Origin: Arthrobacter ipis
GTDB lineage: Bacteria; Actinomycetota; Actinomycetes; Actinomycetales; Micrococcaceae
NCBI RefSeq assembly: GCF_014694315.1
Contig: NZ_JAAOXD010000003.1
Location: 588,929-652,928, forward strand
Length of the DNA: 64,000 nucleotides
Direction of reading: 5' to 3'
This document shows, piece by piece, positions 1-64,000 of this stretch (the stretch's first letter is position 1; each line of letters opens with the position of its first letter). The position numbers were made by a program, and so were the translations under genes. Below the pieces are notes generated by a model. The model saw only the letters and a program-made list of their open reading frames with translations. It did not search any database and was not told the origin of the DNA.

Positions 1-69
1 CCAAACGCCTGGCGCACCGGGAATTCCCGCGTCGTGGGGGATTCTGCGCGTCGAGGGGAAAGAACAGCG

Positions 70-888
70 TCAGACGCGGGGGCCGCGGAAGCGCGTGTAA
101 CCCCGCCACAGGCCGTAGACTGCTCCGCCTGCTGTGGCTGCTTTGAGGCCCAGCGTGGCGGCCCGGCGGCCGGAGCGGAAGTCGTAGACCGGCCAGTTGT
201 GTTCGCGGGCGTGCTTGCGCAGGCGGGAGTCCGGGTTGATCGCCACGGGGTGGCCCACCATCGTCAGCAGCGGGATGTCGTTGTAGGAGTCGCTGTACGC
301 CCAGCAGCGCTTCAGGTCCAGTCCGTGGTTGTCCGCGATGCCCTGGACTGCGACGGCCTTGGCTGCGCCGTGCAGGATGTCCCCGACGAGCCTGCCGGTG
401 TAGAAGCCATCCTTGGTCTCGCCCACGGTCCCGAGGGCGCCGGTCAGCCCCAGCCGCGTGGAAATCACGGTGGCCACCTCGATCGGCGTCGCCGTGACAA
501 GCCAAACCTTCCGGCCTACCCGCAGGTGCTGCTCGGCCAGGGCCTTCGCGCCCGGCCAGATCCGGGAGGCGATCATCTCGTCGTAGACTTCCTCGCCCAG
601 CGCCCGGATATCCTCCTCCGTGATGCCGGCGGCAAGCCTCAGCGCTGAATCCCGCACCGCGTGGACGTCATTGAGGTTCTCACCCCGGAGCACGAACTTG
701 AGCTGCTTCCATGCCATTCCCGCCGCCTGCGCCAGCGTGAAGGCTCCGCGCTGGTGCATTTTTCTGGCCACGTGGAACAGGCTGGCGCCGCGCATGAGGG
801 TGTTGTCGACGTCGAAGAAGGCTGCCTCGCCGTGTTGCTGCTTCGCAACCGGACGGTGGGCCACAGCGACGTACTTCTCCTCGGGCAT
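70..888 (-). CDS. HAD-IB family phosphatase (SerB-like)
   Basis: Predicted cytoplasmic hydrolase of the haloacid dehalogenase superfamily, subfamily IB, which acts on phosphate monoesters; the substrate cannot be told from sequence. Motif I DVDNTL with its nucleophile Asp lies near residue 26. A motif II Thr sits in WLVTATP, and motif III/IV is in CWAYSDSYNDIPLL with the metal-binding Asp pair. The C-terminus is basic and hydrophobic (GGAVYGLWRGYTRFRG) and may touch the membrane. I chose the ATG at 888 (272 residues). A longer in-frame start at 978 would overlap the divergent glutaredoxin gene and adds residues without family character. The gene is transcribed away from its right-hand neighbour. 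Confidence 0.88.
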   Translation of the reverse strand: MPEEKYVAVAHRPVAKQQHGEAAFFDVDNTLMRGASLFHVARKMHQRGAFTLAQAAGMAWKQLKFVLRGENLNDVHAVRDSALRLAAGITEEDIRALGEEVYDEMIASRIWPGAKALAEQHLRVGRKVWLVTATPIEVATVISTRLGLTGALGTVGETKDGFYTGRLVGDILHGAAKAVAVQGIADNHGLDLKRCWAYSDSYNDIPLLTMVGHPVAINPDSRLRKHAREHNWPVYDFRSGRRAATLGLKAATAGGAVYGLWRGYTRFRGPRV

Positions 889-971
889 GCCACTGAGTCT
901 AGTCAATGCAGTACCGCGCGACTGACTGCCCCCGCGTCGCTCACCGCCGGGAACGGCGATACGGTTGAAGC

Positions 972-1229
972 ATGGCAAACCCCGACGTCGTTCTCCTCAC
1001 CAAAGCTGACTGTCACCTGTGCGCCGCGGCACGCGACGCCGTCGGGCGGGTAACTGCCGGGCTGGGACTTTCGTGGTCGGAGCGGCAGCTGGACTCCGAC
1101 GACGAACTGCGCGACCGCTATGCCGAGGAGATTCCGGTGGTGCTGGTGGACGGAATCCAGCGCGATTTCTGGAAGATCGACGAGGCCCGCCTGGAGCGTG
1201 TCCTGCGCCGTGCCATCGCAGGGGATTAG
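972..1229 (+). CDS. glutaredoxin-like thioredoxin-fold protein
   Basis: Small cytoplasmic thiol-disulfide protein of 85 residues, about the length of glutaredoxin/DUF836 proteins. The CHLC motif (CxxC) follows the first beta strand at residues 14-17, and the cis-Pro segment IPVVLVDG follows near residue 54. It precedes the redox repressor gene rex by 53 bases on the same strand, so the pair may be co-transcribed. Its exact target is unknown. Confidence 0.88.
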   Translation: MANPDVVLLTKADCHLCAAARDAVGRVTAGLGLSWSERQLDSDDELRDRYAEEIPVVLVDGIQRDFWKIDEARLERVLRRAIAGD

Positions 1230-1282
1230 CCGATTTCGAACAATGGCGCCGGCTTTGTTGACTTAACTGATGGGGATCTAGA

Positions 1283-2020
1283 GTGGACTCACAACGCGAC
1301 GCAACGGAGCAGATAGTGACTTCGCTCGATTCACCACCTCAAGCCGTGCCCGGGCCAGCCGGTCCCACCGGCGCTGCCGGAAAGCAGATTCCGCCGGCAG
1401 CCGTGGCCCGGCTGACGATCTACCTGCGCGCCCTGAACTCCCTGCTGGCTGAAGGCACCGAGCGGGTCTCCTCCGAATCACTGGCTGAGCTTTCCGGGGT
1501 CAGCTCCTCAACCCTCCGCAAGGACTTGTCGCACGTGGGCTCCTACGGCACCCGGGGCGTGGGCTACGAGGTGCAGTACCTGAGCCGCCACATCGCCGCC
1601 GCACTGGGCCTGACGCATGACTGGAAAGTCGCGATTGTCGGCGCCGGCAACCTGGGCAAGGCGCTGGCCCGCTACGGCGGCTTTGAATCCAGGGGCTTTG
1701 ACGTGGTTGCCATCTTCGACGCCGACCAGATGGTGGTGGGCAACGAGGTGGGCTGGCTGCGGGTCAGTGACGTTGCCGACCTGGAAGCGGTCCTGGAGCG
1801 GACCGGCACCAACATGGTGGTGCTGGCGCTGCCTGCCGCAGTGGCCCAGAGTATTTGTGACCGGGTGGTGGGCGCCGGCGTGCGCAGCATCCTCAGTTTT
1901 GCTCCCGTGATGCTCCAGGTGCCCGACGGCGTGACGCTGAGGAAGGTGGACATGGCCACCGAGCTGCAGATCCTGGCCTACCACGCGCAACGGGCGCAGA
2001 CGCCCGGCCAGCCGGAGTAA
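1283..2020 (+). CDS. rex: redox-sensing transcriptional repressor Rex
   Basis: NADH/NAD+ sensor that represses respiratory and fermentative genes when NADH is low. The N-terminal winged-helix DNA-binding domain spans roughly residues 35-100 (PPAAVARLTIYLRALN, then SSSTLRKDLSHVGSYGTRGVGY). A Rossmann NAD-binding domain follows with VAIVGAGNLGKALA (GxGxxG) and the FDAD acidic segment that ends beta 2. Length of 245 fits the family after a 30-residue Pro/Gly-rich extension at the N-terminus. The start is GTG at 1283. In many actinobacteria rex precedes hemA; here a glutaredoxin gene precedes it and hemA does not follow. Confidence 0.95.
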   Translation: MDSQRDATEQIVTSLDSPPQAVPGPAGPTGAAGKQIPPAAVARLTIYLRALNSLLAEGTERVSSESLAELSGVSSSTLRKDLSHVGSYGTRGVGYEVQYLSRHIAAALGLTHDWKVAIVGAGNLGKALARYGGFESRGFDVVAIFDADQMVVGNEVGWLRVSDVADLEAVLERTGTNMVVLALPAAVAQSICDRVVGAGVRSILSFAPVMLQVPDGVTLRKVDMATELQILAYHAQRAQTPGQPE

Positions 2021-2115
2021 CTCCGGCCTTTCAGGAATCTGCGCCCGTTGGCGGTAAGACTTGTTGCTTTGCGGGTGCCTAGCGGCTTGCCAGTAGCTAG
2101 CAGTGTTCGCTTTGC

Positions 2116-2952
2116 CTAGCGGCCGTACGGGCCGCCCGGCTGCGAGTAGGGATTGGCGAACGGCTGCGGCTTCTGGAAGTACGGTGCCGCCCCCGGCAGG
2201 TACAACATGATGATCGCGGCGATGCCGAGGAGGCCCACCAGGGTGTTCAGGCCGGCCGGGAAGAGGCTGAACAGGGAAAGAGCGGCAAAGACAGTGCCCA
2301 GAATGCGGGCCCAGTTCTTGCCCTTCCGGATGTTGAATGCCACCAGCGCGTAGAGGCCGGCGCCGATCAGGGCAAAGACCACCATGGTTCCGATGATGAA
2401 GCCCTTGACGTCCTCGAACGCGATGTTCTGACCGCTGCCGCGCAGCTGCTCCTCGAACTGGCTCCGCTTTGCCGGGTCATCCAGGGTGGGAATCGTGATC
2501 AGGATGGACAGGATCGACAGGACCCCGGCGGCGATGATCATCCAGAAGGAATAATTCACGAGCTTCGGGACGCCGGCGCCGGTGGCTGCCTGCGACTGTT
2601 CCGAGGGGTACTGCCCGTAGGGGGACTGGCCGTAAGGACTCTGGCCGGACGGCGACTGCCCATACTGCGGCGAATTCTGGCCATACTGGGGCTGTCCGTA
2701 CTGCGGTGCGCCTTGTCCGCCCTGTCCGTACTGTGGCGAGTTCTTGCCATACTGCGGAGCATTCTCTCCGTACTGGGGAGCGCCTTGTCCGCCCTGTCCA
2801 TACTGCGGAGCATTCTCTCCGTACTGCGGGGTGCCCTGCCCGTATTGGGGCGCGTCCTGACCGTAGCGGGGCTGTCCGTTGCCTGGCTGGGAACCGTCGT
2901 TGGGCTCGTTGGAGCCGGGGTCATTGGAGTGCGGGACTGGAGGATTGCTCAT
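2116..2952 (-). CDS. membrane protein with N-terminal QYG(Q/E) repeats
   Basis: No function recognised. The first ~125 residues are a low-complexity tail of repeated QYGQ, QYGE, PQYG and SPYGQ units, predicted cytoplasmic and disordered. Residues from about 130 on (VPKLVNYSFWMIIAAG) form four transmembrane helices, with a charged loop carrying PAKRSQFEEQLRGSG between the first two, and a short Pro/Gly/Tyr tail at the C-terminus. The layout resembles actinobacterial membrane proteins with Q/Y/G-rich cytosolic tails, whose tails may self-associate. The DNA repeat follows the protein repeat, so copy number may vary between strains. A truncated relative lies just upstream at 3022-3276. Confidence 0.8.
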   Translation of the reverse strand: MSNPPVPHSNDPGSNEPNDGSQPGNGQPRYGQDAPQYGQGTPQYGENAPQYGQGGQGAPQYGENAPQYGKNSPQYGQGGQGAPQYGQPQYGQNSPQYGQSPSGQSPYGQSPYGQYPSEQSQAATGAGVPKLVNYSFWMIIAAGVLSILSILITIPTLDDPAKRSQFEEQLRGSGQNIAFEDVKGFIIGTMVVFALIGAGLYALVAFNIRKGKNWARILGTVFAALSLFSLFPAGLNTLVGLLGIAAIIMLYLPGAAPYFQKPQPFANPYSQPGGPYGR

Positions 2953-3021
2953 GAGCGGTCCTTTGCGTAGTGACGTTCTGAATCGGCTACCGGTTCAGAC
3001 GCCTGCCCTCCCCAGCATGGT

Positions 3022-3276
3022 TCACTTCCCACCGTACCCCTCGGCGGGTACGCGGTGGATCATTCCGGAGAGGTATTCCAAAGGCGGGCCAACCTGCGGA
3101 AACGCTGCCGGCAGGGGATTCTCCGCCTTGAAGATCGGCGGCGTTGCCGGGAAGCGTCGTCGGGCGTCGATCAGGGGCGGCCCCGTGCCGCCGATCGCAC
3201 CGCCGAGCAGCCCCAGCAGCCCGCCGATCACCCAGATCCAGTAGGACACCTTGAGCTCTGCGGGCAATTCCGTCAC
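3022..3276 (-). pseudogene. truncated paralogue of the QYG-repeat membrane protein
   Basis: The frame encodes LPAELKVSYWIWVIGGLLG, which matches in pattern the first membrane helix of the neighbouring gene (VPKLVNYSFWMIIAAGVLS). It stays open upstream to 3381 with a plausible family segment ending FSGLFDVTELPAE, but has no good start beyond GTG at 3276. After one helix the sequence turns into a Pro/Arg-rich stretch unlike the family, and stops at 84 residues. Most likely a decayed tandem duplicate; a tiny expressed membrane protein cannot be excluded. Confidence 0.45.
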
Positions 3277-3335
3277 GTCGAAGAGGCCGGAGAAGCCGCC
3301 AGCCGGCAGAGCCTCGCCGAAGTTCCTGAACGCCG

Positions 3336-3372
3336 AACGCCCCGCCTGCGGAGAGTCCGCGGACGGGGCGTT
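3336..3372. terminator. hairpin downstream of the YceI gene
   Basis: Inverted repeat AACGCCCCG (3336-3344) with CGGGGCGTT (3364-3372), extended inwards by CTGCGG/CCGCGG-type pairs around an AGAGT loop. It lies 40 bases after the YceI stop codon on the minus strand. There is no long U-tract, so termination is likely but not certain. Confidence 0.55.
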
Positions 3373-3411
3373 TCGTAGCCACTAATCGTGGCTGCCGGAC
3401 CTGCCTGAAAC

Positions 3412-3960
3412 CTACGCTGCAGGTGCGATGAAGGCCAGTTCCAGGTTGATGGCAACCTTGTCGCTGACCAGGACGCCGCCGGCTTCCAGCACGGCGTTCC
3501 AGGTCAGGCCGAAGTCCTTGCGGCTGATGGTGGTCTCGGCGGAAACACCGGCGCGGGTGTTGCCGAAGGGATCAACTGCAACGCCGTTGAATTCGGTCTC
3601 GAGGGAAACGGGGCGGGTGACACCCTTGATGGTCAGGTCGCCCTGGAGTTCGTAGCTGTCGCCGTTGGCAACGAGGCCGTTGGAGACGAAGGTGATCACC
3701 GGGAACTTCTCGACGTCGAAGAAGTCCTCGCCGCGGACGTGGCCGTCGCGGTTGGCGTCGCCGGAGTCGAAGCTGGCGGTCTGGATGGTGGCCTCGACCT
3801 TGGTGGCCGTCACGTCGTCGGCGAGGTCCAGGGTTGCGGCGGCGTCCTTGAACTGGCCGCGGACCTTGCTGATGCCGGCGTGGCGGACGGTGAAGGCGAT
3901 CTCGCTGTGGGAGTTGTCGAGGGTCCAGGTGCCGCGGGTGAGTTCGGTGGAAAGTGCCAT
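3412..3960 (-). CDS. YceI family lipid-binding protein
   Basis: Beta-barrel protein of the lipocalin-like YceI family, which binds isoprenoid chains. The opening TRGTWTLDNSHSEIAFTVRHAGISKVRGQF shows the signature WTLDxxHS.I.F.V.H. Further family blocks are FDVEKFPVITFVSN and LTIKGVTRPVSLETEF, followed by the C-terminal strand LVSDKVAINLELAF. Length 182 is typical. There is no signal peptide, so it is predicted cytosolic, unlike the periplasmic E. coli YceI. It is a single-gene unit with two palindromes upstream that may be operators. Confidence 0.93.
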   Translation of the reverse strand: MALSTELTRGTWTLDNSHSEIAFTVRHAGISKVRGQFKDAAATLDLADDVTATKVEATIQTASFDSGDANRDGHVRGEDFFDVEKFPVITFVSNGLVANGDSYELQGDLTIKGVTRPVSLETEFNGVAVDPFGNTRAGVSAETTISRKDFGLTWNAVLEAGGVLVSDKVAINLELAFIAPAA

Positions 3961-4008
3961 GGTGCTTCTCCTTGTATCAGTAGGTCAATCGGTGATCGTT
4001 GAGCTTTT

Positions 4009-4022
4009 GTTGAACTCTCAAC
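4009..4022. promoter_or_regulatory. candidate operator upstream of YceI gene
   Basis: Palindrome GTTGAactcTCAAC lies about 50 bases upstream of the YceI start, in AT-rich DNA where the promoter should be. TTGA...TCAA palindromes are typical of MarR-type repressors. A second inverted repeat, TTCTAC(n5)GTAGAA, lies at 4100-4116. Which regulator binds is unknown. Confidence 0.35.
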
Positions 4023-4156
4023 TAACTGCTGCATCCAGTATAAACATGCATTTGCATCTTTTATTCCACCGCCAGGGAACTTTTTGAAAAATTTCTGAGT
4101 TCTACTAGGTGTAGAAGATTTCGTCATTACCCCTGCCCTTTGAGAAACTGGTAGAC

Positions 4157-4822
4157 ATGCCCCAAGCCACTGTCCATTTGCTCCGCCACGGCGAGGTCCA
4201 TAACCCCGAAGGTGTCCTGTACGGCAGGCTGCCTGAATTCCACCTCTCCGAACTTGGCCGGCAGATGGCGCAGACGCTCGCCGAGCACTTCCGCGAGCGC
4301 GTTTCCCAGGGCGCCAACATCGTGTACCTGGTGGCGTCGCCGCTCACCCGCGCCCAAGAGACCGCCCAGCCCACCTCGGAAGCTCTCGGGTTGGACATCC
4401 ACACAGACGGCCGCATCATCGAGGCGGAAAACTACTTCGAAGGGCTGAAGGTCACCAAAGCCGAGCTGCGCAAACCCAAGCACTGGCCGCACCTGATCAA
4501 CCCTTTCCGGCCCTCGTGGGGCGAGCCCTACAAGCAGCAGGCAGCCCGCGTGACCGAGGCCGTCCAGGAAGCGCGCGCCAAGGCCGTCGAGCTTGGCGGC
4601 GACGGTGCCGAGGCAATCCTGGTCTGCCACCAGCTCCCGATCTGGGCCACGCGGCTCAGCGCCGAGGGCAAGCCGCTGTGGCACGATCCGCGGAAACGCG
4701 AATGCACCCTGACCTCCCTCACCTCCCTGGTTTTCGGCGACGATGGCGCGCTGCTGCGCGTGGAGTACAGCGAACCTGCCGCCGCCCTTCTTCCCGGTGC
4801 CTCGAGCACCCCCGGAGCCTAA
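4157..4822 (+). CDS. histidine phosphatase family protein (phosphoglycerate mutase-like)
   Basis: Cytoplasmic 2H-phosphatase. The catalytic RHG motif is in VHLLRHGEVHNPEG near residue 9, a second Arg is in VASPLTRAQETAQPT, the phosphate-pocket His is in AEAILVCHQLPIWATR. Length 221 is usual. This is the first gene of the cytochrome c biogenesis operon (3 bases to the next start). This gene order, phosphatase then TlpA, CcdA, ResB, CcsB, recurs in actinobacteria, so a role tied to haem or cytochrome maturation is possible but unproven. Confidence 0.92.
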   Translation: MPQATVHLLRHGEVHNPEGVLYGRLPEFHLSELGRQMAQTLAEHFRERVSQGANIVYLVASPLTRAQETAQPTSEALGLDIHTDGRIIEAENYFEGLKVTKAELRKPKHWPHLINPFRPSWGEPYKQQAARVTEAVQEARAKAVELGGDGAEAILVCHQLPIWATRLSAEGKPLWHDPRKRECTLTSLTSLVFGDDGALLRVEYSEPAAALLPGASSTPGA

Positions 4823-4825
4823 GCT

Positions 4826-5437
4826 ATGACTGAAACACCCAAAAGTTCCCGCCGCAGCGTCCTCGCCGCCGGCGGCCTGGCCCTCACGGCGATCACGCTG
4901 GGCCTGTCCGCCTGCGCCCAGGAGGACGCCTTGGCCAAACAGGCCAAGGCAGGGGACAACAAGAACTACGTGGCGGGCGACGGCTCCGTGACGGAATTCG
5001 CCGCAGCGGAGCGCAAGTCCGGCATCCAAATCCAGGGCACCCTCTTCAACGGCACCGCCGTTGCGCCCAAGGACTTCCTGGGCAAGGTCACCGTGCTGAA
5101 CTTCTGGTTCGCCGGTTGCGCGCCCTGCCGGGTGGAAGCGCCGTCCTTGGAGGCCCTCCACCAGGAGTTCAGGACCAAGGGCGTCCAGTTCTTCGGCGTG
5201 AACCTGCGTGATGAGAAGGCCACAGCCGACGCCTTCGATAAGACCTTCGGCCTTACCTACCCGAGCTTCGACGACAAGGACGGCAGCGTGCTGCTGGCTG
5301 TGTCCGGTTTGGTGCCCCCGGGCGCCGTCCCCACGACGCTCGTGGTGGACAAGCAGGGCCGGGTGGCGTCGCGTGTTCTGGGGGAGATCGAGAAGGGCAC
5401 ACTCAAAGCTCTCATCCAGTCCGCCGTGGCAGAGTAA
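4826..5437 (+). CDS. resA: TlpA/ResA-type thiol-disulfide reductase, lipoprotein
   Basis: Extracytoplasmic thioredoxin-fold reductase thought to keep apocytochrome c haem-binding cysteines reduced. The signal region begins KSSRRSVLAAGG, a twin-arginine-like motif, and ends at the lipobox LSAC, so the mature protein is probably lipid-anchored on the outer face at Cys30. The AhpC/TSA-type fold shows VTVLNFWFAGCAPCRVEAP with the CxxC active site, and the cis-Pro region VPTTLVVDKQGRV. At 203 residues the size fits. It receives electrons from the CcdA protein encoded next. Confidence 0.93.
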   Translation: MTETPKSSRRSVLAAGGLALTAITLGLSACAQEDALAKQAKAGDNKNYVAGDGSVTEFAAAERKSGIQIQGTLFNGTAVAPKDFLGKVTVLNFWFAGCAPCRVEAPSLEALHQEFRTKGVQFFGVNLRDEKATADAFDKTFGLTYPSFDDKDGSVLLAVSGLVPPGAVPTTLVVDKQGRVASRVLGEIEKGTLKALIQSAVAE

Positions 5438-5443
5438 CCTCCC

Positions 5444-6199
5444 GTGAACAGCCCCTTCGCCGAAGCCATCCTGAACGGTTCGCTGCTGCTCGCCATCCCC
5501 GTGGCGCTGCTGGCCGGACTCGTGTCCTTCCTCTCGCCGTGCGTGCTCCCGCTGGTGCCCGGATACCTGGGCTACGTCACGGGCCTCACCGGTGTGGACC
5601 TGCAGAAGCAGAAGCGTGGCCGCATGCTCGCCGGCATTGGCCTGTTCGTGCTCGGCTTCTCGGTGATCTTCGTGCTGCTCGGCGGCGCGTTCGGACAACT
5701 GGGCTCGCTGATCTCGGGCAGGCAGAACGCCTGGGTTACGCAAGTCCTCGGCGTCCTGGTGATCCTCATGGGCGTGGTGTTCATGGGCGGCTTCTCCTGG
5801 TTCCAGCGCGACGCCAAGATTCACGCGAAACCGCCGGCAGGCCTCTGGGGTGCGCCGCTGCTGGGAATCACGTTCGGCCTCGGCTGGGCGCCCTGCATCG
5901 GCCCCACCTATTCAGCCGTCCAGCTCCTGAGCCTCTCTGGCGGCTCCTCCGCCGCGAAGGGTGCATTCCTGGCCTTCGTCTATAGCCTTGGGCTGGGCAT
6001 CCCGTTCCTGCTGATTGCCCTGGCGGTGCGCCGCGGCGCGGGAGTGATGTCCTTCTTCCGCAAGCACCGGCTGGCCATCCAGCGCACCGGCGGTGGAGTC
6101 CTGATTGTCCTGGGCATCCTGATGGCCACGGGTCTGTGGGGAACCTGGGTCACCGAGTTGCAGTACTGGTTCCAAACCGATGTGAAGTTGCCGATCTGA
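5444..6199 (+). CDS. ccdA: cytochrome c biogenesis protein CcdA
   Basis: Membrane electron conduit carrying reducing equivalents from cytosolic thioredoxin to the outside thiol reductase. Six transmembrane helices are visible. The two redox cysteines are in LSPCVLPLVPGYLGYVTG (helix 1) and GLGWAPCIGPTYSAV (helix 4), both with the family's proline context. Start is GTG at 5444, six bases after resA. The stop codon overlaps the resB start as ATGA, which indicates translational coupling. Confidence 0.95.
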   Translation: MNSPFAEAILNGSLLLAIPVALLAGLVSFLSPCVLPLVPGYLGYVTGLTGVDLQKQKRGRMLAGIGLFVLGFSVIFVLLGGAFGQLGSLISGRQNAWVTQVLGVLVILMGVVFMGGFSWFQRDAKIHAKPPAGLWGAPLLGITFGLGWAPCIGPTYSAVQLLSLSGGSSAAKGAFLAFVYSLGLGIPFLLIALAVRRGAGVMSFFRKHRLAIQRTGGGVLIVLGILMATGLWGTWVTELQYWFQTDVKLPI

Positions 6200-7941
6200 T
6201 GAGCGAGCGTGTGAAGTCAACCGAGAAATCCCCGGCCGAGGAGGCCCCGCAGCCCGGGCCCGCCCATAATGGCCCGCCCAAGGACGCCGTGAAGGCCGCC
6301 AAGACCGGGGCCGCCCTCCCGTCCCTGGGCATCGTGGGCATGCTCCGCTGGGCCTGGACCCAGCTGACCAGCATGCGCACCGCGCTGTTCCTCCTCCTGC
6401 TGCTGGCGGTGGCCGCTGTGCCCGGATCGCTGTTCCCGCAGCGGCCGGCCAACCCCTCCGTGGTAACGCAGTACATTAAGGACCACCCCGACTACGGCAA
6501 GCTGCTGGACTCGGTGCAGCTGTACGACGTCTACTCCTCGGCCTGGTTCTCGGCCATCTACATCCTGCTGTTCATCTCGCTGATCGGCTGCGTGGTGCCC
6601 CGCGCCATCGCCCACTACAAGGCCATGCGTTCGCAGCCGCCGCGCACGCCGAAGCGGCTCTCCCGCCTGCCCGAGTACGGCACCCTGGTGGTGCCGGCGG
6701 ACGCCGGGATCCCGGCGTCGGACGCCATTGAGGATGCGGCGGCGCTGCTGAAGAAACGCGGGTACCGCGTTGAGGTCAGGCACGACGACGGCGCGCGGCC
6801 GTCTTTGGGGGCCGAGCGGGGCTTCCTGAAGGAAGTGGGAAACCTGGTCTTCCACACCTCGCTGATCGGCGTGCTGGTGTCCGTGGCCGTCGGGGGGCTC
6901 TTCGGCTACAGCGGCCAGCGGATCCTCGTGGAGGGCGACACCTTCGTGAACACCCTGGTGGGCTACGACCAGTTCACGCCCGGCACCAACTTCCAGAGCG
7001 GCCAGCTCCAGCCCTACTCGATCCAGCTGGACAAGTTCCAGGCCACGTTCGACCGCGAATCGCAAGGCAAGTTCGGCCAGCCCATCGACTTCACGGCGGA
7101 CGTCACCACTAAGGAAAACCCCGGGGCGCCGGCCAAGAAGGAAGTCCTTAAGGTCAACGACCCCGTCACCCTGGGCGGCACCAGCATCTACCTGACGGGC
7201 AACGGCTACGCCCCGGTGGTCACGGTCCGTGACGGCAAGGGCAACGTGGCCATGCAGGGTCCCGTGGTGGCCAAGCTGCAGGGCGAGAACTACTACTCCT
7301 CCGTGGTGATCAAGGTGCCCGACGCGAAGCCCGACCAGCTGGGCTTCGCCGGCTTCTTCCTGCCGACAGCGTTCGTGACTGAGCAGGGCATCTCCTTCAG
7401 CGGCGACCCGGACCTCATCAACCCGCAGCTGAGCCTGAACTCGTACTACGGCGACCTCGGCCTGGACAAGGGCGCGCCGCAGAACGTGTTTGAGCTTGAC
7501 GTCAAGGGCCTCAAGGAGCTCAACAGCCGCAAGGCTGCGGCGGGTGGCATCACGCTCGCGCCGGGCAACACCTACACATTGCCCGAAGGCAAGGGGTCCA
7601 TCACGTTCGACGGCGTGAAGAAGTACGTGGGCGTGGACATCCACCACAACCCCGGGCAGCTTTCCGCGCTGACCTTCGCGCTGCTTGCCGTGGCCGGCCT
7701 CATCGTTTCGCTTTACGTCAACCGCCGCCGCGTCTGGGTGCGCACCGGCACCCACGAGGACGGCCGGACCATGGTGGAGTACGGCCTCCTGGCCCGCGGC
7801 GAGGACCACCGGCTGGCCGGCGAGGCCGCAGCGGTGCGCAGCCTCCTGGCGGGCCAATGGAACCTGGACGCCGACAACCCCGAAACAGCACCTTCCAACT
7901 CCTCATCAGCCGGCTCGCCTGAGCCAAAGAAGGACCAGTAA
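6199..7941 (+). CDS. resB: cytochrome c biogenesis protein ResB
   Basis: One half of the System II cytochrome c synthase, which partners CcsB to carry haem across the membrane and attach it to CxxCH motifs. A charged Pro-rich N-terminus is followed by helices at MRTALFLLLLLAVAAVPG and WFSAIYILLFISLIG. A third helix (NLVFHTSLIGVLVSVAVGG) leads to a large outside domain, and a final helix lies at LTFALLAVAGLIVSLYVN. Length is 580 from the ATG at 6199; a longer frame from 6136 only reads into ccdA. The stop overlaps the ccsB start by one base. Confidence 0.95.
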   Translation: MSERVKSTEKSPAEEAPQPGPAHNGPPKDAVKAAKTGAALPSLGIVGMLRWAWTQLTSMRTALFLLLLLAVAAVPGSLFPQRPANPSVVTQYIKDHPDYGKLLDSVQLYDVYSSAWFSAIYILLFISLIGCVVPRAIAHYKAMRSQPPRTPKRLSRLPEYGTLVVPADAGIPASDAIEDAAALLKKRGYRVEVRHDDGARPSLGAERGFLKEVGNLVFHTSLIGVLVSVAVGGLFGYSGQRILVEGDTFVNTLVGYDQFTPGTNFQSGQLQPYSIQLDKFQATFDRESQGKFGQPIDFTADVTTKENPGAPAKKEVLKVNDPVTLGGTSIYLTGNGYAPVVTVRDGKGNVAMQGPVVAKLQGENYYSSVVIKVPDAKPDQLGFAGFFLPTAFVTEQGISFSGDPDLINPQLSLNSYYGDLGLDKGAPQNVFELDVKGLKELNSRKAAAGGITLAPGNTYTLPEGKGSITFDGVKKYVGVDIHHNPGQLSALTFALLAVAGLIVSLYVNRRRVWVRTGTHEDGRTMVEYGLLARGEDHRLAGEAAAVRSLLAGQWNLDADNPETAPSNSSSAGSPEPKKDQ

Positions 7942-9047
7942 TGTTTCCCATCAACGAGACCATGGGCCAGTACAGCGAGCTCTTCATGCTGCTGGCGGCC
8001 GGCACCTACACCGTCGCCTTCATCGCGTTCGCGTGGGACCTGGCGAGGAGCAGCAAGTCCCTGAAGGCAATTGACCTCAAGGCTGCGGCTGCAGGTGCGT
8101 CGGCGGATTCTTCCGCCAAGGTTCCGGTGGCTGCGGGCGCGTCCGCAGCAGCAGCCACGTCGCGGCCCGCGGGCAGCGGTGGGGGCCGCCTGTCCGGACC
8201 GGCAGACCGTGCCGAGCGGCCGTCGTCGTACGTCTCCACCGCGAACGGCGCCGGACAAACTGCCGACGACAGCATGCGCTACGGCGAACGCCGGGCCCCC
8301 GCACGCGTGGCCGTGGCTCTGACCGTCCTGGGCGCCGCGATCCACGCCGCCGCCGTGCTGACCCGCGCTGTCGGCGCCGGCCGTGTGCCGTGGGGCAATA
8401 TGTACGAGTTCCTCACCACCGGCGCTTTCGTGGCCGCGGCTGTGTTCCTCGTGGTGCTGATCCGCCGCGACCTGCGCTTCCTCGGCACGTTCGTGGTGGG
8501 CCTGGTGGTCATCATGCTGGTGGCCGCGTCCGTTGCGTTCTGGACGCCCGTCGGCCACCTGGTGCCCGCGCTGCAGAGCTACTGGCTGATCATCCACGTC
8601 TCGATCGCAGTGATGTCCTCGGCGCTGTTCACCCTGACCTTTGCCATGTCCGCGCTGCAGCTGGTCCAGTCGCACCGGCAGCGGACCATTGCGGCCGGCG
8701 GCGACGACAAGCTGGGGTTCATGCGCCTGGTGCCGTCCGCGCTGAGCCTCGAGAACCTGTCCTACCGCATCAACGCGATCGCCTTCATCGGCTGGACGTT
8801 CACTCTCATGTTCGGTGCGATCTGGGCCGAGAAAGCCTGGGGACGCTTCTGGGGCTGGGACACCAAGGAAGTGTGGACCTTCGTGATCTGGGTGGTCTAC
8901 GCCGGCTACCTGCACGCCCGTGCCACCCGAGGCTGGACGGGGACTCGCGCGGCCTGGCTGTCCATCGTGGGCTACCTCTGCGTGGTCTTCAACTTCACCA
9001 TCGTGAACCAGTTCTTCAACGGCCTGCACTCGTACTCGGGGCTTTAG
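7941..9047 (+). CDS. ccsB: cytochrome c biogenesis protein CcsB (ResC)
   Basis: Haem-handling subunit of the System II synthase. It has eight or so helices and the tryptophan-rich haem loop seen as WGRFWGWDTKEVWTF. Conserved histidines occur in the helices after VPWGNMYEF, at YWLIIHVSIAVMS and in the last helix pair. An insert of about 70 residues rich in Ala, Ser and Gly (residues 50-115, AAAGASADSSAKVPVAAG and on) lies after helix 1, longer than in many relatives. Last gene of the five-gene operon; the palindrome at 9140 can act as its terminator. Confidence 0.95.
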   Translation: MFPINETMGQYSELFMLLAAGTYTVAFIAFAWDLARSSKSLKAIDLKAAAAGASADSSAKVPVAAGASAAAATSRPAGSGGGRLSGPADRAERPSSYVSTANGAGQTADDSMRYGERRAPARVAVALTVLGAAIHAAAVLTRAVGAGRVPWGNMYEFLTTGAFVAAAVFLVVLIRRDLRFLGTFVVGLVVIMLVAASVAFWTPVGHLVPALQSYWLIIHVSIAVMSSALFTLTFAMSALQLVQSHRQRTIAAGGDDKLGFMRLVPSALSLENLSYRINAIAFIGWTFTLMFGAIWAEKAWGRFWGWDTKEVWTFVIWVVYAGYLHARATRGWTGTRAAWLSIVGYLCVVFNFTIVNQFFNGLHSYSGL

Positions 9048-9139
9048 GGCGTTCTGCGGCCTCCTTCGGCGGGGCCTCGCTCTGCAGGCGTCTTCGACTT
9101 ACCAAAACGGGCCGCTTGGGCTCGTTGATTACCCGAAAG

Positions 9140-9172
9140 GGCCGCTCAGCTTGCTGCTGGGCGGCCTTTTTT
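9140..9172 (+). terminator. terminator built from a GGCCGC palindrome
   Basis: GGCCGC (9140-9145) pairs with GCGGCC (9161-9166) and is followed by six T. Outer CCgAAAgg / TTTTGG sequence extends the inverted repeat. It lies 90 bases after ccsB. The same element family recurs at 10266-10510, 50632-50685 and 57403-57454. Confidence 0.7.
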
Positions 9173-9248
9173 GGCAAAACGGTGCAGGCGCGGACTGCTG
9201 GAAGCGTTCTGGGTGCGCGTGTGCCTGACGCCCGGGGAGCGCGGCCGA

Positions 9249-10217
9249 CTAGCGCGCTGACTTCCACCCACGGCTCGTTAGGGCCCTCCGCACCTTGGTG
9301 ACGGCGCTTGGCTCCATGCCGGGAATCAAAGGGTCCAGGTCCAACTGCGTTAGAACCAAGACGAGCCAGCCGAGTCCACGTGCATTTTCGTCACGGTAGA
9401 TGTCACTTCTCCGCTGGGCCGGGGTGGCGTGGTGGGCGCCGTCGTACTGGATGGCAATCTTGAACTCGTCGTAGGACATGTCGGGGTCCTGGATCCAGCC
9501 TCCGGTCTCGTCGAACATGGGAACGTTGATGCCTGGTTCGGGGAGTCCCGCGGCTGTCAGCAGAAGCCGCAGCTCTGTCTCCTTCGGTGAATCGGTGTTC
9601 GCGCGGATGAGGGCCCTGGCCTTCAATGCCTTGGTGTAGCCAGTCCGGCCCTTCTTCTCTGCGAGGAAAGCGTCCAATGCTTGCGCCGTGGAGAGGGGTG
9701 CCTTGCGGCGCAGAAGGAAGTCGCCGGCGATGACCAGCTCTTGCAGTGTGAGGATGCCGGCCAGGTCCAACCAGGTCCGAAGCGGCGACGTGCACGCAAC
9801 GTAACGGCCGTCAGAGATTTCATCCTCCGCGAGCGGAAGCCGGTGGCCGCGGACCTTCTTCCGCCGCACAGCCCTGGCGCCGTCCCGGCTGGTCAGGTGG
9901 ATTATGTTGTGATCCTCGAAACGCAGGGGCAACGGGAAACCCCAGAGCGCCGCCGCGGAAAGGTGGCTAACGACGGCCCCGGTGGCGAGTGCAAGCCCGC
10001 GCGCGCGGATGAGGAGGGTAATCTCCACGGCAGCCGGGGCACGTACGCCGTGGCAGGGGCTCGCCAGGTCGAGGGCGCGGGTACGCCTGCGGGTAAGCCC
10101 GGCATCTGTGGCCTGGCGGATGGTGAACGGCTGTGCCTGCAGGGCGGGAGGAAGGGGGCGTGGACGCGGCATAGGAGCATTCTGCTGCCCGAAGTGTGCC
10201 TGCGTTCCGTTGTCCAC
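9249..10217 (-). CDS. AbiEi/DUF559-like endonuclease-domain protein
   Basis: Belongs to a broad actinobacterial family with an antitoxin-like helical N-terminus (FTIRQATDAGLTRRRTRAL) and a C-terminal restriction-like nuclease fold. In that fold, DPDMSYDEFKIAIQYDGAHH and a following R..D..R pattern (RRSDIYRDENARGLGW) resemble the very-short-patch-repair-like DUF559 core with its Asp and His residues. Function is not established for this family. Start could be ATG 10217 or the internal ATG 10172, before MPRPRPLPP. No partner toxin or methylase lies beside it, so it is not part of an obvious restriction or toxin-antitoxin operon. It sits between two patches of palindromic repeats. Confidence 0.7.
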   Translation of the reverse strand: MDNGTQAHFGQQNAPMPRPRPLPPALQAQPFTIRQATDAGLTRRRTRALDLASPCHGVRAPAAVEITLLIRARGLALATGAVVSHLSAAALWGFPLPLRFEDHNIIHLTSRDGARAVRRKKVRGHRLPLAEDEISDGRYVACTSPLRTWLDLAGILTLQELVIAGDFLLRRKAPLSTAQALDAFLAEKKGRTGYTKALKARALIRANTDSPKETELRLLLTAAGLPEPGINVPMFDETGGWIQDPDMSYDEFKIAIQYDGAHHATPAQRRSDIYRDENARGLGWLVLVLTQLDLDPLIPGMEPSAVTKVRRALTSRGWKSAR

Positions 10218-10265
10218 AATTTAGGCCCGATGTGGAGGAACAGTGGGCGATGACCTGCTTCGCTG

Positions 10266-10510
10266 ATTTACCAAAAGGGCCGCTCAGCGCGCTGCTGGGC
10301 GGCCGCTTTTGGCAAGTCGACGCGGCGGGGCGGCCACTTTTGGTAAATCGCTGCTGGGTGGCCACTTTTGGTAAATCGCGGGGAAGCGGCCGCTTTTGGT
10401 TAGTCGACGCTGCGGGGAGGCCGCTCAGCGTGCGGCGGAAGCGGCCACTCTTGGTAAGTCGACGCGGCGGGGCGGCCACTTTTGGTAAATCGAGCGGGCA
10501 AAACGGCACA
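10266..10510. repeat. array of GGCC(A/G)CTTTTGG palindromic repeat units
   Basis: This covers most of the 331-base gap between the nuclease gene and the PLDc_N gene. Units reading GGCCrCTTTTGGtaAaTCG begin at 10301, 10332, 10360, 10388, 10443 and 10474. An opposite-facing unit CCAAAAGGGCCGC at 10271 makes a hairpin with the first. Spacers of 10-35 bases are rich in GCGGCGGGG. Spacing is irregular and units are half-palindromes, so this is a REP-like cluster, not CRISPR. I see no gene in it. Confidence 0.85.
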
Positions 10511-10548
10511 GTGAAGGGGGCGCTGGTGCCGTGACGCGCAGGGCGCGG

Positions 10549-11049
10549 CTACTTCGCCTCGGGGTTGCCTTCGGCGTTGGCCTCGCCTGCTGCCCCAGGC
10601 TTGCGCGGACCCGGTTCACCCGCAGCCGGGCCGCCGGCATCCGAACCGCCGCTGGTGGTGCCCGGAGCGGCAGCACCCGTCGTTCCCGTGCCCGCGCTGC
10701 CCGAGCGGTGGGGGCCGCCGTCGGCCTGGTTCTTCCGGGCGTCATCCCTCAGCTTGCGGAGCCGTTCCGCCTCGGCCTGGCGGCGGCGCTGCTCGAGGTT
10801 CCGCAGGAAGTCGGGGTCGTCGTCGGGGGCGGTGGGGTGCTGCTGGTAGACGGGCTGGGCCACAGCCGATGCGCGGGGGCGGCCGATCAGGAACCACAGC
10901 GCCGCGCCGATGAGCGGCAGGAGCGCAACCATGATGATCCAGGTTGTTTTGGAGAACCCGCGCGTGAGACGTCCATCAGTCCGGATAACGTCCACCAGTC
11001 CGTAGACGTAGAGGGCGAGTATGGCGACTGCAATGGCGACACGAGGCAT
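10549..11049 (-). CDS. PLDc_N domain membrane protein
   Basis: A 166-residue protein with an N-terminal helix (AIAVAILALYVYGLVDVIRT) and a second one (TTWIIMVALLPLIGAALWFLIGRP). These form the short two-helix PLDc_N module found ahead of cardiolipin synthases and as free-standing small proteins. The rest is a charged coiled-coil-like stretch (DFLRNLEQRRRQAEAERLRKLRDD) and a Gly/Ser/Ala-rich disordered tail. No phospholipase active site is present, so it is not an enzyme. Function unknown. Confidence 0.85.
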   Translation of the reverse strand: MPRVAIAVAILALYVYGLVDVIRTDGRLTRGFSKTTWIIMVALLPLIGAALWFLIGRPRASAVAQPVYQQHPTAPDDDPDFLRNLEQRRRQAEAERLRKLRDDARKNQADGGPHRSGSAGTGTTGAAAPGTTSGGSDAGGPAAGEPGPRKPGAAGEANAEGNPEAK

Positions 11050-11248
11050 GCAATCAGTCTAGCCGCCGTGTGCCCCGGCGGAGATTACAGTATGCCCACA
11101 GTAATGCGCCAGCAAAACGCCGAACGGCAGTCCCAGGTGACACCCGACCTGCACCAGGCCACGTACCCGGAGACGGCCTGAGCAAGGGGAAACATAGCAC
11201 CAACGCTACCGGCACGCCCCGTTCAGGCAGGACGGCTAAACTTGGATA

Positions 11249-11572
11249 GTGGCTTTTCTGAAATACTCCCTGATCCGGTTCGCAATCTTCCTGCCCCTGT
11301 TTGTGCTGTTCGTCTTCCTGCAGCTTGGGTGGTTCCTGGCCGTCATCTGCGCTGGGCTGATTTCCTTCGCCATCAGCTACCTCTTCTTCCAGAAGCAGCG
11401 CGATGCGGCAACGGCGTCCCTGCATGCCCGCTTCTCCGGCCGCGCCCAGCCCATCCGCACCGCCGGTGAGGTGGACGATGCCCAGGCCGAGGACCGCCTC
11501 GTCGACACGCACCCGGACGTCACCATCCGCAACGACGCAAAGAACCGCGAACCCCGCGGCGAGGGCGCCTAG
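11249..11572 (+). CDS. DUF4229 family small membrane protein
   Basis: A 107-residue protein with two transmembrane helices at the N-terminus (FLKYSLIRFAIFLPLFVLFV and LAVICAGLISFAISYLFF), then a polar tail with KQRDAATASL and an acidic segment (VDDAQAEDRLVDTHPD). This is the actinobacterial DUF4229 layout. Start is GTG at 11249. It is convergent with menA, which fits the frequent neighbourhood of DUF4229 with menaquinone genes, but no role is known. Confidence 0.85.
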   Translation: MAFLKYSLIRFAIFLPLFVLFVFLQLGWFLAVICAGLISFAISYLFFQKQRDAATASLHARFSGRAQPIRTAGEVDDAQAEDRLVDTHPDVTIRNDAKNREPRGEGA

Positions 11573-11593
11573 CCTGCAGCGAGACGCCCAGGC

Positions 11594-12475
11594 TTACAGT
11601 CCGCTGCTCAGCACGAGTCCCAGTGAGAACAGCACGGCGTAGCCGAGGTTGATGAGGCCCGTCTGCTTCAGGACCGGGATGAGGCTCTTGCGCTTCCGCC
11701 CGTTGATCATCAGCCAGGCCGGCATCAGGCAGGCCGGGATCAGGAGCAGCACGATCAGCATCCACGGCCGCGTGGGCGCAAGGATCACCACGAGCAGGAT
11801 GGCCACGGCCAGCATCAGCACGTAGCTCTCGCGGGCGTGCTTGTCTCCCAGCCGCACCGCCAGGGTTTTCTTCCCGGCCTCGATGTCCGATGGGATGTCC
11901 CGCACATTGTTGGCCATGAGCAGGGCGCACGCGATCAGCCCCGTGCCGATGGCGCCAATCACGGCAGGCAGGCCGATCTGCCCGGCCTGTGTGTAGGTGG
12001 TGCCGAGGGTGGCCACGAGGCCGAAGAAGACAAACACGAAAACGTCGCCCAGACCCATGTAGCCGTAAGGGTTCTTACCGCCGGTGTAGCCCCATGCCGC
12101 CATCACGCAGCCCACACCCACCAGCAGCAGCCACCATGTCTGGGTGATGATGACCAGCACCAGCCCCACGAGCATCGCCAGGCCGAAGGCGCCGAACGCC
12201 GCATACTTCACGTGCTCGGGGCGGGCGGCACCGGAACCGACCAGACGCAGCGGCCCCACCCGGTTCTCGTCAGTCCCGCGGATCCCGTCCGAGTAATCGT
12301 TGGCGTAGTTGACGCCGATCTGCAGCAGCAGCGCCACGAGGACCGCCAGAACCGCATTGAGCGGTCGGAAGGAAGCCATCTCGTAGGCCGCCGCCGAGCC
12401 GATCAGGATAGGGGCGATCGCGGCCGGCAGCGTGCGGAGCCGGGCGCCTTGGATCCATTGTGCGGCTGTTGCCAC
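11594..12475 (-). CDS. menA: 1,4-dihydroxy-2-naphthoate polyprenyltransferase MenA
   Basis: Membrane prenyltransferase of the UbiA superfamily that joins a polyprenyl chain to dihydroxynaphthoate, giving demethylmenaquinone. The prenyl-diphosphate site is visible as NYANDYSDGIRGTDENR (first Asp-rich motif) and NNVRDIPSDIEAGKKTLAVRLG (second). About eight helices follow the usual pattern. I chose GTG at 12475 (293 residues, VATAAQWIQGARLRTLP), the family length; the ATG at 12538 adds 21 unrelated residues. The gene lies 92 bases downstream of menE, so it is probably in the same operon. Confidence 0.94.
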   Translation of the reverse strand: MATAAQWIQGARLRTLPAAIAPILIGSAAAYEMASFRPLNAVLAVLVALLLQIGVNYANDYSDGIRGTDENRVGPLRLVGSGAARPEHVKYAAFGAFGLAMLVGLVLVIITQTWWLLLVGVGCVMAAWGYTGGKNPYGYMGLGDVFVFVFFGLVATLGTTYTQAGQIGLPAVIGAIGTGLIACALLMANNVRDIPSDIEAGKKTLAVRLGDKHARESYVLMLAVAILLVVILAPTRPWMLIVLLLIPACLMPAWLMINGRKRKSLIPVLKQTGLINLGYAVLFSLGLVLSSGL

Positions 12476-12567
12476 GGTAAGTACCTCGCGTTGGGTCGGT
12501 GATGCGTTCAAAAAAGCATGGGCGTGCGCTGGGCACACGCAAGCCGCAGCGGCGCGGCAGGACTACT

Positions 12568-13734
12568 CTATTTTCCCTGATGGAGTGCGTTCAGCCGTTC
12601 AATCATGGCCAGCCGGTCCGGCTTGCCGTTGGGCAGCATGATCAGTTCACCGGCCGGAAGGACGGTCTTGGGCGCCAGCAGTCCGAGCGTGCGGTGCCAT
12701 TCCTCGGCCCACGCCGTACCGTCCCGTCCAGCGCCATCCGGTCCGGCGCCATCGGCCCCGGACGCGGTTCCGGCGACGGCGACATAGGCCGCCACGGCCT
12801 GGCCCCATTTTGCGGACTCGACGCCGGCAACAAAAGCCGCGGTCACGCCGTCGGACTTTTCCAGCTCCGCCTGCACGTGTGCGGCGGAGACCTTGACGCC
12901 GCCGGTGATGATGACGTCGTCGGCGCGGCCCAGCACGGTGAGCCTGCCATCGGCATCGAGGGTGCCGAGGTCGTTGGTCCGGTACCAGCGGCCGCCGTCC
13001 TCCTCAACGAAGGCCTCGGCGGTCTGCCGCGGCGCGCCCAGGTAGCCGGCCGCGAGGGTGGCCCCGCCGAGGTGGATCCGGCCGTCTTCGGCGAGCCGCA
13101 GGGCCACGCCCTCGAGCGGATAGCCGTCGTACACGCAGCCGCCGCAGGTTTCCGCCGCCCCATAGGTGGTGACCACCCGGAGGCCGGCTTCGCGAGCGGA
13201 CTCGAGGAGCTCCGCGGAGGCCGGGGCGCCGCCGAGCAGGATGCCGTTGAAGCGGCGCAGCACGGCGAGCGTGTCCGCCGACGGGCTGGCGAGCAGGCGC
13301 TGCAGTTGGGTGGGCACCAGCGACGTGAAGCGGATGTTGTCCGTCAGCTCCAGCGCGGCCGCGGTGAAGCCCTCGGCCGTGAAGCCCCCGGACAGGTCCA
13401 TGGCCCAGGGCCGGGTGCCGGCGAACAGCGACCGGACCAGCACCTGCACGCCGGCGACGTACTGCAGCGGCAGGGCCAGCAGCCACTGGCCCTCGCCCTT
13501 AAGCGCGAAGGCGGTGGCCATCGACGACGCCGCCAGCGCATCCACCGTCAGGACCGTCGCCTTGGGCGTCCCGGTGGACCCGGACGTGCGCACCACGGCG
13601 ACGGCGTCCTCGAACCCGGGGGTCGGGACGGGCGTCACCACCGGATCGCCGTCAGACCCGGCGGAGAGTTCGACGGCGGGACCCTCACCGTGGAGGGCGG
13701 CCGCCAGCGCCTTGAGGGCCGGCTCGATATTCAC
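12568..13734 (-). CDS. menE: o-succinylbenzoate--CoA ligase MenE
   Basis: Adenylate-forming ligase that activates o-succinylbenzoate to its CoA thioester, the step before MenB. The ATP loop is RTSGSTGTPKATVLT, the A5-type motif is TYGAAETCGGCVYDG, and the later TNDLGTLDADGRLTVLGRADDVIITGG carries the ribose-binding Asp and hinge. The C-terminal lysine region is LPNGKPDRLAM. Length 388 matches the short actinobacterial MenE form. It follows menB by 75 bases on the minus strand. Confidence 0.93.
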   Translation of the reverse strand: MNIEPALKALAAALHGEGPAVELSAGSDGDPVVTPVPTPGFEDAVAVVRTSGSTGTPKATVLTVDALAASSMATAFALKGEGQWLLALPLQYVAGVQVLVRSLFAGTRPWAMDLSGGFTAEGFTAAALELTDNIRFTSLVPTQLQRLLASPSADTLAVLRRFNGILLGGAPASAELLESAREAGLRVVTTYGAAETCGGCVYDGYPLEGVALRLAEDGRIHLGGATLAAGYLGAPRQTAEAFVEEDGGRWYRTNDLGTLDADGRLTVLGRADDVIITGGVKVSAAHVQAELEKSDGVTAAFVAGVESAKWGQAVAAYVAVAGTASGADGAGPDGAGRDGTAWAEEWHRTLGLLAPKTVLPAGELIMLPNGKPDRLAMIERLNALHQGK

Positions 13735-13809
13735 TGCGTGCGCCTGCGTTGTGCGGGCATGAGGTGCGCGGGCCTGGGGAGCATGGGGTGCCTTCCGACG
13801 AGTGCGGGC

Positions 13810-14763
13810 TTAGAAGTAGTGCGGGAACCGGGACCAGTCGGGGTCGCGCTTTTGCAGGAAGGCTTCCTTGCCCTCCACGGCCTCATCCGTCATGTACGCC
13901 AGCCGCGTGGCTTCACCGGCGAACACCTGCTGGCCGGCCAGGCCGTCGTCGGCGAGGTTGAAGGCGAACTTGAGCATCCGGATGGCCTGCGGGGACTGCC
14001 GGGCGATGTCCGCGGCGTACTCCAGTGCCACCTCCTCCAGCCGTTCGTGGTCAACGGCCTCGTTCACGGCCCCCATCCGAACCATGTCCTCCGCGGAATA
14101 TTCACGGGCAAGGAAGAAGATCTCCCGGGCGGCCTTCTGGCCGATCTGCCGGGCCAGCAGCGCCGAGCCGTAGCCGGCGTCGAAACTGCCCACCGTGGCG
14201 TCGGTCTGCTTGAACTTTCCGAACTGGCGCGAAGCGATGGTCAGGTCGGAGACCACGTGCAGCGAGTGCCCGCCGCCGGCTGCCCAGCCGTTGACGACGG
14301 CGATGACCACCTTGGGCATGGTCCGCATGAGCCGCTGGACTTCCAGAATGTGGAGCCGCCCGGCGCGGGCCGGGTCGATGGTTTCCTGGGTCTCGCCGTC
14401 GGCATAGCGGTAGCCGTCCCGTCCCCGGATCCGCTGGTCCCCGCCGGAGCAGAACGAGTGCCCGCCGTCCTTGGGGGAGGGGCCGTTGCCGGTAAGCAGC
14501 ACGGTGGCCACGTCCGGCGTCATCCGTGCATGGTCCATGGCTCGGTAGAGCTCGTCGACGGTCCCCGGGCGGAAGGCGTTGCGGACCTCCGGCCTGTTGA
14601 ACGCGATGCGGACGGTGGGCAGGTCCCGTACCACGGTGCCGTCATCGGACCGCTCCACCTGACGGTGGTAGGTCAGGTCCTGGAAGTCGTCAAAGCCGGA
14701 CACGGTGCGCCAGCGGGACGGGTCAAAGACGTCGGATACCTTGGCGGGGAATTCGTTGCTCAC
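13810..14763 (-). CDS. menB: 1,4-dihydroxy-2-naphthoyl-CoA synthase MenB
   Basis: Crotonase-fold enzyme that closes the second naphthoquinone ring from o-succinylbenzoyl-CoA. Visible features are RPEVRNAFRPGTVDELYRA, SFCSGGDQRIRGRDGY (oxyanion hole and family SGGDQ signature), VVNGWAAGGGHSLHVVSDLT, and the Asp/Tyr-bearing segment TVGSFDAGYGSALLAR. Length 317 agrees with actinobacterial MenB. First gene of a menB-menE-menA set on the minus strand; menD, menF and menC are not in the window. Confidence 0.95.
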   Translation of the reverse strand: MSNEFPAKVSDVFDPSRWRTVSGFDDFQDLTYHRQVERSDDGTVVRDLPTVRIAFNRPEVRNAFRPGTVDELYRAMDHARMTPDVATVLLTGNGPSPKDGGHSFCSGGDQRIRGRDGYRYADGETQETIDPARAGRLHILEVQRLMRTMPKVVIAVVNGWAAGGGHSLHVVSDLTIASRQFGKFKQTDATVGSFDAGYGSALLARQIGQKAAREIFFLAREYSAEDMVRMGAVNEAVDHERLEEVALEYAADIARQSPQAIRMLKFAFNLADDGLAGQQVFAGEATRLAYMTDEAVEGKEAFLQKRDPDWSRFPHYF

Positions 14764-14784
14764 CGTCCAAGTCTAGTAATCGGC

Positions 14785-15225
14785 TCAGCTGATGCAGAAC
14801 TCGTTGCCCTCGGGGTCCGCCATGGTGTGCCATTCGTGGGGCCCCTGGCTGGCAGTCCAGAGGAAGGTGGCGCCGCGGGCCTCAAGCTCGGCGCGGACAT
14901 CGTCCTTGTCACGGCCGTCGAGCCTGACGTCCCAGTGCACCCGGTTCTTGATGGTCTTCTGCTCGGGTACGGTCTGGAAAAGCAGCCGCCGGGCGGGCGC
15001 CTTGGCGTCGAGTTCCTCGGTGGGCCGGATCGCCGCGCCGTCCTTCCACACGAGCTTGCCGTTGTGCGTCATGGTCTGGTCGTCCGTCGCGAAGCCCTGG
15101 CTGATCATGGACCGGATGAAGCCCTCATCCTGCGGCTCCACTGACCAGTCCAGCGTTTCGGCCCACCAGTCGGCGAGGTCATGCGGGTGCTTGCAGTCGA
15201 TGGCGATCTGAATGTTGAGTCCCAT
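14785..15225 (-). CDS. VOC family protein (glyoxalase-like)
   Basis: A 146-residue vicinal-oxygen-chelate fold protein, of the actinobacterial class that opens IQIAIDCKHPHDLADWWAETLDW and closes HEWHTMADPEGNEFCIS. Metal-ligand positions His/Glu are partly kept (DCKHP, EGNEFC). Enzyme activity is unknown; several such proteins act as bleomycin-type binding proteins or dioxygenases. It stands upstream of menB on the same strand but is separated by its own start region. Confidence 0.85.
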   Translation of the reverse strand: MGLNIQIAIDCKHPHDLADWWAETLDWSVEPQDEGFIRSMISQGFATDDQTMTHNGKLVWKDGAAIRPTEELDAKAPARRLLFQTVPEQKTIKNRVHWDVRLDGRDKDDVRAELEARGATFLWTASQGPHEWHTMADPEGNEFCIS

Positions 15226-15291
15226 GGCACCAAACTACGACGACGGCGCCGCCTCCGGATAGGGGCCTGGCCTTCCAGGGGGCGGGCGATT

Positions 15292-16053
15292 CTAGCTCTG
15301 GGCCCGCTGCAGCTGGTCCAGGAGTTCCGGCGGGATGGTGTACAAAAAGACCACAGCGAGCAGGTTCTTGGTGGCATGGACGAAGTAGGAAAACATCAGG
15401 TTCCTCCCCGTCCACACATAGACGAAAACCAGTGTGGCCCCCATGGCCAGGTACGGCATGAGCGCGGGGAGGGTGACCGCCTCCTGGCCCACGATGTGCA
15501 GGGCGGCGAAAAGGACCACGGACAGACCGCAGCAGATCCAGATGTTGACCCGCCGGCTCAGTTTCCCGATCAGCAGGTGCCGGAACACGTACTCCTCGAC
15601 GAACGGGCCCACCACAACGATCAGCGGCACCATGAGCCAAGCCGGCACCTGCCGCATGAGCGCCTGCAGCCCGGCCTGGTTGGCGGACGTCTCGGTGGTC
15701 CCGCCCACGGCCACCAGGATCGCGGTGACAATCATCATGGCGACGACGGCCAACGGAACCATCGCGAGCGTGAACCATGGCCGCGTACCAAGCACTTTGA
15801 GGTCCCGGGACACCACCCCGTGGGCGGCAAACAGCGCCAGGGCGCCGACGCCGCCGTAGAAGAGGAGGTTCACGCCATAGGACGCGACGGCCGGCGTCGG
15901 GGCCAGCTCGCGCAGCAGCGGCAGGATCAGTTCCCCGGCCAGCGCGAAGAAGGCCGCGACGGCGACATAAAGCCCCACGGCGGTGAGGTCCAGCGGCGAA
16001 AACCGGTAGAGATCCGGCCGCGGAGTCGGGAGCATGCGTCTGGTATTCACCAT
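15292..16053 (-). CDS. CPBP family intramembrane metalloprotease
   Basis: Abi/CAAX-type membrane protease with seven or eight helices. Motif 1 is VVGPFVEEYVFRHLLIG (EExxxR), motif 2 is FAALHIVGQ, and the third His is in FSYFVHATKNLLA. All zinc-site residues are present, so activity is plausible. Substrate unknown. I chose ATG 16053 (253 residues); an upstream ATG at 16074 falls in the flanking direct repeat. Confidence 0.88.
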   Translation of the reverse strand: MVNTRRMLPTPRPDLYRFSPLDLTAVGLYVAVAAFFALAGELILPLLRELAPTPAVASYGVNLLFYGGVGALALFAAHGVVSRDLKVLGTRPWFTLAMVPLAVVAMMIVTAILVAVGGTTETSANQAGLQALMRQVPAWLMVPLIVVVGPFVEEYVFRHLLIGKLSRRVNIWICCGLSVVLFAALHIVGQEAVTLPALMPYLAMGATLVFVYVWTGRNLMFSYFVHATKNLLAVVFLYTIPPELLDQLQRAQS

Positions 16054-16058
16054 GGTTC

Positions 16059-16161
16059 CAGCGTAGTGCGCCAACCCCCGCGCGAGCGGACAGTTGCGGC
16101 CCCGCGCGGATGGCCCATTGGGGCCTCAACTGTCCGTTCGCACTTGCAGCGTAGTGCGCCA
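16059..16161. repeat. palindromic element flanked by 15-base direct repeats
   Basis: Arms 16082-16103 and 16120-16141 are inverted copies with 20 of 22 bases matching; the core reads CGGACAGTTG. The unit is bracketed by perfect 15-base direct repeats, CAGCGTAGTGCGCCA, at 16059-16073 and 16147-16161. This layout looks like a mobile palindrome that duplicated its target, or a recombination product. Confidence 0.8.
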
Positions 16162-16210
16162 GCGCCGGCGAACCTTGACGGGGCCGCCCGCCGGCGGGCA
16201 GGCTTGACCC

Positions 16211-16295
16211 ATGAAGTCCTAGACCCCGACGCCGGCATCCCCCGGCGTCGACATGGCCCTAGACCAGGCCCCGTAGAGCTCCCAGCTCCGGGGCC
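16211..16295 (+). promoter_or_regulatory. leader with two mini-ORFs and two hairpins before the ABC-F gene
   Basis: ATG-AAG-TCC-TAG at 16211 encodes Met-Lys-Ser, and ATG at 16253 starts a seven-codon frame MALDQAP ending at 16276. A perfect 9-bp hairpin lies at 16227-16235/16242-16250. A second of about 12 bp (GGCCCCG/CGGGGCC, then GAGCT/AGCTC) spans 16267-16295 and covers the end of the second mini-frame. ABC-F resistance genes are often controlled by ribosome stalling on such leaders, so attenuation is a reasonable inference. Confidence 0.5.
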
Positions 16296-16320
16296 GCACT
16301 TTGGACTGCGAGGACTTCCC

Positions 16321-18021
16321 ATGACTGAACCAAATTTCCGCACCGAACAGCTCCACCTGTCCGGCGTCGCCCACGGCTACGGGGACCGCGAACTCTTCAC
16401 CGGCGTCGAACTGGCGATCGCGGCTGGGGAGCATGCCGCCGTCGTGGGTGAGAACGGTGCGGGCAAGTCCACCCTGCTGCGGATCCTGGCGGGAATCGAG
16501 GCGCCGGCAGACGGCACGGTCCGGCGGCACGGCCGGGTGGGATACCTGGCACAGACGTCGGGGCTGCCCGTCCGGCTGACCGTGGCGGACGCGATCGACA
16601 ATGCACTCCTCGCGCTCCGGGAAATGGAATCCGAGCTGGAACGGCTGGAAGCCGGTCTGGCTGCGGCCGGGCCAAACGAACTCGAGGCGTACGGGAACCT
16701 GCAGACCCAGTACCAGCTGCGCGAGGGCTACGCCGCGGAGTCCCGTGTGGAGGCGGCATTGGACCGGCTGGGCCTGGGCGGGGTGGACCGCGGCCGGGCA
16801 CTGGGGTCGCTGTCAGGCGGGGAGCAGGAGCGCGTCGCGCTGGCGTGCTTGCTGGCCGACCCCGCGGACATCCTGCTCCTGGATGAGCCCACAAACCACC
16901 TGGACGCCGGCGGCACTGCCTGGCTCGAGGGCCGCCTCGCGGCACACCGGGGAGCCGTGGTGGTGGTCTCCCACGACCGCGTGCTCCTGCGGAAGGTCGC
17001 CGCAGCCGTCATCGAGGTGGACGCCGAGCGCCGCACGGTGAACCGCTACGGCAACGGCTACGACGGCTACCTGAAGGAGAAGCGCGCCGAACGCCAGCGC
17101 TGGGTACAGCAGTACCACGGCTGGCTCGACGCCATGGCCTCGGAACGGCGGCAGGCGGACACGGTATCCGGACGGATGGGCTATGCCCGCCGGCGGGACA
17201 ACGACAAAGCGGGCTTCGACTTCAAGACGGGCACCTGGCAGCGCGCCGCTGCCAGCAAGATCCGCAATGCGCAGGAACGACTGCGCCGCCTTGAGGACAA
17301 CCCGGTGGAGCGCCCGCCGGAACGGCTGAAGCTCGACGCCGGGCTGAACGGCGCCGGTGGACCGCGGGACGCGGCCGACCGGGTCCTGCACGCCCGCAAC
17401 ACCCGGGTGCCTGGCCGGCTGGATGTGCCCGAGTTCCGTGTGGAGCGCGGACAGAAGATCCTCATCACCGGTCCCAACGGCGCCGGGAAGTCCACGCTGC
17501 TTTCCGTTCTGGCCGGCACCCTCGAGCCGGCCGCGGGACAGGTGCTGCGGCACGGACGGATCGGTTACCTGCCGCAGGAGCTGGAGCTGCCCGAGCATCC
17601 ATCCCTGCGGCTGCTGCCGGCGTTTGCTGCCGGGCTGGGCGGGAACATCGACGACCACGCCGAGGCGCTGCTGCGGCTGGGCCTCTTCCGCACCAGCGAG
17701 TTCCATGTTCCGGTGGGTGCCCTTTCCGCCGGCCAGCAGCGCCGGCTGTCGCTCGCCCGGCTACTGCTCGGCCATAACGAGGTCATGCTCCTCGACGAGC
17801 CCACGAACCACCTGGCTCCCGTGCTCGTGGAGGAGCTGGAATCGGCGCTCGCGGACTTCAGCGGAACCGTTGTGATGGTCAGCCATGACCGGGCCCTGGG
17901 CGAATGGTTCGACGGCTGCGCGGACAGGTCCCGCGGGCGGACCGGCGAAGGTACGCCGGGCACGTGGCTCAGGTACACGATGGCGGAGGGCACGCTGGAA
18001 AAGGTGGCGCTGCCCGCCTGA
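16321..18021 (+). CDS. ABC-F family ATPase (ribosome-associated)
   Basis: Soluble protein with two ABC ATPase domains and no membrane segments, typical of ABC-F factors that bind the ribosomal E site and can displace antibiotics or relieve stalls. Domain 1: Walker A GENGAGKSTLL, signature LSGGEQERVALA, Walker B ILLLDEPTNHLD. The linker (residues ~240-330) is charged, with KEKRAERQRWVQQYHGW and a coiled coil around KIRNAQERLRRLED. Domain 2: GPNGAGKSTLL, LSAGQQRRLSLA, VMLLDEPTNHLAP. The second D-loop has Ala in place of Asp. Length 566. Start ATG 16321 is chosen because domain 1 begins 20 residues later. An antibiotic class cannot be assigned from sequence. Confidence 0.9.
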   Translation: MTEPNFRTEQLHLSGVAHGYGDRELFTGVELAIAAGEHAAVVGENGAGKSTLLRILAGIEAPADGTVRRHGRVGYLAQTSGLPVRLTVADAIDNALLALREMESELERLEAGLAAAGPNELEAYGNLQTQYQLREGYAAESRVEAALDRLGLGGVDRGRALGSLSGGEQERVALACLLADPADILLLDEPTNHLDAGGTAWLEGRLAAHRGAVVVVSHDRVLLRKVAAAVIEVDAERRTVNRYGNGYDGYLKEKRAERQRWVQQYHGWLDAMASERRQADTVSGRMGYARRRDNDKAGFDFKTGTWQRAAASKIRNAQERLRRLEDNPVERPPERLKLDAGLNGAGGPRDAADRVLHARNTRVPGRLDVPEFRVERGQKILITGPNGAGKSTLLSVLAGTLEPAAGQVLRHGRIGYLPQELELPEHPSLRLLPAFAAGLGGNIDDHAEALLRLGLFRTSEFHVPVGALSAGQQRRLSLARLLLGHNEVMLLDEPTNHLAPVLVEELESALADFSGTVVMVSHDRALGEWFDGCADRSRGRTGEGTPGTWLRYTMAEGTLEKVALPA

Positions 18022-18042
18022 ACCTCCGCCTGCCCGTAAAAA

Positions 18043-18079
18043 AATCCAGGCCCCGCGGGTGTGCCGCGGGGCCTGGATT
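18043..18079. terminator. strong bidirectional terminator
   Basis: A 16-bp perfect stem (18043-18058 with 18064-18079) around the loop GTGTG. Seven A precede it, giving a U-tract for the minus-strand gene at 18116. It separates the convergent ABC-F and L,D-transpeptidase genes. Confidence 0.9.
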
Positions 18080-18115
18080 CATAAACCGAGTTGGTTCCTG
18101 CCTCTACAAGAGTGC

Positions 18116-20077
18116 TTACCGGAACAGGGCGCTGTACGTCCCCATGATGATCCGGTCACCTGGGCTGGATTTCCGGATGTAGTCCACCACTGCCCAGTCA
18201 TCCAGCGAGATGCAGCCAGCGGTCGGGACCTTGTTCATGTGCAGGAAGATGGCGAAGCCTGCGTCCTGGACGATGTTGGGCCGGTTGTAATTGATCACCA
18301 CGCCCTGACGGTAGTCATGCGTGGCGCGGGTGGCGAAGTACCACATGTTCTCGTCCCAGCCCACCCACGACGAGGACTCGAAGTACTTGTTGTACGTCGC
18401 GGTCCACGGGTTCCCGCCCCAGCGGGACCGGGGGTTCAGTGTGCGGTAGGGGAGTCTGGTTCCCGGGTTGCCCAGCCCGAAGGCTTCCGTCACCGAGAAC
18501 GAGCCCGTGGGGGAGTACAGGTAGCGGGTGGGACCGGAGGGGACACCCGGTGCCTTGAAACCGGAGGCGCCCACATATCCGTCCGTCTTCCAGTCCGGGA
18601 GGTACATGCCGGCGATCCGGACGCAGTACAGGTTCGTGGCCCGTGACTGTCCGTAGCCCTGGGTGAATGTCAGCAGCACCCGGTTGGCCCCGTATGCGGA
18701 GAACTTGGATCTTCCGTTGTTCAGTTTTTGGCATTCGGTGACCGGGTAAACGCGGCTGCCGGCCGCGGCCGTCCAACTGATGAATCCGCGCTGGAACGAC
18801 TGGGCACACCCAGCGCCCAGGCAGCGGAGGTCTGCAGTTGGATATCCCAGGGAGCCTCGGTGGGCGCCGGCAGCGGCATATCTGCTGCCGATCGCTCCCC
18901 TGGATGACCACGCCCCCGTGGCGGGCGACCAGTAGATGGTTCCGAACTGGAACCGCTGGAGGCATCCGCTGGCCGGCTGTCCGCAGGCTTCCAGGGCCAC
19001 CGGGTAGCCCAGCGAGCCGCGGTGGGCACCGGAAGCGCTGTACCTTCCGCCTATTGCGCCCTTCACAGTCCAGGCTCCGGTCGCCGGTGACCAGTAAATG
19101 GTTCCGCCCTGAAAGCTCTGCAGACAGCCACCGGCGCGCTGTCCGCAGACCTGGGTGGCCCGGGGATATCCCAAAAACCCGTTCTGGCTGCCGCTGCTCG
19201 CCCAACGTGAGGCGATGCCGCCACGGACAATATGGGCCCCGGTGGACGGGCTCCAGTAGATGGCCCCGCCGGTGAAAAGTTGGTAGCAGCCGCCGTTGCG
19301 GAGACCGCAGGTTTCCTTGGCAGTCGGAAGGCCCAGACCATATTCGCCGCCGCGTGCAACCCAGCGGACCCCGATGGCCCCCTTGGACCAGATCTGGATT
19401 GTCCCCCCGCGTGCAGTCCACGTGAGGATCCGACCAGTCGAGAACCGTTGGATTGTTCCTGCTCCAACGGTGGTTTCGTCCTGCGTCGGGAAGCCAAAGG
19501 TGGCCAACCCTCCGCCTGCATGCCAGGCGGGGCCGGTTCGGCCGGAGTCCGCCAGTACCGGGTGGGCTCCGGTCGGTGCTGTCCAGAAAATCCATCCGTG
19601 CTCGAAGTGCTGCCGGCAGAGTCCTGCTGCGCACACCATGGCAGCGGTCGGGGCACCAAGGAGCCCGCTGGTGCCGCCCATCGAGGCGTACTTACTTCCG
19701 ATAGCCCCGCTCGTGGTGAATTCGGGCTCGGGGTCGGGCGCGGGATCGGTCACAGCGGGGTCAGTTACGGACGGGTCCGACGGCGGCTCCGGGGCCGTGG
19801 GGTCCGTCACCGGATCTGTGGCCGGGTCAGGTACCGCTTCCGTTGCCGGGTCAGTAACCGGCTCCGGCACCGGAGCAGGTGCAGGTTCGGTAGGGGGCTC
19901 CGTCCCCGGGTCAGTCACCTCCGCCGTGGTGCCTGTTGTTTCGGCTGCGGGAGCGGAAGTGTCGGTTGTCTGCACCGGCGATGGAGGGGTGGGATCAACC
20001 GCGAGGGCGGGCGAGGACGCTAGGGACCCGGCCACCAGGCTCAGGAGCAGGGCGGCCGCAAATATTGGTTTTTTCAC
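18116..20077 (-). CDS. secreted LGFP-repeat protein with L,D-transpeptidase domain
   Basis: Exported cell-wall protein of 653 residues. The signal peptide is KKPIFAAALLLSLVAGSLAS ending near SPALA. A stalk of DPAT/DPVT-type Pro/Thr/Asp repeats runs to ~residue 120. Six or seven LGFP repeats follow, each with a GAIGSRYAAAGAHRGSLGYP and FQFGTIYWSPATGAW pattern, and are known to bind cell-wall glycans. From ~500 on comes a YkuD-type catalytic domain with FAIFLHMNKVPTAGCISLDD, where His and Cys (TAGCISL, usually SHGC or TAGC) form the active site that cross-links peptidoglycan. GTG start at 20077 overlaps the upstream lipoprotein stop. A longer frame upstream of this start reads into that gene. 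Confidence 0.88.
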   Translation of the reverse strand: MKKPIFAAALLLSLVAGSLASSPALAVDPTPPSPVQTTDTSAPAAETTGTTAEVTDPGTEPPTEPAPAPVPEPVTDPATEAVPDPATDPVTDPTAPEPPSDPSVTDPAVTDPAPDPEPEFTTSGAIGSKYASMGGTSGLLGAPTAAMVCAAGLCRQHFEHGWIFWTAPTGAHPVLADSGRTGPAWHAGGGLATFGFPTQDETTVGAGTIQRFSTGRILTWTARGGTIQIWSKGAIGVRWVARGGEYGLGLPTAKETCGLRNGGCYQLFTGGAIYWSPSTGAHIVRGGIASRWASSGSQNGFLGYPRATQVCGQRAGGCLQSFQGGTIYWSPATGAWTVKGAIGGRYSASGAHRGSLGYPVALEACGQPASGCLQRFQFGTIYWSPATGAWSSRGAIGSRYAAAGAHRGSLGYPTADLRCLGAGCAQSFQRGFISWTAAAGSRVYPVTECQKLNNGRSKFSAYGANRVLLTFTQGYGQSRATNLYCVRIAGMYLPDWKTDGYVGASGFKAPGVPSGPTRYLYSPTGSFSVTEAFGLGNPGTRLPYRTLNPRSRWGGNPWTATYNKYFESSSWVGWDENMWYFATRATHDYRQGVVINYNRPNIVQDAGFAIFLHMNKVPTAGCISLDDWAVVDYIRKSSPGDRIIMGTYSALFR

Positions 20078-20541
20078 GAAGCGTCCTCCACCGAGACAAC
20101 GGGTTCGCACGTGCCGGCCTGGCCCGTGGTTTTGGCGAAGTTCTCCGCGGAAACCTGAGCCGTTTTCCCTGCCTGGATGGTTTCCGTAATCAGGGTGTGG
20201 CCCTGGACTGCAGCGCCAACGGTGACCGCGATGGCCACGGTGTAGGTCTTGGCTTTGTCCGAGGAGTTGACCAGGGTTCCCTTGAACGTCCACTGACCGT
20301 CCGCACCGGCCGCGCAGGTGTGCTCCTGCAAGGCGTCGAGGGCGTTCAGCGATGTGGACACATCGGTAGGGAGGACAGGGGCCGTAGTGGGTGGTGAGGA
20401 TTCCGACGGCGGCTGGGACGCCGGCGTCGTACTGGCTGGTGATGCGCTGGGGCTTGGTTCCGAGGGGCCAGTGCCCCCGCCGGAACACCCCGAGGCTGCC
20501 AGCAGCAAGGCAGCCGGCAGCAGTAGAGCTCTCTTTCTCAT
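20074..20541 (-). CDS. predicted lipoprotein, cotranscribed with the L,D-transpeptidase
   Basis: No named family recognised. The signal RKRALLLPAALLLAASGC ends in the lipobox AASGC, followed by a Ser/Pro/Thr linker to ~residue 60. The folded part (ALQEHTCAAGADGQWTFKGT to the end) has the look of an Ig-like beta sandwich of the FxxLF type, with two cysteines that could bond (HTC and AGTC). It overlaps the next gene by four bases (stop TGA inside the GTGA start), so both are probably made together on the outer face of the membrane. Confidence 0.8.
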   Translation of the reverse strand: MRKRALLLPAALLLAASGCSGGGTGPSEPSPSASPASTTPASQPPSESSPPTTAPVLPTDVSTSLNALDALQEHTCAAGADGQWTFKGTLVNSSDKAKTYTVAIAVTVGAAVQGHTLITETIQAGKTAQVSAENFAKTTGQAGTCEPVVSVEDAS

Positions 20542-20769
20542 AGTTCCCCCTGAACAAATGGCGCAAGTGCCGGCGCCGCATGAGACGGTGCGGTGCCATG
20601 GCCCGGAACGGATCCCCGGCCATGGTGCTCAGAGTAGCCCCAACAGGCCCCCGCCGGGAGCCTTTTCTCCATTCGAATTAGAGGCGGCGTCCCCACGGGT
20701 TAGAGACGGCATCCCGCGGGTCCGATTATGTGCTGCCTTCCCGCCAGGCGCCTCCGTACACTGAACTTC

Positions 20770-21153
20770 ATGGCTTGCCGTATCAGCGAACTGGTCCTCA
20801 ACTGCGCCGACCCCGAACTGCTCGCGCGGTTCTGGAGCGAGGTGCTCGGCTACGTCGAACTCGACCGGGAGAACGGTGCGATCGAGATCGGCCCGCCCGG
20901 CGCCGGGTTCGGCGGCCTGCAGCCCACCATCATCCTGAGCCCCAGCAGCAACCCGCGGACCGGAAAGCTCCCGCTGCACATCGACGTCAACCCGGTCGAC
21001 CGCGACCAGGGCGCCGAACTCGAACGGCTGCTCGCCCTCGGCGCCCGTCGGGCCGACGTCGGGCAGACCGGCGACGAGCAGTGGCACGTCCTGTCCGACC
21101 CCGAGGGCAACGAGTTCTGCCTCCTGCGCAGGCGGCTTGAGCCCCTCATCTGA
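20770..21153 (+). CDS. VOC family protein (glyoxalase-like)
   Basis: A 127-residue protein with the signature MACRISELVLNCADPELLARFWSEVLGY and WHVLSDPEGNEFCLL, as in the actinobacterial glyoxalase_6 subgroup. The central LPLHIDVNPVDRDQGAELERLLALGA gives the second beta-alpha-beta half. I start at ATG 20770; the frame is open further up to 20728 but the extra residues are Arg-rich and unconserved in style. Function unknown. Confidence 0.85.
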   Translation: MACRISELVLNCADPELLARFWSEVLGYVELDRENGAIEIGPPGAGFGGLQPTIILSPSSNPRTGKLPLHIDVNPVDRDQGAELERLLALGARRADVGQTGDEQWHVLSDPEGNEFCLLRRRLEPLI

Positions 21154-21284
21154 CGATGTCCCCGGTGGCGCCGCCCGCAACGTGCCCGGCGCCCACTCCA
21201 GCAGGAAATGTTGTCCCCGTCACGCACCACTCGGGGAATCTTGTACGATGGATAGGCCGTGCGAACCTTCGATGCTCCACGAGT

Positions 21285-21339
21285 TTTTGTACATATACGG
21301 TCCTCACAAGGGGCATGAAGTCGAATTATCTGTACAAAA
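21285..21339. promoter_or_regulatory. paired TTTTGTACA / TGTACAAAA half-sites
   Basis: TTTTGTACA (21285-21293) and its exact reverse complement TGTACAAAA (21331-21339) lie 37 bases apart, 64 to 118 bases ahead of the permease gene. A third TTGTAC lies at 21241. TGTACA-type sites fit GntR- or similar dimeric regulators, perhaps acting by looping. No such regulator gene is adjacent. Confidence 0.4.
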
Positions 21340-21402
21340 TCTCCAGGTTCCGGAACCGGCAGTGCCCTATCCAAGGCAACCCCCGACCTACAAGGAACAG
21401 TT

Positions 21403-22863
21403 GTGCCTCAAAGTACCCCAACAGAACTTATGAGCCCGACGGCTCCATCCGCCGCCGTCGACTCGACCCTCAGCGCCGAGGGCTACAAGAAGACCCTGGG
21501 CCGGCGCCACGTCACCATGATCGCCATGGGCGGCGCCATCGGCGTCGGCCTCTTCATGGGCGCGGGCGGCCGCCTGGCCTCCACCGGTCCCGCGCTGATT
21601 TTCTCCTACGCCATCGCCGGCGTCATCGCCTACCTGCTGATGCGCGCCCTCGGTGAACTCGTCATGTACCGCCAGACCTCCGGCTCCTTCGTCAGCTACT
21701 CCGGCGAAATGTTCGGCAAGAAGGGCGCCTACCTGTCCGGCTGGATGTACTTCATCAACTGGGGCATGACCGGGATTGCGGAACTCATCGCGATCGGCCT
21801 CTACTTCCAGTTCTTCTTCCCGAACGTACCGGTGGAAGCCTCCGCCATCGCCGCGCTGGCCCTGCTGGTGGCGGTCAACCTGCTCAGCGTCAAGGCGTTC
21901 GGCGAATTCGAGTTTTGGGCGTCCTGCCTGAAGGTGGGCGCCATCCTGATCTTCCTGGCCGTGGGCACGTTCATGGTGGTCACCAACGCCAGGGTGGGCG
22001 ACGGCCACGCCTCGGTCGCCAACCTCTTCGCGGCCGACGGCGGGCTGTTCCCCAAGGGCGCCCTGGTGATGGTCCTGGTCCTGAACGCCGTCATCTTCGC
22101 GTACAACGGCATCGAGCTCGTCGGCATCACCGCCGGTGAGATGCAGAATCCGGAACGCGAAGTGCCCAAGGCGATCCGCGCCGTCGTGCTCCGCATTGTG
22201 GTGTTCTACGTCGGTTCCGTCACCCTGCTGGCCATGCTTCTTCCGTCCGACCAGTACAAGGCAGGCACCTCCCCGTTCGTCACGGTGTTCGGCCAGATGG
22301 GCCTGGGCTGGGTGGGCGACGTGATGAACATGGTGGTCATCACCGCGGCCCTGTCCTCCTGCAACTCGGGGCTCTACTCGATCGGCCGCGTGTTCCGCAC
22401 CATGGCCAACAACGGGCATGCCCCGCAGTGGCTCACCCGGATGTCCAGGCGCCACGTTCCGTACGCCGCGATCCTGGCCATCGCCGCGTTCTACCTGGTG
22501 GGCATCCTGCTCAACATCTGGCTGGGCGGCTCGCACGCGTTCGACCTCGCGCTCAACACCGCGTCCATCGGCGTCATCTTCACGTGGGGCGCCATCTTCG
22601 CGAGCCAGATCGCGCTGCGGCACCGCAAGGGCCAGGTTTCGAGCCTGCCGATGCCGGGTTCGCCCTGGACCAGCTGGGCCGGGCTCGTGGGCCTGCTCGC
22701 AATCACGGTGCTGATCGGCTTCGACACCATGACCAGCAAGACCGGCGAAGTCTTCCACCTCGGCCTGTGGACCCTTGCCACCGTTCCGTTCTTCGCCCTG
22801 GTTCTGTGGCTCGGCTGGCAGAAGGTCAAGAATAACGAGCCGAAGAGCGAACTCTTCAGCTAG
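21403..22863 (+). CDS. APC superfamily amino acid permease (GabP/CycA-like)
   Basis: Proton-coupled amino acid importer of the inner membrane with twelve predicted helices. The substrate loop of helix 1 is MIAMGGAIGVGLFMGAGG, followed by the amino-acid-transporter signature ALGELVMYRQTSGSFVSYSGE and WMYFINWGMTGIAEL. The pattern matches the AAT family (aromatic, GABA, D-Ser/D-Ala/Gly, Asn carriers); substrate cannot be fixed. Length 486. GTG at 21403 has AAGGAA seven bases ahead and is preferred to ATG 21430. Single gene. Confidence 0.9.
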   Translation: MPQSTPTELMSPTAPSAAVDSTLSAEGYKKTLGRRHVTMIAMGGAIGVGLFMGAGGRLASTGPALIFSYAIAGVIAYLLMRALGELVMYRQTSGSFVSYSGEMFGKKGAYLSGWMYFINWGMTGIAELIAIGLYFQFFFPNVPVEASAIAALALLVAVNLLSVKAFGEFEFWASCLKVGAILIFLAVGTFMVVTNARVGDGHASVANLFAADGGLFPKGALVMVLVLNAVIFAYNGIELVGITAGEMQNPEREVPKAIRAVVLRIVVFYVGSVTLLAMLLPSDQYKAGTSPFVTVFGQMGLGWVGDVMNMVVITAALSSCNSGLYSIGRVFRTMANNGHAPQWLTRMSRRHVPYAAILAIAAFYLVGILLNIWLGGSHAFDLALNTASIGVIFTWGAIFASQIALRHRKGQVSSLPMPGSPWTSWAGLVGLLAITVLIGFDTMTSKTGEVFHLGLWTLATVPFFALVLWLGWQKVKNNEPKSELFS

Positions 22864-22876
22864 GGTTCTGTTTTGA

Positions 22877-23647
22877 TTACGACGGCGGGCCCTCCTCTTC
22901 GGAGGCGCCCGCAGTCGGTGGGGATTCCTTGAGGTGCCGGGCGAAGTGGTCCTCGATCCGGCGCCATGCCTCCGGAGCGGCGGACGGGTCCGGGCCAATT
23001 CCCATTACGCGCGCCAGCGGGCGCAGTGCCCGCGGGCCTTCCTCCTGGTCGTTCAGGAAGGAGTGCCCCGCCGCCGGGAACTCTTTGACGTCGTGTTCAA
23101 CGCCCGCTGCGGTCAGTGCGGATTCCAGCCTGGCCGCGGCGCCCCGCAGGGTGCGGTCCTGCGCGCCGTAGTTCGCGACGAGCGGGCAAGCACCCCGAAG
23201 TGCCGGCTCGAGGTCGCGGGGGAGGCGGCCGTAATTCACTGAAGCGGCATCGAATCCGTCGTTGGCCGCCAGCAGCGCGAACCCTCCGCCCATGCAGAAG
23301 CCGATGACGCCCGTCCGGCCGGTGGAGAGGGGCGATGCCTGAAGCCATGAGCGTGCGGCGGCGATGTCGGCAAAGACCCGCCCTTCGCCCGTCATCATGG
23401 ATTTCATGGTGCCGACCAGACAGCGGCGCGGGCCGCCGTCGCTGAAGAGGTCCACCGCGAGAGTGAGGTAGCCGGCCGCGGCCAGCCGGTGGGCGTGACG
23501 GCGGATCTGGTCGGTGAGGCCGAACGCCTCGTGGATCATCACGACGCCGGGAAAGGGGCCCGGGCCGGTAGGGGTGGCGAGGTAGCCGCGAAGGTTCTTG
23601 GATCCGCCGGCGGCAGTGCCTGCCCCGCCCAGGTCTACTTGCGTCAT
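22877..23647 (-). CDS. dienelactone hydrolase family protein
   Basis: Alpha/beta hydrolase of the DLH class. The nucleophile is Cys in VIGFCMGGGFALLA, the Asp is expected in YGAQDRTLRG, and the His is in FPAAGHSFLND. The N-terminal GPFPGVVMIHEAFGLTDQIRRHAHRLAAAGY is classic. Length 256. Substrate is probably a lactone or ester of aromatic degradation, but could be broad. Convergent with the permease, 13 bases apart. Confidence 0.9.
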   Translation of the reverse strand: MTQVDLGGAGTAAGGSKNLRGYLATPTGPGPFPGVVMIHEAFGLTDQIRRHAHRLAAAGYLTLAVDLFSDGGPRRCLVGTMKSMMTGEGRVFADIAAARSWLQASPLSTGRTGVIGFCMGGGFALLAANDGFDAASVNYGRLPRDLEPALRGACPLVANYGAQDRTLRGAAARLESALTAAGVEHDVKEFPAAGHSFLNDQEEGPRALRPLARVMGIGPDPSAAPEAWRRIEDHFARHLKESPPTAGASEEEGPPS

Positions 23648-23738
23648 GCGCCCAGTCTTGCACGGGCCGCAGTCTTGCAGGGTCCGTCTTTGCCGGGCCG
23701 TTTTTGCGGGGCTTCAGCCGGCCGTCATGCAAAAACGA

Positions 23739-23773
23739 CGACGCCGGGCTCCCCCCAAGGGAGTCCGGCGTCG
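23739..23773 (-). terminator. rho-independent terminator of csbD-like gene
   Basis: Fifteen-bp stem 23739-23753/23759-23773 with one G-T pair, loop of five, and a U5 tract on the minus strand (AAAAA at 23731-23735). It follows the CsbD stop by about 20 bases. Confidence 0.9.
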
Positions 23774-23791
23774 CTGTTGAGCAGGGGCGTA

Positions 23792-23968
23792 CTAATCCCG
23801 CTTGAATTCGTCCTTGGCGTCTTCGCCGACCTTCTTGGCGTCGGCGACAACCTGGTCCTTCTGGCCCTCTGCCTTGAGGCGGTCGTTGTCCGTCGCGTTG
23901 CCGGCCACTTCCTTGGCCTTACCGCCGAAGTCCTCTGCAGCGTTCTGGATCTTGTCTCCGATACCCAT
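23792..23968 (-). CDS. CsbD family stress-response protein
   Basis: A 58-residue hydrophilic protein MGIGDKIQNAAEDFGGKAKE with the CsbD pattern of Lys/Glu/Ala repeats (GNATDNDRLKAEGQKDQV). CsbD proteins are induced under general stress in many bacteria but have no defined biochemical role. ATG 23968 is chosen over 23980 because the family starts MGIxDK, and GGTGG precedes it. It has its own terminator. Confidence 0.9.
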   Translation of the reverse strand: MGIGDKIQNAAEDFGGKAKEVAGNATDNDRLKAEGQKDQVVADAKKVGEDAKDEFKRD

Positions 23969-24086
23969 GGTGGGAACCACCTTCCGTTGCCGGTTGATCT
24001 GACAAAGTCATTTCAGCCTAAACGAAGCATGCTTACTATTTCAAGCGGTGGGCCAAAAATGTCGGCCCCGCGGCTAGGCTCGAAGG

Positions 24087-24545
24087 ATGGATCACAGCAT
24101 CAGCCTGAGTCAGCACGTGAACGCCACTCCGGAGAAAGTGTGGCAGGTGATCTCCGACATTCCGGGGTCCGCCGCCACGCTTTCCGGCGTCGAGTCCATC
24201 CAGATGGTCAGCGAGGGGCCGTACGGCGAAGGGACCCGCTGGAAGGAGACGCGCTCGATGATGGGCCGGCGTGAAACCGTGGGGATGTGGGTGTCCCAGG
24301 CGGATCCGCCACGCAGCACAACGGTCAAAGCGCTGCAGGGCGGGGCGGACTACACGTCCAGGTTCACGCTGATCGAGCGGGGCGGCGGTACCGACCTCAC
24401 CCTGACCTTCGGTGCGGAGGTTCTCCGGCCCACCGTGCTCAGCCGGCTGATGCTGGCCCTGTTCGGGCGGCTGGGCATGAGCATGACGCGAAAGGCCCTG
24501 GCGAAGGACCTCGCCGAGATCGCAGCGAAAGCGGAGCAGCTGTAG
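24087..24545 (+). CDS. SRPBCC family protein (polyketide cyclase-like)
   Basis: A START/Bet v1-like fold of 152 residues that forms a hydrophobic ligand pocket. The opening SISLSQHVNATPEKVWQVISD and the later YGEGTRWKETRSMMGRRE are typical, with a long C-terminal helix. Ligand unknown. Its stop TAG shares a base with the GTG start of the pentapeptide gene, so the two are coupled. Confidence 0.87.
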   Translation: MDHSISLSQHVNATPEKVWQVISDIPGSAATLSGVESIQMVSEGPYGEGTRWKETRSMMGRRETVGMWVSQADPPRSTTVKALQGGADYTSRFTLIERGGGTDLTLTFGAEVLRPTVLSRLMLALFGRLGMSMTRKALAKDLAEIAAKAEQL

Positions 24546-25234
24546 TGGCGGGCAGGTCGGCGGGCAAGCCCCGCCAGGGCGCGGTGTCGAAGATCACGCC
24601 CCCGAGGCTGGCGCCGGTCCGGCTGGAGGGCCTCCGGGACGACGACGAGCCGGACTTTCGCCGTGCCGAGCGGTACGACGGCATGCGGTACAGTCGTGCG
24701 GCCGCCGACGGGCTGGAGCTCAGCGGCGTCACCTTCGCCGAATGCGAGTTCGCCGGCGTCTCCTTCAACGAAGCCCAGTTGCGCGGTGCCACCTTCCGGG
24801 ACTGCGTCATCGAGGAGGCCTTTGCCCCCGTCCTGAACCTGGCCCGGTCCACCATGCACGACGTCGTCATCAGCAACCCCAGGTGGGGGTCGGCAGAGCT
24901 CTATGAGAGTGGCTGGCAGTCGGTGCGGATCGACGGCGGCAAGCTGGACTACCTGAATCTGCGGGGCTCCCGCCTGGCGGACGTGCAGATCAGTGACTGC
25001 ATCATCAGTGAGCTGGACCTGGGTTCCGCAACCGCCGCCCGGGTGGCGCTGAATAACTGCACCATCGGAAGCCTGGACCTGGCCGGCGCCAAGCTGAAGG
25101 ACTTCGACCTGCGCGGCACGGACTTCAGGAGCATCAGCGGCCTGGGCAGCCTGGCCGGCGTCGTGATTGACGAGTACCAGCTGGGACTCCTGGCCCCGCT
25201 CCTGGCGGCCCACCTGGGAGTGGTGGTCGCCTGA
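24545..25234 (+). CDS. pentapeptide repeat protein
   Basis: A 229-residue protein with repeats of the A(D/N)Lxx type from about residue 55: LSGVTFAECEFAGVSFNEAQ, LRGATFRDCVIEE, LDYLNLRGSRLADVQISDC, LDLAGAKLKDFDLRGTDFRS. These build a right-handed quadrilateral beta helix. Relatives such as QnrB and MfpA mimic DNA and protect gyrase, but most are uncharacterised; no evidence favours gyrase protection here. Start GTG 24545 overlaps the SRPBCC stop. The opening 20 residues are basic. Confidence 0.9.
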   Translation: MAGRSAGKPRQGAVSKITPPRLAPVRLEGLRDDDEPDFRRAERYDGMRYSRAAADGLELSGVTFAECEFAGVSFNEAQLRGATFRDCVIEEAFAPVLNLARSTMHDVVISNPRWGSAELYESGWQSVRIDGGKLDYLNLRGSRLADVQISDCIISELDLGSATAARVALNNCTIGSLDLAGAKLKDFDLRGTDFRSISGLGSLAGVVIDEYQLGLLAPLLAAHLGVVVA

Positions 25235-25298
25235 CCCGACTGGCGCCACAAAAACTCCGGTCCCGTTGACCGGTTGCCCGCACCGTGTAATCTTTATA

Positions 25299-25316
25299 GA
25301 ACGAACGGTCGGTAAT
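25299..25316. promoter_or_regulatory. PaaR-type operator, thiolase operon
   Basis: GAACGAACGGTCGGTAAT, read in reverse ATTACCGACCGTTCGTTC, matches the sites at 36428, 40832 and 45209. It lies 42 bases ahead of the thiolase start, beside promoter-like TTTATA, and fits repression by the TetR regulator encoded at 40199. Confidence 0.65.
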
Positions 25317-25357
25317 TTATTCGCTTCCGGCCCAGCTTCTGCGAAAAGGATGTTCTC

Positions 25358-26569
25358 ATGGTCGAGGCTTTTCTGGTGGGCGGTGCCCGCACCCCGGTGG
25401 GACGATACGGCGGAGCGCTTTCGGCGGTCCGGCCCGATGATCTCGCCGCGCTGGTGGTCCGCGAGGCCGTGGCCAGGGCGGGGGTTGATCCGGACGCTAT
25501 CGACGAGGTCATCCTCGGCAACGCCAACGGCGCCGGCGAGGAGAACCGCAACGTGGCACGCATGGCCACCATCCTCGCCGGCCTTCCGCTGCACATCCCC
25601 GGCATCACCGTGAACCGGCTCTGCGCCTCGGGCCTGAGTGCCATCATCATGGCCAGCCAGATGATCAAGTCCGGGGCCGCGGACATCGTGGTGGCCGGCG
25701 GCGTCGAGTCCATGAGCCGCGCGCCCTGGGTCCAGGAGAAGCCGCAGGCCGCCTTCGCGAAGCCAGGCGACATCTTCGACACCTCCATCGGCTGGCGCTT
25801 CGTGAACCCCCTGTTCAAGAAGGGCGAGCTGTCGCGCGACGGCAAGATGACGTTCTCCATGCCGGAAACCGCGGAGGAGGTGGGCCGCGTGGATGGCATT
25901 TCCCGCGAGGACGCCGACGCGTTCGCCGTCCGCTCCCACGAAAAAGCGATCGCCGCCATCGACGCGGGCCGCTTCAAGGACGAAATCGTCCCGGTGACGG
26001 TCAAGACCCGCAAGGCGGAGACGGTGGTGGACACCGATGAGGGGCCCCGCGCAGGCACCAGCATGGACGTGCTGTCCGGCCTCCGTCCCGTGGTTCCGGG
26101 CGGCTCGGTGGTCACCGCCGGCAACTCGTCCTCCCTCAACGACGGCGCCTCCGCGATCATCGTCGCCTCCGAGGCCGCCATCCAGCGGCTGGGCCTGACG
26201 GCCCGCGCCCGCATCATCGACGGCGCGTCCGCCGGCTGCGAGCCGGAGATCATGGGCATCGGCCCGGTTCCGGCTACCCAGAAGGTGCTTAAGCGGAGCG
26301 GGCTCAGCGTCGGTGACCTTGGCGCCGTCGAACTTAACGAGGCGTTTGCCACCCAGTCCCTGGCGAGCGTGCGGCGCCTTGGGCTGGACCCGGGCATTGT
26401 GAACAACGACGGCGGCGCGATCGCTTTGGGGCACCCGCTGGGTTCCAGCGGCTCCCGGATCGCCATCACCCTGCTGGGCCGGATGGAGCGCGAGGACGCG
26501 CGGATCGGCCTGGCCACCATGTGCATCGGCGTGGGCCAGGGCACGGCCATGCTGCTGGAGCGCGTGTAG
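25358..26569 (+). CDS. paaJ: acetyl-CoA acyltransferase (3-oxoadipyl-CoA thiolase type)
   Basis: Thiolase that cleaves a 3-oxoacyl-CoA with CoA. The nucleophilic Cys is in TVNRLCASGLSAI, the catalytic His is in ALGHPLGSSG, and the second Cys is in LATMCIGVGQG. A further family block is VVAGGVESMSRAPWV. Length 403. The PaaR-type site upstream and the enoyl-CoA hydratase and dehydrogenase downstream suggest the last step of phenylacetate breakdown, giving succinyl-CoA and acetyl-CoA. PcaF of the beta-ketoadipate route is closely alike and cannot be excluded. The stop TAG overlaps the next GTG by one base. Confidence 0.88.
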   Translation: MVEAFLVGGARTPVGRYGGALSAVRPDDLAALVVREAVARAGVDPDAIDEVILGNANGAGEENRNVARMATILAGLPLHIPGITVNRLCASGLSAIIMASQMIKSGAADIVVAGGVESMSRAPWVQEKPQAAFAKPGDIFDTSIGWRFVNPLFKKGELSRDGKMTFSMPETAEEVGRVDGISREDADAFAVRSHEKAIAAIDAGRFKDEIVPVTVKTRKAETVVDTDEGPRAGTSMDVLSGLRPVVPGGSVVTAGNSSSLNDGASAIIVASEAAIQRLGLTARARIIDGASAGCEPEIMGIGPVPATQKVLKRSGLSVGDLGAVELNEAFATQSLASVRRLGLDPGIVNNDGGAIALGHPLGSSGSRIAITLLGRMEREDARIGLATMCIGVGQGTAMLLERV

Positions 26570-27435
26570 TGCCGGGCCGGGACGGTGCGGGCCAGGACAG
26601 TGCGGGCCACAACGGCGCGAGCCAAGACAACGCGAACGGACACTTGAGCACCCTGGAGTTCCGCACCCTCCTGGTCGAAGAGCGCGCGGACCGGGTGGTG
26701 GTGCTCCTCAACCGCCCGGACGTCCGGAACGCGATCGACCAGCAGATGGTGGACGAGCTCCACGCGGTGTGCGCCGCGCTGGAGAAGGACCCCAAAGTCC
26801 TCATCATCGCCGGCACCGAGGGTGTTTTTGCCTCGGGAGCGGACATCGCGCAGCTGCGGGAACGGCGCCGCGACGACGCGCTGCAGGGCATTAACTCCAC
26901 CATCTTTGTTCGGATCGCCAAGCTGCCCATGCCGGTGATCGCCGCGCTGGACGGATACTGCCTGGGCGGCGGGGCAGAGCTGGCCTTTGCTGCCGACTTC
27001 CGGATCGGCACCCCGGCGGTGCGGATCGGCAACCCGGAAACCGGCCTGGGCATCCTTGCGGCTGCCGGTGCCAGCTGGCGGCTGAAGGAGCTGGTGGGGG
27101 AGCCGGTGGCCAAGGAAATCCTTCTGGCCGGACGGGTGCTGAAGGCCGAGGAGGCGCTCGCCGTCAACCTGGTCACCGAACTCCACGAGCCTGCCGAGCT
27201 CATGGACGCCGCCCACCGGCTGGCCGACCGCATTGCCCGACAGGACCCGCTGGCGGTCCGGATCACCAAGTCGGTGTTCCACGCCCCGGCCGAGGCGCAC
27301 CCGCTGATCGACCAGCTGGCGCAGGGAATCCTCTTCGAGTCGCAGGCCAAGTTCGACAGGATGCAGGCGTTCCTGGACAGGAAGAACTCCGACAAGAAAA
27401 ACGACAAGAAAACCACAGACGGGACCAAGTCATGA
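26569..27435 (+). CDS. paaF: enoyl-CoA hydratase (PaaF-like)
   Basis: Crotonase-fold hydratase. VVVLLNRPDVRNAIDQQMVDEL and IIAGTEGVFASGADIAQLRE form the CoA pocket and oxyanion hole. The catalytic Glu pair region reads DGYCLGGGAELAFAADF and IGNPETGLGILAAAGASWRL. The first ~24 residues are a Gly/Asn/Gln/Asp-rich stretch unlike the family, with the core beginning near TLEFRTLLVEE. GTG 26569 overlaps the thiolase stop; a TTG at 26644 is the alternative. Ends with the ATGA overlap to the next gene. Confidence 0.87.
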   Translation: MPGRDGAGQDSAGHNGASQDNANGHLSTLEFRTLLVEERADRVVVLLNRPDVRNAIDQQMVDELHAVCAALEKDPKVLIIAGTEGVFASGADIAQLRERRRDDALQGINSTIFVRIAKLPMPVIAALDGYCLGGGAELAFAADFRIGTPAVRIGNPETGLGILAAAGASWRLKELVGEPVAKEILLAGRVLKAEEALAVNLVTELHEPAELMDAAHRLADRIARQDPLAVRITKSVFHAPAEAHPLIDQLAQGILFESQAKFDRMQAFLDRKNSDKKNDKKTTDGTKS

Positions 27436-28286
27436 CCGCCATTCCCCAGCACGTCGGAGTCCTCGGCGGCGGCCGGATGGGCGCCGGAATCGCCCACGCC
27501 TTCCTCATCAAGGGCGCCACCGTCGTGGTGGTGGAGCGCGACGGCGATGCTGCCGCCGGCGCCCGCACGCGGGTCGCCGACGCGGTGGCCAAGTCCGCAT
27601 CCCGCGGAGCCCTGGAAGGAACGCCGGAGGAAGTCCTGGCCCGGTTCAGTACGTCCACCGATTATTCGGCCTTCGCCGGCTGCGGCCTCGTGGTGGAGGC
27701 GGTCCCGGAGGACTTCGAGCTGAAGGTCAGCGCCTTGAAAGCCGTGGAGGAGCAGCTGGCGCCCGAGGCGTTCCTGGCCTCGAACACGTCGTCACTGTCG
27801 GTCACCGACCTCGCCGCCCAGCTGCAGCGGCCGGCCAACTTCGTGGGCCTGCACTTCTTCAATCCCGTGCCTGCCTCCACCCTGATCGAGGTGGTGGTGG
27901 CCAAGGAAACGTCACCCGAGCTGGCGGCCCAAGCGAAAGGCTGGACGGAAGCGCTGGGCAAGACCGCCGTCGTCGTCAATGATGCCCCGGGATTCGCGTC
28001 CTCGCGGCTGGGCGTGGCGATTGCGCTGGAGGCGATGCGCATGGTGGAGGAGGGCGTGGCCTCCGCGGAGGACATCGACGCCGCCATGGTGCTCGGCTAC
28101 AAGCACCCCACCGGACCGCTAAAGACCACCGACATTGTGGGCCTTGACGTCCGCCTGGGCATCGCCGAATACCTGCACTCGACGCTGGGGAAGCGATTCG
28201 CTCCGCCGCAGATCCTCAGGGACAAGGTGGCCCGCGGCGAACTGGGCCGCAAGACCGGCAAGGGGTTCTTCGACTGGACTGACTGA
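27432..28286 (+). CDS. paaH: 3-hydroxyacyl-CoA dehydrogenase (PaaH-like)
   Basis: NAD-dependent oxidation of 3-hydroxyacyl-CoA. The Rossmann motif is HVGVLGGGRMGAGIAHAF, the catalytic His is in FVGLHFFNPVP, and its Glu partner is in TLIEVVV. The C-terminal dimerisation domain has GYKHPTGPLKTTDIVGLD. Length 284 is that of single-domain PaaH/FadB2. Translation is coupled to the hydratase by ATGA. Together the three genes cover the beta-oxidation part of the phenylacetate pathway. Confidence 0.92.
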   Translation: MTAIPQHVGVLGGGRMGAGIAHAFLIKGATVVVVERDGDAAAGARTRVADAVAKSASRGALEGTPEEVLARFSTSTDYSAFAGCGLVVEAVPEDFELKVSALKAVEEQLAPEAFLASNTSSLSVTDLAAQLQRPANFVGLHFFNPVPASTLIEVVVAKETSPELAAQAKGWTEALGKTAVVVNDAPGFASSRLGVAIALEAMRMVEEGVASAEDIDAAMVLGYKHPTGPLKTTDIVGLDVRLGIAEYLHSTLGKRFAPPQILRDKVARGELGRKTGKGFFDWTD

Positions 28287-28339
28287 CCTGCGGCACCTGA
28301 CCTGCGGAATCTGACCCGCCGCCGTCTGCCGCGGCCGTT

Positions 28340-28570
28340 CTAGAGCAAGCCGACGATATAGCCGACGAAGAACAGCAGGCACAGCAGCACCACGATTCCG
28401 ATCAAAACCAGCACCGCCACCTGGGTTCCCCGGGGCGGGCCGCCCTCGTCGTGCCCCTGCGGTCCGCCGGTGGAGGCCTCGGCGGGCGGTGTTTCCCCCG
28501 GCGGCACTCCGCCGCCCGGTTCCAGCCCGGTGAGGTGGTCTTCAAGGGGGTCGGGGTTCTGGCTGCTCAT
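28340..28570 (-). CDS. DUF6480-like small single-span membrane protein
   Basis: A 76-residue protein: Pro/Gly-rich polar N-terminus (DPLEDHLTGLEPGGGVPPGE) and one C-terminal membrane helix (VAVLVLIGIVVLLCLLFF). The layout fits the actinobacterial DUF6480 family. Function unknown. It is followed upstream by an SRPBCC gene on the same strand, 34 bases away. Confidence 0.8.
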   Translation of the reverse strand: MSSQNPDPLEDHLTGLEPGGGVPPGETPPAEASTGGPQGHDEGGPPRGTQVAVLVLIGIVVLLCLLFFVGYIVGLL

Positions 28571-28604
28571 GGGGTCCTCCTGTGCTGGAGTGCGGCTGGG
28601 ACGG

Positions 28605-29036
28605 TTACAGGGACTCGAGTTTCTGCCGAAGCCCCTTCAGGGCCGGATCGCGCAGCTTCATGAACTGCGGCTTCAGAAAAGGCTGCAGCAGTTTGTAGGG
28701 CCAGTTGATGCTGAACTGGGCCGTGTACAGGATCTCGGACCCGGAACTGAGCGACCGCACGTCGATGGAGTCAAAGGCCACGAGATTCCGGTGTTCGCCC
28801 CGGAGCTTGATGTGGTTGTCGAACAGTTCGATGACCTCATACTCGATGGGCTGGCGCTTGCTCCGGAACAGCGCCTCAGCATGGTAGCGGTGGCCGACGG
28901 CGACGGGCCCGTCAGTCAGCTTGTCCATCACCGCCGTGGCCGGGTCCCATTCACCGGTGTGTTCGAAGGCGGACAGGTAGGCGAACGCAGTCCGCGCCGG
29001 CAGGGAAGAACTGACAGTGCCCGAGACTGTGATCAT
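28605..29036 (-). CDS. SRPBCC family protein
   Basis: A 143-residue START-like protein: ITVSGTVSSSLPARTAFAYL, then EWDPATAVMDKLTDGPVAVG, and QPFLKPQFMKLRDPALKGL, a typical closing helix. Likely binds a hydrophobic ligand; no function assigned. It probably shares a transcript with the small membrane protein downstream. Confidence 0.86.
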   Translation of the reverse strand: MITVSGTVSSSLPARTAFAYLSAFEHTGEWDPATAVMDKLTDGPVAVGHRYHAEALFRSKRQPIEYEVIELFDNHIKLRGEHRNLVAFDSIDVRSLSSGSEILYTAQFSINWPYKLLQPFLKPQFMKLRDPALKGLRQKLESL

Positions 29037-29109
29037 GCTCCCAGCCTAGCCATGCGGGCCGGGGGGCACACCCCCGGCCCGCATCTTGCCCGGCCCTACT
29101 GGCCAGGCG

Positions 29110-29979
29110 TTAGGGCACCAGCCCGGCGAGGGCAGGCACATACCCCTTGGCGTAGCCTGTGGCGGTCGGGTGGAACACGTCCAAGGGCTGCCCCTCCAGT
29201 GCGCAGTTGATGGTGGGCAGGCAGACTGGCCCGGGTCCGACGATCCAGGGCTCCGCCGATCCAATGCCATGGTTGGTGAACTGGTTCGTGACGCTGACGT
29301 ACTTCACCCGGCTGGCCAGCGCGGAGAGTGCGATTGTGCCGTTTAGGAGGTCCGCCGCGGAATTCAAGGTGCGGACAGTGGTCTTCTGCTGCTCGGTCAT
29401 CAAGGCGTTCGCGGTGAACAGCCGCGGGTATCCGGTCAGCACGATCCTGGCCCGGGGAGCCTTCTGCTTGATCACTGCCACCATGGCCTTGATCTTGCCG
29501 GGCAACTGGGGGAGCTTGACGGCCAGCGAATTCACCAAGGCGGCCTTGCAGGTTGCTGTGGCGATGGAAGTTGCACATTGCACGGCCGCAGCTCCTGCGT
29601 CGATGTCGTTTCCGCCAACCGTGACTGTGATGACCGAGGCGTTCGCCAGGTACGCCGCCGTGCCGGGATTGTAGGCAGCAGCCGTCACGATGGCGGACAC
29701 GTTTGTCGTGGTCGCCCCCGAGCAGGCCAGGTTTTTGCCGCCCAGAATGGCGGGATATGCCACCTCTGTCTGAATACAGTCCGCCGGAACCCATGCGGAC
29801 GGTGCCAAATATGGCCCGCCGCCGATTCCTGCTGCATAGGAGTCGCCAAACCCGAGGTAGATGGGTGGCGGATCAGCGGCCGTGGCCGGTGCGGCGGTAA
29901 GGCCGGCGGTGAGCGCCAAGGCGGCCAGGGCACCGGCCAGCCGGGCTGTACGGCGTCGGATCAGGTCATTGGTCAACAC
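29110..29979 (-). CDS. secreted SGNH/GDSL hydrolase (lipase/esterase)
   Basis: Exported serine esterase of 289 residues. The signal region is RRRTARLAGALAALALTAGL, cleaved near APATA. Block I YLGFGDSYAAGIGGGPYL carries the nucleophile Ser, block III is VITVTVGGNDI (Gly/Asn oxyanion), and block V DVFHPTATGYAKGY holds the catalytic Asp and His. Six or more cysteines are placed as in Streptomyces lipases (CIQTEV, LACSG, CATSIATATC, CLPTINCAL), suggesting disulfides. Start is GTG at 29979, preceded by a GAGGGGG ribosome site. Confidence 0.92.
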   Translation of the reverse strand: MLTNDLIRRRTARLAGALAALALTAGLTAAPATAADPPPIYLGFGDSYAAGIGGGPYLAPSAWVPADCIQTEVAYPAILGGKNLACSGATTTNVSAIVTAAAYNPGTAAYLANASVITVTVGGNDIDAGAAAVQCATSIATATCKAALVNSLAVKLPQLPGKIKAMVAVIKQKAPRARIVLTGYPRLFTANALMTEQQKTTVRTLNSAADLLNGTIALSALASRVKYVSVTNQFTNHGIGSAEPWIVGPGPVCLPTINCALEGQPLDVFHPTATGYAKGYVPALAGLVP

Positions 29980-30053
29980 GATGAAACCCCCTCATTCAGG
30001 GAAACCATGGAAGCGGATGCAGGGAAGGCTGCGGAGAATCGGCAAGCGATGAG

Positions 30054-30080
30054 CCAGGCCTGCCGCGGCGGCAGGCCTGG
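30054..30080. repeat. perfect 12-bp inverted repeat in a divergent intergenic region
   Basis: CCAGGCCTGCCG (30054-30065) and CGGCAGGCCTGG (30069-30080) with a three-base loop. It lies between divergent genes (SGNH hydrolase and phosphatase), where a terminator would be out of place, so a regulatory or REP-like role is possible. Confidence 0.6.
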
Positions 30081-30216
30081 AGACTGACGGCGCGAAGTGG
30101 CGCTCATCGCCCTAGGGTATGCCCGTGGAAGGGTATGAACCCCGCCACCTGGTACTCGTTTTTCTGCCGCGTCGTCCGGCACTACTTGCTTCAAGCCCCT
30201 GCACCCGGGCCGGAAG

Positions 30217-30942
30217 ATGTGCTTAGCTGGCTGCGTGAATGTGAGCGGACAGGTCGGCTGGGACGGGGCAGTGAACGCCTGGCTCGTGGCCGGCTCCGTG
30301 TACCGGATGGGGCGGCGGGAATGGGTCACCGAGGCCGGCTGGAAGAAGGCCTACGGGGACGGCATCCGCACCATCATCGACCTCCGCAACGCCACGGAAC
30401 GCCAGCCCAGGCCCAGCGATCCCGACGTTGGCGGGGCGCTCGCCGCGTTCGACGTCGTCCACGCGCCCACGGAGGACCCGGACAACCTCGAGTTCAAAGC
30501 CCTCTGCGATCCGTACCTCAACGATCCCGCGCACTATGCGGCCAATGCCCGCCTGTTTCCGGACCGGCTGGCCGCCGTCTTCAAGGCGGTGGCCGCTTCC
30601 TCGGGTGGCGTGGTGATTCACTGTTCCGCCGGCCGCGACCGGAGCGGCATGATCGCGGCGATGCTTCAGGATCTCGCCGGTGCCGGCGACTCCGAGATCG
30701 TCGCCAGCTACCAGGCCGCCATGCGCGGCATCAACGAACGCCACCGGACCATGTGGCCCCCTCATCCGCACGAGCGCTACCTGGACGAGGAAACCCTCAC
30801 CCCGCTGCTGGCAACCCGCGGTGCCCGGGTTCTGGGCTTCGTTCGGCAGCTCAACACCCGGGAATTCCTGCTGCAGAACGGCGTCACGGAGCCTGAGCTG
30901 GAGTCGGTGCTGGCCGTCCTCGGCGCTAGGGTTGCCCTGTGA
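30217..30942 (+). CDS. tyrosine-protein phosphatase (DUF/Y_phosphatase3 type)
   Basis: Dual-specificity-like cysteine phosphatase. The P-loop HCSAGRDRSGMIAAML contains the HCxxGxxR signature near residue 130, and the aspartate general acid is expected in the VVHAPTEDPDN loop. Family opening WDGAVNAWLVAGSVYRMGRREW is intact. Length 241 from ATG 30217; GTG 30235 is an alternative and neither has a good ribosome site. Overlaps the next gene by four bases. Cytoplasmic; substrate may be phosphotyrosine or phosphoinositide. Confidence 0.85.
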   Translation: MCLAGCVNVSGQVGWDGAVNAWLVAGSVYRMGRREWVTEAGWKKAYGDGIRTIIDLRNATERQPRPSDPDVGGALAAFDVVHAPTEDPDNLEFKALCDPYLNDPAHYAANARLFPDRLAAVFKAVAASSGGVVIHCSAGRDRSGMIAAMLQDLAGAGDSEIVASYQAAMRGINERHRTMWPPHPHERYLDEETLTPLLATRGARVLGFVRQLNTREFLLQNGVTEPELESVLAVLGARVAL

Positions 30943-33125
30943 CTTCTTCCACATCCGGCCCTTTTCTCCGGCGCGCACTCGCCCTTGCGGCTGCGGTGGC
31001 GCTCGGTGCCCCGGTCGCATCCGTGCCGGCTTACGCTGCCCCGGAAACCACGACGACGGCGGAAACCACGACGACGGCCGGGACCACGGCGGCGGGAGGC
31101 ACAGCGGCGCAGGACGGTCCCGATGCGTCGGCGGCCGTGCCGTCCCCGGCTGTCCCGGAGGCCGGCTCCGCAACAGCCGAACTGTCCGGAGAAGGCCTTG
31201 CCGGCGCCGTCCTGCGGGACCTCGGCATGACCATGGCGGAATTCAACGCCGCAGGAGAGCAAGGCAAGCGTGCGGCCGCCGCCCTGCCCAGGCTCCGGCA
31301 GGCCGCAGGATTCGAATCGATCCGGCTGGACGGGGGCAGAATCCTGGTCGAAGGCGCGGGCCCGGACCTCGCCAACGCCGTGCGCGCGCTCAACGAGGCC
31401 GATGCCGCGTCCCGGCAGGAGTTCGTGCTGGCACCCTCCGAAGCGCCCGCCGCGGCGACTCCTTCCCCGAAATCCTCACCGCTCCCGGCGTCCCCGGACG
31501 CCTTACCGGCAAAGCCTGCCGCCGAGCCGGACACTGCGGCGCCAGATATCCGTGCCACGAGCATTGACCAGCTTTACCGGGCCTACCTCCGTGAAGTGGG
31601 ACCTGCCGGGCTCCAGGCCGTGGCCGAGGCGGACGGCAAGTTCATCATCCGCACGGGTGGTGTGAACCAGCCCGAGTCGGAGCCGCAGGCCGGGCGTGTT
31701 GCTGGCACCGACGGTCCGGCTGCCCCGGCTGCCGGTTCGCCCGGCGGGTCACGCCTGTCGCCGTCGGAATTCGTGGAGCGGTACGCCAACGTGGTCCTGG
31801 AGAGCGGGGAGCCTCTGGTCCGGGAGGAGGACTTCTTCGGCGGACAGGGGTACAGGATCGACGGCTGGGTGGCCTGCTCAGCCGGGTTCAGCGCCTTCGA
31901 CGCCGAGGGCCGGCCCTTGGTCCTCACGGCCGGCCACTGCGCTGACGACGGCGCCGCGCGGCTCGCCGAGGTGACCCTGCCCGCCGGGGATCCCGCGGGC
32001 GGGTCCGTGGCCGACGCCGCGGTCACCGGAAAACTTGGAACGTTCGGGTTCAGCCAGTTTGGTGGCCCCGAAAACTCGCGTGTCACCGATCCGAATGATC
32101 CCGGCACCCCCGGGAACGACATCGCCGTCATCGAGTCCATCCGCGCGGACCTGGATGCGCGCCCGGCCGCGGCTACCTGGGGGAATGCCGCCAATCTCGG
32201 AACCGGCTCAGTGCCAATTGTGGGCACGGCCTCGCCGTTCCAGGGGCAGCCCGTCTGCCGTTCCGGGCGGACCATTGGCTGGTCGTGCGGAACTGTCGAC
32301 GAAGTGGGGATCTACATCGTGGGCGGGGGCTCGGGCGACCCTGCAGACCTGCGTTCCTTCCGAGGATTCCTTTCCGGGTCGGTGGAATCCAGCGGCGGCG
32401 ATTCCGGTGGCCCCTGGATCAGCGGAAACTACGCTGTGGGCACACACTCTGCGGGCAACAGCCGCTTCTCCACCGAGAACTTCGCCGTGGCGGCAACGCT
32501 TGAGGAATCCATGGAGGTCCTCCCGGGCGTGCAGCTGAGACTGTTTCTGAACAGGCCAGTCCTTGCCGGCGTCCTGCCTCCGGGGCCCATCCAAACCGGC
32601 CAGCGCGTCGCCGGCCGGCTCGCTTCGGCTCCGGCCACAGACGTTCCGACGGGAACGCAGGTCCGGGTCACCTTCTCCGGTAGCGAACCGTTCGACGTGG
32701 ACGTGGACGCCCAAGGAACCTGGGCTTTCAGCGCGCCCGCTCCGGCTGGGGGATTCACCGCCCAGACGGTGAACGGCTTCAGCCGCTCGCAGCCAAGCAC
32801 CTTCAGCACAGTGCCCGAACCGGCAGCTCCAGAGCCCTCTGGTCCCGCTGCCGGTCCTGCCCCGGCCTCGCCGACCCCCACACAGACGCCCGTGCCATCC
32901 CAACCAGCGGCCTCACAGGGCCCCGCGCCTGCGGCGCTTGTGCCCGCGCCGCAGCCGACGGTGGTGGCTGTGCTTCCTGCTGCAGTTCCGTACCCGGATT
33001 CACGCCCGGTGATGCTCGCCGACACGGGGGTCTCCGGTCTGACCCTCGCCGCTGCCGTAGCGGGCGCGGCCCTGCTGCTCGGCGGTTTGGCGCTGATGGT
33101 CGCGCGGCGTTGCGGCAGGCGTTAG
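30939..33125 (+). CDS. secreted S1 family serine protease with class E sortase signal
   Basis: Exported trypsin-fold protease of 728 residues. A signal peptide (ALALAAAVALGAPVASVPAYA) is followed by a Thr/Ala linker and an alpha-lytic-type pro-domain region (~80-250, DLGMTMAEFNAAGEQGKRAA). The catalytic domain has His333 in LTAGHCADD, Asp394 in GNDIAVIE and Ser489 in GGDSGGPW. Next is an Ig-like module (550-620), then a Pro/Ala/Thr stalk. The tail is LADTG (693-697), a hydrophobic helix and RRCGRR. LAxTG is the class E sortase motif, so the protein should be anchored to the wall. GTG start overlaps the phosphatase stop. Confidence 0.87.
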   Translation: MTSSTSGPFLRRALALAAAVALGAPVASVPAYAAPETTTTAETTTTAGTTAAGGTAAQDGPDASAAVPSPAVPEAGSATAELSGEGLAGAVLRDLGMTMAEFNAAGEQGKRAAAALPRLRQAAGFESIRLDGGRILVEGAGPDLANAVRALNEADAASRQEFVLAPSEAPAAATPSPKSSPLPASPDALPAKPAAEPDTAAPDIRATSIDQLYRAYLREVGPAGLQAVAEADGKFIIRTGGVNQPESEPQAGRVAGTDGPAAPAAGSPGGSRLSPSEFVERYANVVLESGEPLVREEDFFGGQGYRIDGWVACSAGFSAFDAEGRPLVLTAGHCADDGAARLAEVTLPAGDPAGGSVADAAVTGKLGTFGFSQFGGPENSRVTDPNDPGTPGNDIAVIESIRADLDARPAAATWGNAANLGTGSVPIVGTASPFQGQPVCRSGRTIGWSCGTVDEVGIYIVGGGSGDPADLRSFRGFLSGSVESSGGDSGGPWISGNYAVGTHSAGNSRFSTENFAVAATLEESMEVLPGVQLRLFLNRPVLAGVLPPGPIQTGQRVAGRLASAPATDVPTGTQVRVTFSGSEPFDVDVDAQGTWAFSAPAPAGGFTAQTVNGFSRSQPSTFSTVPEPAAPEPSGPAAGPAPASPTPTQTPVPSQPAASQGPAPAALVPAPQPTVVAVLPAAVPYPDSRPVMLADTGVSGLTLAAAVAGAALLLGGLALMVARRCGRR

Positions 33126-33220
33126 CCGCACAAGGAATGGCGCCAGCGCCATACATTGCATTGGTGCTATGTGGGACGCGGCCGGGTAGGACAGAGCTGG
33201 GCAGACGGAGCCGGGCCAGC

Positions 33221-33517
33221 TCAGCCGATTGTGGCGGCTTCGTCCAGCGTGTGCGGCTCGAAGTGCTCAATGATGTCGCGGATCGAGGCCAGGCCCTCGG
33301 TGAACGCCGCCGACGCCCGCCACTGTTCGACCTGCTCGAGTGAGGCCCAAGGCCCGGTGCTGATGAAGCGGTTGGGCACATCACGGTCGCGCATCAGCAG
33401 GCCCCGGCCGCCCGGATAATCCTTGTGGGTCCTGTCGGCCATGTCCTTCCAGGCCTTCACGAAGTCGTCCTCATGGCCCGGCTTTACGAGCCAGATACCC
33501 AAGGTGTAAACAGACAC
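33221..33517 (-). CDS. antibiotic biosynthesis monooxygenase (ABM) domain protein
   Basis: A ~98-residue ferredoxin-like dimeric-barrel protein (VYTLGIWLVKPGHEDDFVKAW and FISTGPWASLEQVEQWRAS). ABM proteins include haem- or quinol-oxidising monooxygenases, but many are uncharacterised. The start is decided by the ribosome site: GGAGG at 33524-33528 on the minus strand sits eight bases ahead of GTG 33517, while the ATG at 33532 would place that site inside the coding region. Confidence 0.8.
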   Translation of the reverse strand: MSVYTLGIWLVKPGHEDDFVKAWKDMADRTHKDYPGGRGLLMRDRDVPNRFISTGPWASLEQVEQWRASAAFTEGLASIRDIIEHFEPHTLDEAATIG

Positions 33518-33609
33518 ATCCACCACCTCCATTGGTGTGCAGAGCGGATACCTGATTATCGTCCCGCGCCGCAGTGCACGGAAGACGCTATCGCTGGCTT
33601 ACGCCACAG

Positions 33610-34938
33610 CTAGCAGTTGGCCGGCTCGTATTCGTAAGCGCCGGCGTCGGCCAGTCCGGCTCCGGAACAGTGCCCTTTTTGCGGAACGGGCTTCTGGTCC
33701 AGGTCCACGCTGGAAGGGCTGCTTGGCGCGCGGTCTATCGCAGGGCTGCCGCTGGTGAGGTGGAGGTCCTTGCGGGGATTGACGAACTTTGCGGGAGCCG
33801 TCGTCGAACTGTTGTCCAGCGGGACATTGCTGGGGCCGTTGACAACGTTCGACTGCTCGGTCCAGCCGGACCCGTCCATCCACAGGGCGTCACGCACAGC
33901 CACGAGGATGTTGGCGCGGATGACGGTCGAAGAGGGGCAGCGGGCGTGGCAGACCACGCCGCGTGAGCGGTTGCCGTTGAGCCAGACGGTGTTGAACTCG
34001 AAAGTGGTGCTGTTGGTGGGGCCGTAGCGTGTGTCCGGGCCGCGGATGATCAGGCCTGCGGCTTCGGCGCATTTCTTGCCGCACGAGGCCCGGACCAGGT
34101 TGTAGCGGAAAGTGTTGCCGTCTGCCTTCCCGTCGGAGCGCCCGACTTCGGAGAACATGTTGTTGTCTATGGCCTTGTTGTGGTGGATGTTGTTGCGGCT
34201 GCCGTCGTAGATCTCGAAGGCGCTTCCGTCCCGGCGGAAGTCGTAGGAGTATGCCGTGGAACCGGTGACGGTATTGCCCGAGAACTCGTTGTCGTTGCCG
34301 TTGATCAGCACGCCGAACGCACCCGAGTCATCGCTGCAGTTGGCTTCATCCGCGGTGCCGCACCGTCTTCCCGCGGTGTTGACGTTCATGATGTTGTTGT
34401 CCGTCAGGACATTGTTGGAGTAGTTTCCGAAGTCGGATCCGGTGGCCACCCTGATTCCGGCGGTGTTGTTGGAAGCCTCGGAATTCTTCACCACCACATG
34501 GTCGCCGTACACGTTGAAGCCCGCGTACCCGCAGTCTGTGGCCCGCAGCCCGTCAACCTCGATGTAGCTGCCGTCCAGCCGGAAGCAGTCTCCGTTCTCG
34601 CCGCTGGTGATTGTTGGCAGGTTCCCATCGCCGTAGCTGTTCAGTCTGATGGCCGACGACGGTGTTCCGCTTTCGTCGAGCACCACCTTGCCGGTCCACT
34701 CGTCACCCCTGCGGAAACTGAGGGAGTCTCCGGGGTTGAATGCCGTCTCGTTGACTTTCTGCAGCGACTGCCAGGGCGAATCCGGGGACGTCCCGGAGTT
34801 GGTGTCGCTTCCCGCAGCACTTACGTAAAAGTGGGTGGGCGGCGTCCAAGGGGCAGGCTTAGATACGCAGCCCGCCAGCAGGACTACCAAGAGGACGGCC
34901 GCCAGCGCGGCGGCGGCCCGTGTGAATCGTGTGCTCAT
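33610..34938 (-). CDS. right-handed parallel beta-helix lipoprotein
   Basis: Surface lipoprotein of 442 residues. The signal TRAAAALAAVLLVVLLAGC gives lipobox LAGC. FYVSAAGSDTNSGTSPDSPW begins a pectate-lyase-like fold, and strands of N-rich rungs follow (NGNDNEFSGNTVTGS, SRNNIHHNKAIDNNMF). The domain is of the type found in polysaccharide lyases and glycan-binding proteins; I see no catalytic signature that picks one. Several Cys pairs (CGTADEANC, CGKKC) may form disulfides. Single gene. Confidence 0.85.
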   Translation of the reverse strand: MSTRFTRAAAALAAVLLVVLLAGCVSKPAPWTPPTHFYVSAAGSDTNSGTSPDSPWQSLQKVNETAFNPGDSLSFRRGDEWTGKVVLDESGTPSSAIRLNSYGDGNLPTITSGENGDCFRLDGSYIEVDGLRATDCGYAGFNVYGDHVVVKNSEASNNTAGIRVATGSDFGNYSNNVLTDNNIMNVNTAGRRCGTADEANCSDDSGAFGVLINGNDNEFSGNTVTGSTAYSYDFRRDGSAFEIYDGSRNNIHHNKAIDNNMFSEVGRSDGKADGNTFRYNLVRASCGKKCAEAAGLIIRGPDTRYGPTNSTTFEFNTVWLNGNRSRGVVCHARCPSSTVIRANILVAVRDALWMDGSGWTEQSNVVNGPSNVPLDNSSTTAPAKFVNPRKDLHLTSGSPAIDRAPSSPSSVDLDQKPVPQKGHCSGAGLADAGAYEYEPANC

Positions 34939-35073
34939 GATTGCACCTGCTGGGGGCAGACAATGAGGGCCCGGCCCAGCATGGCCGCTCCCTCTGGTCC
35001 GGAGCGGCCAGAGTATAAAGCGCCCGGCGCAATGTCAACGGCACTGTGCCGGACTCCTACTTCACCCGGGCTC

Positions 35074-35821
35074 CTACCTAAGCGGTGCCGGCCGCATGCG
35101 GACCGGGGCCAGCAAGGTGATGAGCAGGATGGCGGTGACCGACCCGGCGGCCATGATCGAGGCCAGCACCACGATCTGGAACCGGCCCGCCTCCAGAGGC
35201 GAAAGCCCGCCGAAGATCGCCCCGACGAAGGCGCCCGGCAGCGTCACCAGGCCCGTCGTTTTAGTCTGGTCCACGGTCGGAATGAGCGCGGTACACGGCG
35301 CCGCGCGCCATCTCGCGGGTGGCCTGCCGGGGAGAGGCGCCCAGGGCCAGCCAGCCCTCCACCTGGTCCCAGCGGTCGATCACGGCCTCATTGAACCTGC
35401 GGCCTGCGAGCCCGGCAATCGCCATGGAATTGCCTACCACGATCCCGCCGATCGCCAGGGCGTAGCGGGAGGTGAACTCGATGGCTCCGGTGCCGAACAC
35501 GATGACCAGCGAGGCGAGGATGCCGGCGGCCATCGAACCGGCCACGACGGCAAGGTGGCGCCAGGACCAGGCGAGGCGGCGCGCGGCGGTAAGGGCGGCG
35601 ACGGTGAACATGACGCACAGCGCCACGGCCACCCATCCGGCGCTGGCGATCACGGCGCCGAGGATCAGGCTGACGGCGGCGAGCTGCGCCGCGCCGCGGA
35701 GGATGGCGAGGGCCGGCGCAAAGGCATGCGGAACCCGGAAAGCGCTGAGGACGGCGGCCGTCAGCGCCATAAGGAGGCCCACCGCGATCAGGGTGGGGGT
35801 CAGGCTGCCAAGCTCGGTCAC
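35074..35821 (-). pseudogene. frameshifted FetB/UPF0014-type ABC permease
   Basis: Two frames make one protein: 35821-35261 (LTPTLIAVGLLMALTAAVLS through SPRQATREMARGAVYRA) and 35280-35074 (LIPTVDQTKTTGLVTLPGAF to the end). Joining at TAC-CGC-GC|CTC-ATT restores the family sequence ARGAVYRALIPTVDQTKTTG, so one base is missing near 35285-35290. UPF0014 proteins are the membrane part of an iron-linked ABC exporter (FetB); no FetA-like ATPase lies adjacent. A sequencing error is possible. Otherwise the protein would end 16 residues after the break. Confidence 0.8.
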
Positions 35822-35901
35822 CAGATCAGCCTAGCGGGGCGTCGTCTCGTAGGGCTTCTGGGCGCTGCCGCGTAGGACTTCAGGCGGCGCCAGGGAAGAC
35901 G

Positions 35902-36360
35902 TCAGGCCCTCGGACCAAGCAAGAGGTTGGTGATCCGCATGCTGCAGAGCCGCTGCCCGGCGTCGTTGGTGATCAGCACTTCGTGCGTGGTCAGCGTGCC
36001 GCCAAGGTGGATGGGAGTGGCCGTGATGGTGATGACGCCGGTCCGGGCCGAGCGGTGGTGCGTGGCGGAGACGTCCACGCCCACGGCGGTCTTGCCCAGC
36101 GTGCTGGCGTGGATCACCGCCGCCCACGATCCCACGGCTTCGCCCACGGCCAGCGAGGCACCGCCGTGCAGCAGGCCGAACGACTGCCGGTTTCCCTCCA
36201 CCGGCATGGTCGCCACGACGCGCTCGACGGACTCCTCCACGATTTTCACGCCCATCTTCTCGTCCAGCTCGCCGAGGGTGATCTTCCACAGCTCTCCGGG
36301 CGTGGGGCCTTCGGGTGCTTGGGTGGCCGCCAGTTCTGCGTCGCGGGCTTCCGGCGTCAT
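35902..36360 (-). CDS. hotdog-fold acyl-CoA thioesterase (MenI/EntH or PaaI-like)
   Basis: A 152-residue hotdog thioesterase. The core SFGLLHGGASLAVGEAVGSWAAV carries the catalytic Glu of the EntH/MenI branch, and GVDVSATHHRSARTGVITI is the second beta face. It could hydrolyse DHNA-CoA for menaquinone (menA, menB and menE lie in this window) or act in phenylacetate breakdown. ATG 36360 has AAGGAG six bases ahead and fits family length; ATG 36414 adds 18 unrelated residues. Divergent from paaZ, sharing the PaaR-type operator between them, which favours the second option. Confidence 0.85.
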   Translation of the reverse strand: MTPEARDAELAATQAPEGPTPGELWKITLGELDEKMGVKIVEESVERVVATMPVEGNRQSFGLLHGGASLAVGEAVGSWAAVIHASTLGKTAVGVDVSATHHRSARTGVITITATPIHLGGTLTTHEVLITNDAGQRLCSMRITNLLLGPRA

Positions 36361-36427
36361 GTGCTCTCCTTGGGTCGTGTGTGGTGCCACTAGTGTGCAG
36401 CGGGGCACATTCATGTACTGTAGTCAT

Positions 36428-36451
36428 ATTACCGAACGGACGGTCAGTAAT
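36428..36451. promoter_or_regulatory. PaaR-type operator between thioesterase and paaZ
   Basis: ATTACCGAACGGACGGTCAG followed by TAAT, a near-palindrome with inner ACCG...CGGT arms, lies midway between divergent starts at 36360 and 36499. It shares ATTACCGAACG with the sites at 40832 and 45209 (reversed where needed). Confidence 0.75.
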
Positions 36452-36498
36452 GTTCTGGCCGGATCAGATTTGTCCCCCGTTGGAAGGACCCGTCAACG

Positions 36499-38610
36499 AT
36501 GACCACCACCGCCACTGCCCCCGAGGCCACCCTGGACACCGTGGAAACCGTCCCCAGTTTCGTGCAGGATTCCTGGTGGACTCCCGACGCCGGCTCGGCG
36601 GCTTCCGCTGTCCCCGTCCGGGACGCCAGCACGGGCGAGATTCTGGCCAAGGTGAGCACCGACGGACTGGACCTGGCCGCCGTCGTGGATTACGGCCGCA
36701 CCACAGGCCAAACGGAACTGGGCAAGCTGACCTTCCACCAGCGTGCCCTCAAGCTCAAGGAGCTGGCGCAGTACCTGAACGCGCGGCGCGAGCACTTCTA
36801 CGCGTTCTCCGCACAGACCGGCGCCACGAAGATCGACTCGATGATCGACATCGACGGCGGCATCGGGGTGCTGTTCACGTTCGGGTCCAAGGGCCGGCGT
36901 GAACTGCCCAACGCCCAGGTGGTGGTGGACGGGCCCATGGAGGTGCTGTCCAAGGACGGATCGTTCGCCGGCGAGCACATCTACACCCGCATCCCCGGCG
37001 TCGCGGTGCAGATCAACGCCTTCAACTTCCCGGTCTGGGGCATGCTGGAGAAGCTCGCGCCCGCGTTTATCGCCGGTGTCCCCACCATCGTCAAGCCCGC
37101 CACCCCCACCGGCTACGTCGCCGCGGCCGTGGTGAAGGCCATCATCGAATCCAACATCCTGCCCAAGGGATCGCTGCAGCTGATTTCCGGCTCGGTCCGC
37201 GGGCTGCTGGATGTGCTGGACTACCGTGACCTCGTGGCCTTCACCGGCTCGGCGTCCACCTCGCAGTCCCTCAGGTCCCACCCGAACGTGGTGCTGGGCG
37301 GCGTGAGGTTCACCTCCGAGACCGACTCCCTTAACGCCGCCATCCTCGGCCCGGACGCCGTGGAAGGCACCCCGGAATTCGACGCCTTCATCAAGTCCGT
37401 GGTCACCGAAATGACGGTGAAAGCCGGGCAGAAGTGCACAGCGATCCGCCGCGCCATCGTGCCGCAGGAGCTGGTACCCGCCGTGGTTTCCGCCATCGGA
37501 GCCCGCGTGGAGCAGCGCGTGGTGCTCGGCGATCCGCGCGCCGAGGGCGTCACCATGGGCGCGCTCGCCTCCGTGGAACAGCTCGCCGATGTCCGCGCCG
37601 CCGTGCAGTCCATGCTTGACGCCGGTGGCGAGCTTGCGTACGGAACGCTCGATTCGCCGTCGGTCACCAGCGCGGACGGTGCAACGGGCGTCGTCGAGGG
37701 CGGCGCCTTCATGTCTCCCGTGGTGCTCAGCTGGGCTGACGCCGAGGCCGAGCCCGTGCACTCGCTGGAAGCCTTCGGCCCGGTCTCGTCCGTGATCGGG
37801 TACAAGGACATTCCCGACGCCGTCCGGCTCGCCGCCCGCGGCGGCGGTTCGCTGGTCGCCTCGGTCTGCACCAACGATCCCTCCGTTGCGCAGGATCTGG
37901 TCACCGGCATCGCCGCCCACCACGGCCGAGTGCTGATGCTGAACCGTGAGGACGCGCGCTCGTCAACCGGCCATGGTTCGCCCGTCCCGCACCTGGTCCA
38001 CGGCGGACCAGGACGTGCCGGCGGCGGCGAGGAACTGGGCGGCATCCGCTCCGTGATGCACCACATGCAGCGCACCGCCATCCAGGGCTCGCCCAACATG
38101 CTCACCGCCGTGACCGGGATCTGGCACACCGGCGCCGACCGCAATTTCACTGTGGATACCGAGGGCACGCACCCGTTCCGCAAGTCCCTCGAGACCCTGC
38201 GCATCGGCGACGCTGTCCGTTCGGAACTGCGCGAGGTCGCACTCGATGACATCTCGGCTTTCGCCAACTCCACCGGCGACACGTTCTACGCCCACACCAA
38301 CCAGGAGGCCGCGGAAGCCAACCCGTTCTTCCCGGGCATCGTGGCGCACGGCTACCTGCTGCTGGCCTGGGCTGCCGGGCTGTTCGTGGAGCCCGCCCCG
38401 GGCCCGGTCCTGGCCAACTACGGCTTGGAGAACCTGCGCTTCATCACCCCTGTGGCTGCGGGGGACTCCATCCGGGTCACCCTCACGGCCAAGAAGATCA
38501 CCCCGCGCGAGACCGATGAGTACGGCGAGGTGGCCTGGGATGCCGTCCTGACCAACCAGAACGACGAAATTGTGGCCACCTATGACGTCCTCACCCTCGT
38601 GGAGAAGTAA
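36499..38610 (+). CDS. paaZ: bifunctional PaaZ: oxepin-CoA hydrolase/3-oxo-5,6-dehydrosuberyl-CoA dehydrogenase
   Basis: Two-domain phenylacetate enzyme of 703 residues. The N-terminal ~520 residues form an aldehyde dehydrogenase: FTGSASTSQSLRSHP (NAD loop), FTSETDSLNAAIL (Glu), and MTVKAGQKCTAIRRAIV with catalytic Cys. The C-terminal ~150 residues are a MaoC-type hydratase that opens the oxepin ring, with FANSTGDTFYAHTNQEAAE and FPGIVAHGYLLLAW (Asp and His). Together they convert oxepin-CoA to 3-oxo-5,6-dehydrosuberyl-CoA. The fused form matches E. coli PaaZ. Confidence 0.96.
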   Translation: MTTTATAPEATLDTVETVPSFVQDSWWTPDAGSAASAVPVRDASTGEILAKVSTDGLDLAAVVDYGRTTGQTELGKLTFHQRALKLKELAQYLNARREHFYAFSAQTGATKIDSMIDIDGGIGVLFTFGSKGRRELPNAQVVVDGPMEVLSKDGSFAGEHIYTRIPGVAVQINAFNFPVWGMLEKLAPAFIAGVPTIVKPATPTGYVAAAVVKAIIESNILPKGSLQLISGSVRGLLDVLDYRDLVAFTGSASTSQSLRSHPNVVLGGVRFTSETDSLNAAILGPDAVEGTPEFDAFIKSVVTEMTVKAGQKCTAIRRAIVPQELVPAVVSAIGARVEQRVVLGDPRAEGVTMGALASVEQLADVRAAVQSMLDAGGELAYGTLDSPSVTSADGATGVVEGGAFMSPVVLSWADAEAEPVHSLEAFGPVSSVIGYKDIPDAVRLAARGGGSLVASVCTNDPSVAQDLVTGIAAHHGRVLMLNREDARSSTGHGSPVPHLVHGGPGRAGGGEELGGIRSVMHHMQRTAIQGSPNMLTAVTGIWHTGADRNFTVDTEGTHPFRKSLETLRIGDAVRSELREVALDDISAFANSTGDTFYAHTNQEAAEANPFFPGIVAHGYLLLAWAAGLFVEPAPGPVLANYGLENLRFITPVAAGDSIRVTLTAKKITPRETDEYGEVAWDAVLTNQNDEIVATYDVLTLVEK

Positions 38611-38631
38611 CCGGACCCTCTCAGGTGCTTG

Positions 38632-38683
38632 GGACGCGTCCTCAGGTCCTGTCGGGTTTTTCCGGACGCGTCCTCAGATCCTG
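38632..38683 (+). repeat. 20-base direct repeat after paaZ
   Basis: GGACGCGTCCTCAGGTCCTG at 38632-38651 recurs at 38664-38683 with one change (GGTCC to GATCC). GGACGCGTCC is itself a palindrome. Lies between paaZ and the VOC gene; function unknown. Confidence 0.7.
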
Positions 38684-38755
38684 CAGGCGGGGCCGAATTT
38701 CCCCTGATCTTTCGGGGTTTTCCGGGCGTAAAATGACCCCGTAGGAGGTGGCGAA

Positions 38756-39163
38756 ATGACCCTAGCACTAAGAACAGCCACAACCGTCCTGCCTGTCGAT
38801 GATCCGGACCGCGCCCGCGGATTTTACGCGGAAACGTTGGGCCTCCCACACCGTGGCAAGGCTGAGGATGGAAGCGATTTATTTGGCAACGCTGACGGCC
38901 CGATGCTGCAGCTGATGCCTGTGAAAGATGGAAAGCACTCCGAGCACACAACACTGAGTTTTGAGGTCACTGACATTGAGCGGACCGTCCAGGATATGGA
39001 GTCCAAGGGCGTTCGGTTCCAGGACTATGACCTCCCCGATTTGAAGACCGATCACCACATCTGTTCAACCGACGCCGAGAAATGCGCCTGGTTCATGGAC
39101 ACTGAAAACAACATCCTCTGCGTCCACGAGAGGCTCGGAACACAGGCTGAATATCAGCTCTGA
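38756..39163 (+). CDS. VOC family protein (glyoxalase/bleomycin-resistance type)
   Basis: A 135-residue protein with ATTVLPVDDPDRARGFYAET, LQLMPVKDGKHSEHTTLSFE and YDLPDLKTDHHICSTDAEKC, then WFMDTENNILCVHE. The pattern is the common VOC fold with possible metal His and Glu. AGGAGG lies six bases ahead of the start. Role unknown. It is terminated by the strong hairpin at 39185. Less GC-rich than its neighbours, hinting at separate origin. Confidence 0.86.
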   Translation: MTLALRTATTVLPVDDPDRARGFYAETLGLPHRGKAEDGSDLFGNADGPMLQLMPVKDGKHSEHTTLSFEVTDIERTVQDMESKGVRFQDYDLPDLKTDHHICSTDAEKCAWFMDTENNILCVHERLGTQAEYQL

Positions 39164-39184
39164 TCCGCCGCGACGCGCAGGTTC

Positions 39185-39224
39185 CCAAACCCTTCCTCGC
39201 CTAGCTGAGGAAGGGTTTGGTTTT
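39185..39224 (+). terminator. rho-independent terminator of VOC gene
   Basis: Perfect 14-bp stem (39185-39198 with 39207-39220), eight-base loop and TTTT after it. Its right arm TGAGGAAGGG recurs downstream at about 39240 and, imperfectly, 39270, suggesting a repeat family. Confidence 0.9.
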
Positions 39225-39296
39225 AAGCGGCGAAAGGTGAGGAAGGGCTGGGGGAAAGCCAACGGGATGTGAGGAAGCGTCCGGGTGTTGGCAGGG

Positions 39297-40130
39297 TCAG
39301 GACCACGGGGTGACCGGGTGGTCCTGCAGTTCGCCGTCCACGAACACGTCCGCCCGCTCGTTGAAGAAGCAGACCAGGCCATGGATCTGCCGGGCGTCGA
39401 TGAACCGCGAGTCGTAGGCCCAGGCGATGTTCTTGCCCTGGGCTGACTCCGGGAGGCTCCAGTACTTGGCCTCGCCCTTGTAGGGGCAGACGGTCCGGTG
39501 CGGGCTGGCCTCCAGCAGGTCCAGCCGCACGTCCCCGGGCGGGATGTAGTAGCGCACCGGAAGCAGCGTTTCGTAGAGCAGATGGGCTCCGACGGTGTCC
39601 GCCAGCACCACGCCGTCGAGCTTCACCTCAATGTGTTTAAGCGTGGCCCGGATATCCACACGGTGGAACGGATCCCGCGGGTGGCCGATGATCTCCTCAT
39701 GGTCCTCGAGCCAGTGGAAGGCGCCGAAATCCAGGATGACGTACCCGGCCAGGTCCGGATCCGAGGGCCGGAACGCTGCCCGGGGCACGCTGAACGCGGA
39801 TGCCACGACGTCGAGCTCCTCGCCCACCGCCGTGTGCCGCCTGAACCCGGTCCGCGGGTCCAGCGCCGGCGGGGCCTCTGCCATCAGGCGGACCGGATAC
39901 TCGTCCGGCCCGGCGTCCCCCTCGGCTGCAGGCGGCTCGAGCCGCGCCAGCAGGTCCTTTTCGGGCACGGCGTAAACCGGGGTGACGCGTTTCGGTTCCC
40001 AGACCAGGAGGGCTTCCAGCGTGTCGACGACGGGGCTTCCGTCGATGCCCGCGCGGATCCTTTTGGAGGTGGGCTGGTATCGGAGATCAGGAAATGCGCC
40101 GAACAGCAGATCCGACAGTTTCGTGGCCAT
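39297..40130 (-). CDS. DUF427 domain protein
   Basis: A 277-residue cytosolic protein with two copies of the DUF427 fold. The first is around IRAGIDGSPVVDTLEALLVWEPKRVTPVYAVPE, and the second around VDIRATLKHIEVKLDGVVLADTVGAHLLYETLLPVRYYIPPGDVRL. The closing YKGEAKYWSLPESAQGKNIAWAYD is a DUF427 hallmark. Function unknown. ATG 40130 is chosen; a longer frame begins at 40172 without added family sequence. Confidence 0.88.
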   Translation of the reverse strand: MATKLSDLLFGAFPDLRYQPTSKRIRAGIDGSPVVDTLEALLVWEPKRVTPVYAVPEKDLLARLEPPAAEGDAGPDEYPVRLMAEAPPALDPRTGFRRHTAVGEELDVVASAFSVPRAAFRPSDPDLAGYVILDFGAFHWLEDHEEIIGHPRDPFHRVDIRATLKHIEVKLDGVVLADTVGAHLLYETLLPVRYYIPPGDVRLDLLEASPHRTVCPYKGEAKYWSLPESAQGKNIAWAYDSRFIDARQIHGLVCFFNERADVFVDGELQDHPVTPWS

Positions 40131-40198
40131 GCATTCAGGGTGGGCACCAGGGCGGCCGGCGTCAACGGCCAATTCGTCAACGCCTAATTGCTAGGCTG

Positions 40199-40816
40199 TC
40201 AGGGCTTGGCGTGCAGGCCGTCGAACGCCATGGTGATGACGTCGTCGGCCAGCTTTTCCGGTGAGAGCGAACCGCCCGGCTTGTACCACTCGACGATCGA
40301 GTTGATGGTTCCGAACAGGAGACGGGTCACGGTGCGGGGGTCGATGTCCTGGCGCAGTGACCCCTCGTCGCGGGCCGCGGAGATCAGCCCAGCCACCTTG
40401 TGGTCGAAGGCACGGCGGCGTTCCATGGCGTTGCGCTCAATGTCCGTGTTCCCGCGCAGCCGCAGCAGCAGCGTCACGAAGGGCAACCGCTCCACCAGCA
40501 CGGCGATGGTCTGGCGAAGCACGAACTCCAGCCGCGCGTCGGCCGCCCCCGAGGTGGCCCCCGGCTGCTCCAGGATGGCCTCCAGGCCGCCGAGAGCGTG
40601 ATCCAGGGCGAGTTTCAGCAGGTCGCCCTTGGAGGGCACATGGTGATAGATCGCCGACTTGGAGATGCCCAGATTTTCGGCGAGGATGCCCATGGATGTG
40701 GCATCGTAGCCGTGGCGGTTGAAGACGTCGACGGCGATCAGCAGCACGGACTGCTGGTCGTAGCCGGGACGGCCGCGCTTGGTGGGGGCTGCTGTGTTTC
40801 CTGCTGTACTGGGCAT
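40199..40816 (-). CDS. paaR: TetR family regulator PaaR
   Basis: A 205-residue TetR repressor. The HTH is VLLIAVDVFNRHGYDATSMG and ILAENLGISKSAIYHHVPSKGDLL, with the recognition helix around SKSAIYHH. The rest is the ligand-binding all-helical domain. In related actinobacteria PaaR binds phenylacetyl-CoA and represses paa genes. Four matching operator sites occur in this window, including one 15 bases ahead of its own start, so it should regulate itself. Basic tail at the N-terminus. Confidence 0.9.
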   Translation of the reverse strand: MPSTAGNTAAPTKRGRPGYDQQSVLLIAVDVFNRHGYDATSMGILAENLGISKSAIYHHVPSKGDLLKLALDHALGGLEAILEQPGATSGAADARLEFVLRQTIAVLVERLPFVTLLLRLRGNTDIERNAMERRRAFDHKVAGLISAARDEGSLRQDIDPRTVTRLLFGTINSIVEWYKPGGSLSPEKLADDVITMAFDGLHAKP

Positions 40817-40831
40817 ACGGGCTATTTTCTC

Positions 40832-40847
40832 ATGAACGTTCGGTAAT
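40832..40847. promoter_or_regulatory. PaaR-type operator, paaR promoter
   Basis: ATGAACGTTCGGTAAT, reversed ATTACCGAACGTTCAT, lies 15 bases upstream of the paaR start codon. It contains the palindrome GAACGTTC. Suggests autoregulation. Confidence 0.75.
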
Positions 40848-41068
40848 CTCGGCAGACCGCCAATTCGGAGGGTGCACGCGACCAGCGGTCAGCGTTTTTC
40901 CAAGGTCCAGATCCCACAGTTTTCTTTCGTCAGGGGAATCAGTGCGGCAAAGCTGACCCACGGGACAAGGAGGTCCCGGTGGTCGGCGTTCGGTCTCAGA
41001 ACCACATATTGGGATGACGACCGGGGCAGTGGGTTTGGCAGGTGCCCCGGGCCAAGGAGGCACTGAGC

Positions 41069-43258
41069 ATGTCTGAAGAATCTGCAACCTCAAACGGGCT
41101 GGGACGCCGTGCGCTGCTGCGGCTGGGTGCGGCCGGAGGAGCCGGGGCGGCACTCGCCGCCGCACAAACCTGGGCGGGCCCGATGCTGGCCCAGCGAGGG
41201 CTGCTGTCGCCCGACGGCGCATTCGGAGCCACATCGACAGCCCTGAGTGACGAGCTGTTCTACATCGAAAAATACCCAACGAGCCCGCTGATCCTCTGGC
41301 CGTTCAGCGACCCGCTGCCGATCCCCAAGGCGCTGGCTTCGGTGCCGAAGTCGGTATACAGCGCCTGGCAGAATCCGCCGGGACCGGGCCCGGGCCAGCA
41401 GAACTCGCTGCGCAACGAGCAGCACCAGCTCTGGCCAAACCGGATCGGCTATCCGGACCCCATTGTCTACAAGATCAACGTGCAGGTCCGGGCCCACGCA
41501 TTCACGACCTCCCAGGTTCTGCCCATTGACGGTGACGGCGAGCCCACGGTTTCCTTCGATGCGAATCGTAAAAAATATCCCGCTGGCACCAGGCGCACGC
41601 TTCCGCTCAGCACCATCTATGGGTTCAACGGCACGTTCCCTGGGCCCATGATCAACGCCGAGTACGGCAAGCCGGTCCTGGTGCGGTTCGAGAACCACCT
41701 GGACGAGAACCCGCTGAACCTGGACCGCCAGGACTTTGGCTCGCCGAATTGGTCCTTCCTGACCCACCTCCACAACGGCCACACGGCGCCGGAGAGCGAC
41801 GGCAACCCGCATTACTCGATGGTGGCCGGGCCGAAGCGCCCGGGCTTCCTGCCGAAGATGTTCGTTGACAACCTGTACCTGAACTGGCCCGCGGGCGGCG
41901 ACGACCGGGAGAAGCAAAGCTTCTTCTGGTTCCACGACCACACGATGGACCATACCGGTTCCAACGTTTACAAGGGCTTGGTGGGCCTCTACCCGATCTA
42001 TGACCCGAAGAACGGAACGGACATGGGGGACGAGCGCCAGGGCCTCCGGCTGCCCGGAGTCCGGACCAACAACCCGGACCGGTCTTTCGACGTCAAATAC
42101 GATATTCCGCTCGCCTTCTATGACTGCCGGTTTGATGACGGCAAAACTGTGCACAAGGACATCCACGACGTGCAGGGCGAGTTCCCGGCCGCGAAGAACC
42201 CGGCCGAGCACCCCGAATGGTGGGGCAAGACGTTCTACAAGCATTTCCCGAACCATGGGTTCGTGGGCGACATCTTCACCGTAAACGGCACCGCCTACCC
42301 GGCCCTGCAGGTGAAGCGCCGCAAGTACCGCTTCCGGTTCCTGGACGCGTCAGTCTCGAGGATTTACGAGTTCAAGCTGATGAGCTCCACCCAGGGACCA
42401 AAGTCGGCGGCATCACTGGGCTACGTGGATGACGAGCTTGAGGGCCAGTACCGCATCCCGGACGGGCAGCAGTGCATGCAGTTCATCCAGATCGCGTCCG
42501 ACGGCGGGCTGCTGCCACTGCCGCTCAAGCGCGACTCGTTTGAGTTATGGCCCGCGAAGCGACGCGAAGTCATCATCGATTTCACGCGGTACCAGGACGG
42601 CACACCGACCACCAAGGGCGACGTCGTGTACCTGACCAACGTGATGAAGATGCCCAACGGCCGGATGTGGAGCAACTCCTCCCGCTTCTTCCCCGACCCG
42701 AAGTACAAGGTTCCGGTGCTCAAGTTCGTGATCGGAGACAGCGCGCCGGACGACAGCCTGATCCCCACGGCACTCCGGCCCCTTCCGCCGCTGCCGAGCA
42801 ACTGGCAGAGCATGCTGGCCAACCGCCTGATCTTCGAAGTGAAGCGGGGCGCCCTGGGAGGGGAGACCGAGTGGCTCATCAACGGCAAGCCCTTCGACCC
42901 GGCGGCGGTGGGCGCGAGCCTGAGAAATCCCGCCGGACGCACACCTCTGGCCCAACAGAGGAAGGGCAGCTTCAACCTGTGGGAGGTCCGGAACGGTGGT
43001 GGCGGCTGGGTGCACCCGTTCCACCTCCACATGGAGGAACACCGCACGGTCATGCGCAATGGCAAGGACGTGACGCGCGGCGGCGATCCCGGGCATCCCG
43101 ACGATGTCTCGAAGGAAGACCTGGCGGCGCTCGATCCCGGCGAGTCGGTGATCCTCTACAGGGGTTTCCGGGACTTCACGGGCCCGTACGTGGCGCACTG
43201 CCACAACCTGGCCCACGAGGACCACTCCATGATGTTCGGCTGGGAGATCACGCCCTGA
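41069..43258 (+). CDS. Tat-exported multicopper oxidase (phenoxazinone synthase-like)
   Basis: Large (729 residues) multicopper oxidase with cupredoxin domains. The signal GRRALLRLGAAGGAGAALAA (twin-Arg) implies folded export. Copper motifs: THLHNGHTAPESDGNP (first HxH), FFWFHDHTMDHTGSNVYKG (HxH), GGWVHPFHLHMEEHR (HxxHxH) and VAHCHNLAHEDHSMM (HCHxxxHxxxxM), the T1 ligand set with an axial Met. Length and inserts resemble phenoxazinone synthase and bilirubin-oxidase-like CotA enzymes, which oxidise phenolic substrates. AAGGAGG lies nine bases ahead of ATG 41069. It lies between paaR and paaK, and could act on aromatic compounds. Confidence 0.92.
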   Translation: MSEESATSNGLGRRALLRLGAAGGAGAALAAAQTWAGPMLAQRGLLSPDGAFGATSTALSDELFYIEKYPTSPLILWPFSDPLPIPKALASVPKSVYSAWQNPPGPGPGQQNSLRNEQHQLWPNRIGYPDPIVYKINVQVRAHAFTTSQVLPIDGDGEPTVSFDANRKKYPAGTRRTLPLSTIYGFNGTFPGPMINAEYGKPVLVRFENHLDENPLNLDRQDFGSPNWSFLTHLHNGHTAPESDGNPHYSMVAGPKRPGFLPKMFVDNLYLNWPAGGDDREKQSFFWFHDHTMDHTGSNVYKGLVGLYPIYDPKNGTDMGDERQGLRLPGVRTNNPDRSFDVKYDIPLAFYDCRFDDGKTVHKDIHDVQGEFPAAKNPAEHPEWWGKTFYKHFPNHGFVGDIFTVNGTAYPALQVKRRKYRFRFLDASVSRIYEFKLMSSTQGPKSAASLGYVDDELEGQYRIPDGQQCMQFIQIASDGGLLPLPLKRDSFELWPAKRREVIIDFTRYQDGTPTTKGDVVYLTNVMKMPNGRMWSNSSRFFPDPKYKVPVLKFVIGDSAPDDSLIPTALRPLPPLPSNWQSMLANRLIFEVKRGALGGETEWLINGKPFDPAAVGASLRNPAGRTPLAQQRKGSFNLWEVRNGGGGWVHPFHLHMEEHRTVMRNGKDVTRGGDPGHPDDVSKEDLAALDPGESVILYRGFRDFTGPYVAHCHNLAHEDHSMMFGWEITP

Positions 43259-43293
43259 CCGCCCTTTGAACCCAGCGCCAAAACCCAGCGCTG

Positions 43294-43315
43294 GGACCCG
43301 CTGGCAGGCGGGTCC
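43294..43315. terminator. hairpin between convergent MCO and paaK genes
   Basis: GGACCCGC (43294-43301) with GCGGGTCC (43308-43315), loop of six. No U-tract. Both genes end beside it (43258 and 43355). Confidence 0.55.
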
Positions 43316-43354
43316 TAGCGCTCGGATGCCTGCAGCGCCCGGAGTGCGTCGGAC

Positions 43355-44722
43355 TTATCCCTTCGGGCGCAGGTCGTAGATCCGGCGCAGCTTGCCGTTG
43401 GAGCGCTCAAGCGAGCCGGGCTCCACCACGTTGACGGTGCACGAAGAACCCACGTGGATCTTGATCTGCTCGCGCAGGGTGCGGGCCGCCGTCGTGCTCT
43501 GACCGGTGGTGACATTGTCACGGCGCTCGATCTTCACGGTCAGCTGGTCCATGCGCTGGCCCTCGGGCCGGGTCAGCTCAAGCTGGAAGTGCGGGCTGAG
43601 CTCCGGGATGCGCAGGGCGATTTCCTCGATCTGGGACGGAAAGAGGTTCACGCCGCGGAGGATGATCATGTCGTCGCTGCGGCCGGTGATGCGCCCCATC
43701 CGGCGGTGTGCCGGGCGCGCGGTGCCGGGAAGCAGGCGGGTGAGATCCTTGGTGCGGTAGCGGATGATGGGCAGGGCTTCCTTGGTGAGCGAGGTGAAGA
43801 CCAGCTCGCCGTGTTCGCCGTCGCCCAGCACGTTTTCCTTGCCCGGGGCCGGGTTGAAGGGGTCGATGATTTCCGGCCGGAAGTGGTCCTCCCAGATGTG
43901 GCTGCCGTCCTGCGTCTCCACGCATTCGCCCGCGACGCCGGGTCCCATGACCTCGGAGAGCCCGTAGATGTCGCACGCCTTGATGTTCATGGTGACCTCG
44001 AGCTCGTGCCGCATCTCCTGCGTCCACGGTTCGGCGCCGAGCACCGCGTATTTCAGCGACGTGGAGGTGGGGTCGATGCCCATGTGCGCCATGGCGTCTG
44101 CGATGGTGAGCAGGTACGTGGGCGTGGCCAGGATGGCGTCCGGCTTGAAGTCCTGGATCATCTGGATTTGGCGTTCGGTCTGCCCGCCGGACATCGGAAT
44201 CACGGTGCAGCCGAGGGCCTCGGCGCCTGCGTGGGCACCCAGTCCGCCGGTGAACAGGCCGTAGCCGTAGGCGTTGTGAACCTTCATGCCGGGGCGGACG
44301 CCGGAGGCGCGGAGGCAGCGGGCCACCAGTTTGGCCCAGTCGGCCAGGTCCTGCTTGGTGTACCCGACGACGGTGGGCCGGCCCGTGGTGCCGGAGCTGG
44401 CGTGTACGCGTGCCACCTCGCTCTGCGGCACGGCGAACATGCCGAACGGGTACTCCTGGCGCAGGTCCTCCTTGGTGGTGAAGGGGAAGTTGCCGAGATC
44501 GGCGAGTTCGCGCAGGTCCGAGGGGTGGATCCCGGCGTCGTCGAACTTGCGCTTGTACAGCGGGACCCTGTCGTAGGCGTACGCGACGGTGTGCTGGAGC
44601 CGGCTGAGCTGCAGCGCCTCAAGTTCGTCCCGGGACATGGTCTCCTCGGGGTCGAGCACGGCGTCAGCGGGTGCGGCGGCAACGCGCGCAGCGACGGTGG
44701 GTTCAGGGGCGTGGAGGGTCAT
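43355..44722 (-). CDS. paaK: phenylacetate--CoA ligase PaaK
   Basis: First enzyme of the aerobic phenylacetate route; forms phenylacetyl-CoA from ATP and CoA. Adenylate-forming signatures: ARVHASSGTTGRPTVVGY (P-loop), ACDIYGLSEVMGPGVAGEC, LPIIRYRTKDLTRLLPG, RGVNLFPSQIEEIAL and the C-terminal Lys in SNGKLRRIYDLRPKG. Length 455 from ATG 44722, with AGGAAG nearby; a longer frame upstream reads into paaI. Ten bases separate paaI from paaK, so these are one operon under the 45209 operator. Confidence 0.96.
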   Translation of the reverse strand: MTLHAPEPTVAARVAAAPADAVLDPEETMSRDELEALQLSRLQHTVAYAYDRVPLYKRKFDDAGIHPSDLRELADLGNFPFTTKEDLRQEYPFGMFAVPQSEVARVHASSGTTGRPTVVGYTKQDLADWAKLVARCLRASGVRPGMKVHNAYGYGLFTGGLGAHAGAEALGCTVIPMSGGQTERQIQMIQDFKPDAILATPTYLLTIADAMAHMGIDPTSTSLKYAVLGAEPWTQEMRHELEVTMNIKACDIYGLSEVMGPGVAGECVETQDGSHIWEDHFRPEIIDPFNPAPGKENVLGDGEHGELVFTSLTKEALPIIRYRTKDLTRLLPGTARPAHRRMGRITGRSDDMIILRGVNLFPSQIEEIALRIPELSPHFQLELTRPEGQRMDQLTVKIERRDNVTTGQSTTAARTLREQIKIHVGSSCTVNVVEPGSLERSNGKLRRIYDLRPKG

Positions 44723-44732
44723 GGTCTGCTTC

Positions 44733-45188
44733 CTACTTCTTGGGGATGGTACGGCTGCGTCCGCGGAACTCGGCAATGAGTTCCCCCGGCTTGCCGGAAC
44801 TGGCCTCAGCACCGGGATCGGCAGCGAAGATCTGGATGTCGTAGAGGCCGCTGCGGCCAGCACTGGAGCGGCGGTCGGCGACGGCGGTGATCACCTGGCC
44901 CTGGTAGGCCGGCTTGAGGAAGTTGATGTCGACGCCGGCAGCAACGGTAATGCTGTCAGGGTCGGCAGGCACCGCGGGGTTGCAGGCGAGGGCGAACGCG
45001 GTGTCTGCGAAGGCGAAGATCATTCCGCCGTGGGCCATGCCGAAGCCGTTGAGCATTTCCTGCCGGAGGGTCATCCGGATGGTTGCGTGTCCATCGCTCA
45101 CAGCGAGGACTTCTATGCCCATCCATTCCGAGGCGTAGTCGTTCTCAAGGATGTGGTGGGCCACACCGGGGATTGCCGTTTCAGCCAT
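44733..45188 (-). CDS. paaI: phenylacetic acid degradation thioesterase PaaI
   Basis: Hotdog-fold thioesterase (151 residues) that hydrolyses dead-end ring-hydroxylated or epoxidised phenylacetyl-CoA. The signature FGMAHGGMIFAFADTAFALACN holds the catalytic Asp, and the second beta strand reads VDINFLKPAYQGQVITAVAD. It lies right upstream of paaK and downstream of a PaaR-type operator, supporting the assignment. It is distinct from the thioesterase at 35902. Confidence 0.92.
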   Translation of the reverse strand: MAETAIPGVAHHILENDYASEWMGIEVLAVSDGHATIRMTLRQEMLNGFGMAHGGMIFAFADTAFALACNPAVPADPDSITVAAGVDINFLKPAYQGQVITAVADRRSSAGRSGLYDIQIFAADPGAEASSGKPGELIAEFRGRSRTIPKK

Positions 45189-45208
45189 GCGTCGTTGCCT
45201 CCAGCTTT

Positions 45209-45233
45209 ATTTACCGAATGTTCATTAGGTAAT
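45209..45233. promoter_or_regulatory. PaaR-type operator, paaIK operon
   Basis: ATTTACCGAATGTTCATTAG followed by GTAAT lies 20 bases ahead of the paaI start. Its TACCGAAtGTTCAT core matches the paaR site. It overlaps the last three codons of the CPBP gene upstream. Confidence 0.65.
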
Positions 45234-46181
45234 CCCATAGGAGGGGTTCGTGTCAAGGGTGCGGGCCAGCCGGAGGGGCCCGGCGACGGCAATAACCACC
45301 AGCGCTGCCAGGACATGGAGGAGTGCGACGGTCCACCAGAGCGTGTGGAAGTCCGGCCCCAGCATGGCGGGGAAAACCAGGGCCCCGGAGGTGTTGAATG
45401 CCGCGTGGAAGACCATGCAGATGGGCACGCTGCCGCTGCTGTTGTAGAGCCAGGCCAGCAGCACGGACTGCGCCAGGACCATCAGCAGGAACGGAAGCGG
45501 CGGCCGCTGCCCGGTGGGATCCGAAAGCAGCTCGGGCAGGTGCCATGCGCCCCACACCAGCCCGAGGAGCAGCGCCGCGGACAGGGCAGGGCGGTCACGC
45601 TGCAGGAGCGGCAGGGCGTAGCCGCGCCAGCCCAGCTCCTCGAAGAGGCCCACGGCCACCAGCGTGAACGCGAAGGTGCCCAGCAGCATGAACCAGCCTG
45701 GGTTCGGTCCGAGCTCCGGGGCTGGCGCACCGCCGGAGACGGTGAGACCGGCAGAGACCGCCACCAGCAGGCACGGCAGGCCTGCGGCGGCGGCGTACCA
45801 GCGGCCGGCCACGCGCCAGCGGACCAGCTGCCGGAGCAGTCGCAGCACCTCGGCCTTGCCGCCTGCGAGGTAGGCCGTGATGGCTGCGGCCAGGGCGGGC
45901 CCGAACGGGATCAGGGGCGAGCTGTTCGGGTTGAGGAGGGTCAGCGGCCAAAGCATCCATGAAATGGCGAAGGCCAGGGCGAAGAACAGCGTTAACCGGT
46001 GGGTGGCAGGCCAGGTCAGGGCCCCACGCGGCCCTGTGGTCCGGCGCCGTGCCTTAGTTCCACGCCGCGTTATGGTGCGGTGCCGCGCTGCTTCCTTCCG
46101 GGCGCGACGGCTGTCCCCGCCGCCAGCGGGCAATGCCCGCCTGGCGGGCATGGGCTGCTCAGCCGGCGACGGCTGCGCCAT
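45225..46181 (-). CDS. CPBP family intramembrane protease
   Basis: A 318-residue membrane protein with about eight helices. A basic 55-residue head (AGGGDSRRARKEAARHRTI) precedes them. Catalytic motifs: GLFEELGWRGYALP (EExxxR), VWGAWHLPELL (His), and VFHAAFNTSGAL (His). These fit a working metalloprotease of the Abi class. Start ATG 46181 overlaps the previous CPBP gene by 23 bases. Function unknown; relatives process peptides or confer bacteriocin immunity. Confidence 0.9.
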   Translation of the reverse strand: MAQPSPAEQPMPARRALPAGGGDSRRARKEAARHRTITRRGTKARRRTTGPRGALTWPATHRLTLFFALAFAISWMLWPLTLLNPNSSPLIPFGPALAAAITAYLAGGKAEVLRLLRQLVRWRVAGRWYAAAAGLPCLLVAVSAGLTVSGGAPAPELGPNPGWFMLLGTFAFTLVAVGLFEELGWRGYALPLLQRDRPALSAALLLGLVWGAWHLPELLSDPTGQRPPLPFLLMVLAQSVLLAWLYNSSGSVPICMVFHAAFNTSGALVFPAMLGPDFHTLWWTVALLHVLAALVVIAVAGPLRLARTLDTNPSYGIT

Positions 46182-47037
46182 GGCCCGACTCCGCCGTCAG
46201 TGTGCGGAATTTCCGGAGCAGCACCAGGACCACCAGCAAAACGGTGGCCGCGGCAATCTGCTGCCACGCGCCGTCGAACACTGCCAGTTTCGACTGCTCC
46301 GAGGCGTTGAATGAGGCGTGGAGGAGGGCCACGATCAGCAGGCTCTGGCCCGTTCCAAGGTAGGCGATGCCCACCAGCAGACGGAACAGCGGGGCGAACA
46401 CCAGCAGCACGCCCCACGCGACGGCCACGTCGGGCCACGCGGTGGCGCCGAAGCCCCTGTCCGCAAAGGCCAGCGGGAGGTGGATGAGCGCGAAGGGAAT
46501 GGCGGTGAGCAGGCTGCCGGTCACCAGGCCATGCCGCTCCATCAGCCGGCGCTGGACCACCCCCGTCCAGGCCAGCTCCTCCCAGATGTTCCCCAGCAGG
46601 GCGCCAACGATCAGCGTGTTCAGCAGGTACGACCCTGCCACCGTGGCCCACCCTTCCGCGGGCTGATGGAACGTGCCGGTGGCGGCCGCGACGAGCACGG
46701 TCAGCGCGGGCAGGGCAAGGACTGCCGCCACGTACCAGCCCGCTCCGACGCGCCAGCGAACAGTTTGTCGGAACAGGTGCCGGACGCCGGGAGCGCCGTC
46801 GGCTGCCCGGGTCACCAGGACGGCCGTTCCCAGCAGGATGAGCAGTTCGGCCAGGATGCCGGGCACCGGGTTGCCGAGCACCCCGATGGACAGGATGAGT
46901 GCCATCCACGTCAGCGCGATCGCAATGACCAGGAACGCTGCCACGGGGCGGGCAGCAATGAGCCGGCGCAGGGGGCGGGGGGACGAAGCGGCGGATGGAT
47001 CGGAAGCGCGGCCAGCGGGGTTCATCGGGACCACCAT
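46159..47037 (-). CDS. CPBP family intramembrane protease
   Basis: Second CPBP gene (292 residues) in tandem, sharing the overlap with the next. Motif 1 reads NIWEELAWTGVVQRRLM, in which the R usually after two Glu is shifted (EExxWxxxxQRR), motif 2 is FALIHLPLAF, and motif 3 is LLHASFNAS. Motif 1 differs from the usual EExxWRG pattern. Divergent from pta. A duplicated pair, with about equal length. Confidence 0.88.
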   Translation of the reverse strand: MVVPMNPAGRASDPSAASSPRPLRRLIAARPVAAFLVIAIALTWMALILSIGVLGNPVPGILAELLILLGTAVLVTRAADGAPGVRHLFRQTVRWRVGAGWYVAAVLALPALTVLVAAATGTFHQPAEGWATVAGSYLLNTLIVGALLGNIWEELAWTGVVQRRLMERHGLVTGSLLTAIPFALIHLPLAFADRGFGATAWPDVAVAWGVLLVFAPLFRLLVGIAYLGTGQSLLIVALLHASFNASEQSKLAVFDGAWQQIAAATVLLVVLVLLRKFRTLTAESGHGAAVAG

Positions 47038-47274
47038 CGTTCAGGACGATGCAGCTCGGGAGACTGCTGCGGATGGGCCGGCTCCGGGGCGCTGGCCCGC
47101 TCCGGGTCCGGGACGGCGATTGTGCGCCGACGTGGCAATCAACACCATTGTCTGCTCCCGGAAGCGCGGCAACAAGTGAAAGTATGGGGGAGTGCGCGCC
47201 CCGGGGCGTGCAGTCAGCAAACCGGCACGTCCAATGCAGTACGTTCCACGCAGGAGCTTCCAACCAGAGGACAG

Positions 47275-49410
47275 ATGATGGCCAAGGGGATATATGTCAG
47301 TGCGACCACTCCGGGTTCGGGGAAGTCGCTCATAGCGCTGGGCCTGGCGGACACGCTCCACCGGCACGCGGACCGGATCGGATTCTTCAAGCCCGTGGTC
47401 CATGGCGACGACGCCGGCGCGGATCCGATGGTGGCGCTCATGAAATCCCGCTTCGACCTGGACGATGAGCGCTGCCGCGGCGGGCTGACATTTACCGAGG
47501 TTCGGTCCCTGCTCGCCGAAGGCAAGCGCGAGGACATCGACTCCCGGTGCGTGGAGATCTTCGCCCAGATGGGCCGGCACTGCGACGTGATCATCGTGGA
47601 AGGCACGGACCTCACCGGCCACGACGCCGCCGTCGAATTTGACCTCAATGCCCGCCTTGCCAACAACCTGGCCGCGCCCGTCGTGGCGGTGGTGGGCGCC
47701 AAGGGGCGTAGCGTGGCGGAGGCCGCGGCCGCCGTCGACGTCGCCCGCAAGGAACTCGCCGCCGAGAAGTGCTCGCTCCTGGCGATGATGGTGAACCGGG
47801 CCGACCCGGAGGACGTGGACGCGATCATCGCCGCCGTGAAGCCCGGCGCGTCCGGCCGGCCGGTGTACGTCTTTCCGGAGCTGGAGGACATCGCCCGGCC
47901 CACCACCGGTGAGGTGGGCGCGGCCCTGGGCCTGCGGCAGATCGCCGGCCGCGCAGACATGGAGCGGGACGTCCGCGACGTCAAGGTCGCCGCCATGAAT
48001 GTGGGCAACTTTTTGAACGTGCTCGACGACGGCGCGCTGGTGATCGTGCCCGGTGACAGGGCGGACGTGATGGTTGCCTGCCTGGCGTCGTCGTTCTCGC
48101 CCGAGTTCCCGGTACCCTCAGGGCTGATCCTCACCGGTGGCCTGGCCCCGGACGCCAACATCTATCCGCTGCTGGCCTCCGCCCCGTTCCCGGTGTTCGC
48201 CACGGAGGATGACACCTACACCACCGCCCGCCGCGTCTCCGAGGTCCGCAGCGAAATCTGGAGCGGCCACCGGCGCAAGGTGGCCTCCGCACTGGGCCTG
48301 TGGTCCCGGCAGGTGGACGAGGCCGAGATGCTCGAGCGCCTGCACCTGCCCCGGGCCGAGCGGATGACCCCGCTGCGGTTCCTGCACGACCTCATCGAAC
48401 GCGCCCGCTCGCAGCGCCGCCACATCGTGCTGCCGGAAGGCAAGGACATCCGGATCCTGAAGGCCGCCGAGATCCTGCACCGTCGGGACGTCTGCGACCT
48501 GACACTGCTGGGCCGGGAAGCCGACGTCCGGGAGCTCGCCGCCAGCCGGGGCATCGATCTCGCCGGCATCAACATCGTGGACCCCGCAACGTCCGAGCTG
48601 CGCCAGGATTTCGCCGCCAGGTACGCCGAGCTGCGGGCGCACAAGGGCGTGGACCTGGCCCGGGCGCTGGAGGTCATGCAGGACGAAAGCTACTTCGGCA
48701 CCATGATGGTCCAGCTGGGTGTGGTGGACGGCATGGTGTCCGGCGCCGCGCACACCACTGCCCACACGATCCGCCCGGCGCTAGAGTTCGTGAAGACCCG
48801 GGAGGGCGTGAAGATCGTCTCCTCGGTGTTCCTCATGCTCATGCCGGACCGGGTGCTCGTTTACGGCGACTGCGCGGTGAACCCGGATCCGAACGTGGAG
48901 CAACTCGCGGACATCGCCCTGGCCTCGGCGGAGACCGCGGGCCAGTTCGGGGTGGAACCGAGGGTGGCCATGCTGTCCTACTCCACCGGCGGCTCCGGCT
49001 CGGGCGAGGCCGTGGAGGAAGTCCGGCAGGCCACCGACCTGGTCCGTGAGCGCCGCCCGGACCTCGCCGTCGAAGGCCCCATCCAGTACGACGCCGCCGT
49101 GGATGCCTCCATCGCCGAGTCCAAGATGCCGGGCTCGTCCGTCGCCGGGCAGGCGACCGTGTTCATCTTCCCGGACCTGAACACCGGCAACAACACGTAC
49201 AAGGCGGTGCAGCAGAGCTCCGGAGCCGTCGCCGTCGGGCCCGTCCTGCAGGGGCTGCGCAAGCCCGTCAACGACCTCTCCCGCGGCTGCACTGTGGAGG
49301 ACATCGTGAACACGGTGGCCATCACCGCCATCCAGGCGCAGAGCCCGGCCGTCCCCTTGGAAACCCCCAGCACCACAGAACCGTCCGCCGTTTCAGCAGC
49401 CCAGGCTTAG
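47275..49410 (+). CDS. pta: phosphate acetyltransferase
   Basis: Interconverts acetyl-CoA and acetyl phosphate. Long form (711 residues). The N-terminal P-loop/DRTGG-containing region reads GIYVSATTPGSGKSLIALGL and follows BioD-like folding. The C-terminal PTA domain begins near VLPEGKDIRILKAAEIL and has MLSYSTGGSGSGEAVEEVRQ and KPVNDLSRGCTVEDIVNTVA. Start at ATG 47275 (or 47278); the frame is open far upstream but reads antisense to the CPBP gene. Nine bases from ackA, forming the pta-ackA operon. Confidence 0.96.
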   Translation: MMAKGIYVSATTPGSGKSLIALGLADTLHRHADRIGFFKPVVHGDDAGADPMVALMKSRFDLDDERCRGGLTFTEVRSLLAEGKREDIDSRCVEIFAQMGRHCDVIIVEGTDLTGHDAAVEFDLNARLANNLAAPVVAVVGAKGRSVAEAAAAVDVARKELAAEKCSLLAMMVNRADPEDVDAIIAAVKPGASGRPVYVFPELEDIARPTTGEVGAALGLRQIAGRADMERDVRDVKVAAMNVGNFLNVLDDGALVIVPGDRADVMVACLASSFSPEFPVPSGLILTGGLAPDANIYPLLASAPFPVFATEDDTYTTARRVSEVRSEIWSGHRRKVASALGLWSRQVDEAEMLERLHLPRAERMTPLRFLHDLIERARSQRRHIVLPEGKDIRILKAAEILHRRDVCDLTLLGREADVRELAASRGIDLAGINIVDPATSELRQDFAARYAELRAHKGVDLARALEVMQDESYFGTMMVQLGVVDGMVSGAAHTTAHTIRPALEFVKTREGVKIVSSVFLMLMPDRVLVYGDCAVNPDPNVEQLADIALASAETAGQFGVEPRVAMLSYSTGGSGSGEAVEEVRQATDLVRERRPDLAVEGPIQYDAAVDASIAESKMPGSSVAGQATVFIFPDLNTGNNTYKAVQQSSGAVAVGPVLQGLRKPVNDLSRGCTVEDIVNTVAITAIQAQSPAVPLETPSTTEPSAVSAAQA

Positions 49411-49418
49411 GAGGCCCC

Positions 49419-50573
49419 ATGCTCGTGCTCGTCATCAACTCCGGCTCGTCCTCGCTTAAGTACCAGGTGCGCGACGTCGCGGAAGGCAGCGTGCTCACCG
49501 AGGGACTGATTGAGCGGATCGGGGTGTCCAACGGCGGCCAGGGCGACGGCGAGGTGGTGGGCCCGGCGGACCATGCCGACGCCCTCGAGCAGGTGGACGC
49601 GGCCATTCATGAGGTGCTGGGCGAGAGACAGCTGGACGCAGTGGGGCACCGGGTGGTGCACGGCGGCGAGCGGTTCGGCGAGCCCGTGCTGATCGACAAC
49701 GAGATCACCCGCGCCATCGAACGGCTCAACCCGCTGGCGCCGCTGCACAACCCCGCCAACGTGCTGGGCATCCGCGCCATCACCAGGAAATGGCCGGACA
49801 TGCCGCAAGTGGCAGTGTTCGACACCGCATTCCACCGCAGCCTGCCGGAGCACGCCTGGCGCTACGCCGTTCCCGACGAGCTCTACACCAACCACGGGAT
49901 CCGCCGGTACGGCTTCCATGGGACCTCGCACGAATACGTCACGAACCGTGCTGCCGCGCTGCTGGATATCCCGGTGGAGGAGTTCGACGGCGTGATCGCC
50001 CACCTGGGCAACGGCGCCTCCGTCACGGCGATCCGGGGCGGCAAGTCCGTGGATACGTCGATGGGCTTCACGCCGCTGGAGGGCCTGGTCATGGGCACCC
50101 GCTCCGGCGACCTGGACCCGTCGATCCTGGTGTTCCTGGCCCGCACCGGCTGGAACGCCGAGGACCTCGATTCGATGCTCAACCGCGAGTCCGGGCTCAA
50201 GGGGCTGGCCGGCAATAACGACATGCGTTCGGTGGTGGAGGCGGCCGAGTCCGGCAACGCGCGCGCGGCCACTGCCCTGGCGGTCGCCTCCTACCGGCTC
50301 GCGAAGTACATCGGCGGCTACCACGTGGCGGTCGGCGGGGCGAAGGCGCTCGTGTTCACGGCCGGGATCGGCGAGAACTCGCACCAGTTCCGTGCCCTGG
50401 TGGCGGAGAAGTTGGGAGCGCTGGGCATTGAGCTCGACGCCGGGCAGAACAGTGAGCGGTCCAAGGAACCCCGCGTGATTTCCACCGAGGCCTCCGCCAT
50501 TCCCGTGCTGGTGGTGCCCACGGACGAAGAGCGGGCCATCGCCGAGGCAACAGCCGCCGTCGTCGGAGGCTAG
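49419..50573 (+). CDS. ackA: acetate kinase
   Basis: Converts acetyl phosphate and ADP to acetate and ATP. The nucleotide fold starts MLVLVINSGSSSLKYQV, and active-site motifs are HRVVHGGERF, VAVFDTAFHRSLPEHAW, RRYGFHGTSHEYV (catalytic region), VIAHLGNGASVTAI and LVFTAGIGENS. The TSMGFTPLEGLVMGTRSGD loop is intact. Length 384. Second gene of the operon; the pair would produce ATP during overflow metabolism. Confidence 0.97.
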   Translation: MLVLVINSGSSSLKYQVRDVAEGSVLTEGLIERIGVSNGGQGDGEVVGPADHADALEQVDAAIHEVLGERQLDAVGHRVVHGGERFGEPVLIDNEITRAIERLNPLAPLHNPANVLGIRAITRKWPDMPQVAVFDTAFHRSLPEHAWRYAVPDELYTNHGIRRYGFHGTSHEYVTNRAAALLDIPVEEFDGVIAHLGNGASVTAIRGGKSVDTSMGFTPLEGLVMGTRSGDLDPSILVFLARTGWNAEDLDSMLNRESGLKGLAGNNDMRSVVEAAESGNARAATALAVASYRLAKYIGGYHVAVGGAKALVFTAGIGENSHQFRALVAEKLGALGIELDAGQNSERSKEPRVISTEASAIPVLVVPTDEERAIAEATAAVVGG

Positions 50574-50587
50574 GCTGATGGGCGTTT

Positions 50588-50736
50588 CCGCTGGTTGAGC
50601 TTGTCGAAACCGCGAGCCCGGGCCGACGTTGTTTTGCCAAGTATGGCCGCGTGGCACGAATTCAGGCGGCCACTATTGGTTATCCGGCGGTGCGAGCGGG
50701 CTCAAACGGCCGGATCTCGACACGCTCGATCAGCGG
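50588..50736. repeat. nested extragenic repeat: TTGAGCTTGTCGAAACC arms around a GGCC palindrome
   Basis: Outer arms 50588-50611 and 50713-50736 are inverted copies with 19 of 24 bases matching (CCGCTGgttgagcttgtcga type). Inside is the GGCCGC/GCGGCC pair of the CCAAnnnTGGCCGC family at about 50636-50682. It fills the 186-base gap after ackA. Neither has a coding frame of note. Confidence 0.7.
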
Positions 50737-50759
50737 GAACGCCCCCGATCTGCGGCGGC

Positions 50760-52295
50760 TCAGCCGGGCCACACGTCCTGCCTGGCCAGGCGTTCGGTGA
50801 ACTCGGCGGCGGGGAGGGGGCGGCTGAAGTAGTAGCCCTGCCCGCTGATGCAGCCCGTGCTGCGGAGGTGCTCGGCCTGCTCCGCGTTCTCGACGCCCTC
50901 CCACACGGCCTCGAGCCCGCAGGCCCGGATGAGCTGGAGGATGGCCGCGATCAGGGCCGGCTGCGCGGGGTCGCTGCCGAGGGCGGTGAGCAGCGTCCGG
51001 TCCACCTTGACCCGGTCCACGGGCAGGCGCCGGAGGTAGCTGATGGACGAGTACCCGGTACCGAAGTCGTCGATCTCCAGGCCCACACCGAGCTTCCGGA
51101 GGCTCGCGAGCGTGTACCTGTCGAGCTCGTTGCCTTGGATAATGGCGCCTTCCGTGAGCTCCAGGACCAGGAGGGACGGCTCGAGGTCCGCGGCGGTGAG
51201 CGCTTCCCGGACGTCCTCAATGAATTGAAGCCGCTGAAGGTCCGACGCCGTAATGTTGATGCGCATATCGAAGTTGTGCCGGCGGGTTGCGGGAGACGAT
51301 CTCCAGAGCCGGAGCTGCTCAACCGCATTCTTCAGCACCCAATTGCCAAGCTCCGAGATGAGGCCGGTTTCTTCGGCGATTGGGATGAATTCGTCCGGCA
51401 TGATCAGGCCGCGCTTGGGGTGTTTCCAGCGGACCAAGGCCTCCACGCCTTCGATTTTGCCGGAGGCAAGTTCGATGACCGGCTGGTAGTACAGCACCAG
51501 CTGGTCCTTGGCGATGGCCTCGCGCAGTTCCCCCACCAGCTGGTTGCGGAGCTGCCGGGCATGCAGCATGGCCGGTTCGAACACGCGGAGCTTGTTGCGG
51601 CCATCGGCCTTGGAGGCGTACATCGCGATGTCCGCCTCAATCAGCAGTTCCTCCGACGTCTCGCCGGGATCCGCGATCCGAAGCCCCAGGCTCGCGCCGC
51701 AACGGATGGTCTTGCCGTCCACTTGAAGGGTTCCGTTGAGCGAATCCAGGATCCGGTTTCCGACGGCGGCTGCCTTGGCCGGCGTGGTGGCAGGGAGCAG
51801 GACGGCGAACTCGTCGCCGCCCAGCCGGGCCACCATGTCGCCGTCGCGCACGCACGAGCTGATCCGTGCGCCGACCGTTGCCAGCACCTGGTCGCCCATG
51901 GAGTGGCCGTACGAATCATTGATGCTCTTGAAGGCGTCCAGGTCCAGCAGCAGCAGCGCCGGCGGAAGCCCGCCGTCGGCCACCTCTGTCTGGGCAGCGT
52001 TGACGGCGCTGACCAGCGCCGACCTGTTGTAGAGTCCCGTCAGGGAATCGGTGAGCGCCATCTGCTGCAGCTCTTGGTGCGCCTCGTTGAGCATGCGCGT
52101 GCGCAGTTCCACGCGCTCCTCGAGCTCCTGGTAGATGATCTGCAGGTCCTCGGCGAGCAGGTTGGTGCCCATGATCACCGCGTCCAGCTCGTCCCTGGCT
52201 TCGGAGATTTCAATGCGCGAGTGGAGTTCCCCGGCTGCCAGGCGGACTATGCCGTCGAGCAGTTTCCCCAGCCGGGGATCGTCGTTAGAGAACAT
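50760..52295 (-). CDS. GGDEF-EAL cyclic-di-GMP turnover protein
   Basis: Cytosolic signalling enzyme of 511 residues, counting from ATG 52295 (a TTG at 52301 is possible). A HAMP-like head (LAAGELHSRIEISEARDELD) and coiled coil (~50-75) precede a GGDEF domain, with RLGGDEFAVLLP at ~159, and an EAL domain with EGVEALVRWKHP, IDDFGTGYSSISYL and DRVKVDRTLL. Both domains keep their signatures, so synthesis and breakdown are possible. No transmembrane segment. Third gene of the TPR/STAS-like/GGDEF-EAL operon, overlapping the STAS-like stop. Confidence 0.94.
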   Translation of the reverse strand: MFSNDDPRLGKLLDGIVRLAAGELHSRIEISEARDELDAVIMGTNLLAEDLQIIYQELEERVELRTRMLNEAHQELQQMALTDSLTGLYNRSALVSAVNAAQTEVADGGLPPALLLLDLDAFKSINDSYGHSMGDQVLATVGARISSCVRDGDMVARLGGDEFAVLLPATTPAKAAAVGNRILDSLNGTLQVDGKTIRCGASLGLRIADPGETSEELLIEADIAMYASKADGRNKLRVFEPAMLHARQLRNQLVGELREAIAKDQLVLYYQPVIELASGKIEGVEALVRWKHPKRGLIMPDEFIPIAEETGLISELGNWVLKNAVEQLRLWRSSPATRRHNFDMRINITASDLQRLQFIEDVREALTAADLEPSLLVLELTEGAIIQGNELDRYTLASLRKLGVGLEIDDFGTGYSSISYLRRLPVDRVKVDRTLLTALGSDPAQPALIAAILQLIRACGLEAVWEGVENAEQAEHLRSTGCISGQGYYFSRPLPAAEFTERLARQDVWPG

Positions 52296-52701
52296 GGTCA
52301 ACGCGGCTCAACCAGTCGAGGGCGTCGTTTTCGGCGGTGAAATAGCGGGCCGGCACGGAGCTGAATTCACCGCCCAGCAGAAAGTGCCCCAGCAGCCTGT
52401 CCACCGGGGATTCGCCCAGGATCGCCCAAGCGGATACCGACGGTATCGCTGCGTAGGCAGCCCGTGCCGCACGGGTCACGGAGGCCACTCCCGTCAGTTC
52501 AAGTACGACGGCGACCCTCCGGTCTCCCGCCAGCTCGCCGAGGCGGCGGTGCAGTTGGGCGGCCGCGGTCTCGTTCAGGTGCACGCCGGGCGGGAGGACC
52601 GCCTTGACGGCGAGGTCGGGCAACACAGTAAAGACGGCAGCGGCGGGAGGCGCCCCGGGCTGCAGCAGCGCGGCACCGGGAAACGCTCTGGCTTCTGGCA
52701 T
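52285..52701 (-). CDS. STAS/SpoIIAA-like protein (DUF7793-type), copy 1
   Basis: A 138-residue protein with a C-terminal half AWAILGESPVDRLLGHFLLG then PARYFTAENDALDWL. It closely follows the paralogue at 56069 (ALLGSSPVDRVMANFFLG, PTRFFTSEVDALAWL). The centre VVLELTGVASVTRAARAAYA resembles the beta-alpha fold of STAS or SpoIIAA-like proteins. Function unknown; such folds often bind regulators or lipids. Start is immediately after the TPR stop, and it overlaps the GGDEF-EAL gene, so it is tightly coupled. Confidence 0.8.
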   Translation of the reverse strand: MPEARAFPGAALLQPGAPPAAAVFTVLPDLAVKAVLPPGVHLNETAAAQLHRRLGELAGDRRVAVVLELTGVASVTRAARAAYAAIPSVSAWAILGESPVDRLLGHFLLGGEFSSVPARYFTAENDALDWLSRVDHVL

Positions 52702-53763
52702 TTACCCCCCCTGGAGAAATTGCTGTTGGCGCCGGTCCGAAGGCTCCGCTGAGGCGATGAAACCACGGACGGTGGCGCTACGCTCCGGTGCAGCAGCTGT
52801 ATCGAACAGCGTAGCGGCATCGTCAAGCATCTGCAGCGATTTCGGTTCGTGTCCCTGGGCCATCAGTGCCTTGCCCAGGATGAAGGTGGCTTCGGCCGCG
52901 GTTTGGGTGGCAAGGATGGGGAACTGGCTGCGAAGCGGAGTCAGGAGGCTGATTGCCGTTTCCATGTCCCCGGTGAGGTAGCACCAGTGGGCGCGGACCA
53001 GTGACATCTCCAGGATGTCCCGTTCGCTGCCGCCCACCACTTCGGTGGCAAGTTCCGCACGTTCTATGCAGCGCAGCGTTGCGGCGTCAGCCAGCTTGGC
53101 CTGCAGGCGCATTTCCGCGGAGGCGCGGTTGAAGCGAGCCCAGAGGTCGACGTCCTGGGAGGGGGAGAGTTTGCCCGCGGCCAGGTCGTGGTAGTGGCCG
53201 CCTTCACTGACCCGGTCGCTGAGAAACGCGACGTTGCCAATAACCCAGTAGGCCTTGCCGGCCGTATCTTCGTCCACGTGGTCGGTGAGCAGCGACTCAA
53301 GGTCCATGCATTCCCGCCAGGCGTCCTCGAGCCGGCCACTTTCCGCGAGGGCCGCGATCAGGGCCTGCTGGGCGTGGATGTGCAGGTAGACGTTCTCGAA
53401 GTCGCCGGCCACCAGGCCCGCTGCGGTGGAAGCGGCATCTACAGCCTCGTGGAGCCGGCCAAGGCCCTGCAGCGAATGTGCCAGCAGCATTGCGGCCCGG
53501 GCACCCAGGTCGGGGGCCGAACCCGCAACCGGATGGGCTGCGAGTTCCGCGGCGAGCTTCTGGCACTCCTGCATGGCGCCTTGGTCCCGCAGGCATTCGG
53601 CCTGCAGCAGGACCATCTTCCACCAGCGCAGCTCGTCACCGGCCTCCCGGGCCAGTTCCGCGGCGTGCCCGGCCTGGTCATGTCCGGCGGTGTAGTCCCG
53701 CCGCTTCCAGCTTTCGCGCGCAGCCAGCTCTGCAATCACGAAGGGGGACAGGTCACGCTGCAT
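52702..53763 (-). CDS. tetratricopeptide-repeat protein of the signalling locus
   Basis: A 353-residue all-helical protein with TPR-like repeats (WWKMVLLQAECLRDQGAMQE, LLAHSLQGLGRLHEAVDAAS, HIHAQQALIAALAESGRLED, SLVRAHWCYLTGDMETAISL, FILGKALMAQGHEPKSLQML). There is no DNA-binding or catalytic domain, nor signal peptide. TPR folds bind peptides or proteins. I choose ATG 53763, seven bases after GGGAG; the frame runs further upstream to 54003 through the divergent promoter. First gene of the operon, facing away from the peptide gene 218 bases off. Confidence 0.8.
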   Translation of the reverse strand: MQRDLSPFVIAELAARESWKRRDYTAGHDQAGHAAELAREAGDELRWWKMVLLQAECLRDQGAMQECQKLAAELAAHPVAGSAPDLGARAAMLLAHSLQGLGRLHEAVDAASTAAGLVAGDFENVYLHIHAQQALIAALAESGRLEDAWRECMDLESLLTDHVDEDTAGKAYWVIGNVAFLSDRVSEGGHYHDLAAGKLSPSQDVDLWARFNRASAEMRLQAKLADAATLRCIERAELATEVVGGSERDILEMSLVRAHWCYLTGDMETAISLLTPLRSQFPILATQTAAEATFILGKALMAQGHEPKSLQMLDDAATLFDTAAAPERSATVRGFIASAEPSDRRQQQFLQGG

Positions 53764-53921
53764 AGGCATGCTCCCAATTATCCACAATCCCGTCCAGGGG
53801 AGGACGGGGTACGAGGCAGAAAAACGGTTGTTACGGGAATTGCAAGTCCGGGCGGAAAAAACATGGCGAATCCTTCGGAATTGACAGGATTTGACTTGAC
53901 CAAACCTTGATCTGATGACCG

Positions 53922-53927
53922 TATACT
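53922..53927 (+). promoter_or_regulatory. candidate -10 box of the peptide gene
   Basis: TATACT at 53922-53927 lies 54 bases upstream of the peptide ATG. TTGACC at 53896-53901 is a possible -35 element, though its spacing of 20 bases is long. Confidence 0.4.
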
Positions 53928-53981
53928 GTCGCCGTAATGTGCAATTCGGGTTAAGGCTACAAACAACGAAGGGGACAGCGG

Positions 53982-54140
53982 ATGAAGAAACTTGCCGCAA
54001 CACTAGTTATGACCGGCATCCTTGCAGTTGCAGGCTTCGCCGCTCCTGCCAATGCGGCGTCGAAGGACAAGGACAGCTCCACGTCCTCCACTTCGAGCTC
54101 CGAGGTCAATTACGCCAGCGTCGGCTGGTGGCCCCACTAG
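53982..54140 (+). CDS. small secreted peptide ending SVGWWPH
   Basis: A 52-residue gene with a clear signal peptide (KKLAATLVMTGILAVAGFAA, AxA cleavage after ANA25). The mature product of about 27 residues is AASKDK, a Ser/Thr-rich segment, and EVNYASVGWWPH at the C-terminus. GAAGGGG sits ahead of ATG 53982. Its own terminator follows. The twin Trp at the C-terminus recalls bacterial peptide pheromones of the streptococcal ComS/XIP type, but this is only a likeness. It faces away from a TPR gene and is convergent with a histidine kinase gene. Confidence 0.75.
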   Translation: MKKLAATLVMTGILAVAGFAAPANAASKDKDSSTSSTSSSEVNYASVGWWPH

Positions 54141-54167
54141 GATTGGCCCCTGGCCAAGCAAAATTGC

Positions 54168-54204
54168 GAAAGCCGCCCCGGACCTAATGGCCGGGGCGGC
54201 TTTC
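54168..54204. terminator. bidirectional terminator, peptide and kinase genes
   Basis: A perfect 14-bp stem (GAAAGCCGCCCCGG/CCGGGGCGGCTTTC) with a nine-base loop. Ends of the stem are A/T, with a TTTC on both strands. Lies 28 bases after the peptide stop. Confidence 0.85.
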
Positions 54205-54224
54205 GTTTGGGCTCAGCTGGTTGT

Positions 54225-55934
54225 TTAGGCGTCGGGCGTGGGGAGACCGGACCCTGCGTCGTCGTTCTCCTCGGGCTTTTCCTCGGGCTGGGGCCCGTCG
54301 ACCGGAAGGGTCACGGATACGGTGGTTCCCTTGCCCAGAACGGACGAAAGGTCCAGTGAGCCGCCATGGCGCCGGACGATGTCCTGTGCGATGGCGAGTC
54401 CCAGACCGCTGCCCGGGATGGCGGCAGAGGAAGCGTTGGATGCCCGGTAGAAACGCGTGAACACCTGGGCGATTTCCTGATCGGGAATCCCCACGCCTGT
54501 GTCCGTGATGCTCACGGCGGCGCGGGGGCTCCCGGCTGCGGAGTCAGCGGACATGAAGGTGATGCTGATCCGGCCGCCATGGGGGGTGAACTTGATGGCG
54601 TTCGCCACGATGTTGGTGAAGACCTGCTCCAGCTGGGCCTCGTCGGCCTGGACCTTGACGTCCTCGTGCGAGTCGGCACCGGCGATGGCGACGTTCCGCG
54701 ACTCGGCGAGCGGGCGCAGTGCGGCAACGACGATCCGCAGGACCTGGCCGAGCTCCACCTGCTTGAGGTTCAGGTTGCTGGGGGTGTCCTGCTGGGAGAC
54801 CGTGAGCATGTCCTCGATCAGCCGTCGGAGGCGGTCGGAGTTCCGCGAGATGACGTCCATCATGGATTCGATGCCCGCGGGAACGGGGCCGCCGGCTCCA
54901 TCGCGGATCATGTCGAGGTACGCCGTGATGGACGTGAGCGGCGTGCGGAGCTCGTGGTTGACCGTGGCTAGGAAGTCTGTCTTGGCCTTGTCCAGTTCCC
55001 GCAGCTGCTGCAGCACCTGCAACTGGGCGCTGATCAGGTGGCCTTGGATAAGGCTGTGGGCGAGGTTGCCGGCGACGTGCTGGATTAGGGCGATCTCGGC
55101 CCTGGTCCAGTCGCGGGGTCCCGCCACCTGCGCTATCCAGACGATCCCCAGGGCCGTCTCGCCTTCTCCCACGGGCAGGGCAACCGACGCGCGGACCGGG
55201 CCCAGGCCGGACCACTCCCGCAATCCCTCGGCCAGTGCTGCCGACTGCTCCGTCTGGTGGTCCGGAACCGCGAGGGCCTCGGCTGCCGACCACAGCGACG
55301 TCGTCTGCTGCCGGGCAGCATCCTCGAAGGAACCGAGCGTGTCCGGCAGCTTGGAGTTGCCGGGCAGGCACCACTGGGCGCTGATCCTCGGCACGCGCGA
55401 ATCCTGGAAGGTGGTGAACCAGACGTGGTCCACCCCAAGGGATTCCCCGAAGCCGCGGACCAGGTGCCCCGCCATCTGCTGGGGGCTGTTGGTGCCGCGG
55501 ATGGCGGCTGAGACGTTCCGGAGGCTTTCGCGCAGAAACTCGGCTTCAGCCCGGATGCGGCGGCGTTCCCGGGCCCGGCCAATGAGCGTTTCCACCCGGT
55601 GGGTCAGCTCCCGGGCAGCTGCGTCGTAGGAGATGTAGTCGGCGATGCCCCAAGGTTCGAGCTGGGCCAGGTCGAAGTCGCCGGCGAGGTCCACCAGCAG
55701 CAGCACCGGGGTGCCCTCCCACGCGTACCCGTCCGTCAGTTCAGTATCAAGAAGTACGACGGCGGCGCTGTTGCCTTCCAGCACATTGGCGAGTGATCCG
55801 GCGTCGGGCGCTTTGCGGACGGTAAAACCCGCACCGGCGAGAACCGACGCCACGGCGTCCAGACGGGCGGCATCGGTGAGCGCGACCACCGCCTCGCGAG
55901 GTGCGGAGGCAGACTCCGCCGGTGCCTGGACCAT
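54225..55934 (-). CDS. GAF-domain sensor histidine kinase with receiver-like N-terminus
   Basis: Cytosolic kinase of 569 residues. Residues 15-115 look like a degenerate receiver (AVVLLDTELTDGYAWEG). A GAF domain (~135-300) follows, with NVSAAIRGTNSPQQMAGHLV and ALPVGEGETALGIVWIAQ. HisKA has the phospho-acceptor at His327 in FLATVNHELRTPLTS. HATPase blocks: VFTNIVANAIKFTP (N), SITDTGVGIPDQ (G1), GSGLGLAIAQDIV (G2). No transmembrane segment, so the signal is probably intracellular or diffusible. No response regulator lies beside it. Overlaps nothing. Confidence 0.93.
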   Translation of the reverse strand: MVQAPAESASAPREAVVALTDAARLDAVASVLAGAGFTVRKAPDAGSLANVLEGNSAAVVLLDTELTDGYAWEGTPVLLLVDLAGDFDLAQLEPWGIADYISYDAAARELTHRVETLIGRARERRRIRAEAEFLRESLRNVSAAIRGTNSPQQMAGHLVRGFGESLGVDHVWFTTFQDSRVPRISAQWCLPGNSKLPDTLGSFEDAARQQTTSLWSAAEALAVPDHQTEQSAALAEGLREWSGLGPVRASVALPVGEGETALGIVWIAQVAGPRDWTRAEIALIQHVAGNLAHSLIQGHLISAQLQVLQQLRELDKAKTDFLATVNHELRTPLTSITAYLDMIRDGAGGPVPAGIESMMDVISRNSDRLRRLIEDMLTVSQQDTPSNLNLKQVELGQVLRIVVAALRPLAESRNVAIAGADSHEDVKVQADEAQLEQVFTNIVANAIKFTPHGGRISITFMSADSAAGSPRAAVSITDTGVGIPDQEIAQVFTRFYRASNASSAAIPGSGLGLAIAQDIVRRHGGSLDLSSVLGKGTTVSVTLPVDGPQPEEKPEENDDAGSGLPTPDA

Positions 55935-56068
55935 GTGCCCCCTGTGTTGCGAGTGCCTTTTGAGGCTACCGTGACTTTGGACTCACATTATCAGCCCGCG
56001 GAGCGTTGGCCGCGTACGGAATGGCTGTACCTTGATACTTGTCCCCTTAGCCATCGCGGAGGTTTGAT

Positions 56069-56443
56069 TTGGATTCCCACAGCACGGGCCGGCACACGCT
56101 GTTCGACTTGGAATTGGATCCCGAACATCTGCTGCGGCTGACCTGGGCCCGGGACGCCAGCATCACCGAGGCCGATGCCGAGGCTGCCATGGAGAAGGTG
56201 AACCTCCTTTGCGGTCAGAACATGCATCCCATGCTCGTGGACATGGCCACGACCGCCGATGTGAGCCGCGGCGCGCGTGCCGTCTTCGGTCGTCCGTGCC
56301 AGGCCTCAAGGATCGCGCTGCTCGGTTCGTCTCCCGTGGACCGGGTGATGGCCAACTTCTTCCTGGGCATCAACAGGCTCCCGTGCCCCACAAGGTTTTT
56401 CACCTCCGAGGTCGACGCCCTCGCCTGGCTGAAGCTCAGCTAG
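56069..56443 (+). CDS. STAS/SpoIIAA-like protein (DUF7793-type), copy 2
   Basis: A 124-residue protein: LFDLELDPEHLLRLTWARDA, HPMLVDMATTADVSRGARAV, ALLGSSPVDRVMANFFLGIN, PTRFFTSEVDALAWLKLS. It is a paralogue of the gene at 52285. The TTG at 56069 is chosen because GGAGG precedes it by six bases. It stands divergent to the kinase gene, 134 bases away. Role unknown, but both copies flank the peptide locus. Confidence 0.78.
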   Translation: MDSHSTGRHTLFDLELDPEHLLRLTWARDASITEADAEAAMEKVNLLCGQNMHPMLVDMATTADVSRGARAVFGRPCQASRIALLGSSPVDRVMANFFLGINRLPCPTRFFTSEVDALAWLKLS

Positions 56444-56488
56444 CCCCAGGTTCTGCCCGCCGACTCTCCGGCTGGCTCCCTCGCGCCC

Positions 56489-57298
56489 TCAGCGTGCCTG
56501 GAGCACCGCGAAATAGCCCGGGATCTGTTCGGGGCGGTCAGCAGACGTGAGGGGCCGCGTTTCAATGGTGACCGGGCCGTCTTCCACCACATCCCACTGG
56601 GCCTCCGGAAAGGCCCGCCTGCGCTGCTCGGCGCCGAAGCGGCCGGGGATGGGCAGGGCCCGGATGGCCTTTTCGAGTGGTCCGGGGATGAAGTGCAGTG
56701 TCGCACCAAGATGGCTGACGTACTGGATGGGATTCCCTCGGAAGTTGGTCTCGGCCAGGAACACGCGGCCGCGTTTGCCCACGAGCGGGTGCAGCTGCCC
56801 GGCCAACGCCGCCTGGGCAGGCCGTTTCAGCACGTGGAGGACGCCCCGGATGAAGATGTTGGCTTCACCGGAGAATCCGGCTGCGGCCAGGGCGTCGGCC
56901 ACGGCACGGGTGCCCGCGGGGGCTGTCATGTCGGCCGCGACGTAGGCGACCCGCTCAAGTCCTTCAGATTCGGCGGACGCACGGGCTACGGCGTTGGCTG
57001 AGACGTCCACCCCCAGAACAAACGGAAAGTAGGGGGCAAGCGCGCGGCTGAAGACACCGCTGCCGCACCCGACATCGACGATGGGAATGTTGGGGTCCAG
57101 CTGCCGCGTCAGGTGCTCCAGATACGCCTGCAGCTCGTGGTCACTGCCGGAATCCCACAGCACGTCGCCGCGGGCGCCGGTGGCCCCGACCCTGCCCCAG
57201 TACTGGTCCCAGGCGACACCGCGGTCTTTTGGCGCGTTCGAGGACAGCTTCACCAGTTTCGGGAGCAGCAGGTATTTCTTGAGCGCCGAGAGCATCAC
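56489..57298 (-). CDS. class I SAM-dependent methyltransferase
   Basis: A 269-residue methyltransferase. IPIVDVGCGSGVFSRALAPY is motif I (DxGxG), FVLGVDVSANAVARASAE binds the adenosyl ribose, and VAYVAADMTAPAG gives motif II. The downstream RGVLHVLKRPAQAALAGQLH fits motif III. Substrate not clear. Ends next to the GGCC palindrome. Confidence 0.9.
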   Translation of the reverse strand: MMLSALKKYLLLPKLVKLSSNAPKDRGVAWDQYWGRVGATGARGDVLWDSGSDHELQAYLEHLTRQLDPNIPIVDVGCGSGVFSRALAPYFPFVLGVDVSANAVARASAESEGLERVAYVAADMTAPAGTRAVADALAAAGFSGEANIFIRGVLHVLKRPAQAALAGQLHPLVGKRGRVFLAETNFRGNPIQYVSHLGATLHFIPGPLEKAIRALPIPGRFGAEQRRRAFPEAQWDVVEDGPVTIETRPLTSADRPEQIPGYFAVLQAR

Positions 57299-57402
57299 TT
57301 AAATATATGTTGCCTGGGACACATCCCCGTTCAGCGCGAGCCCGTGGCCCGCGCCCGTCATGTCACCGCTCAAACCGCCGTCGCGCGTCGTCGGGTCCGC
57401 CG

Positions 57403-57454
57403 ATTGCCAAAAATGGCCGCCTGGGGAGGTTCTCAGACGGCCATTTTTGGTAAT
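57403..57454. repeat. palindromic repeat, CCAAAAATGGCCG type
   Basis: ATTGCCAAAAATGGCCG (57403-57419) with CGGCCATTTTTGGTAAT (57438-57454), 17 bp including one G-T pair. It belongs to the family seen at 9140, 10266 and 50636. It lies downstream of both neighbouring minus- and plus-strand contexts and has no coding content. Confidence 0.85.
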
Positions 57455-57473
57455 GCGACGACTTGCCGGGGGT

Positions 57474-60092
57474 CTACGGGCCGGCCGCCTCCTGTGTCGG
57501 TGACGCGGGCGCCGTGCTCGCAGGAGCCGTAGCCGCCGGGGCCGCATCTGTGGGGGCTGGAGACGGGACGGCGGGGACCGGCGTCGTGCCTGTTCCCGGT
57601 GCGGGAACCGCGGGGCCCGGCGTCGTTCCTGGCGACGGCGCACCTGGCGATGCTGCGCCCGGAGACTGAACGCCCGGCGCAGCCGGCTGGCCCGGCGTCG
57701 GTTCACCCGGCCGGGATCCCGAGCCCGGGTCAGACCCGCCACTGGCGCCGGGCGACGGCGACGATCCCGGCGATGGAGCGCCGGTGCCGGTCTGGGGCTT
57801 GGCGCTTGGATCGGTCCGGATGATCTCCATGAGCTGTTCCTTGTAGGCGCCCAGCCGTCCCTCGATCTCGGACAGAGGAACGCTCTGCAGGGTCCGTCCG
57901 AACTCGGCGATCTCCTGCCACAGCGCGTTGAGCCGGGCCATGCCGTCCCTGCTGAGCGGCCCATCCAGGGTGAGCACCAGCTGGCTGGCCAAGGCGTACG
58001 TCAGGCAGCGGACGCAGTTGTAGTTCGCGGCGGCGGATAGGTTCTCGGGCACCACCACGTCCGCCTGGCCCACGATCAGGACCACCTGGAATCCGACAGC
58101 CACCGCCGCGCAGTCCGTGCAACTGGCGAAGGCGTAGGCCTCGTTGCGGGTGTCCACCGGCCCGTCCTCGGCCCACACCAGCGCGAACGCGATGTCGTAA
58201 CTGACGGATCCGTCGGTCGTGTTCACGGCGAGGGCCTGGTTGCCGTCCTCCTCCGGGGCCGGGGGCTTGTCGAACGGAAAGACCCACGACGGCGGCGTGG
58301 TGTTACCGGTTGCCGTACCCAGGCTTTGGTCTGTGTCCGGGCCAGGCTGGCCCTGGCCTTGGCCCGGGTCCGTTTTGCCGGGCGCGGAAGCGGGTGCTGC
58401 GCCTTGCCTCGGCACGAGCACCATGCTGAGCTGCGGCTGCTCCCGCGTGGGCAGTTTCGTGCCGTCCGGCCAGAGTGCCACCGTCTGCCCTGTCCGGCCC
58501 TCGTGAAGGGCTCCGTCGGGACCACCAAGGGCCGGATAGACGGCGGCCGTGGCATCGGCGAGCGTCCCGCGTTCGTAGGGCTGCACCGGGCGGTAGCTGT
58601 CGGGCAGCGGCCACCACGCCCACGCCAGGCCGGCGGCGACGGCGCCCACCGCCGCCAAGGCGGTCGCGCGCTGCAGCGGCCTGCCCCGGGTTTTGGTCCA
58701 GAGTCCCGTGAGGAGTTGCCGCGCCAGCCGTAGCAGCATGTACACCACGCCCACCACGGGAAGGACGACGGCGGCAATCGCCAGCGCGCGCACTGCACCG
58801 TCGGCGAAGTTTCCCTCCGCGAGGCTTCCGGACAGAAGGGCCTGCTGATGCTGCAGGCTCGCCCACGCCGTGCCAAGGAGCCGCGGGAAGGAGACGACCA
58901 TCAGCACCAGGCTGAACAGCAGCAGGGGAACGGTGACCAGGACCCAGACGGTGATAACGGCGCGGGCCCACGGCTTGAGGGCCTGGGCCTCGGGTTCAGG
59001 CTTGCTCCAGCGCCACGGCAGGAGCCCGAGCAGCGTCGGGCGGATCCGCTGGAAGAGGTCGGGCACGCCGGTGGCGTCGGCCAGGATGTGGTACCCGTCG
59101 AAGCGGACCAAGGGAAGGAGCTGGCGCACCATCTGCAGGATCTGCGTGAGCACCACCAGGAGCAGCGCATCAAAACCTGTGGCCCACCAGACACCCATGG
59201 TGGCGATCGCAACGATGGCGTTGAAGTAGAGGCCGCCCATATCCGTGCGCAGCCTGCCGCCACGCCCCAGCCGGTAGGAGTCGGTGACGTCCGTGTAGAA
59301 AGCTGGCCAGACGAGGTACAGCCCGGCACCCATCGCGCCGGGAGTGGCTCCGCCGCGGCGTGCTGCAGCGGCATGGCCGAATTCGTGAAAGCCTGCCGAC
59401 AGCACCGTGACGGCGAAAATCAGCAGGAGCAGCCACGGGTTCGCGAAGGCGTCGTGCGTGGCGGAGGCCAGGCCTTTGACCAACAGGACCCACCAGCACG
59501 ATGCCAGGAAGCCCGCGGCGACAACTGCCACGATCAGCGGATTGAACAGCACAGCGAACGGTGCCGTCAGCTTCCGGGTGCGCTCCGGGTCCGTGACGGT
59601 GTACCGGAAGCGCATGCCCAGCAAGGGATTCGATCGGCGGACCTCCGGCTGTGATCCGTCCGGCAGCTGCAGCAGGCCAAGTGGCAGCAGCTGCCCCTCG
59701 ATCAATGTCCTGACGTTGTCTCCGGTGATGAACCGGCCGGACCGCGTGCTGGCAACCTCGGCTATCCCATCAACGTCCCGGATCCCGTCGATGGCTTCGA
59801 GGACGTGAAAAAGCAACCGGGTGAGCTGGATGGTCTGGCCGTCGGCGCGGCGGACCAGCGAGGGGGCCTCCCGGTAGCCGGACCCCTTCGCCTCGCCGAT
59901 GAGCTGGATTCCTGCCGCATGCACCGGTACCTCGCCGTTTGTGTCACGGCTGATCACGACGGCGGCGCGGGTGCCGTGGCTGGGTGACTCGGCGGCCGCC
60001 GTTGGGCCTGCTGAGGGAACCGGATCGGCTGTGGGCGTAGGGGAGACCGGCGGGCCGTCCACGCCGGACGGCCCGCTGTGTTTGGCGCTCAT
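57474..60092 (-). CDS. M50-type membrane metalloprotease with PqqD-like N-terminus
   Basis: An 872-residue membrane protein. A disordered head (1-40) leads to a PqqD-like winged-helix region (58-148, LTRLLFHVLEAIDGIRDVDG). The membrane core (175-465) carries the zinc motif HEFGH at 236-240 and FDGYH at 331-335, as in peptide zinc metalloproteases of bacteriocin-type loci. The C-terminal outside part contains CTDC (658-661) and CVRC (693-696), then a Pro/Ser/Gly tail. It likely processes or exports a peptide that a PqqD-like domain recognises. Directly follows the repeat protein gene by seven bases. Confidence 0.82.
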   Translation of the reverse strand: MSAKHSGPSGVDGPPVSPTPTADPVPSAGPTAAAESPSHGTRAAVVISRDTNGEVPVHAAGIQLIGEAKGSGYREAPSLVRRADGQTIQLTRLLFHVLEAIDGIRDVDGIAEVASTRSGRFITGDNVRTLIEGQLLPLGLLQLPDGSQPEVRRSNPLLGMRFRYTVTDPERTRKLTAPFAVLFNPLIVAVVAAGFLASCWWVLLVKGLASATHDAFANPWLLLLIFAVTVLSAGFHEFGHAAAARRGGATPGAMGAGLYLVWPAFYTDVTDSYRLGRGGRLRTDMGGLYFNAIVAIATMGVWWATGFDALLLVVLTQILQMVRQLLPLVRFDGYHILADATGVPDLFQRIRPTLLGLLPWRWSKPEPEAQALKPWARAVITVWVLVTVPLLLFSLVLMVVSFPRLLGTAWASLQHQQALLSGSLAEGNFADGAVRALAIAAVVLPVVGVVYMLLRLARQLLTGLWTKTRGRPLQRATALAAVGAVAAGLAWAWWPLPDSYRPVQPYERGTLADATAAVYPALGGPDGALHEGRTGQTVALWPDGTKLPTREQPQLSMVLVPRQGAAPASAPGKTDPGQGQGQPGPDTDQSLGTATGNTTPPSWVFPFDKPPAPEEDGNQALAVNTTDGSVSYDIAFALVWAEDGPVDTRNEAYAFASCTDCAAVAVGFQVVLIVGQADVVVPENLSAAANYNCVRCLTYALASQLVLTLDGPLSRDGMARLNALWQEIAEFGRTLQSVPLSEIEGRLGAYKEQLMEIIRTDPSAKPQTGTGAPSPGSSPSPGASGGSDPGSGSRPGEPTPGQPAAPGVQSPGAASPGAPSPGTTPGPAVPAPGTGTTPVPAVPSPAPTDAAPAATAPASTAPASPTQEAAGP

Positions 60093-60099
60093 TCAGGAA

Positions 60100-60879
60100 C
60101 TAATGCTGCAGATCAGACTGCTGATCTGCCGACGCGGTGGCCTCGCCGTCAATGTCCTGCGTGATGATGGCGTCCTGCTGGGCCACGGCGAAGGCGTCGC
60201 TGTCAATCGAGCCGATGTTGGCTGCAACTGCCGCATCGATGGGCGCGGCAACGTTGGCGTTCGCGGCCACGGCGCCGTTGATCGGGGCGGCGATGTCGGC
60301 GTCGGCCGCGAGATCCACGTTGACATTGAGCAGGTCTCCGTCGAGGGCAGTGGACGGATCCACGGGAAGGGCGCCGACACTGGTGCCGTCGGGAAGCGTG
60401 CCGTCCGGGAGCGTGCCGTCGGGCAGCGTACCGCCGTCGATGAGGCCGTCCGAGGTGGTGTCGGCAGTGCCGCCGTCTACGACGCCATCCGCGGTGCTGT
60501 CCGGCGTCCCGCCGTCGACAGTCCCGCCGTCGACAATCCCGCGGTCAACATCCGACCCCTGGGTGATGGTGCTGTCCTGTACGGAGTCTGCCGTGGCATC
60601 CGCCGTGATTCCCTGGTCGATGATGACGCCCTGGTCGGCGAGGGCTTGCGACTCCGACCCGAAGGACAGGATGTTGGCCGAGGCCGCCGCGTCAATCGGG
60701 GCCGCGACGTTGGCGTTGGCCGCCACGGCAAGGTCGATCGGCGCGGCGGCGCTGATCCCCAGGTCGAGGTCTGCATTGAGGTCGAGTACGGACGCGACTT
60801 CCTTGTCCGGCAGGGCGGTGCCCGCCTGCGCATTGAGTTCGTCGTCGGAAAGCGGGGTCAATCCCTGTTCATTGCTCAC
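60100..60879 (-). CDS. repeat protein with duplicated APIDAAVAANA modules (candidate substrate)
   Basis: A 259-residue, Ala/Asp/Gly-rich, cysteine-free protein with no hydrophobic signal sequence. The head EQGLTPLSDDELNAQAGTAL (1-30) looks like a recognition leader. Two related modules follow, residues 32-99 and 183-253. Each has NVAAPIDAA(A/V)(S/A)AN(I) and a Gln/Asp segment. Between them lie VDGGT repeats and three LPDGT repeats (152-166). GTG 60879 is chosen, with GGAG six bases ahead. Its gene lies directly before the M50 gene. Unknown family; may be exported, cleaved or self-assembling. An ATG at 60951 would add unrelated residues. Confidence 0.7.
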   Translation of the reverse strand: MSNEQGLTPLSDDELNAQAGTALPDKEVASVLDLNADLDLGISAAAPIDLAVAANANVAAPIDAAASANILSFGSESQALADQGVIIDQGITADATADSVQDSTITQGSDVDRGIVDGGTVDGGTPDSTADGVVDGGTADTTSDGLIDGGTLPDGTLPDGTLPDGTSVGALPVDPSTALDGDLLNVNVDLAADADIAAPINGAVAANANVAAPIDAAVAANIGSIDSDAFAVAQQDAIITQDIDGEATASADQQSDLQH

Positions 60880-61028
60880 GCGAGGCTCCAGTTCCGGCGT
60901 CGGATTCCCCGCCCCCAGCGGACAGGTGCACCGAGCCCGTATGCCCGTCAATAGTAAGCAGGATTACTATTTTCTGGAAACACCCCAGCTTTCTGGAAAC
61001 ACCCAGCGCAGGCAGGAACCCCGAAAAC

Positions 61029-61094
61029 CCCATCCATTGCTCCGAAGATGCCCTTCTGAGCGTTCAAAAGGGCACTTCCGGAGCAACGGATGGG
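61029..61094. repeat. long imperfect hairpin after the S9 peptidase gene
   Basis: Arms 61029-61055 and 61068-61094, 23 of 27 bases complementary (core TTGCTCCG). It ends one base before the peptidase stop codon. It may serve as a terminator on the minus strand (TTTT follows), but its size suggests a REP-like family. Confidence 0.8.
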
Positions 61095-63335
61095 CTACTT
61101 GAGCCCGGCGCCGGGCAGCAGTTCAGTGGCCCCCAGCGAATCCGCGATGAAGCCGTAGTCCCAGGCCCGCTCGCGCCACTGCACATAGCGGCCGGAGGCC
61201 CCGCCATGGCCCCCGTCCATTTCAATCTTCATGACGATCGGCTCGCTGCCTGTGGTCTTGTTCCGCAGTTCCTGCACCCACTTGGCCGGCTCCACGTAGA
61301 GCACACGGGTGTCGTTGAAGGACGTCACGGCCGCGATCTTCGGATAGGCCACCTCGCGGACATTCTCGTATGGCGTGTACGACTTCATGTACTCATACAC
61401 CGCGGGATCGGTGATCGGGTTGCCCCATTCCTCCCACTCGAGGGCCGACAGCGGCAGCTCCGGGTCCAGAATGCTGGTGAGGGGATCCACGAACGGAACC
61501 TGCGCCACGATGGCCGTGTACTTCTCGGGGGCGAGGTTGGCCACTGCGCCCATGAGCAGGCCGCCCGCGGATCCGCCCAGCGCGGCGATCCGGTCCGGTG
61601 CCACCCAGCCGGACTGCGCCAGCCAGTCTGTGGCCGCAATGAAGTCTGTGAACGTGTTTTTCTTGCTGAGCTTCTTGCCGTCCTCGTACCAGTGCCGGCC
61701 GAGTTCGCCGCCGCCCCGGATGTGGGCGATGACGAACACAACTCCGCGGTCCAGCAGTGAAAGCCGGGCGATGCCGAAGCCCGGGTCCATGCTCAGCTCG
61801 TATGAGCCGTAACCGTAGACCAGGCCGGCCGCCGTCGAATCCCGGGCGACGGCTTTGTGCCGCAGAACCGAGAGGGGGACCCGGGTTCCGTCGGCGGCCT
61901 GGGCCCACTCCCGGGTGGCCACGTAGTCGGAGCCGTCGTAGCCGCCCAGCACCGGGCTTTCCTTGCGCAGCAGCAGTTCGCCGGCTGGCTGTTCCGGGGT
62001 GGGCAGGACGAAGTCGTACACGCGCGACGGCGTGAAGTAGGACGTGTAGCCCAGCCGGATCACGGGCGCCTCGTAGTCGGAGCCGCCGACCCCTGCCGTG
62101 TACAGCTCCTCGTCAAACGCAGGCTCCACCGGAGCCTGCTGGGCGGCGGTGCCCAGCCCGGACAGAGGCATCACCTGGACCCGCTCGATGGTGTCCTTCC
62201 GGATCGAGACCACGAGGTGGCTGGCAGTAACCCCCGCCCCGTTGACCCTAACGTCGTCGGAATGCTCGACGACGGTTATCCATTGCTGCTCGGCCAGCGG
62301 CTTGGACAGCTCGGCCGGGTCCACCAGCGAGACCATCGAGTTCACGGCGTTCCGGTTGTGGGTGATGAGGATGCGTTCGGTTTTCTGCCCGTCCGGGCCC
62401 TCGAGCAGGAACGGCTCGGCCTCGTAAAGTACGCGCTCGTTGCGGGAGATGACGGTGGACAGGCCGGCACCGGGATCATCAAAGCGCAGCAGGCGCGTTT
62501 CGCTGTACTCGGAGCAGCCGATGCCGAGCACGAGGTGGCGCCGGTCCGAGGAGAGCTCAAAGCCCAGCCACATGGCGGCGTCGTCCTCCTGGTAAATCAC
62601 CTCATCGTCGGTGACGGGGGTACCCAGGACGTGGGACTTGACCTGGTACGGGCGCCAGGAATCATCCACCACGGTGTAGAAGAGCCGGGTGCCGTCAGGG
62701 GAGAAGGAGACCCCGTAGAAGACGTTCTCGATGATGTCCGGCAGCAGTTCGCCGGTCCGCAAGTCCTTGATCCGCAGGGTGAACCGCTCGTCGCCGGAGT
62801 TGTCCACGGCGTAGGCGTAAAGGTTTCCGTCGATGGTGACGGCGGTGCCGCCCACGGAGAAGAACGGCTTGCCTTCGGCTTCCACGTTGCCGTCCAGCAG
62901 GACTTCCTCGCCGGGGATCTCGACGCCGGCCTCCACCGCCGGCGGTGTCCAGTCTGCCACCGGATTGCCGGTGTTTTGGGCGAGGACCCGGCACTGGATG
63001 CCGTATTCCTTGCCCTCGACGGACCGGCTGAAGTACCACCAGCCGTCCTTGCGGTTGGGAACGGACAGGTCTGTCTCTTTGGTACGCCCCTTGATCTCCT
63101 GGAAGATGGCCTCGCGCAGCGGTTCCTGGTGTGCCGTGAGGGCTTCCTGGTAGGCGTTCTCTGCCTTCAGGTGCGCCACGACCTCCTCGGACTCCTTGTC
63201 CCGCAGCCACTCATACTGGTCCAGGAAGGTATCCCCGTGGTGCGTGCGCTCGGCCGGCACCCTCTTGGCGACGGGCGGCCGGGGCGTGGCAGCGGCGGAG
63301 GAGCTTGCGGGTTGCTGCAGCGGAGTGTGGGTCAT
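61095..63335 (-). CDS. ptrB: S9 family oligopeptidase B-like serine peptidase
   Basis: A 746-residue cytosolic peptidase with an N-terminal beta-propeller and a C-terminal alpha/beta hydrolase. Opening PPVAKRVPAERTHHGDTFLDQYEWLRDK is typical. The nucleophile is in ALGGSAGGLLMGAV (GGSAGG). Other family blocks are RGGGELGRHWYEDGKKL and GGHGGASGRY with the catalytic His. ATG 63335 is chosen (a longer frame begins at 63422). A Met-Thr-His start follows TATATATT, so the transcript may have little leader. Confidence 0.94.
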   Translation of the reverse strand: MTHTPLQQPASSSAAATPRPPVAKRVPAERTHHGDTFLDQYEWLRDKESEEVVAHLKAENAYQEALTAHQEPLREAIFQEIKGRTKETDLSVPNRKDGWWYFSRSVEGKEYGIQCRVLAQNTGNPVADWTPPAVEAGVEIPGEEVLLDGNVEAEGKPFFSVGGTAVTIDGNLYAYAVDNSGDERFTLRIKDLRTGELLPDIIENVFYGVSFSPDGTRLFYTVVDDSWRPYQVKSHVLGTPVTDDEVIYQEDDAAMWLGFELSSDRRHLVLGIGCSEYSETRLLRFDDPGAGLSTVISRNERVLYEAEPFLLEGPDGQKTERILITHNRNAVNSMVSLVDPAELSKPLAEQQWITVVEHSDDVRVNGAGVTASHLVVSIRKDTIERVQVMPLSGLGTAAQQAPVEPAFDEELYTAGVGGSDYEAPVIRLGYTSYFTPSRVYDFVLPTPEQPAGELLLRKESPVLGGYDGSDYVATREWAQAADGTRVPLSVLRHKAVARDSTAAGLVYGYGSYELSMDPGFGIARLSLLDRGVVFVIAHIRGGGELGRHWYEDGKKLSKKNTFTDFIAATDWLAQSGWVAPDRIAALGGSAGGLLMGAVANLAPEKYTAIVAQVPFVDPLTSILDPELPLSALEWEEWGNPITDPAVYEYMKSYTPYENVREVAYPKIAAVTSFNDTRVLYVEPAKWVQELRNKTTGSEPIVMKIEMDGGHGGASGRYVQWRERAWDYGFIADSLGATELLPGAGLK

Positions 63336-63510
63336 TTTCTCAATATATAGAGCCCCTCTGACATTTGGGCCGCCGTTCGCTACCGGGGGAGCGATTGGCT
63401 TTTTGACGCTCTCCGCCCGCAAGCCAAGGCCCTGTCCCCGCCCCTGCGCCGGGCGTATCCTGAACTCGCGTCAGCAATAAGGAACCCACATGAGCCTTCG
63501 AGGGGGAAGC

Positions 63511-63693
63511 ATGACCATCCCGCCAGTGCATGAACCAGAGCCGTTCCCGCCGGAACCGGGGCCCGATCCCATGCGGCCCGATCCGTCCCGTCCCGCACCT
63601 CCGAACCCCATTCCCACGCCCGAGCCGCCCGGCCCGCTTCCGGTGCCGGACCCCGGGCCCGAGCCACTGCGCCCCGACCCGACCCGCAGTTAG
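63511..63693 (+). CDS. small proline-rich protein
   Basis: About 60 residues with over 40 percent proline and repeated EPxP and PDPxR units (EPEPFPPEPGPDPMRPDP). No domain. GAGGGGGA lies ahead of ATG 63511; an ATG at 63490 is also possible. The base composition is of coding type but expression is uncertain. Confidence 0.5.
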   Translation: MTIPPVHEPEPFPPEPGPDPMRPDPSRPAPPNPIPTPEPPGPLPVPDPGPEPLRPDPTRS

Positions 63694-63775
63694 GCTGCCC
63701 GCCCGGCCGGCTGCCGTCGTCGAACACGTGAGGAACGCCCGGCGGCTGCTGCTGGGGACGAGCAAAACACTTGGG

Positions 63776-63833
63776 GACACACAAATGGTCCGGCGAGGCG
63801 GGAATTCCCGAATCGCCGGACCATTTGCGTGTC
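63776..63833. repeat. 21-bp inverted repeat with nested palindrome
   Basis: GACACACAAATGGTCCGGCGA (63776-63796) and its near-complement (63813-63833), with one mismatch. The loop contains CGGGAATTCCCG (63799-63810), also found at the left edge of the window (18-29). It sits after the proline-rich gene and may terminate it. Confidence 0.8.
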
Positions 63834-63933
63834 ATAGGCCCAAATGTCCCATTTCCGCAACATTCAGGATTTTTCTGTTACCTGAGTCACATGCAGGCTA
63901 GGGTTAGATCCGGTCGCAGCGTCGCGGCCGCGC

Positions 63934-64000
63934 ATGAGGGGAGAAGTTTTGAACCAGAAGCTCAAGGTACTGGTCCGCGTGGACCTTGACTGCGGTGAGG
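63934..64000 (+). CDS. start of a gene cut by the window edge
   Basis: Open frame from ATG 63934 (MRGEVLNQKLKVLVRVDLDC and on) or TTG 63949, with GGGGAG ahead of the TTG. Only 22 codons are visible. No identification. Confidence 0.35.
   Translation, partial: MRGEVLNQKLKVLVRVDLDCGE

Follow-up and report, generated by a model that had tools for sequence, protein, structure and literature searches.

The daptide protease MpaP, termed an RRE-dependent intramembrane peptidase, removes the leader of a precursor characterized by the leader motif ELExMEAP and a C-terminal Thr (PMC10036551, excerpted text). In the epipeptide system, the M50 protease EpeP is thought to carry out both the cleavage and the export of EpeX, and deletion of epeP did not fully abolish the product (excerpts of PMC10885120). 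TmcP (DUF3267), a protease of the site-2 clan, removes the TMcin leader at the membrane (excerpts of PMC13252029), which resembles the role proposed below for a protease of Arthrobacter ipis.

We analyzed a stretch of 64,000 nucleotides of the A. ipis genome (the window). A sequence-only reading had described in it a cysteine-free, Ala/Asp-rich, two-module protein encoded 7 bases before an 872-residue protease, a description that composition, alignment and coordinates bear out. It had also found no described system to match the pair, and this stands for the literature searched: topical searches of open-licence PMC papers gave no description of the pair, their matches being papers on daptides and TMcin and reviews of proteases, and searches with leader or core motifs returned chance word matches only. 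The nearest relative that we found is the RRE–site-2 protease of the daptides.

A conserved gene pair with a conserved leader

The repeat protein gene and the protease gene are both on the minus strand. Thirty named loci were compared, from Arthrobacter, Paenarthrobacter, Mycobacterium/Mycolicibacterium, Kribbella, Terrabacter, Intrasporangium and a Nocardioidaceae MAG. In 29 of them the gene immediately upstream of the protease encodes the repeat protein; the exception (L029) has a protease without an adjoining precursor. Judging from these sequences, the pairing is an old one. The repeat protein (259 amino acids; 60100..60879), identified as precursor-like from its open reading frame, its alignment and this upstream position, starts with GTG at 60879, preceded by a GGAG Shine-Dalgarno sequence six bases 5′ of the start codon, and its stop ends at 60100. 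Further upstream, 72–91 bases before the start, lies the element ATAGTAATCCTGCTTACTAT (60951..60970, minus strand), whose right half is conserved in Micrococcaceae: of 16 upstream regions aligned, 14 have GCTTACTAT.

The conserved head of the repeat protein extends past EQGLTPLSDDELNAQAG and through DELxxxxxTALPDKEVxSxLD (residues about 1–35; 60775..60879), as defined by a leader profile and a 30-sequence alignment, in which L23, P24, K26, E27, V28 and S30 were invariant; a helix at residues 12–19 appeared in a low-confidence model alone. By sequence comparison this head is a conserved leader, and it fits a recognition leader because it is the part common to otherwise unlike precursors. The profile spans 25 residues and was trained on 12 leaders from 11 loci, the window included. 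At 8 bits, it matched on the same strand within 2.5 kb upstream in 50 of 53 held-out protease loci, which are not independent, as they have subtypes in common with the training loci and some come from one genome; the remaining three were all at contig ends. Frequent separation of the two genes, which would have spoken against the sequence-only reading, thus did not appear in these loci. The same threshold gave three matches elsewhere in six frames, with 0.006 expected per 2.5 kb, and at 10 bits the counts were 48 of 53 loci and one match elsewhere. The held-out set excludes the 10 non-window training loci, L055 (a contig without a protease), L113 (a short contig) and the weak protease matches L149–L154. 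Among 20 loci from distant members of the phylum, a leader match of at least 7 bits was present in 18, on the protease strand in 16; L172 had no match and L181 reached 4.4 bits only.

Beyond the leader, the protein consists of core module 1 (residues 31–107, the first of which overlap the leader; 60559..60789), a variable G/T/D-rich spacer (about 108–180; 60340..60558) and core module 2 (181–259; 60103..60339), which has no second leader. The modules align without gaps, with 40 of 75 positions identical (53%) and a score of 170, as against 47.3 ± 6.8 and a maximum of 69 in 500 shuffles. Among the 29 relatives aligned, seven from Arthrobacter gave dN of 0.006–0.11 and dS of 0.13–1.39 for the modules, and dN of 0.15–0.79 for spacer residues 108–178. 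Since dN is low in the modules and high in the spacer, the similarity and arrangement of the modules reflect more than chance; on these substitution rates the modules are under strong purifying selection. The end of module 1 shows an alternating, beta-like pattern, and conserved positions 225–259 of module 2 alternate (p = 0.00005, for stretches picked after viewing the alignment).

The whole protein has no Cys, 18.9% Ala and 15.4% Asp, with 45 Asp and Glu against 2 Lys and Arg residues. Inspection by eye revealed no hydrophobic stretch at the N-terminus, and the best 19-residue mean hydropathy in the core was 1.29, giving no clear membrane span. The AlphaFold model was poor (mean pLDDT 47), no Pfam or NCBIfam domain matched at E ≤ 0.1, and no related solved structure was found at E ≤ 1. 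The S/A/Q/I alternation resembles the strand-turn-strand repeats of the curli protein CsgA. Curli membership was rejected, PF07012 having no match in the A. ipis genome at E ≤ 10, and, unlike CsgA, the repeat protein has no signal peptide that we could see.

A predicted RRE domain fused to a site-2 protease

The protease (872 amino acids; 57474..60092), delimited by its open reading frame, family profiles, a 31-sequence alignment and predicted fold, combines, by these models, an RRE (PqqD-like) domain and a membrane protease of the site-2/M50 type in one chain. The PqqD-like region claimed in the earlier reading (residues 52–145; 59658..59939) is supported by the predicted fold, a winged helix of three strands and three helices, and weakly by sequence. 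In VIA, it matched leader-binding RRE structures, namely the TbiB1–leader complex (Z 8.4) and PqqD (7.7), along with TruD (7.1) and heterocyclase 4v1t (6.9); several RREs topped the list among 577 chains aligned, with modest values, as by the tool's own note Z of 7.7–8.4 is modestly above the reach of unrelated folds. PF05402 matched 8 of 27 members of the protease family at E ≤ 5 (best E 4.3e-4), the window's domain not among them. This stretch matched no Pfam family at E ≤ 5, a PF05402 search of its own genome did not list the protease, and when the RRE alignment was run as a profile against the PDB, PqqD (3g2b, E 0.46) ranked below unrelated chains.

The protease core (residues 161–387; 58932..59612) was assigned from predicted fold, motifs and NF041824. 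HEFGH (236–240) and DGYH (332–335) were invariant in 31 sequences, and VIA aligned 147 residues with the site-2 protease of M. jannaschii (3b4r) at Z 7.7 and 4.8 Å. The HExxH, the distal DG and a predicted site-2 fold are thus all present, though Pfam M50 scored 12.8 bits against a cut-off of 27.2. Whole-model Foldseek against the PDB returned 131 matches at E ≤ 10, of which none reached E ≤ 0.001; they were taken up solely through the VIA second look. A hydropathy count gave six or seven spans, which does not settle the topology.

The daptide profile NF041824 matched residues 75–350 at E 4.5e-28 and 98.5 bits, below its cut-off of 300, and the window protease lies across a long tree branch from the daptide protease; we regard the two as distantly related. 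Four of five weak protease matches tested were of the daptide type (L149, L152, L153 and L154, at 482–506 bits on this profile; L150 scored 103). The window protease has an extra four-cysteine domain, and its precursor, of 259 residues, has ALPDKEV instead of ELExMEAP and ends in His rather than Thr, as set against the excerpted daptide description. The daptide oxidoreductase, decarboxylase, aminotransferase and methyltransferase were not encountered among five neighboring genes scanned, where a methyltransferase scored 19.3 bits on NF041820 (cut-off 175). Given the sub-threshold score, the differing leader and C-terminus and these missing enzyme genes, we rejected daptide membership; the A. 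ipis genome does have a daptide-like leader (L186). The epipeptide protease YydH/LiaK/EpeP (NF058609), an M50 protease likewise beside its precursor in the excerpted account, is no closer a fit: the window protease scored 31 bits against a cut-off of 225 and, unlike it, has a fused RRE and no third conserved gene. PF11667 had no match in the window protease at E 0.1, and the TMcin precursor differs from the repeat protein in having a transmembrane helix, in a locus with an ABC transporter, an escort protein and a DsbA-like enzyme (PMC13252029, excerpts).

The C-terminal part of the protease comprises a four-cysteine domain (residues 601–765; 57798..58292) and a Pro/Ser/Gly/Thr-rich tail (766–872; 57477..57797) predicted to be disordered (pLDDT <50 from 767). 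The domain, whose four Cys were invariant in 20 rows, aligns with separate proteins that begin, judged by eye, with a signal-peptide-like stretch, and it is probably outside the membrane. Its existence as a separate protein in relatives had escaped the sequence-only reading; three such proteins had no Pfam or NCBIfam match above curated cut-offs.

Relatives and gene neighborhoods

Of 394 genomes sampled from the class, 63 had the protease core at E ≤ 1e-20, six of these as weak matches. Three weak genomes (G055, G190 and G268) were left aside. The four-cysteine domain occurred in 37 of the 394, all among those 63, a count that leans towards protease-associated forms, as the model (A5) was built from protease-bearing loci; two four-cysteine proteins (L187, L188) were distant from any protease. 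The domain was a separate protein in many short-form loci and fused only where precursors are giant, in a single clade (SH-aLRT 100; L021 and L029 placed in the giant group by hand, L116 dropped by the program). This comparison excludes L113, L055 and L155; L021 was scored as having none by the leader threshold, though the alignment shows its giant precursor, and absence of the domain may be false at the contig ends of L116, L148, L165, L167 and L175. Giant precursors ranged from 211 to 506 residues in 30 aligned rows. The window protein belongs to this giant form: its two cores follow a single leader. Roughly half of the loci collected encode short precursors, frequently in tandem, which the earlier reading had not seen. 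Precursors had no match above curated cut-offs in Pfam and NCBIfam scans.

Among 49 giant-form loci, the protease was found in 48 and the precursor in 42 by BLAST, and every other family in at most 15. An S9 peptidase and a methyltransferase were rejected as partners, being present in only 15 and 7 of these loci, all from Arthrobacter or the window. A role in anti-phage defence was likewise rejected: PADLOC matched neither the repeat protein nor the protease, nor the one separate four-cysteine protein submitted to it.

A proposed maturation route and its alternatives

Comparison thus gives a conserved pair and leader, predicted RRE and site-2 folds, a four-cysteine domain linked to the protease and no third conserved gene. 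From this we infer leader–RRE binding, cleavage, export with the protease, its topology and the fate and function of the product, and we consider it likely that the pair is a two-gene module for maturation and probably export. The repeat protein would be a precursor in which a leader precedes two core modules, themselves linked through a flexible acidic spacer. The RRE domain would grip the leader on the cytosolic side, and the fused site-2-type protease would cut near the leader–core junction, at the membrane, releasing the core. The long acidic core would then go outside, with the four-cysteine domain of the protease aiding or capturing it, and would probably become a beta-rich protein located at the cell wall or beyond it.

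The product may instead be a bacteriocin-like secreted peptide or protein whose leader is removed alike and whose cores target competitors, a possible though doubtful reading. Proteases related to this one mature daptides and epipeptides, and sister lineages encode short tandem precursors, two or three beside one protease, whose cores diverge and are in some cases strongly hydrophobic (mean hydropathy 2.2 for the second precursor of L130, 1.9 for L176). The window protein, however, is a large, very acidic and non-hydrophobic protein, its modules are under strong purifying selection, and, with no further family in more than 15 of the 49 giant-form loci, no transporter or immunity candidate emerges. 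It is unlikely that the system is a true RiPP whose core is modified by an enzyme encoded elsewhere before leader removal. RRE domains occur in the majority of prokaryotic RiPP clusters (PMC7470986, excerpt) and about 60% of RREs are either part of a RiPP-related protein or close to one (PMC12710340, excerpt). The conserved leader and divergent cores would suit such a system, but the pair has no conserved modifying enzyme next to it, and the window protein lacks Cys.

We regard as improbable a non-cutting protease part in a leader-gated membrane chaperone or exporter of the repeat protein: cargo could be received by the fused outer domain, and the pair has no conserved transporter next to it, but the invariance of HExxH and the distal DG would be unexpected without catalysis. 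Signalling is a common role of site-2 proteases, yet regulated intramembrane proteolysis, with the precursor as sensor or anti-regulator and cleavage as the signal, is very improbable given a precursor with no known domain, one protease beside tandem precursors with different cores, and the predicted RRE fold.

Beyond the two-gene module, we advance tentatively, as more apt to fail than to hold, a phylum-wide actinobacterial secretion route without signal peptides, in which an RRE-gated protease would read an LPxR/LPxK leader, cut and export its cargo, a four-cysteine outer domain would receive it in many lineages, and in one clade the short tandem peptides would have become giant proteins with two cores that assemble a beta-rich structure outside the cell.

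The module itself suggests an undescribed route for the maturation, and probably the export, of proteins without a normal secretion signal. If so, leader-guided RRE proteolysis, which is familiar from small peptide natural products, would also serve proteins of several hundred residues, and one leader would drive two duplicated cores with no evident modifying enzyme. The protease family is common in the class, and the pair offers a simple two-gene system for asking whether RRE-fused site-2 proteases export their substrates too.

The gene pair in the window and its relatives

The repeat protein (259 residues; 60100-60879, minus strand) is encoded from a GTG start with GGAG six bases before it, and the gene for the protease (872 residues; 57474-60092, minus strand) begins seven bases after its end. 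It contains no cysteine and carries 45 acidic residues against 2 Lys/Arg. Its two modules aligned without gaps, with 40 of 75 positions identical; the score of 170 compares with a mean of 47.3 and a maximum of 69 in 500 shuffles. Composition, shuffles and coordinates thus agree with the sequence-only reading of a cysteine-free, two-module protein encoded just ahead of the protease. Against seven Arthrobacter relatives, the modules gave dN of 0.006-0.11 and dS of 0.13-1.39, and the spacer between them was variable (dN 0.15-0.79). High dS with low dN in the modules, together with the variable spacer, indicates a real gene whose modules matter. A palindromic block, ATAGTAATCCTGCTTACTAT, lies 5′ of the pair (60951-60970, minus strand); of 16 upstream regions compared from Micrococcaceae, 14 keep its right half.

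Scanning named genomes with the protease yielded 30 loci. A repeat-protein homologue lay immediately 5′ of the protease in 29 of them, the two genes overlapping by 4 bases at one extreme and lying 36 bases apart at the other, so that the expected co-occurrence as adjacent genes was borne out. The exception, L029 from Mycolicibacterium pyrenivorans, has no repeat-protein-like frame upstream; its protease (L029:5953-8475) has the four-cysteine domain fused and an unclear N-terminus. When gene families in 49 giant-form loci (long precursors with one leader and two cores) were counted after heuristic gene calling and clustering by BLAST, the protease was found in 48, the precursor in 42, an S9 peptidase in 15, another family in 14 and a methyltransferase in 7. 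Since the third-ranked family reached just 15 of these 49 loci, neither a transporter nor a modifying enzyme is conserved beside the pair among them.

A leader common to giant and short precursors

Searching the class with the repeat protein matched 26 of 296 genomes. The strong matches were other long forms; the weak ones that we followed up were tandem peptides of ~69-82 residues, such as ELPDREAMSLINANLAAPVNAAVAANVLSDGSVAYANAEQ, in most cases next to a protease of this type. The protease core matched 63 of 394 genomes of the class at E<=1e-20. The precursors comprise the LPDKE giants and subtypes with LPDRE[AQ]MSL, with ELLPGREALG (often two), with ELLP[TE]RETLT accompanied by PLPRRETMS, with ELLPERAVLS (Gly/His/Cys-rich) and with AELLP[DE]R[LM]TLA; their heads are alike and their cores unlike. 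A 25-residue leader profile built from 12 heads in 11 loci was applied at 8 bits to 53 other loci: 50 had a same-strand match no more than 2.5 kb upstream, and the three without one begin at a contig end. Outside these positions, all six frames of the stretches gave three matches at 8 bits, a rate of 0.006 expected matches for every 2.5 kb. Raising the threshold to 10 bits left 48 of the 53 loci with a match, and two of the loci missed do have giant precursors. As judged from these sequences, the conserved head of the repeat protein is a leader.

In a sample of the phylum, the protease core matched 25 of 396 genomes. Eighteen of 20 loci outside the class had a leader match of at least 7 bits (16 on the protease's strand, two divergent); L181 scored just 4.4 bits and L172 gave no match to the profile. 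Leader-bearing peptides lie opposite the protease strand at L168 (four copies) and L170 (three copies). In the precursors L163:2989-3555 (minus strand) and L167:5202-5642 (plus strand), a single leader precedes a full core, and another core follows that has no leader of its own; these intermediates show how the window's giant form can arise from short peptides. The giant precursors L026:4595-5986 and L028:4463-5980, of 464 and 506 residues, have a repetitive spacer with units like VVDSAGNVVGTLD.

Parts of the protease

AlphaFold modelled the protease with uneven confidence: pLDDT averaged 63 overall, with ten-residue means of 88-94 across residues 91-150 and of 64-81 across residues 51-90. Foldseek returned nothing for this model at E<=0.001. 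In a second look at 577 Foldseek-ranked chains, residues 52-145 resembled the RRE (PqqD-like leader-binding) domains of the TbiB1-leader complex (Z 8.4), PqqD (7.7), TruD (7.1) and 4v1t (6.9), and also methyl-/carbamoyltransferase domains (8hkr, Z 8.7; GdmN, 7.5), and residues 161-387 resembled the Methanocaldococcus jannaschii site-2 protease (Z 7.7 over 147 residues, at 4.8 Å). A Z under 8 may reflect no more than a common arrangement. All 31 sequences compared share the catalytic motifs without change. Of the 27 sequences in the N-terminal alignment, 8 matched Pfam PqqD (best E 4.3e-4), the commonest family among the matches; unlike these, the window protease's own stretch had no Pfam match. 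A PDB profile search placed PqqD 3g2b at E 0.46, under unrelated chains, and a PqqD model search of the own genome did not list the window protease. The PqqD-like region proposed from sequence is supported by the predicted fold, and weakly by sequence comparison.

Residues 601-765 align with separate proteins adjoining short-form proteases, which start with a stretch that looks by eye like a signal peptide. Thirteen positions, including four Cys, are invariant in the 20-row alignment of this four-cysteine domain. Hydropathy gives six or seven spans ahead of it in the window protease, so it is mainly the separate relatives that suggest a position outside the membrane. The domain alone found 37 of 394 genomes, every one within the 63 protease-positive genomes. 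The domain need not lie next to the protease: extra copies at L187:6833-8104 (plus strand; G136:C4) and L188:5972-6619 (minus strand; G021:C122) have no protease core or leader match within the 14.0 and 7.9 kb of sequence covered around them, and their genomes carry the protease elsewhere; a further copy, L189 (G199:C138), is close to a contig end. Giant precursors occur at 51 of 113 loci, with the domain fused in all 51 (L021 is a 52nd by eye). Among the 53 short-precursor proteases it was fused in none, a separate protein in 21 and absent from the fetched stretch in 32. A quick tree built from 117 cores places the fused proteases (53 rows, two assigned by hand) on one side of a single branch (SH-aLRT 100); thus, core duplication and domain fusion coincide on the tree.

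Proposed route, product and relation to known systems

PMC10036551 describes leader removal from daptides by MpaP, an RRE-dependent intramembrane peptidase, and PMC10885120 proposes cleavage plus export by the M50 protease EpeP, with some product left after epeP deletion. The same two domains, the conserved leader, the lack of a transporter and the protease-linked domain lead us to propose an RRE/site-2 route, in which the RRE would bind the LPDKE leader, the site-2 protease would cut the leader-core junction, and the core would pass to the outside, where the four-cysteine domain would take charge of it.

In the repeat protein, residues 75-107 (p 0.0036) and 225-259 (p 0.00005) show an alternating pattern of conservation that residues 23-74 (p 0.13) and 179-224 (p 0.55) do not; these stretches were picked after the alignment had been seen. 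A poor model shows hairpins in the alternating stretches. Together these favor a beta-rich extracellular protein as the predicted product, perhaps a polymer-forming one. A bacteriocin function is possible, given the hydrophobic cores in sister lineages. The curlin repeat model PF07012 had no match in the own genome at E<=10, so by this test the repeat protein is not a curli protein.

The nearest NCBIfam model to the window protease is the daptide protease, at 98.5 bits for a cut-off of 300, and the pair failed the membership tests for a daptide system; among five weak relatives tested, four scored 482-506 bits with this model and one scored only 103. This last one, L150:5826-8522 (minus strand), is an RRE-M50-like frame of 899 aa that matches the present protease core at E 8e-23. 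The own genome also carries a daptide-like cluster (G000:C10, L186:4954-8379, plus strand). It includes a precursor containing DELEQLEAPGFWD, genes resembling ABC transporters, and an RRE-site-2-like protease of 555 aa, which the tree places with those of daptide systems. By the tests applied, the pair is neither an epipeptide nor a TMcin system. No account of these precursors, of the pair or of its four-cysteine partner turned up in the open-licence PMC papers searched. The pair would extend known leader-guided RRE-site-2 proteolysis to giant, apparently unmodified precursors and to a dedicated extra domain.
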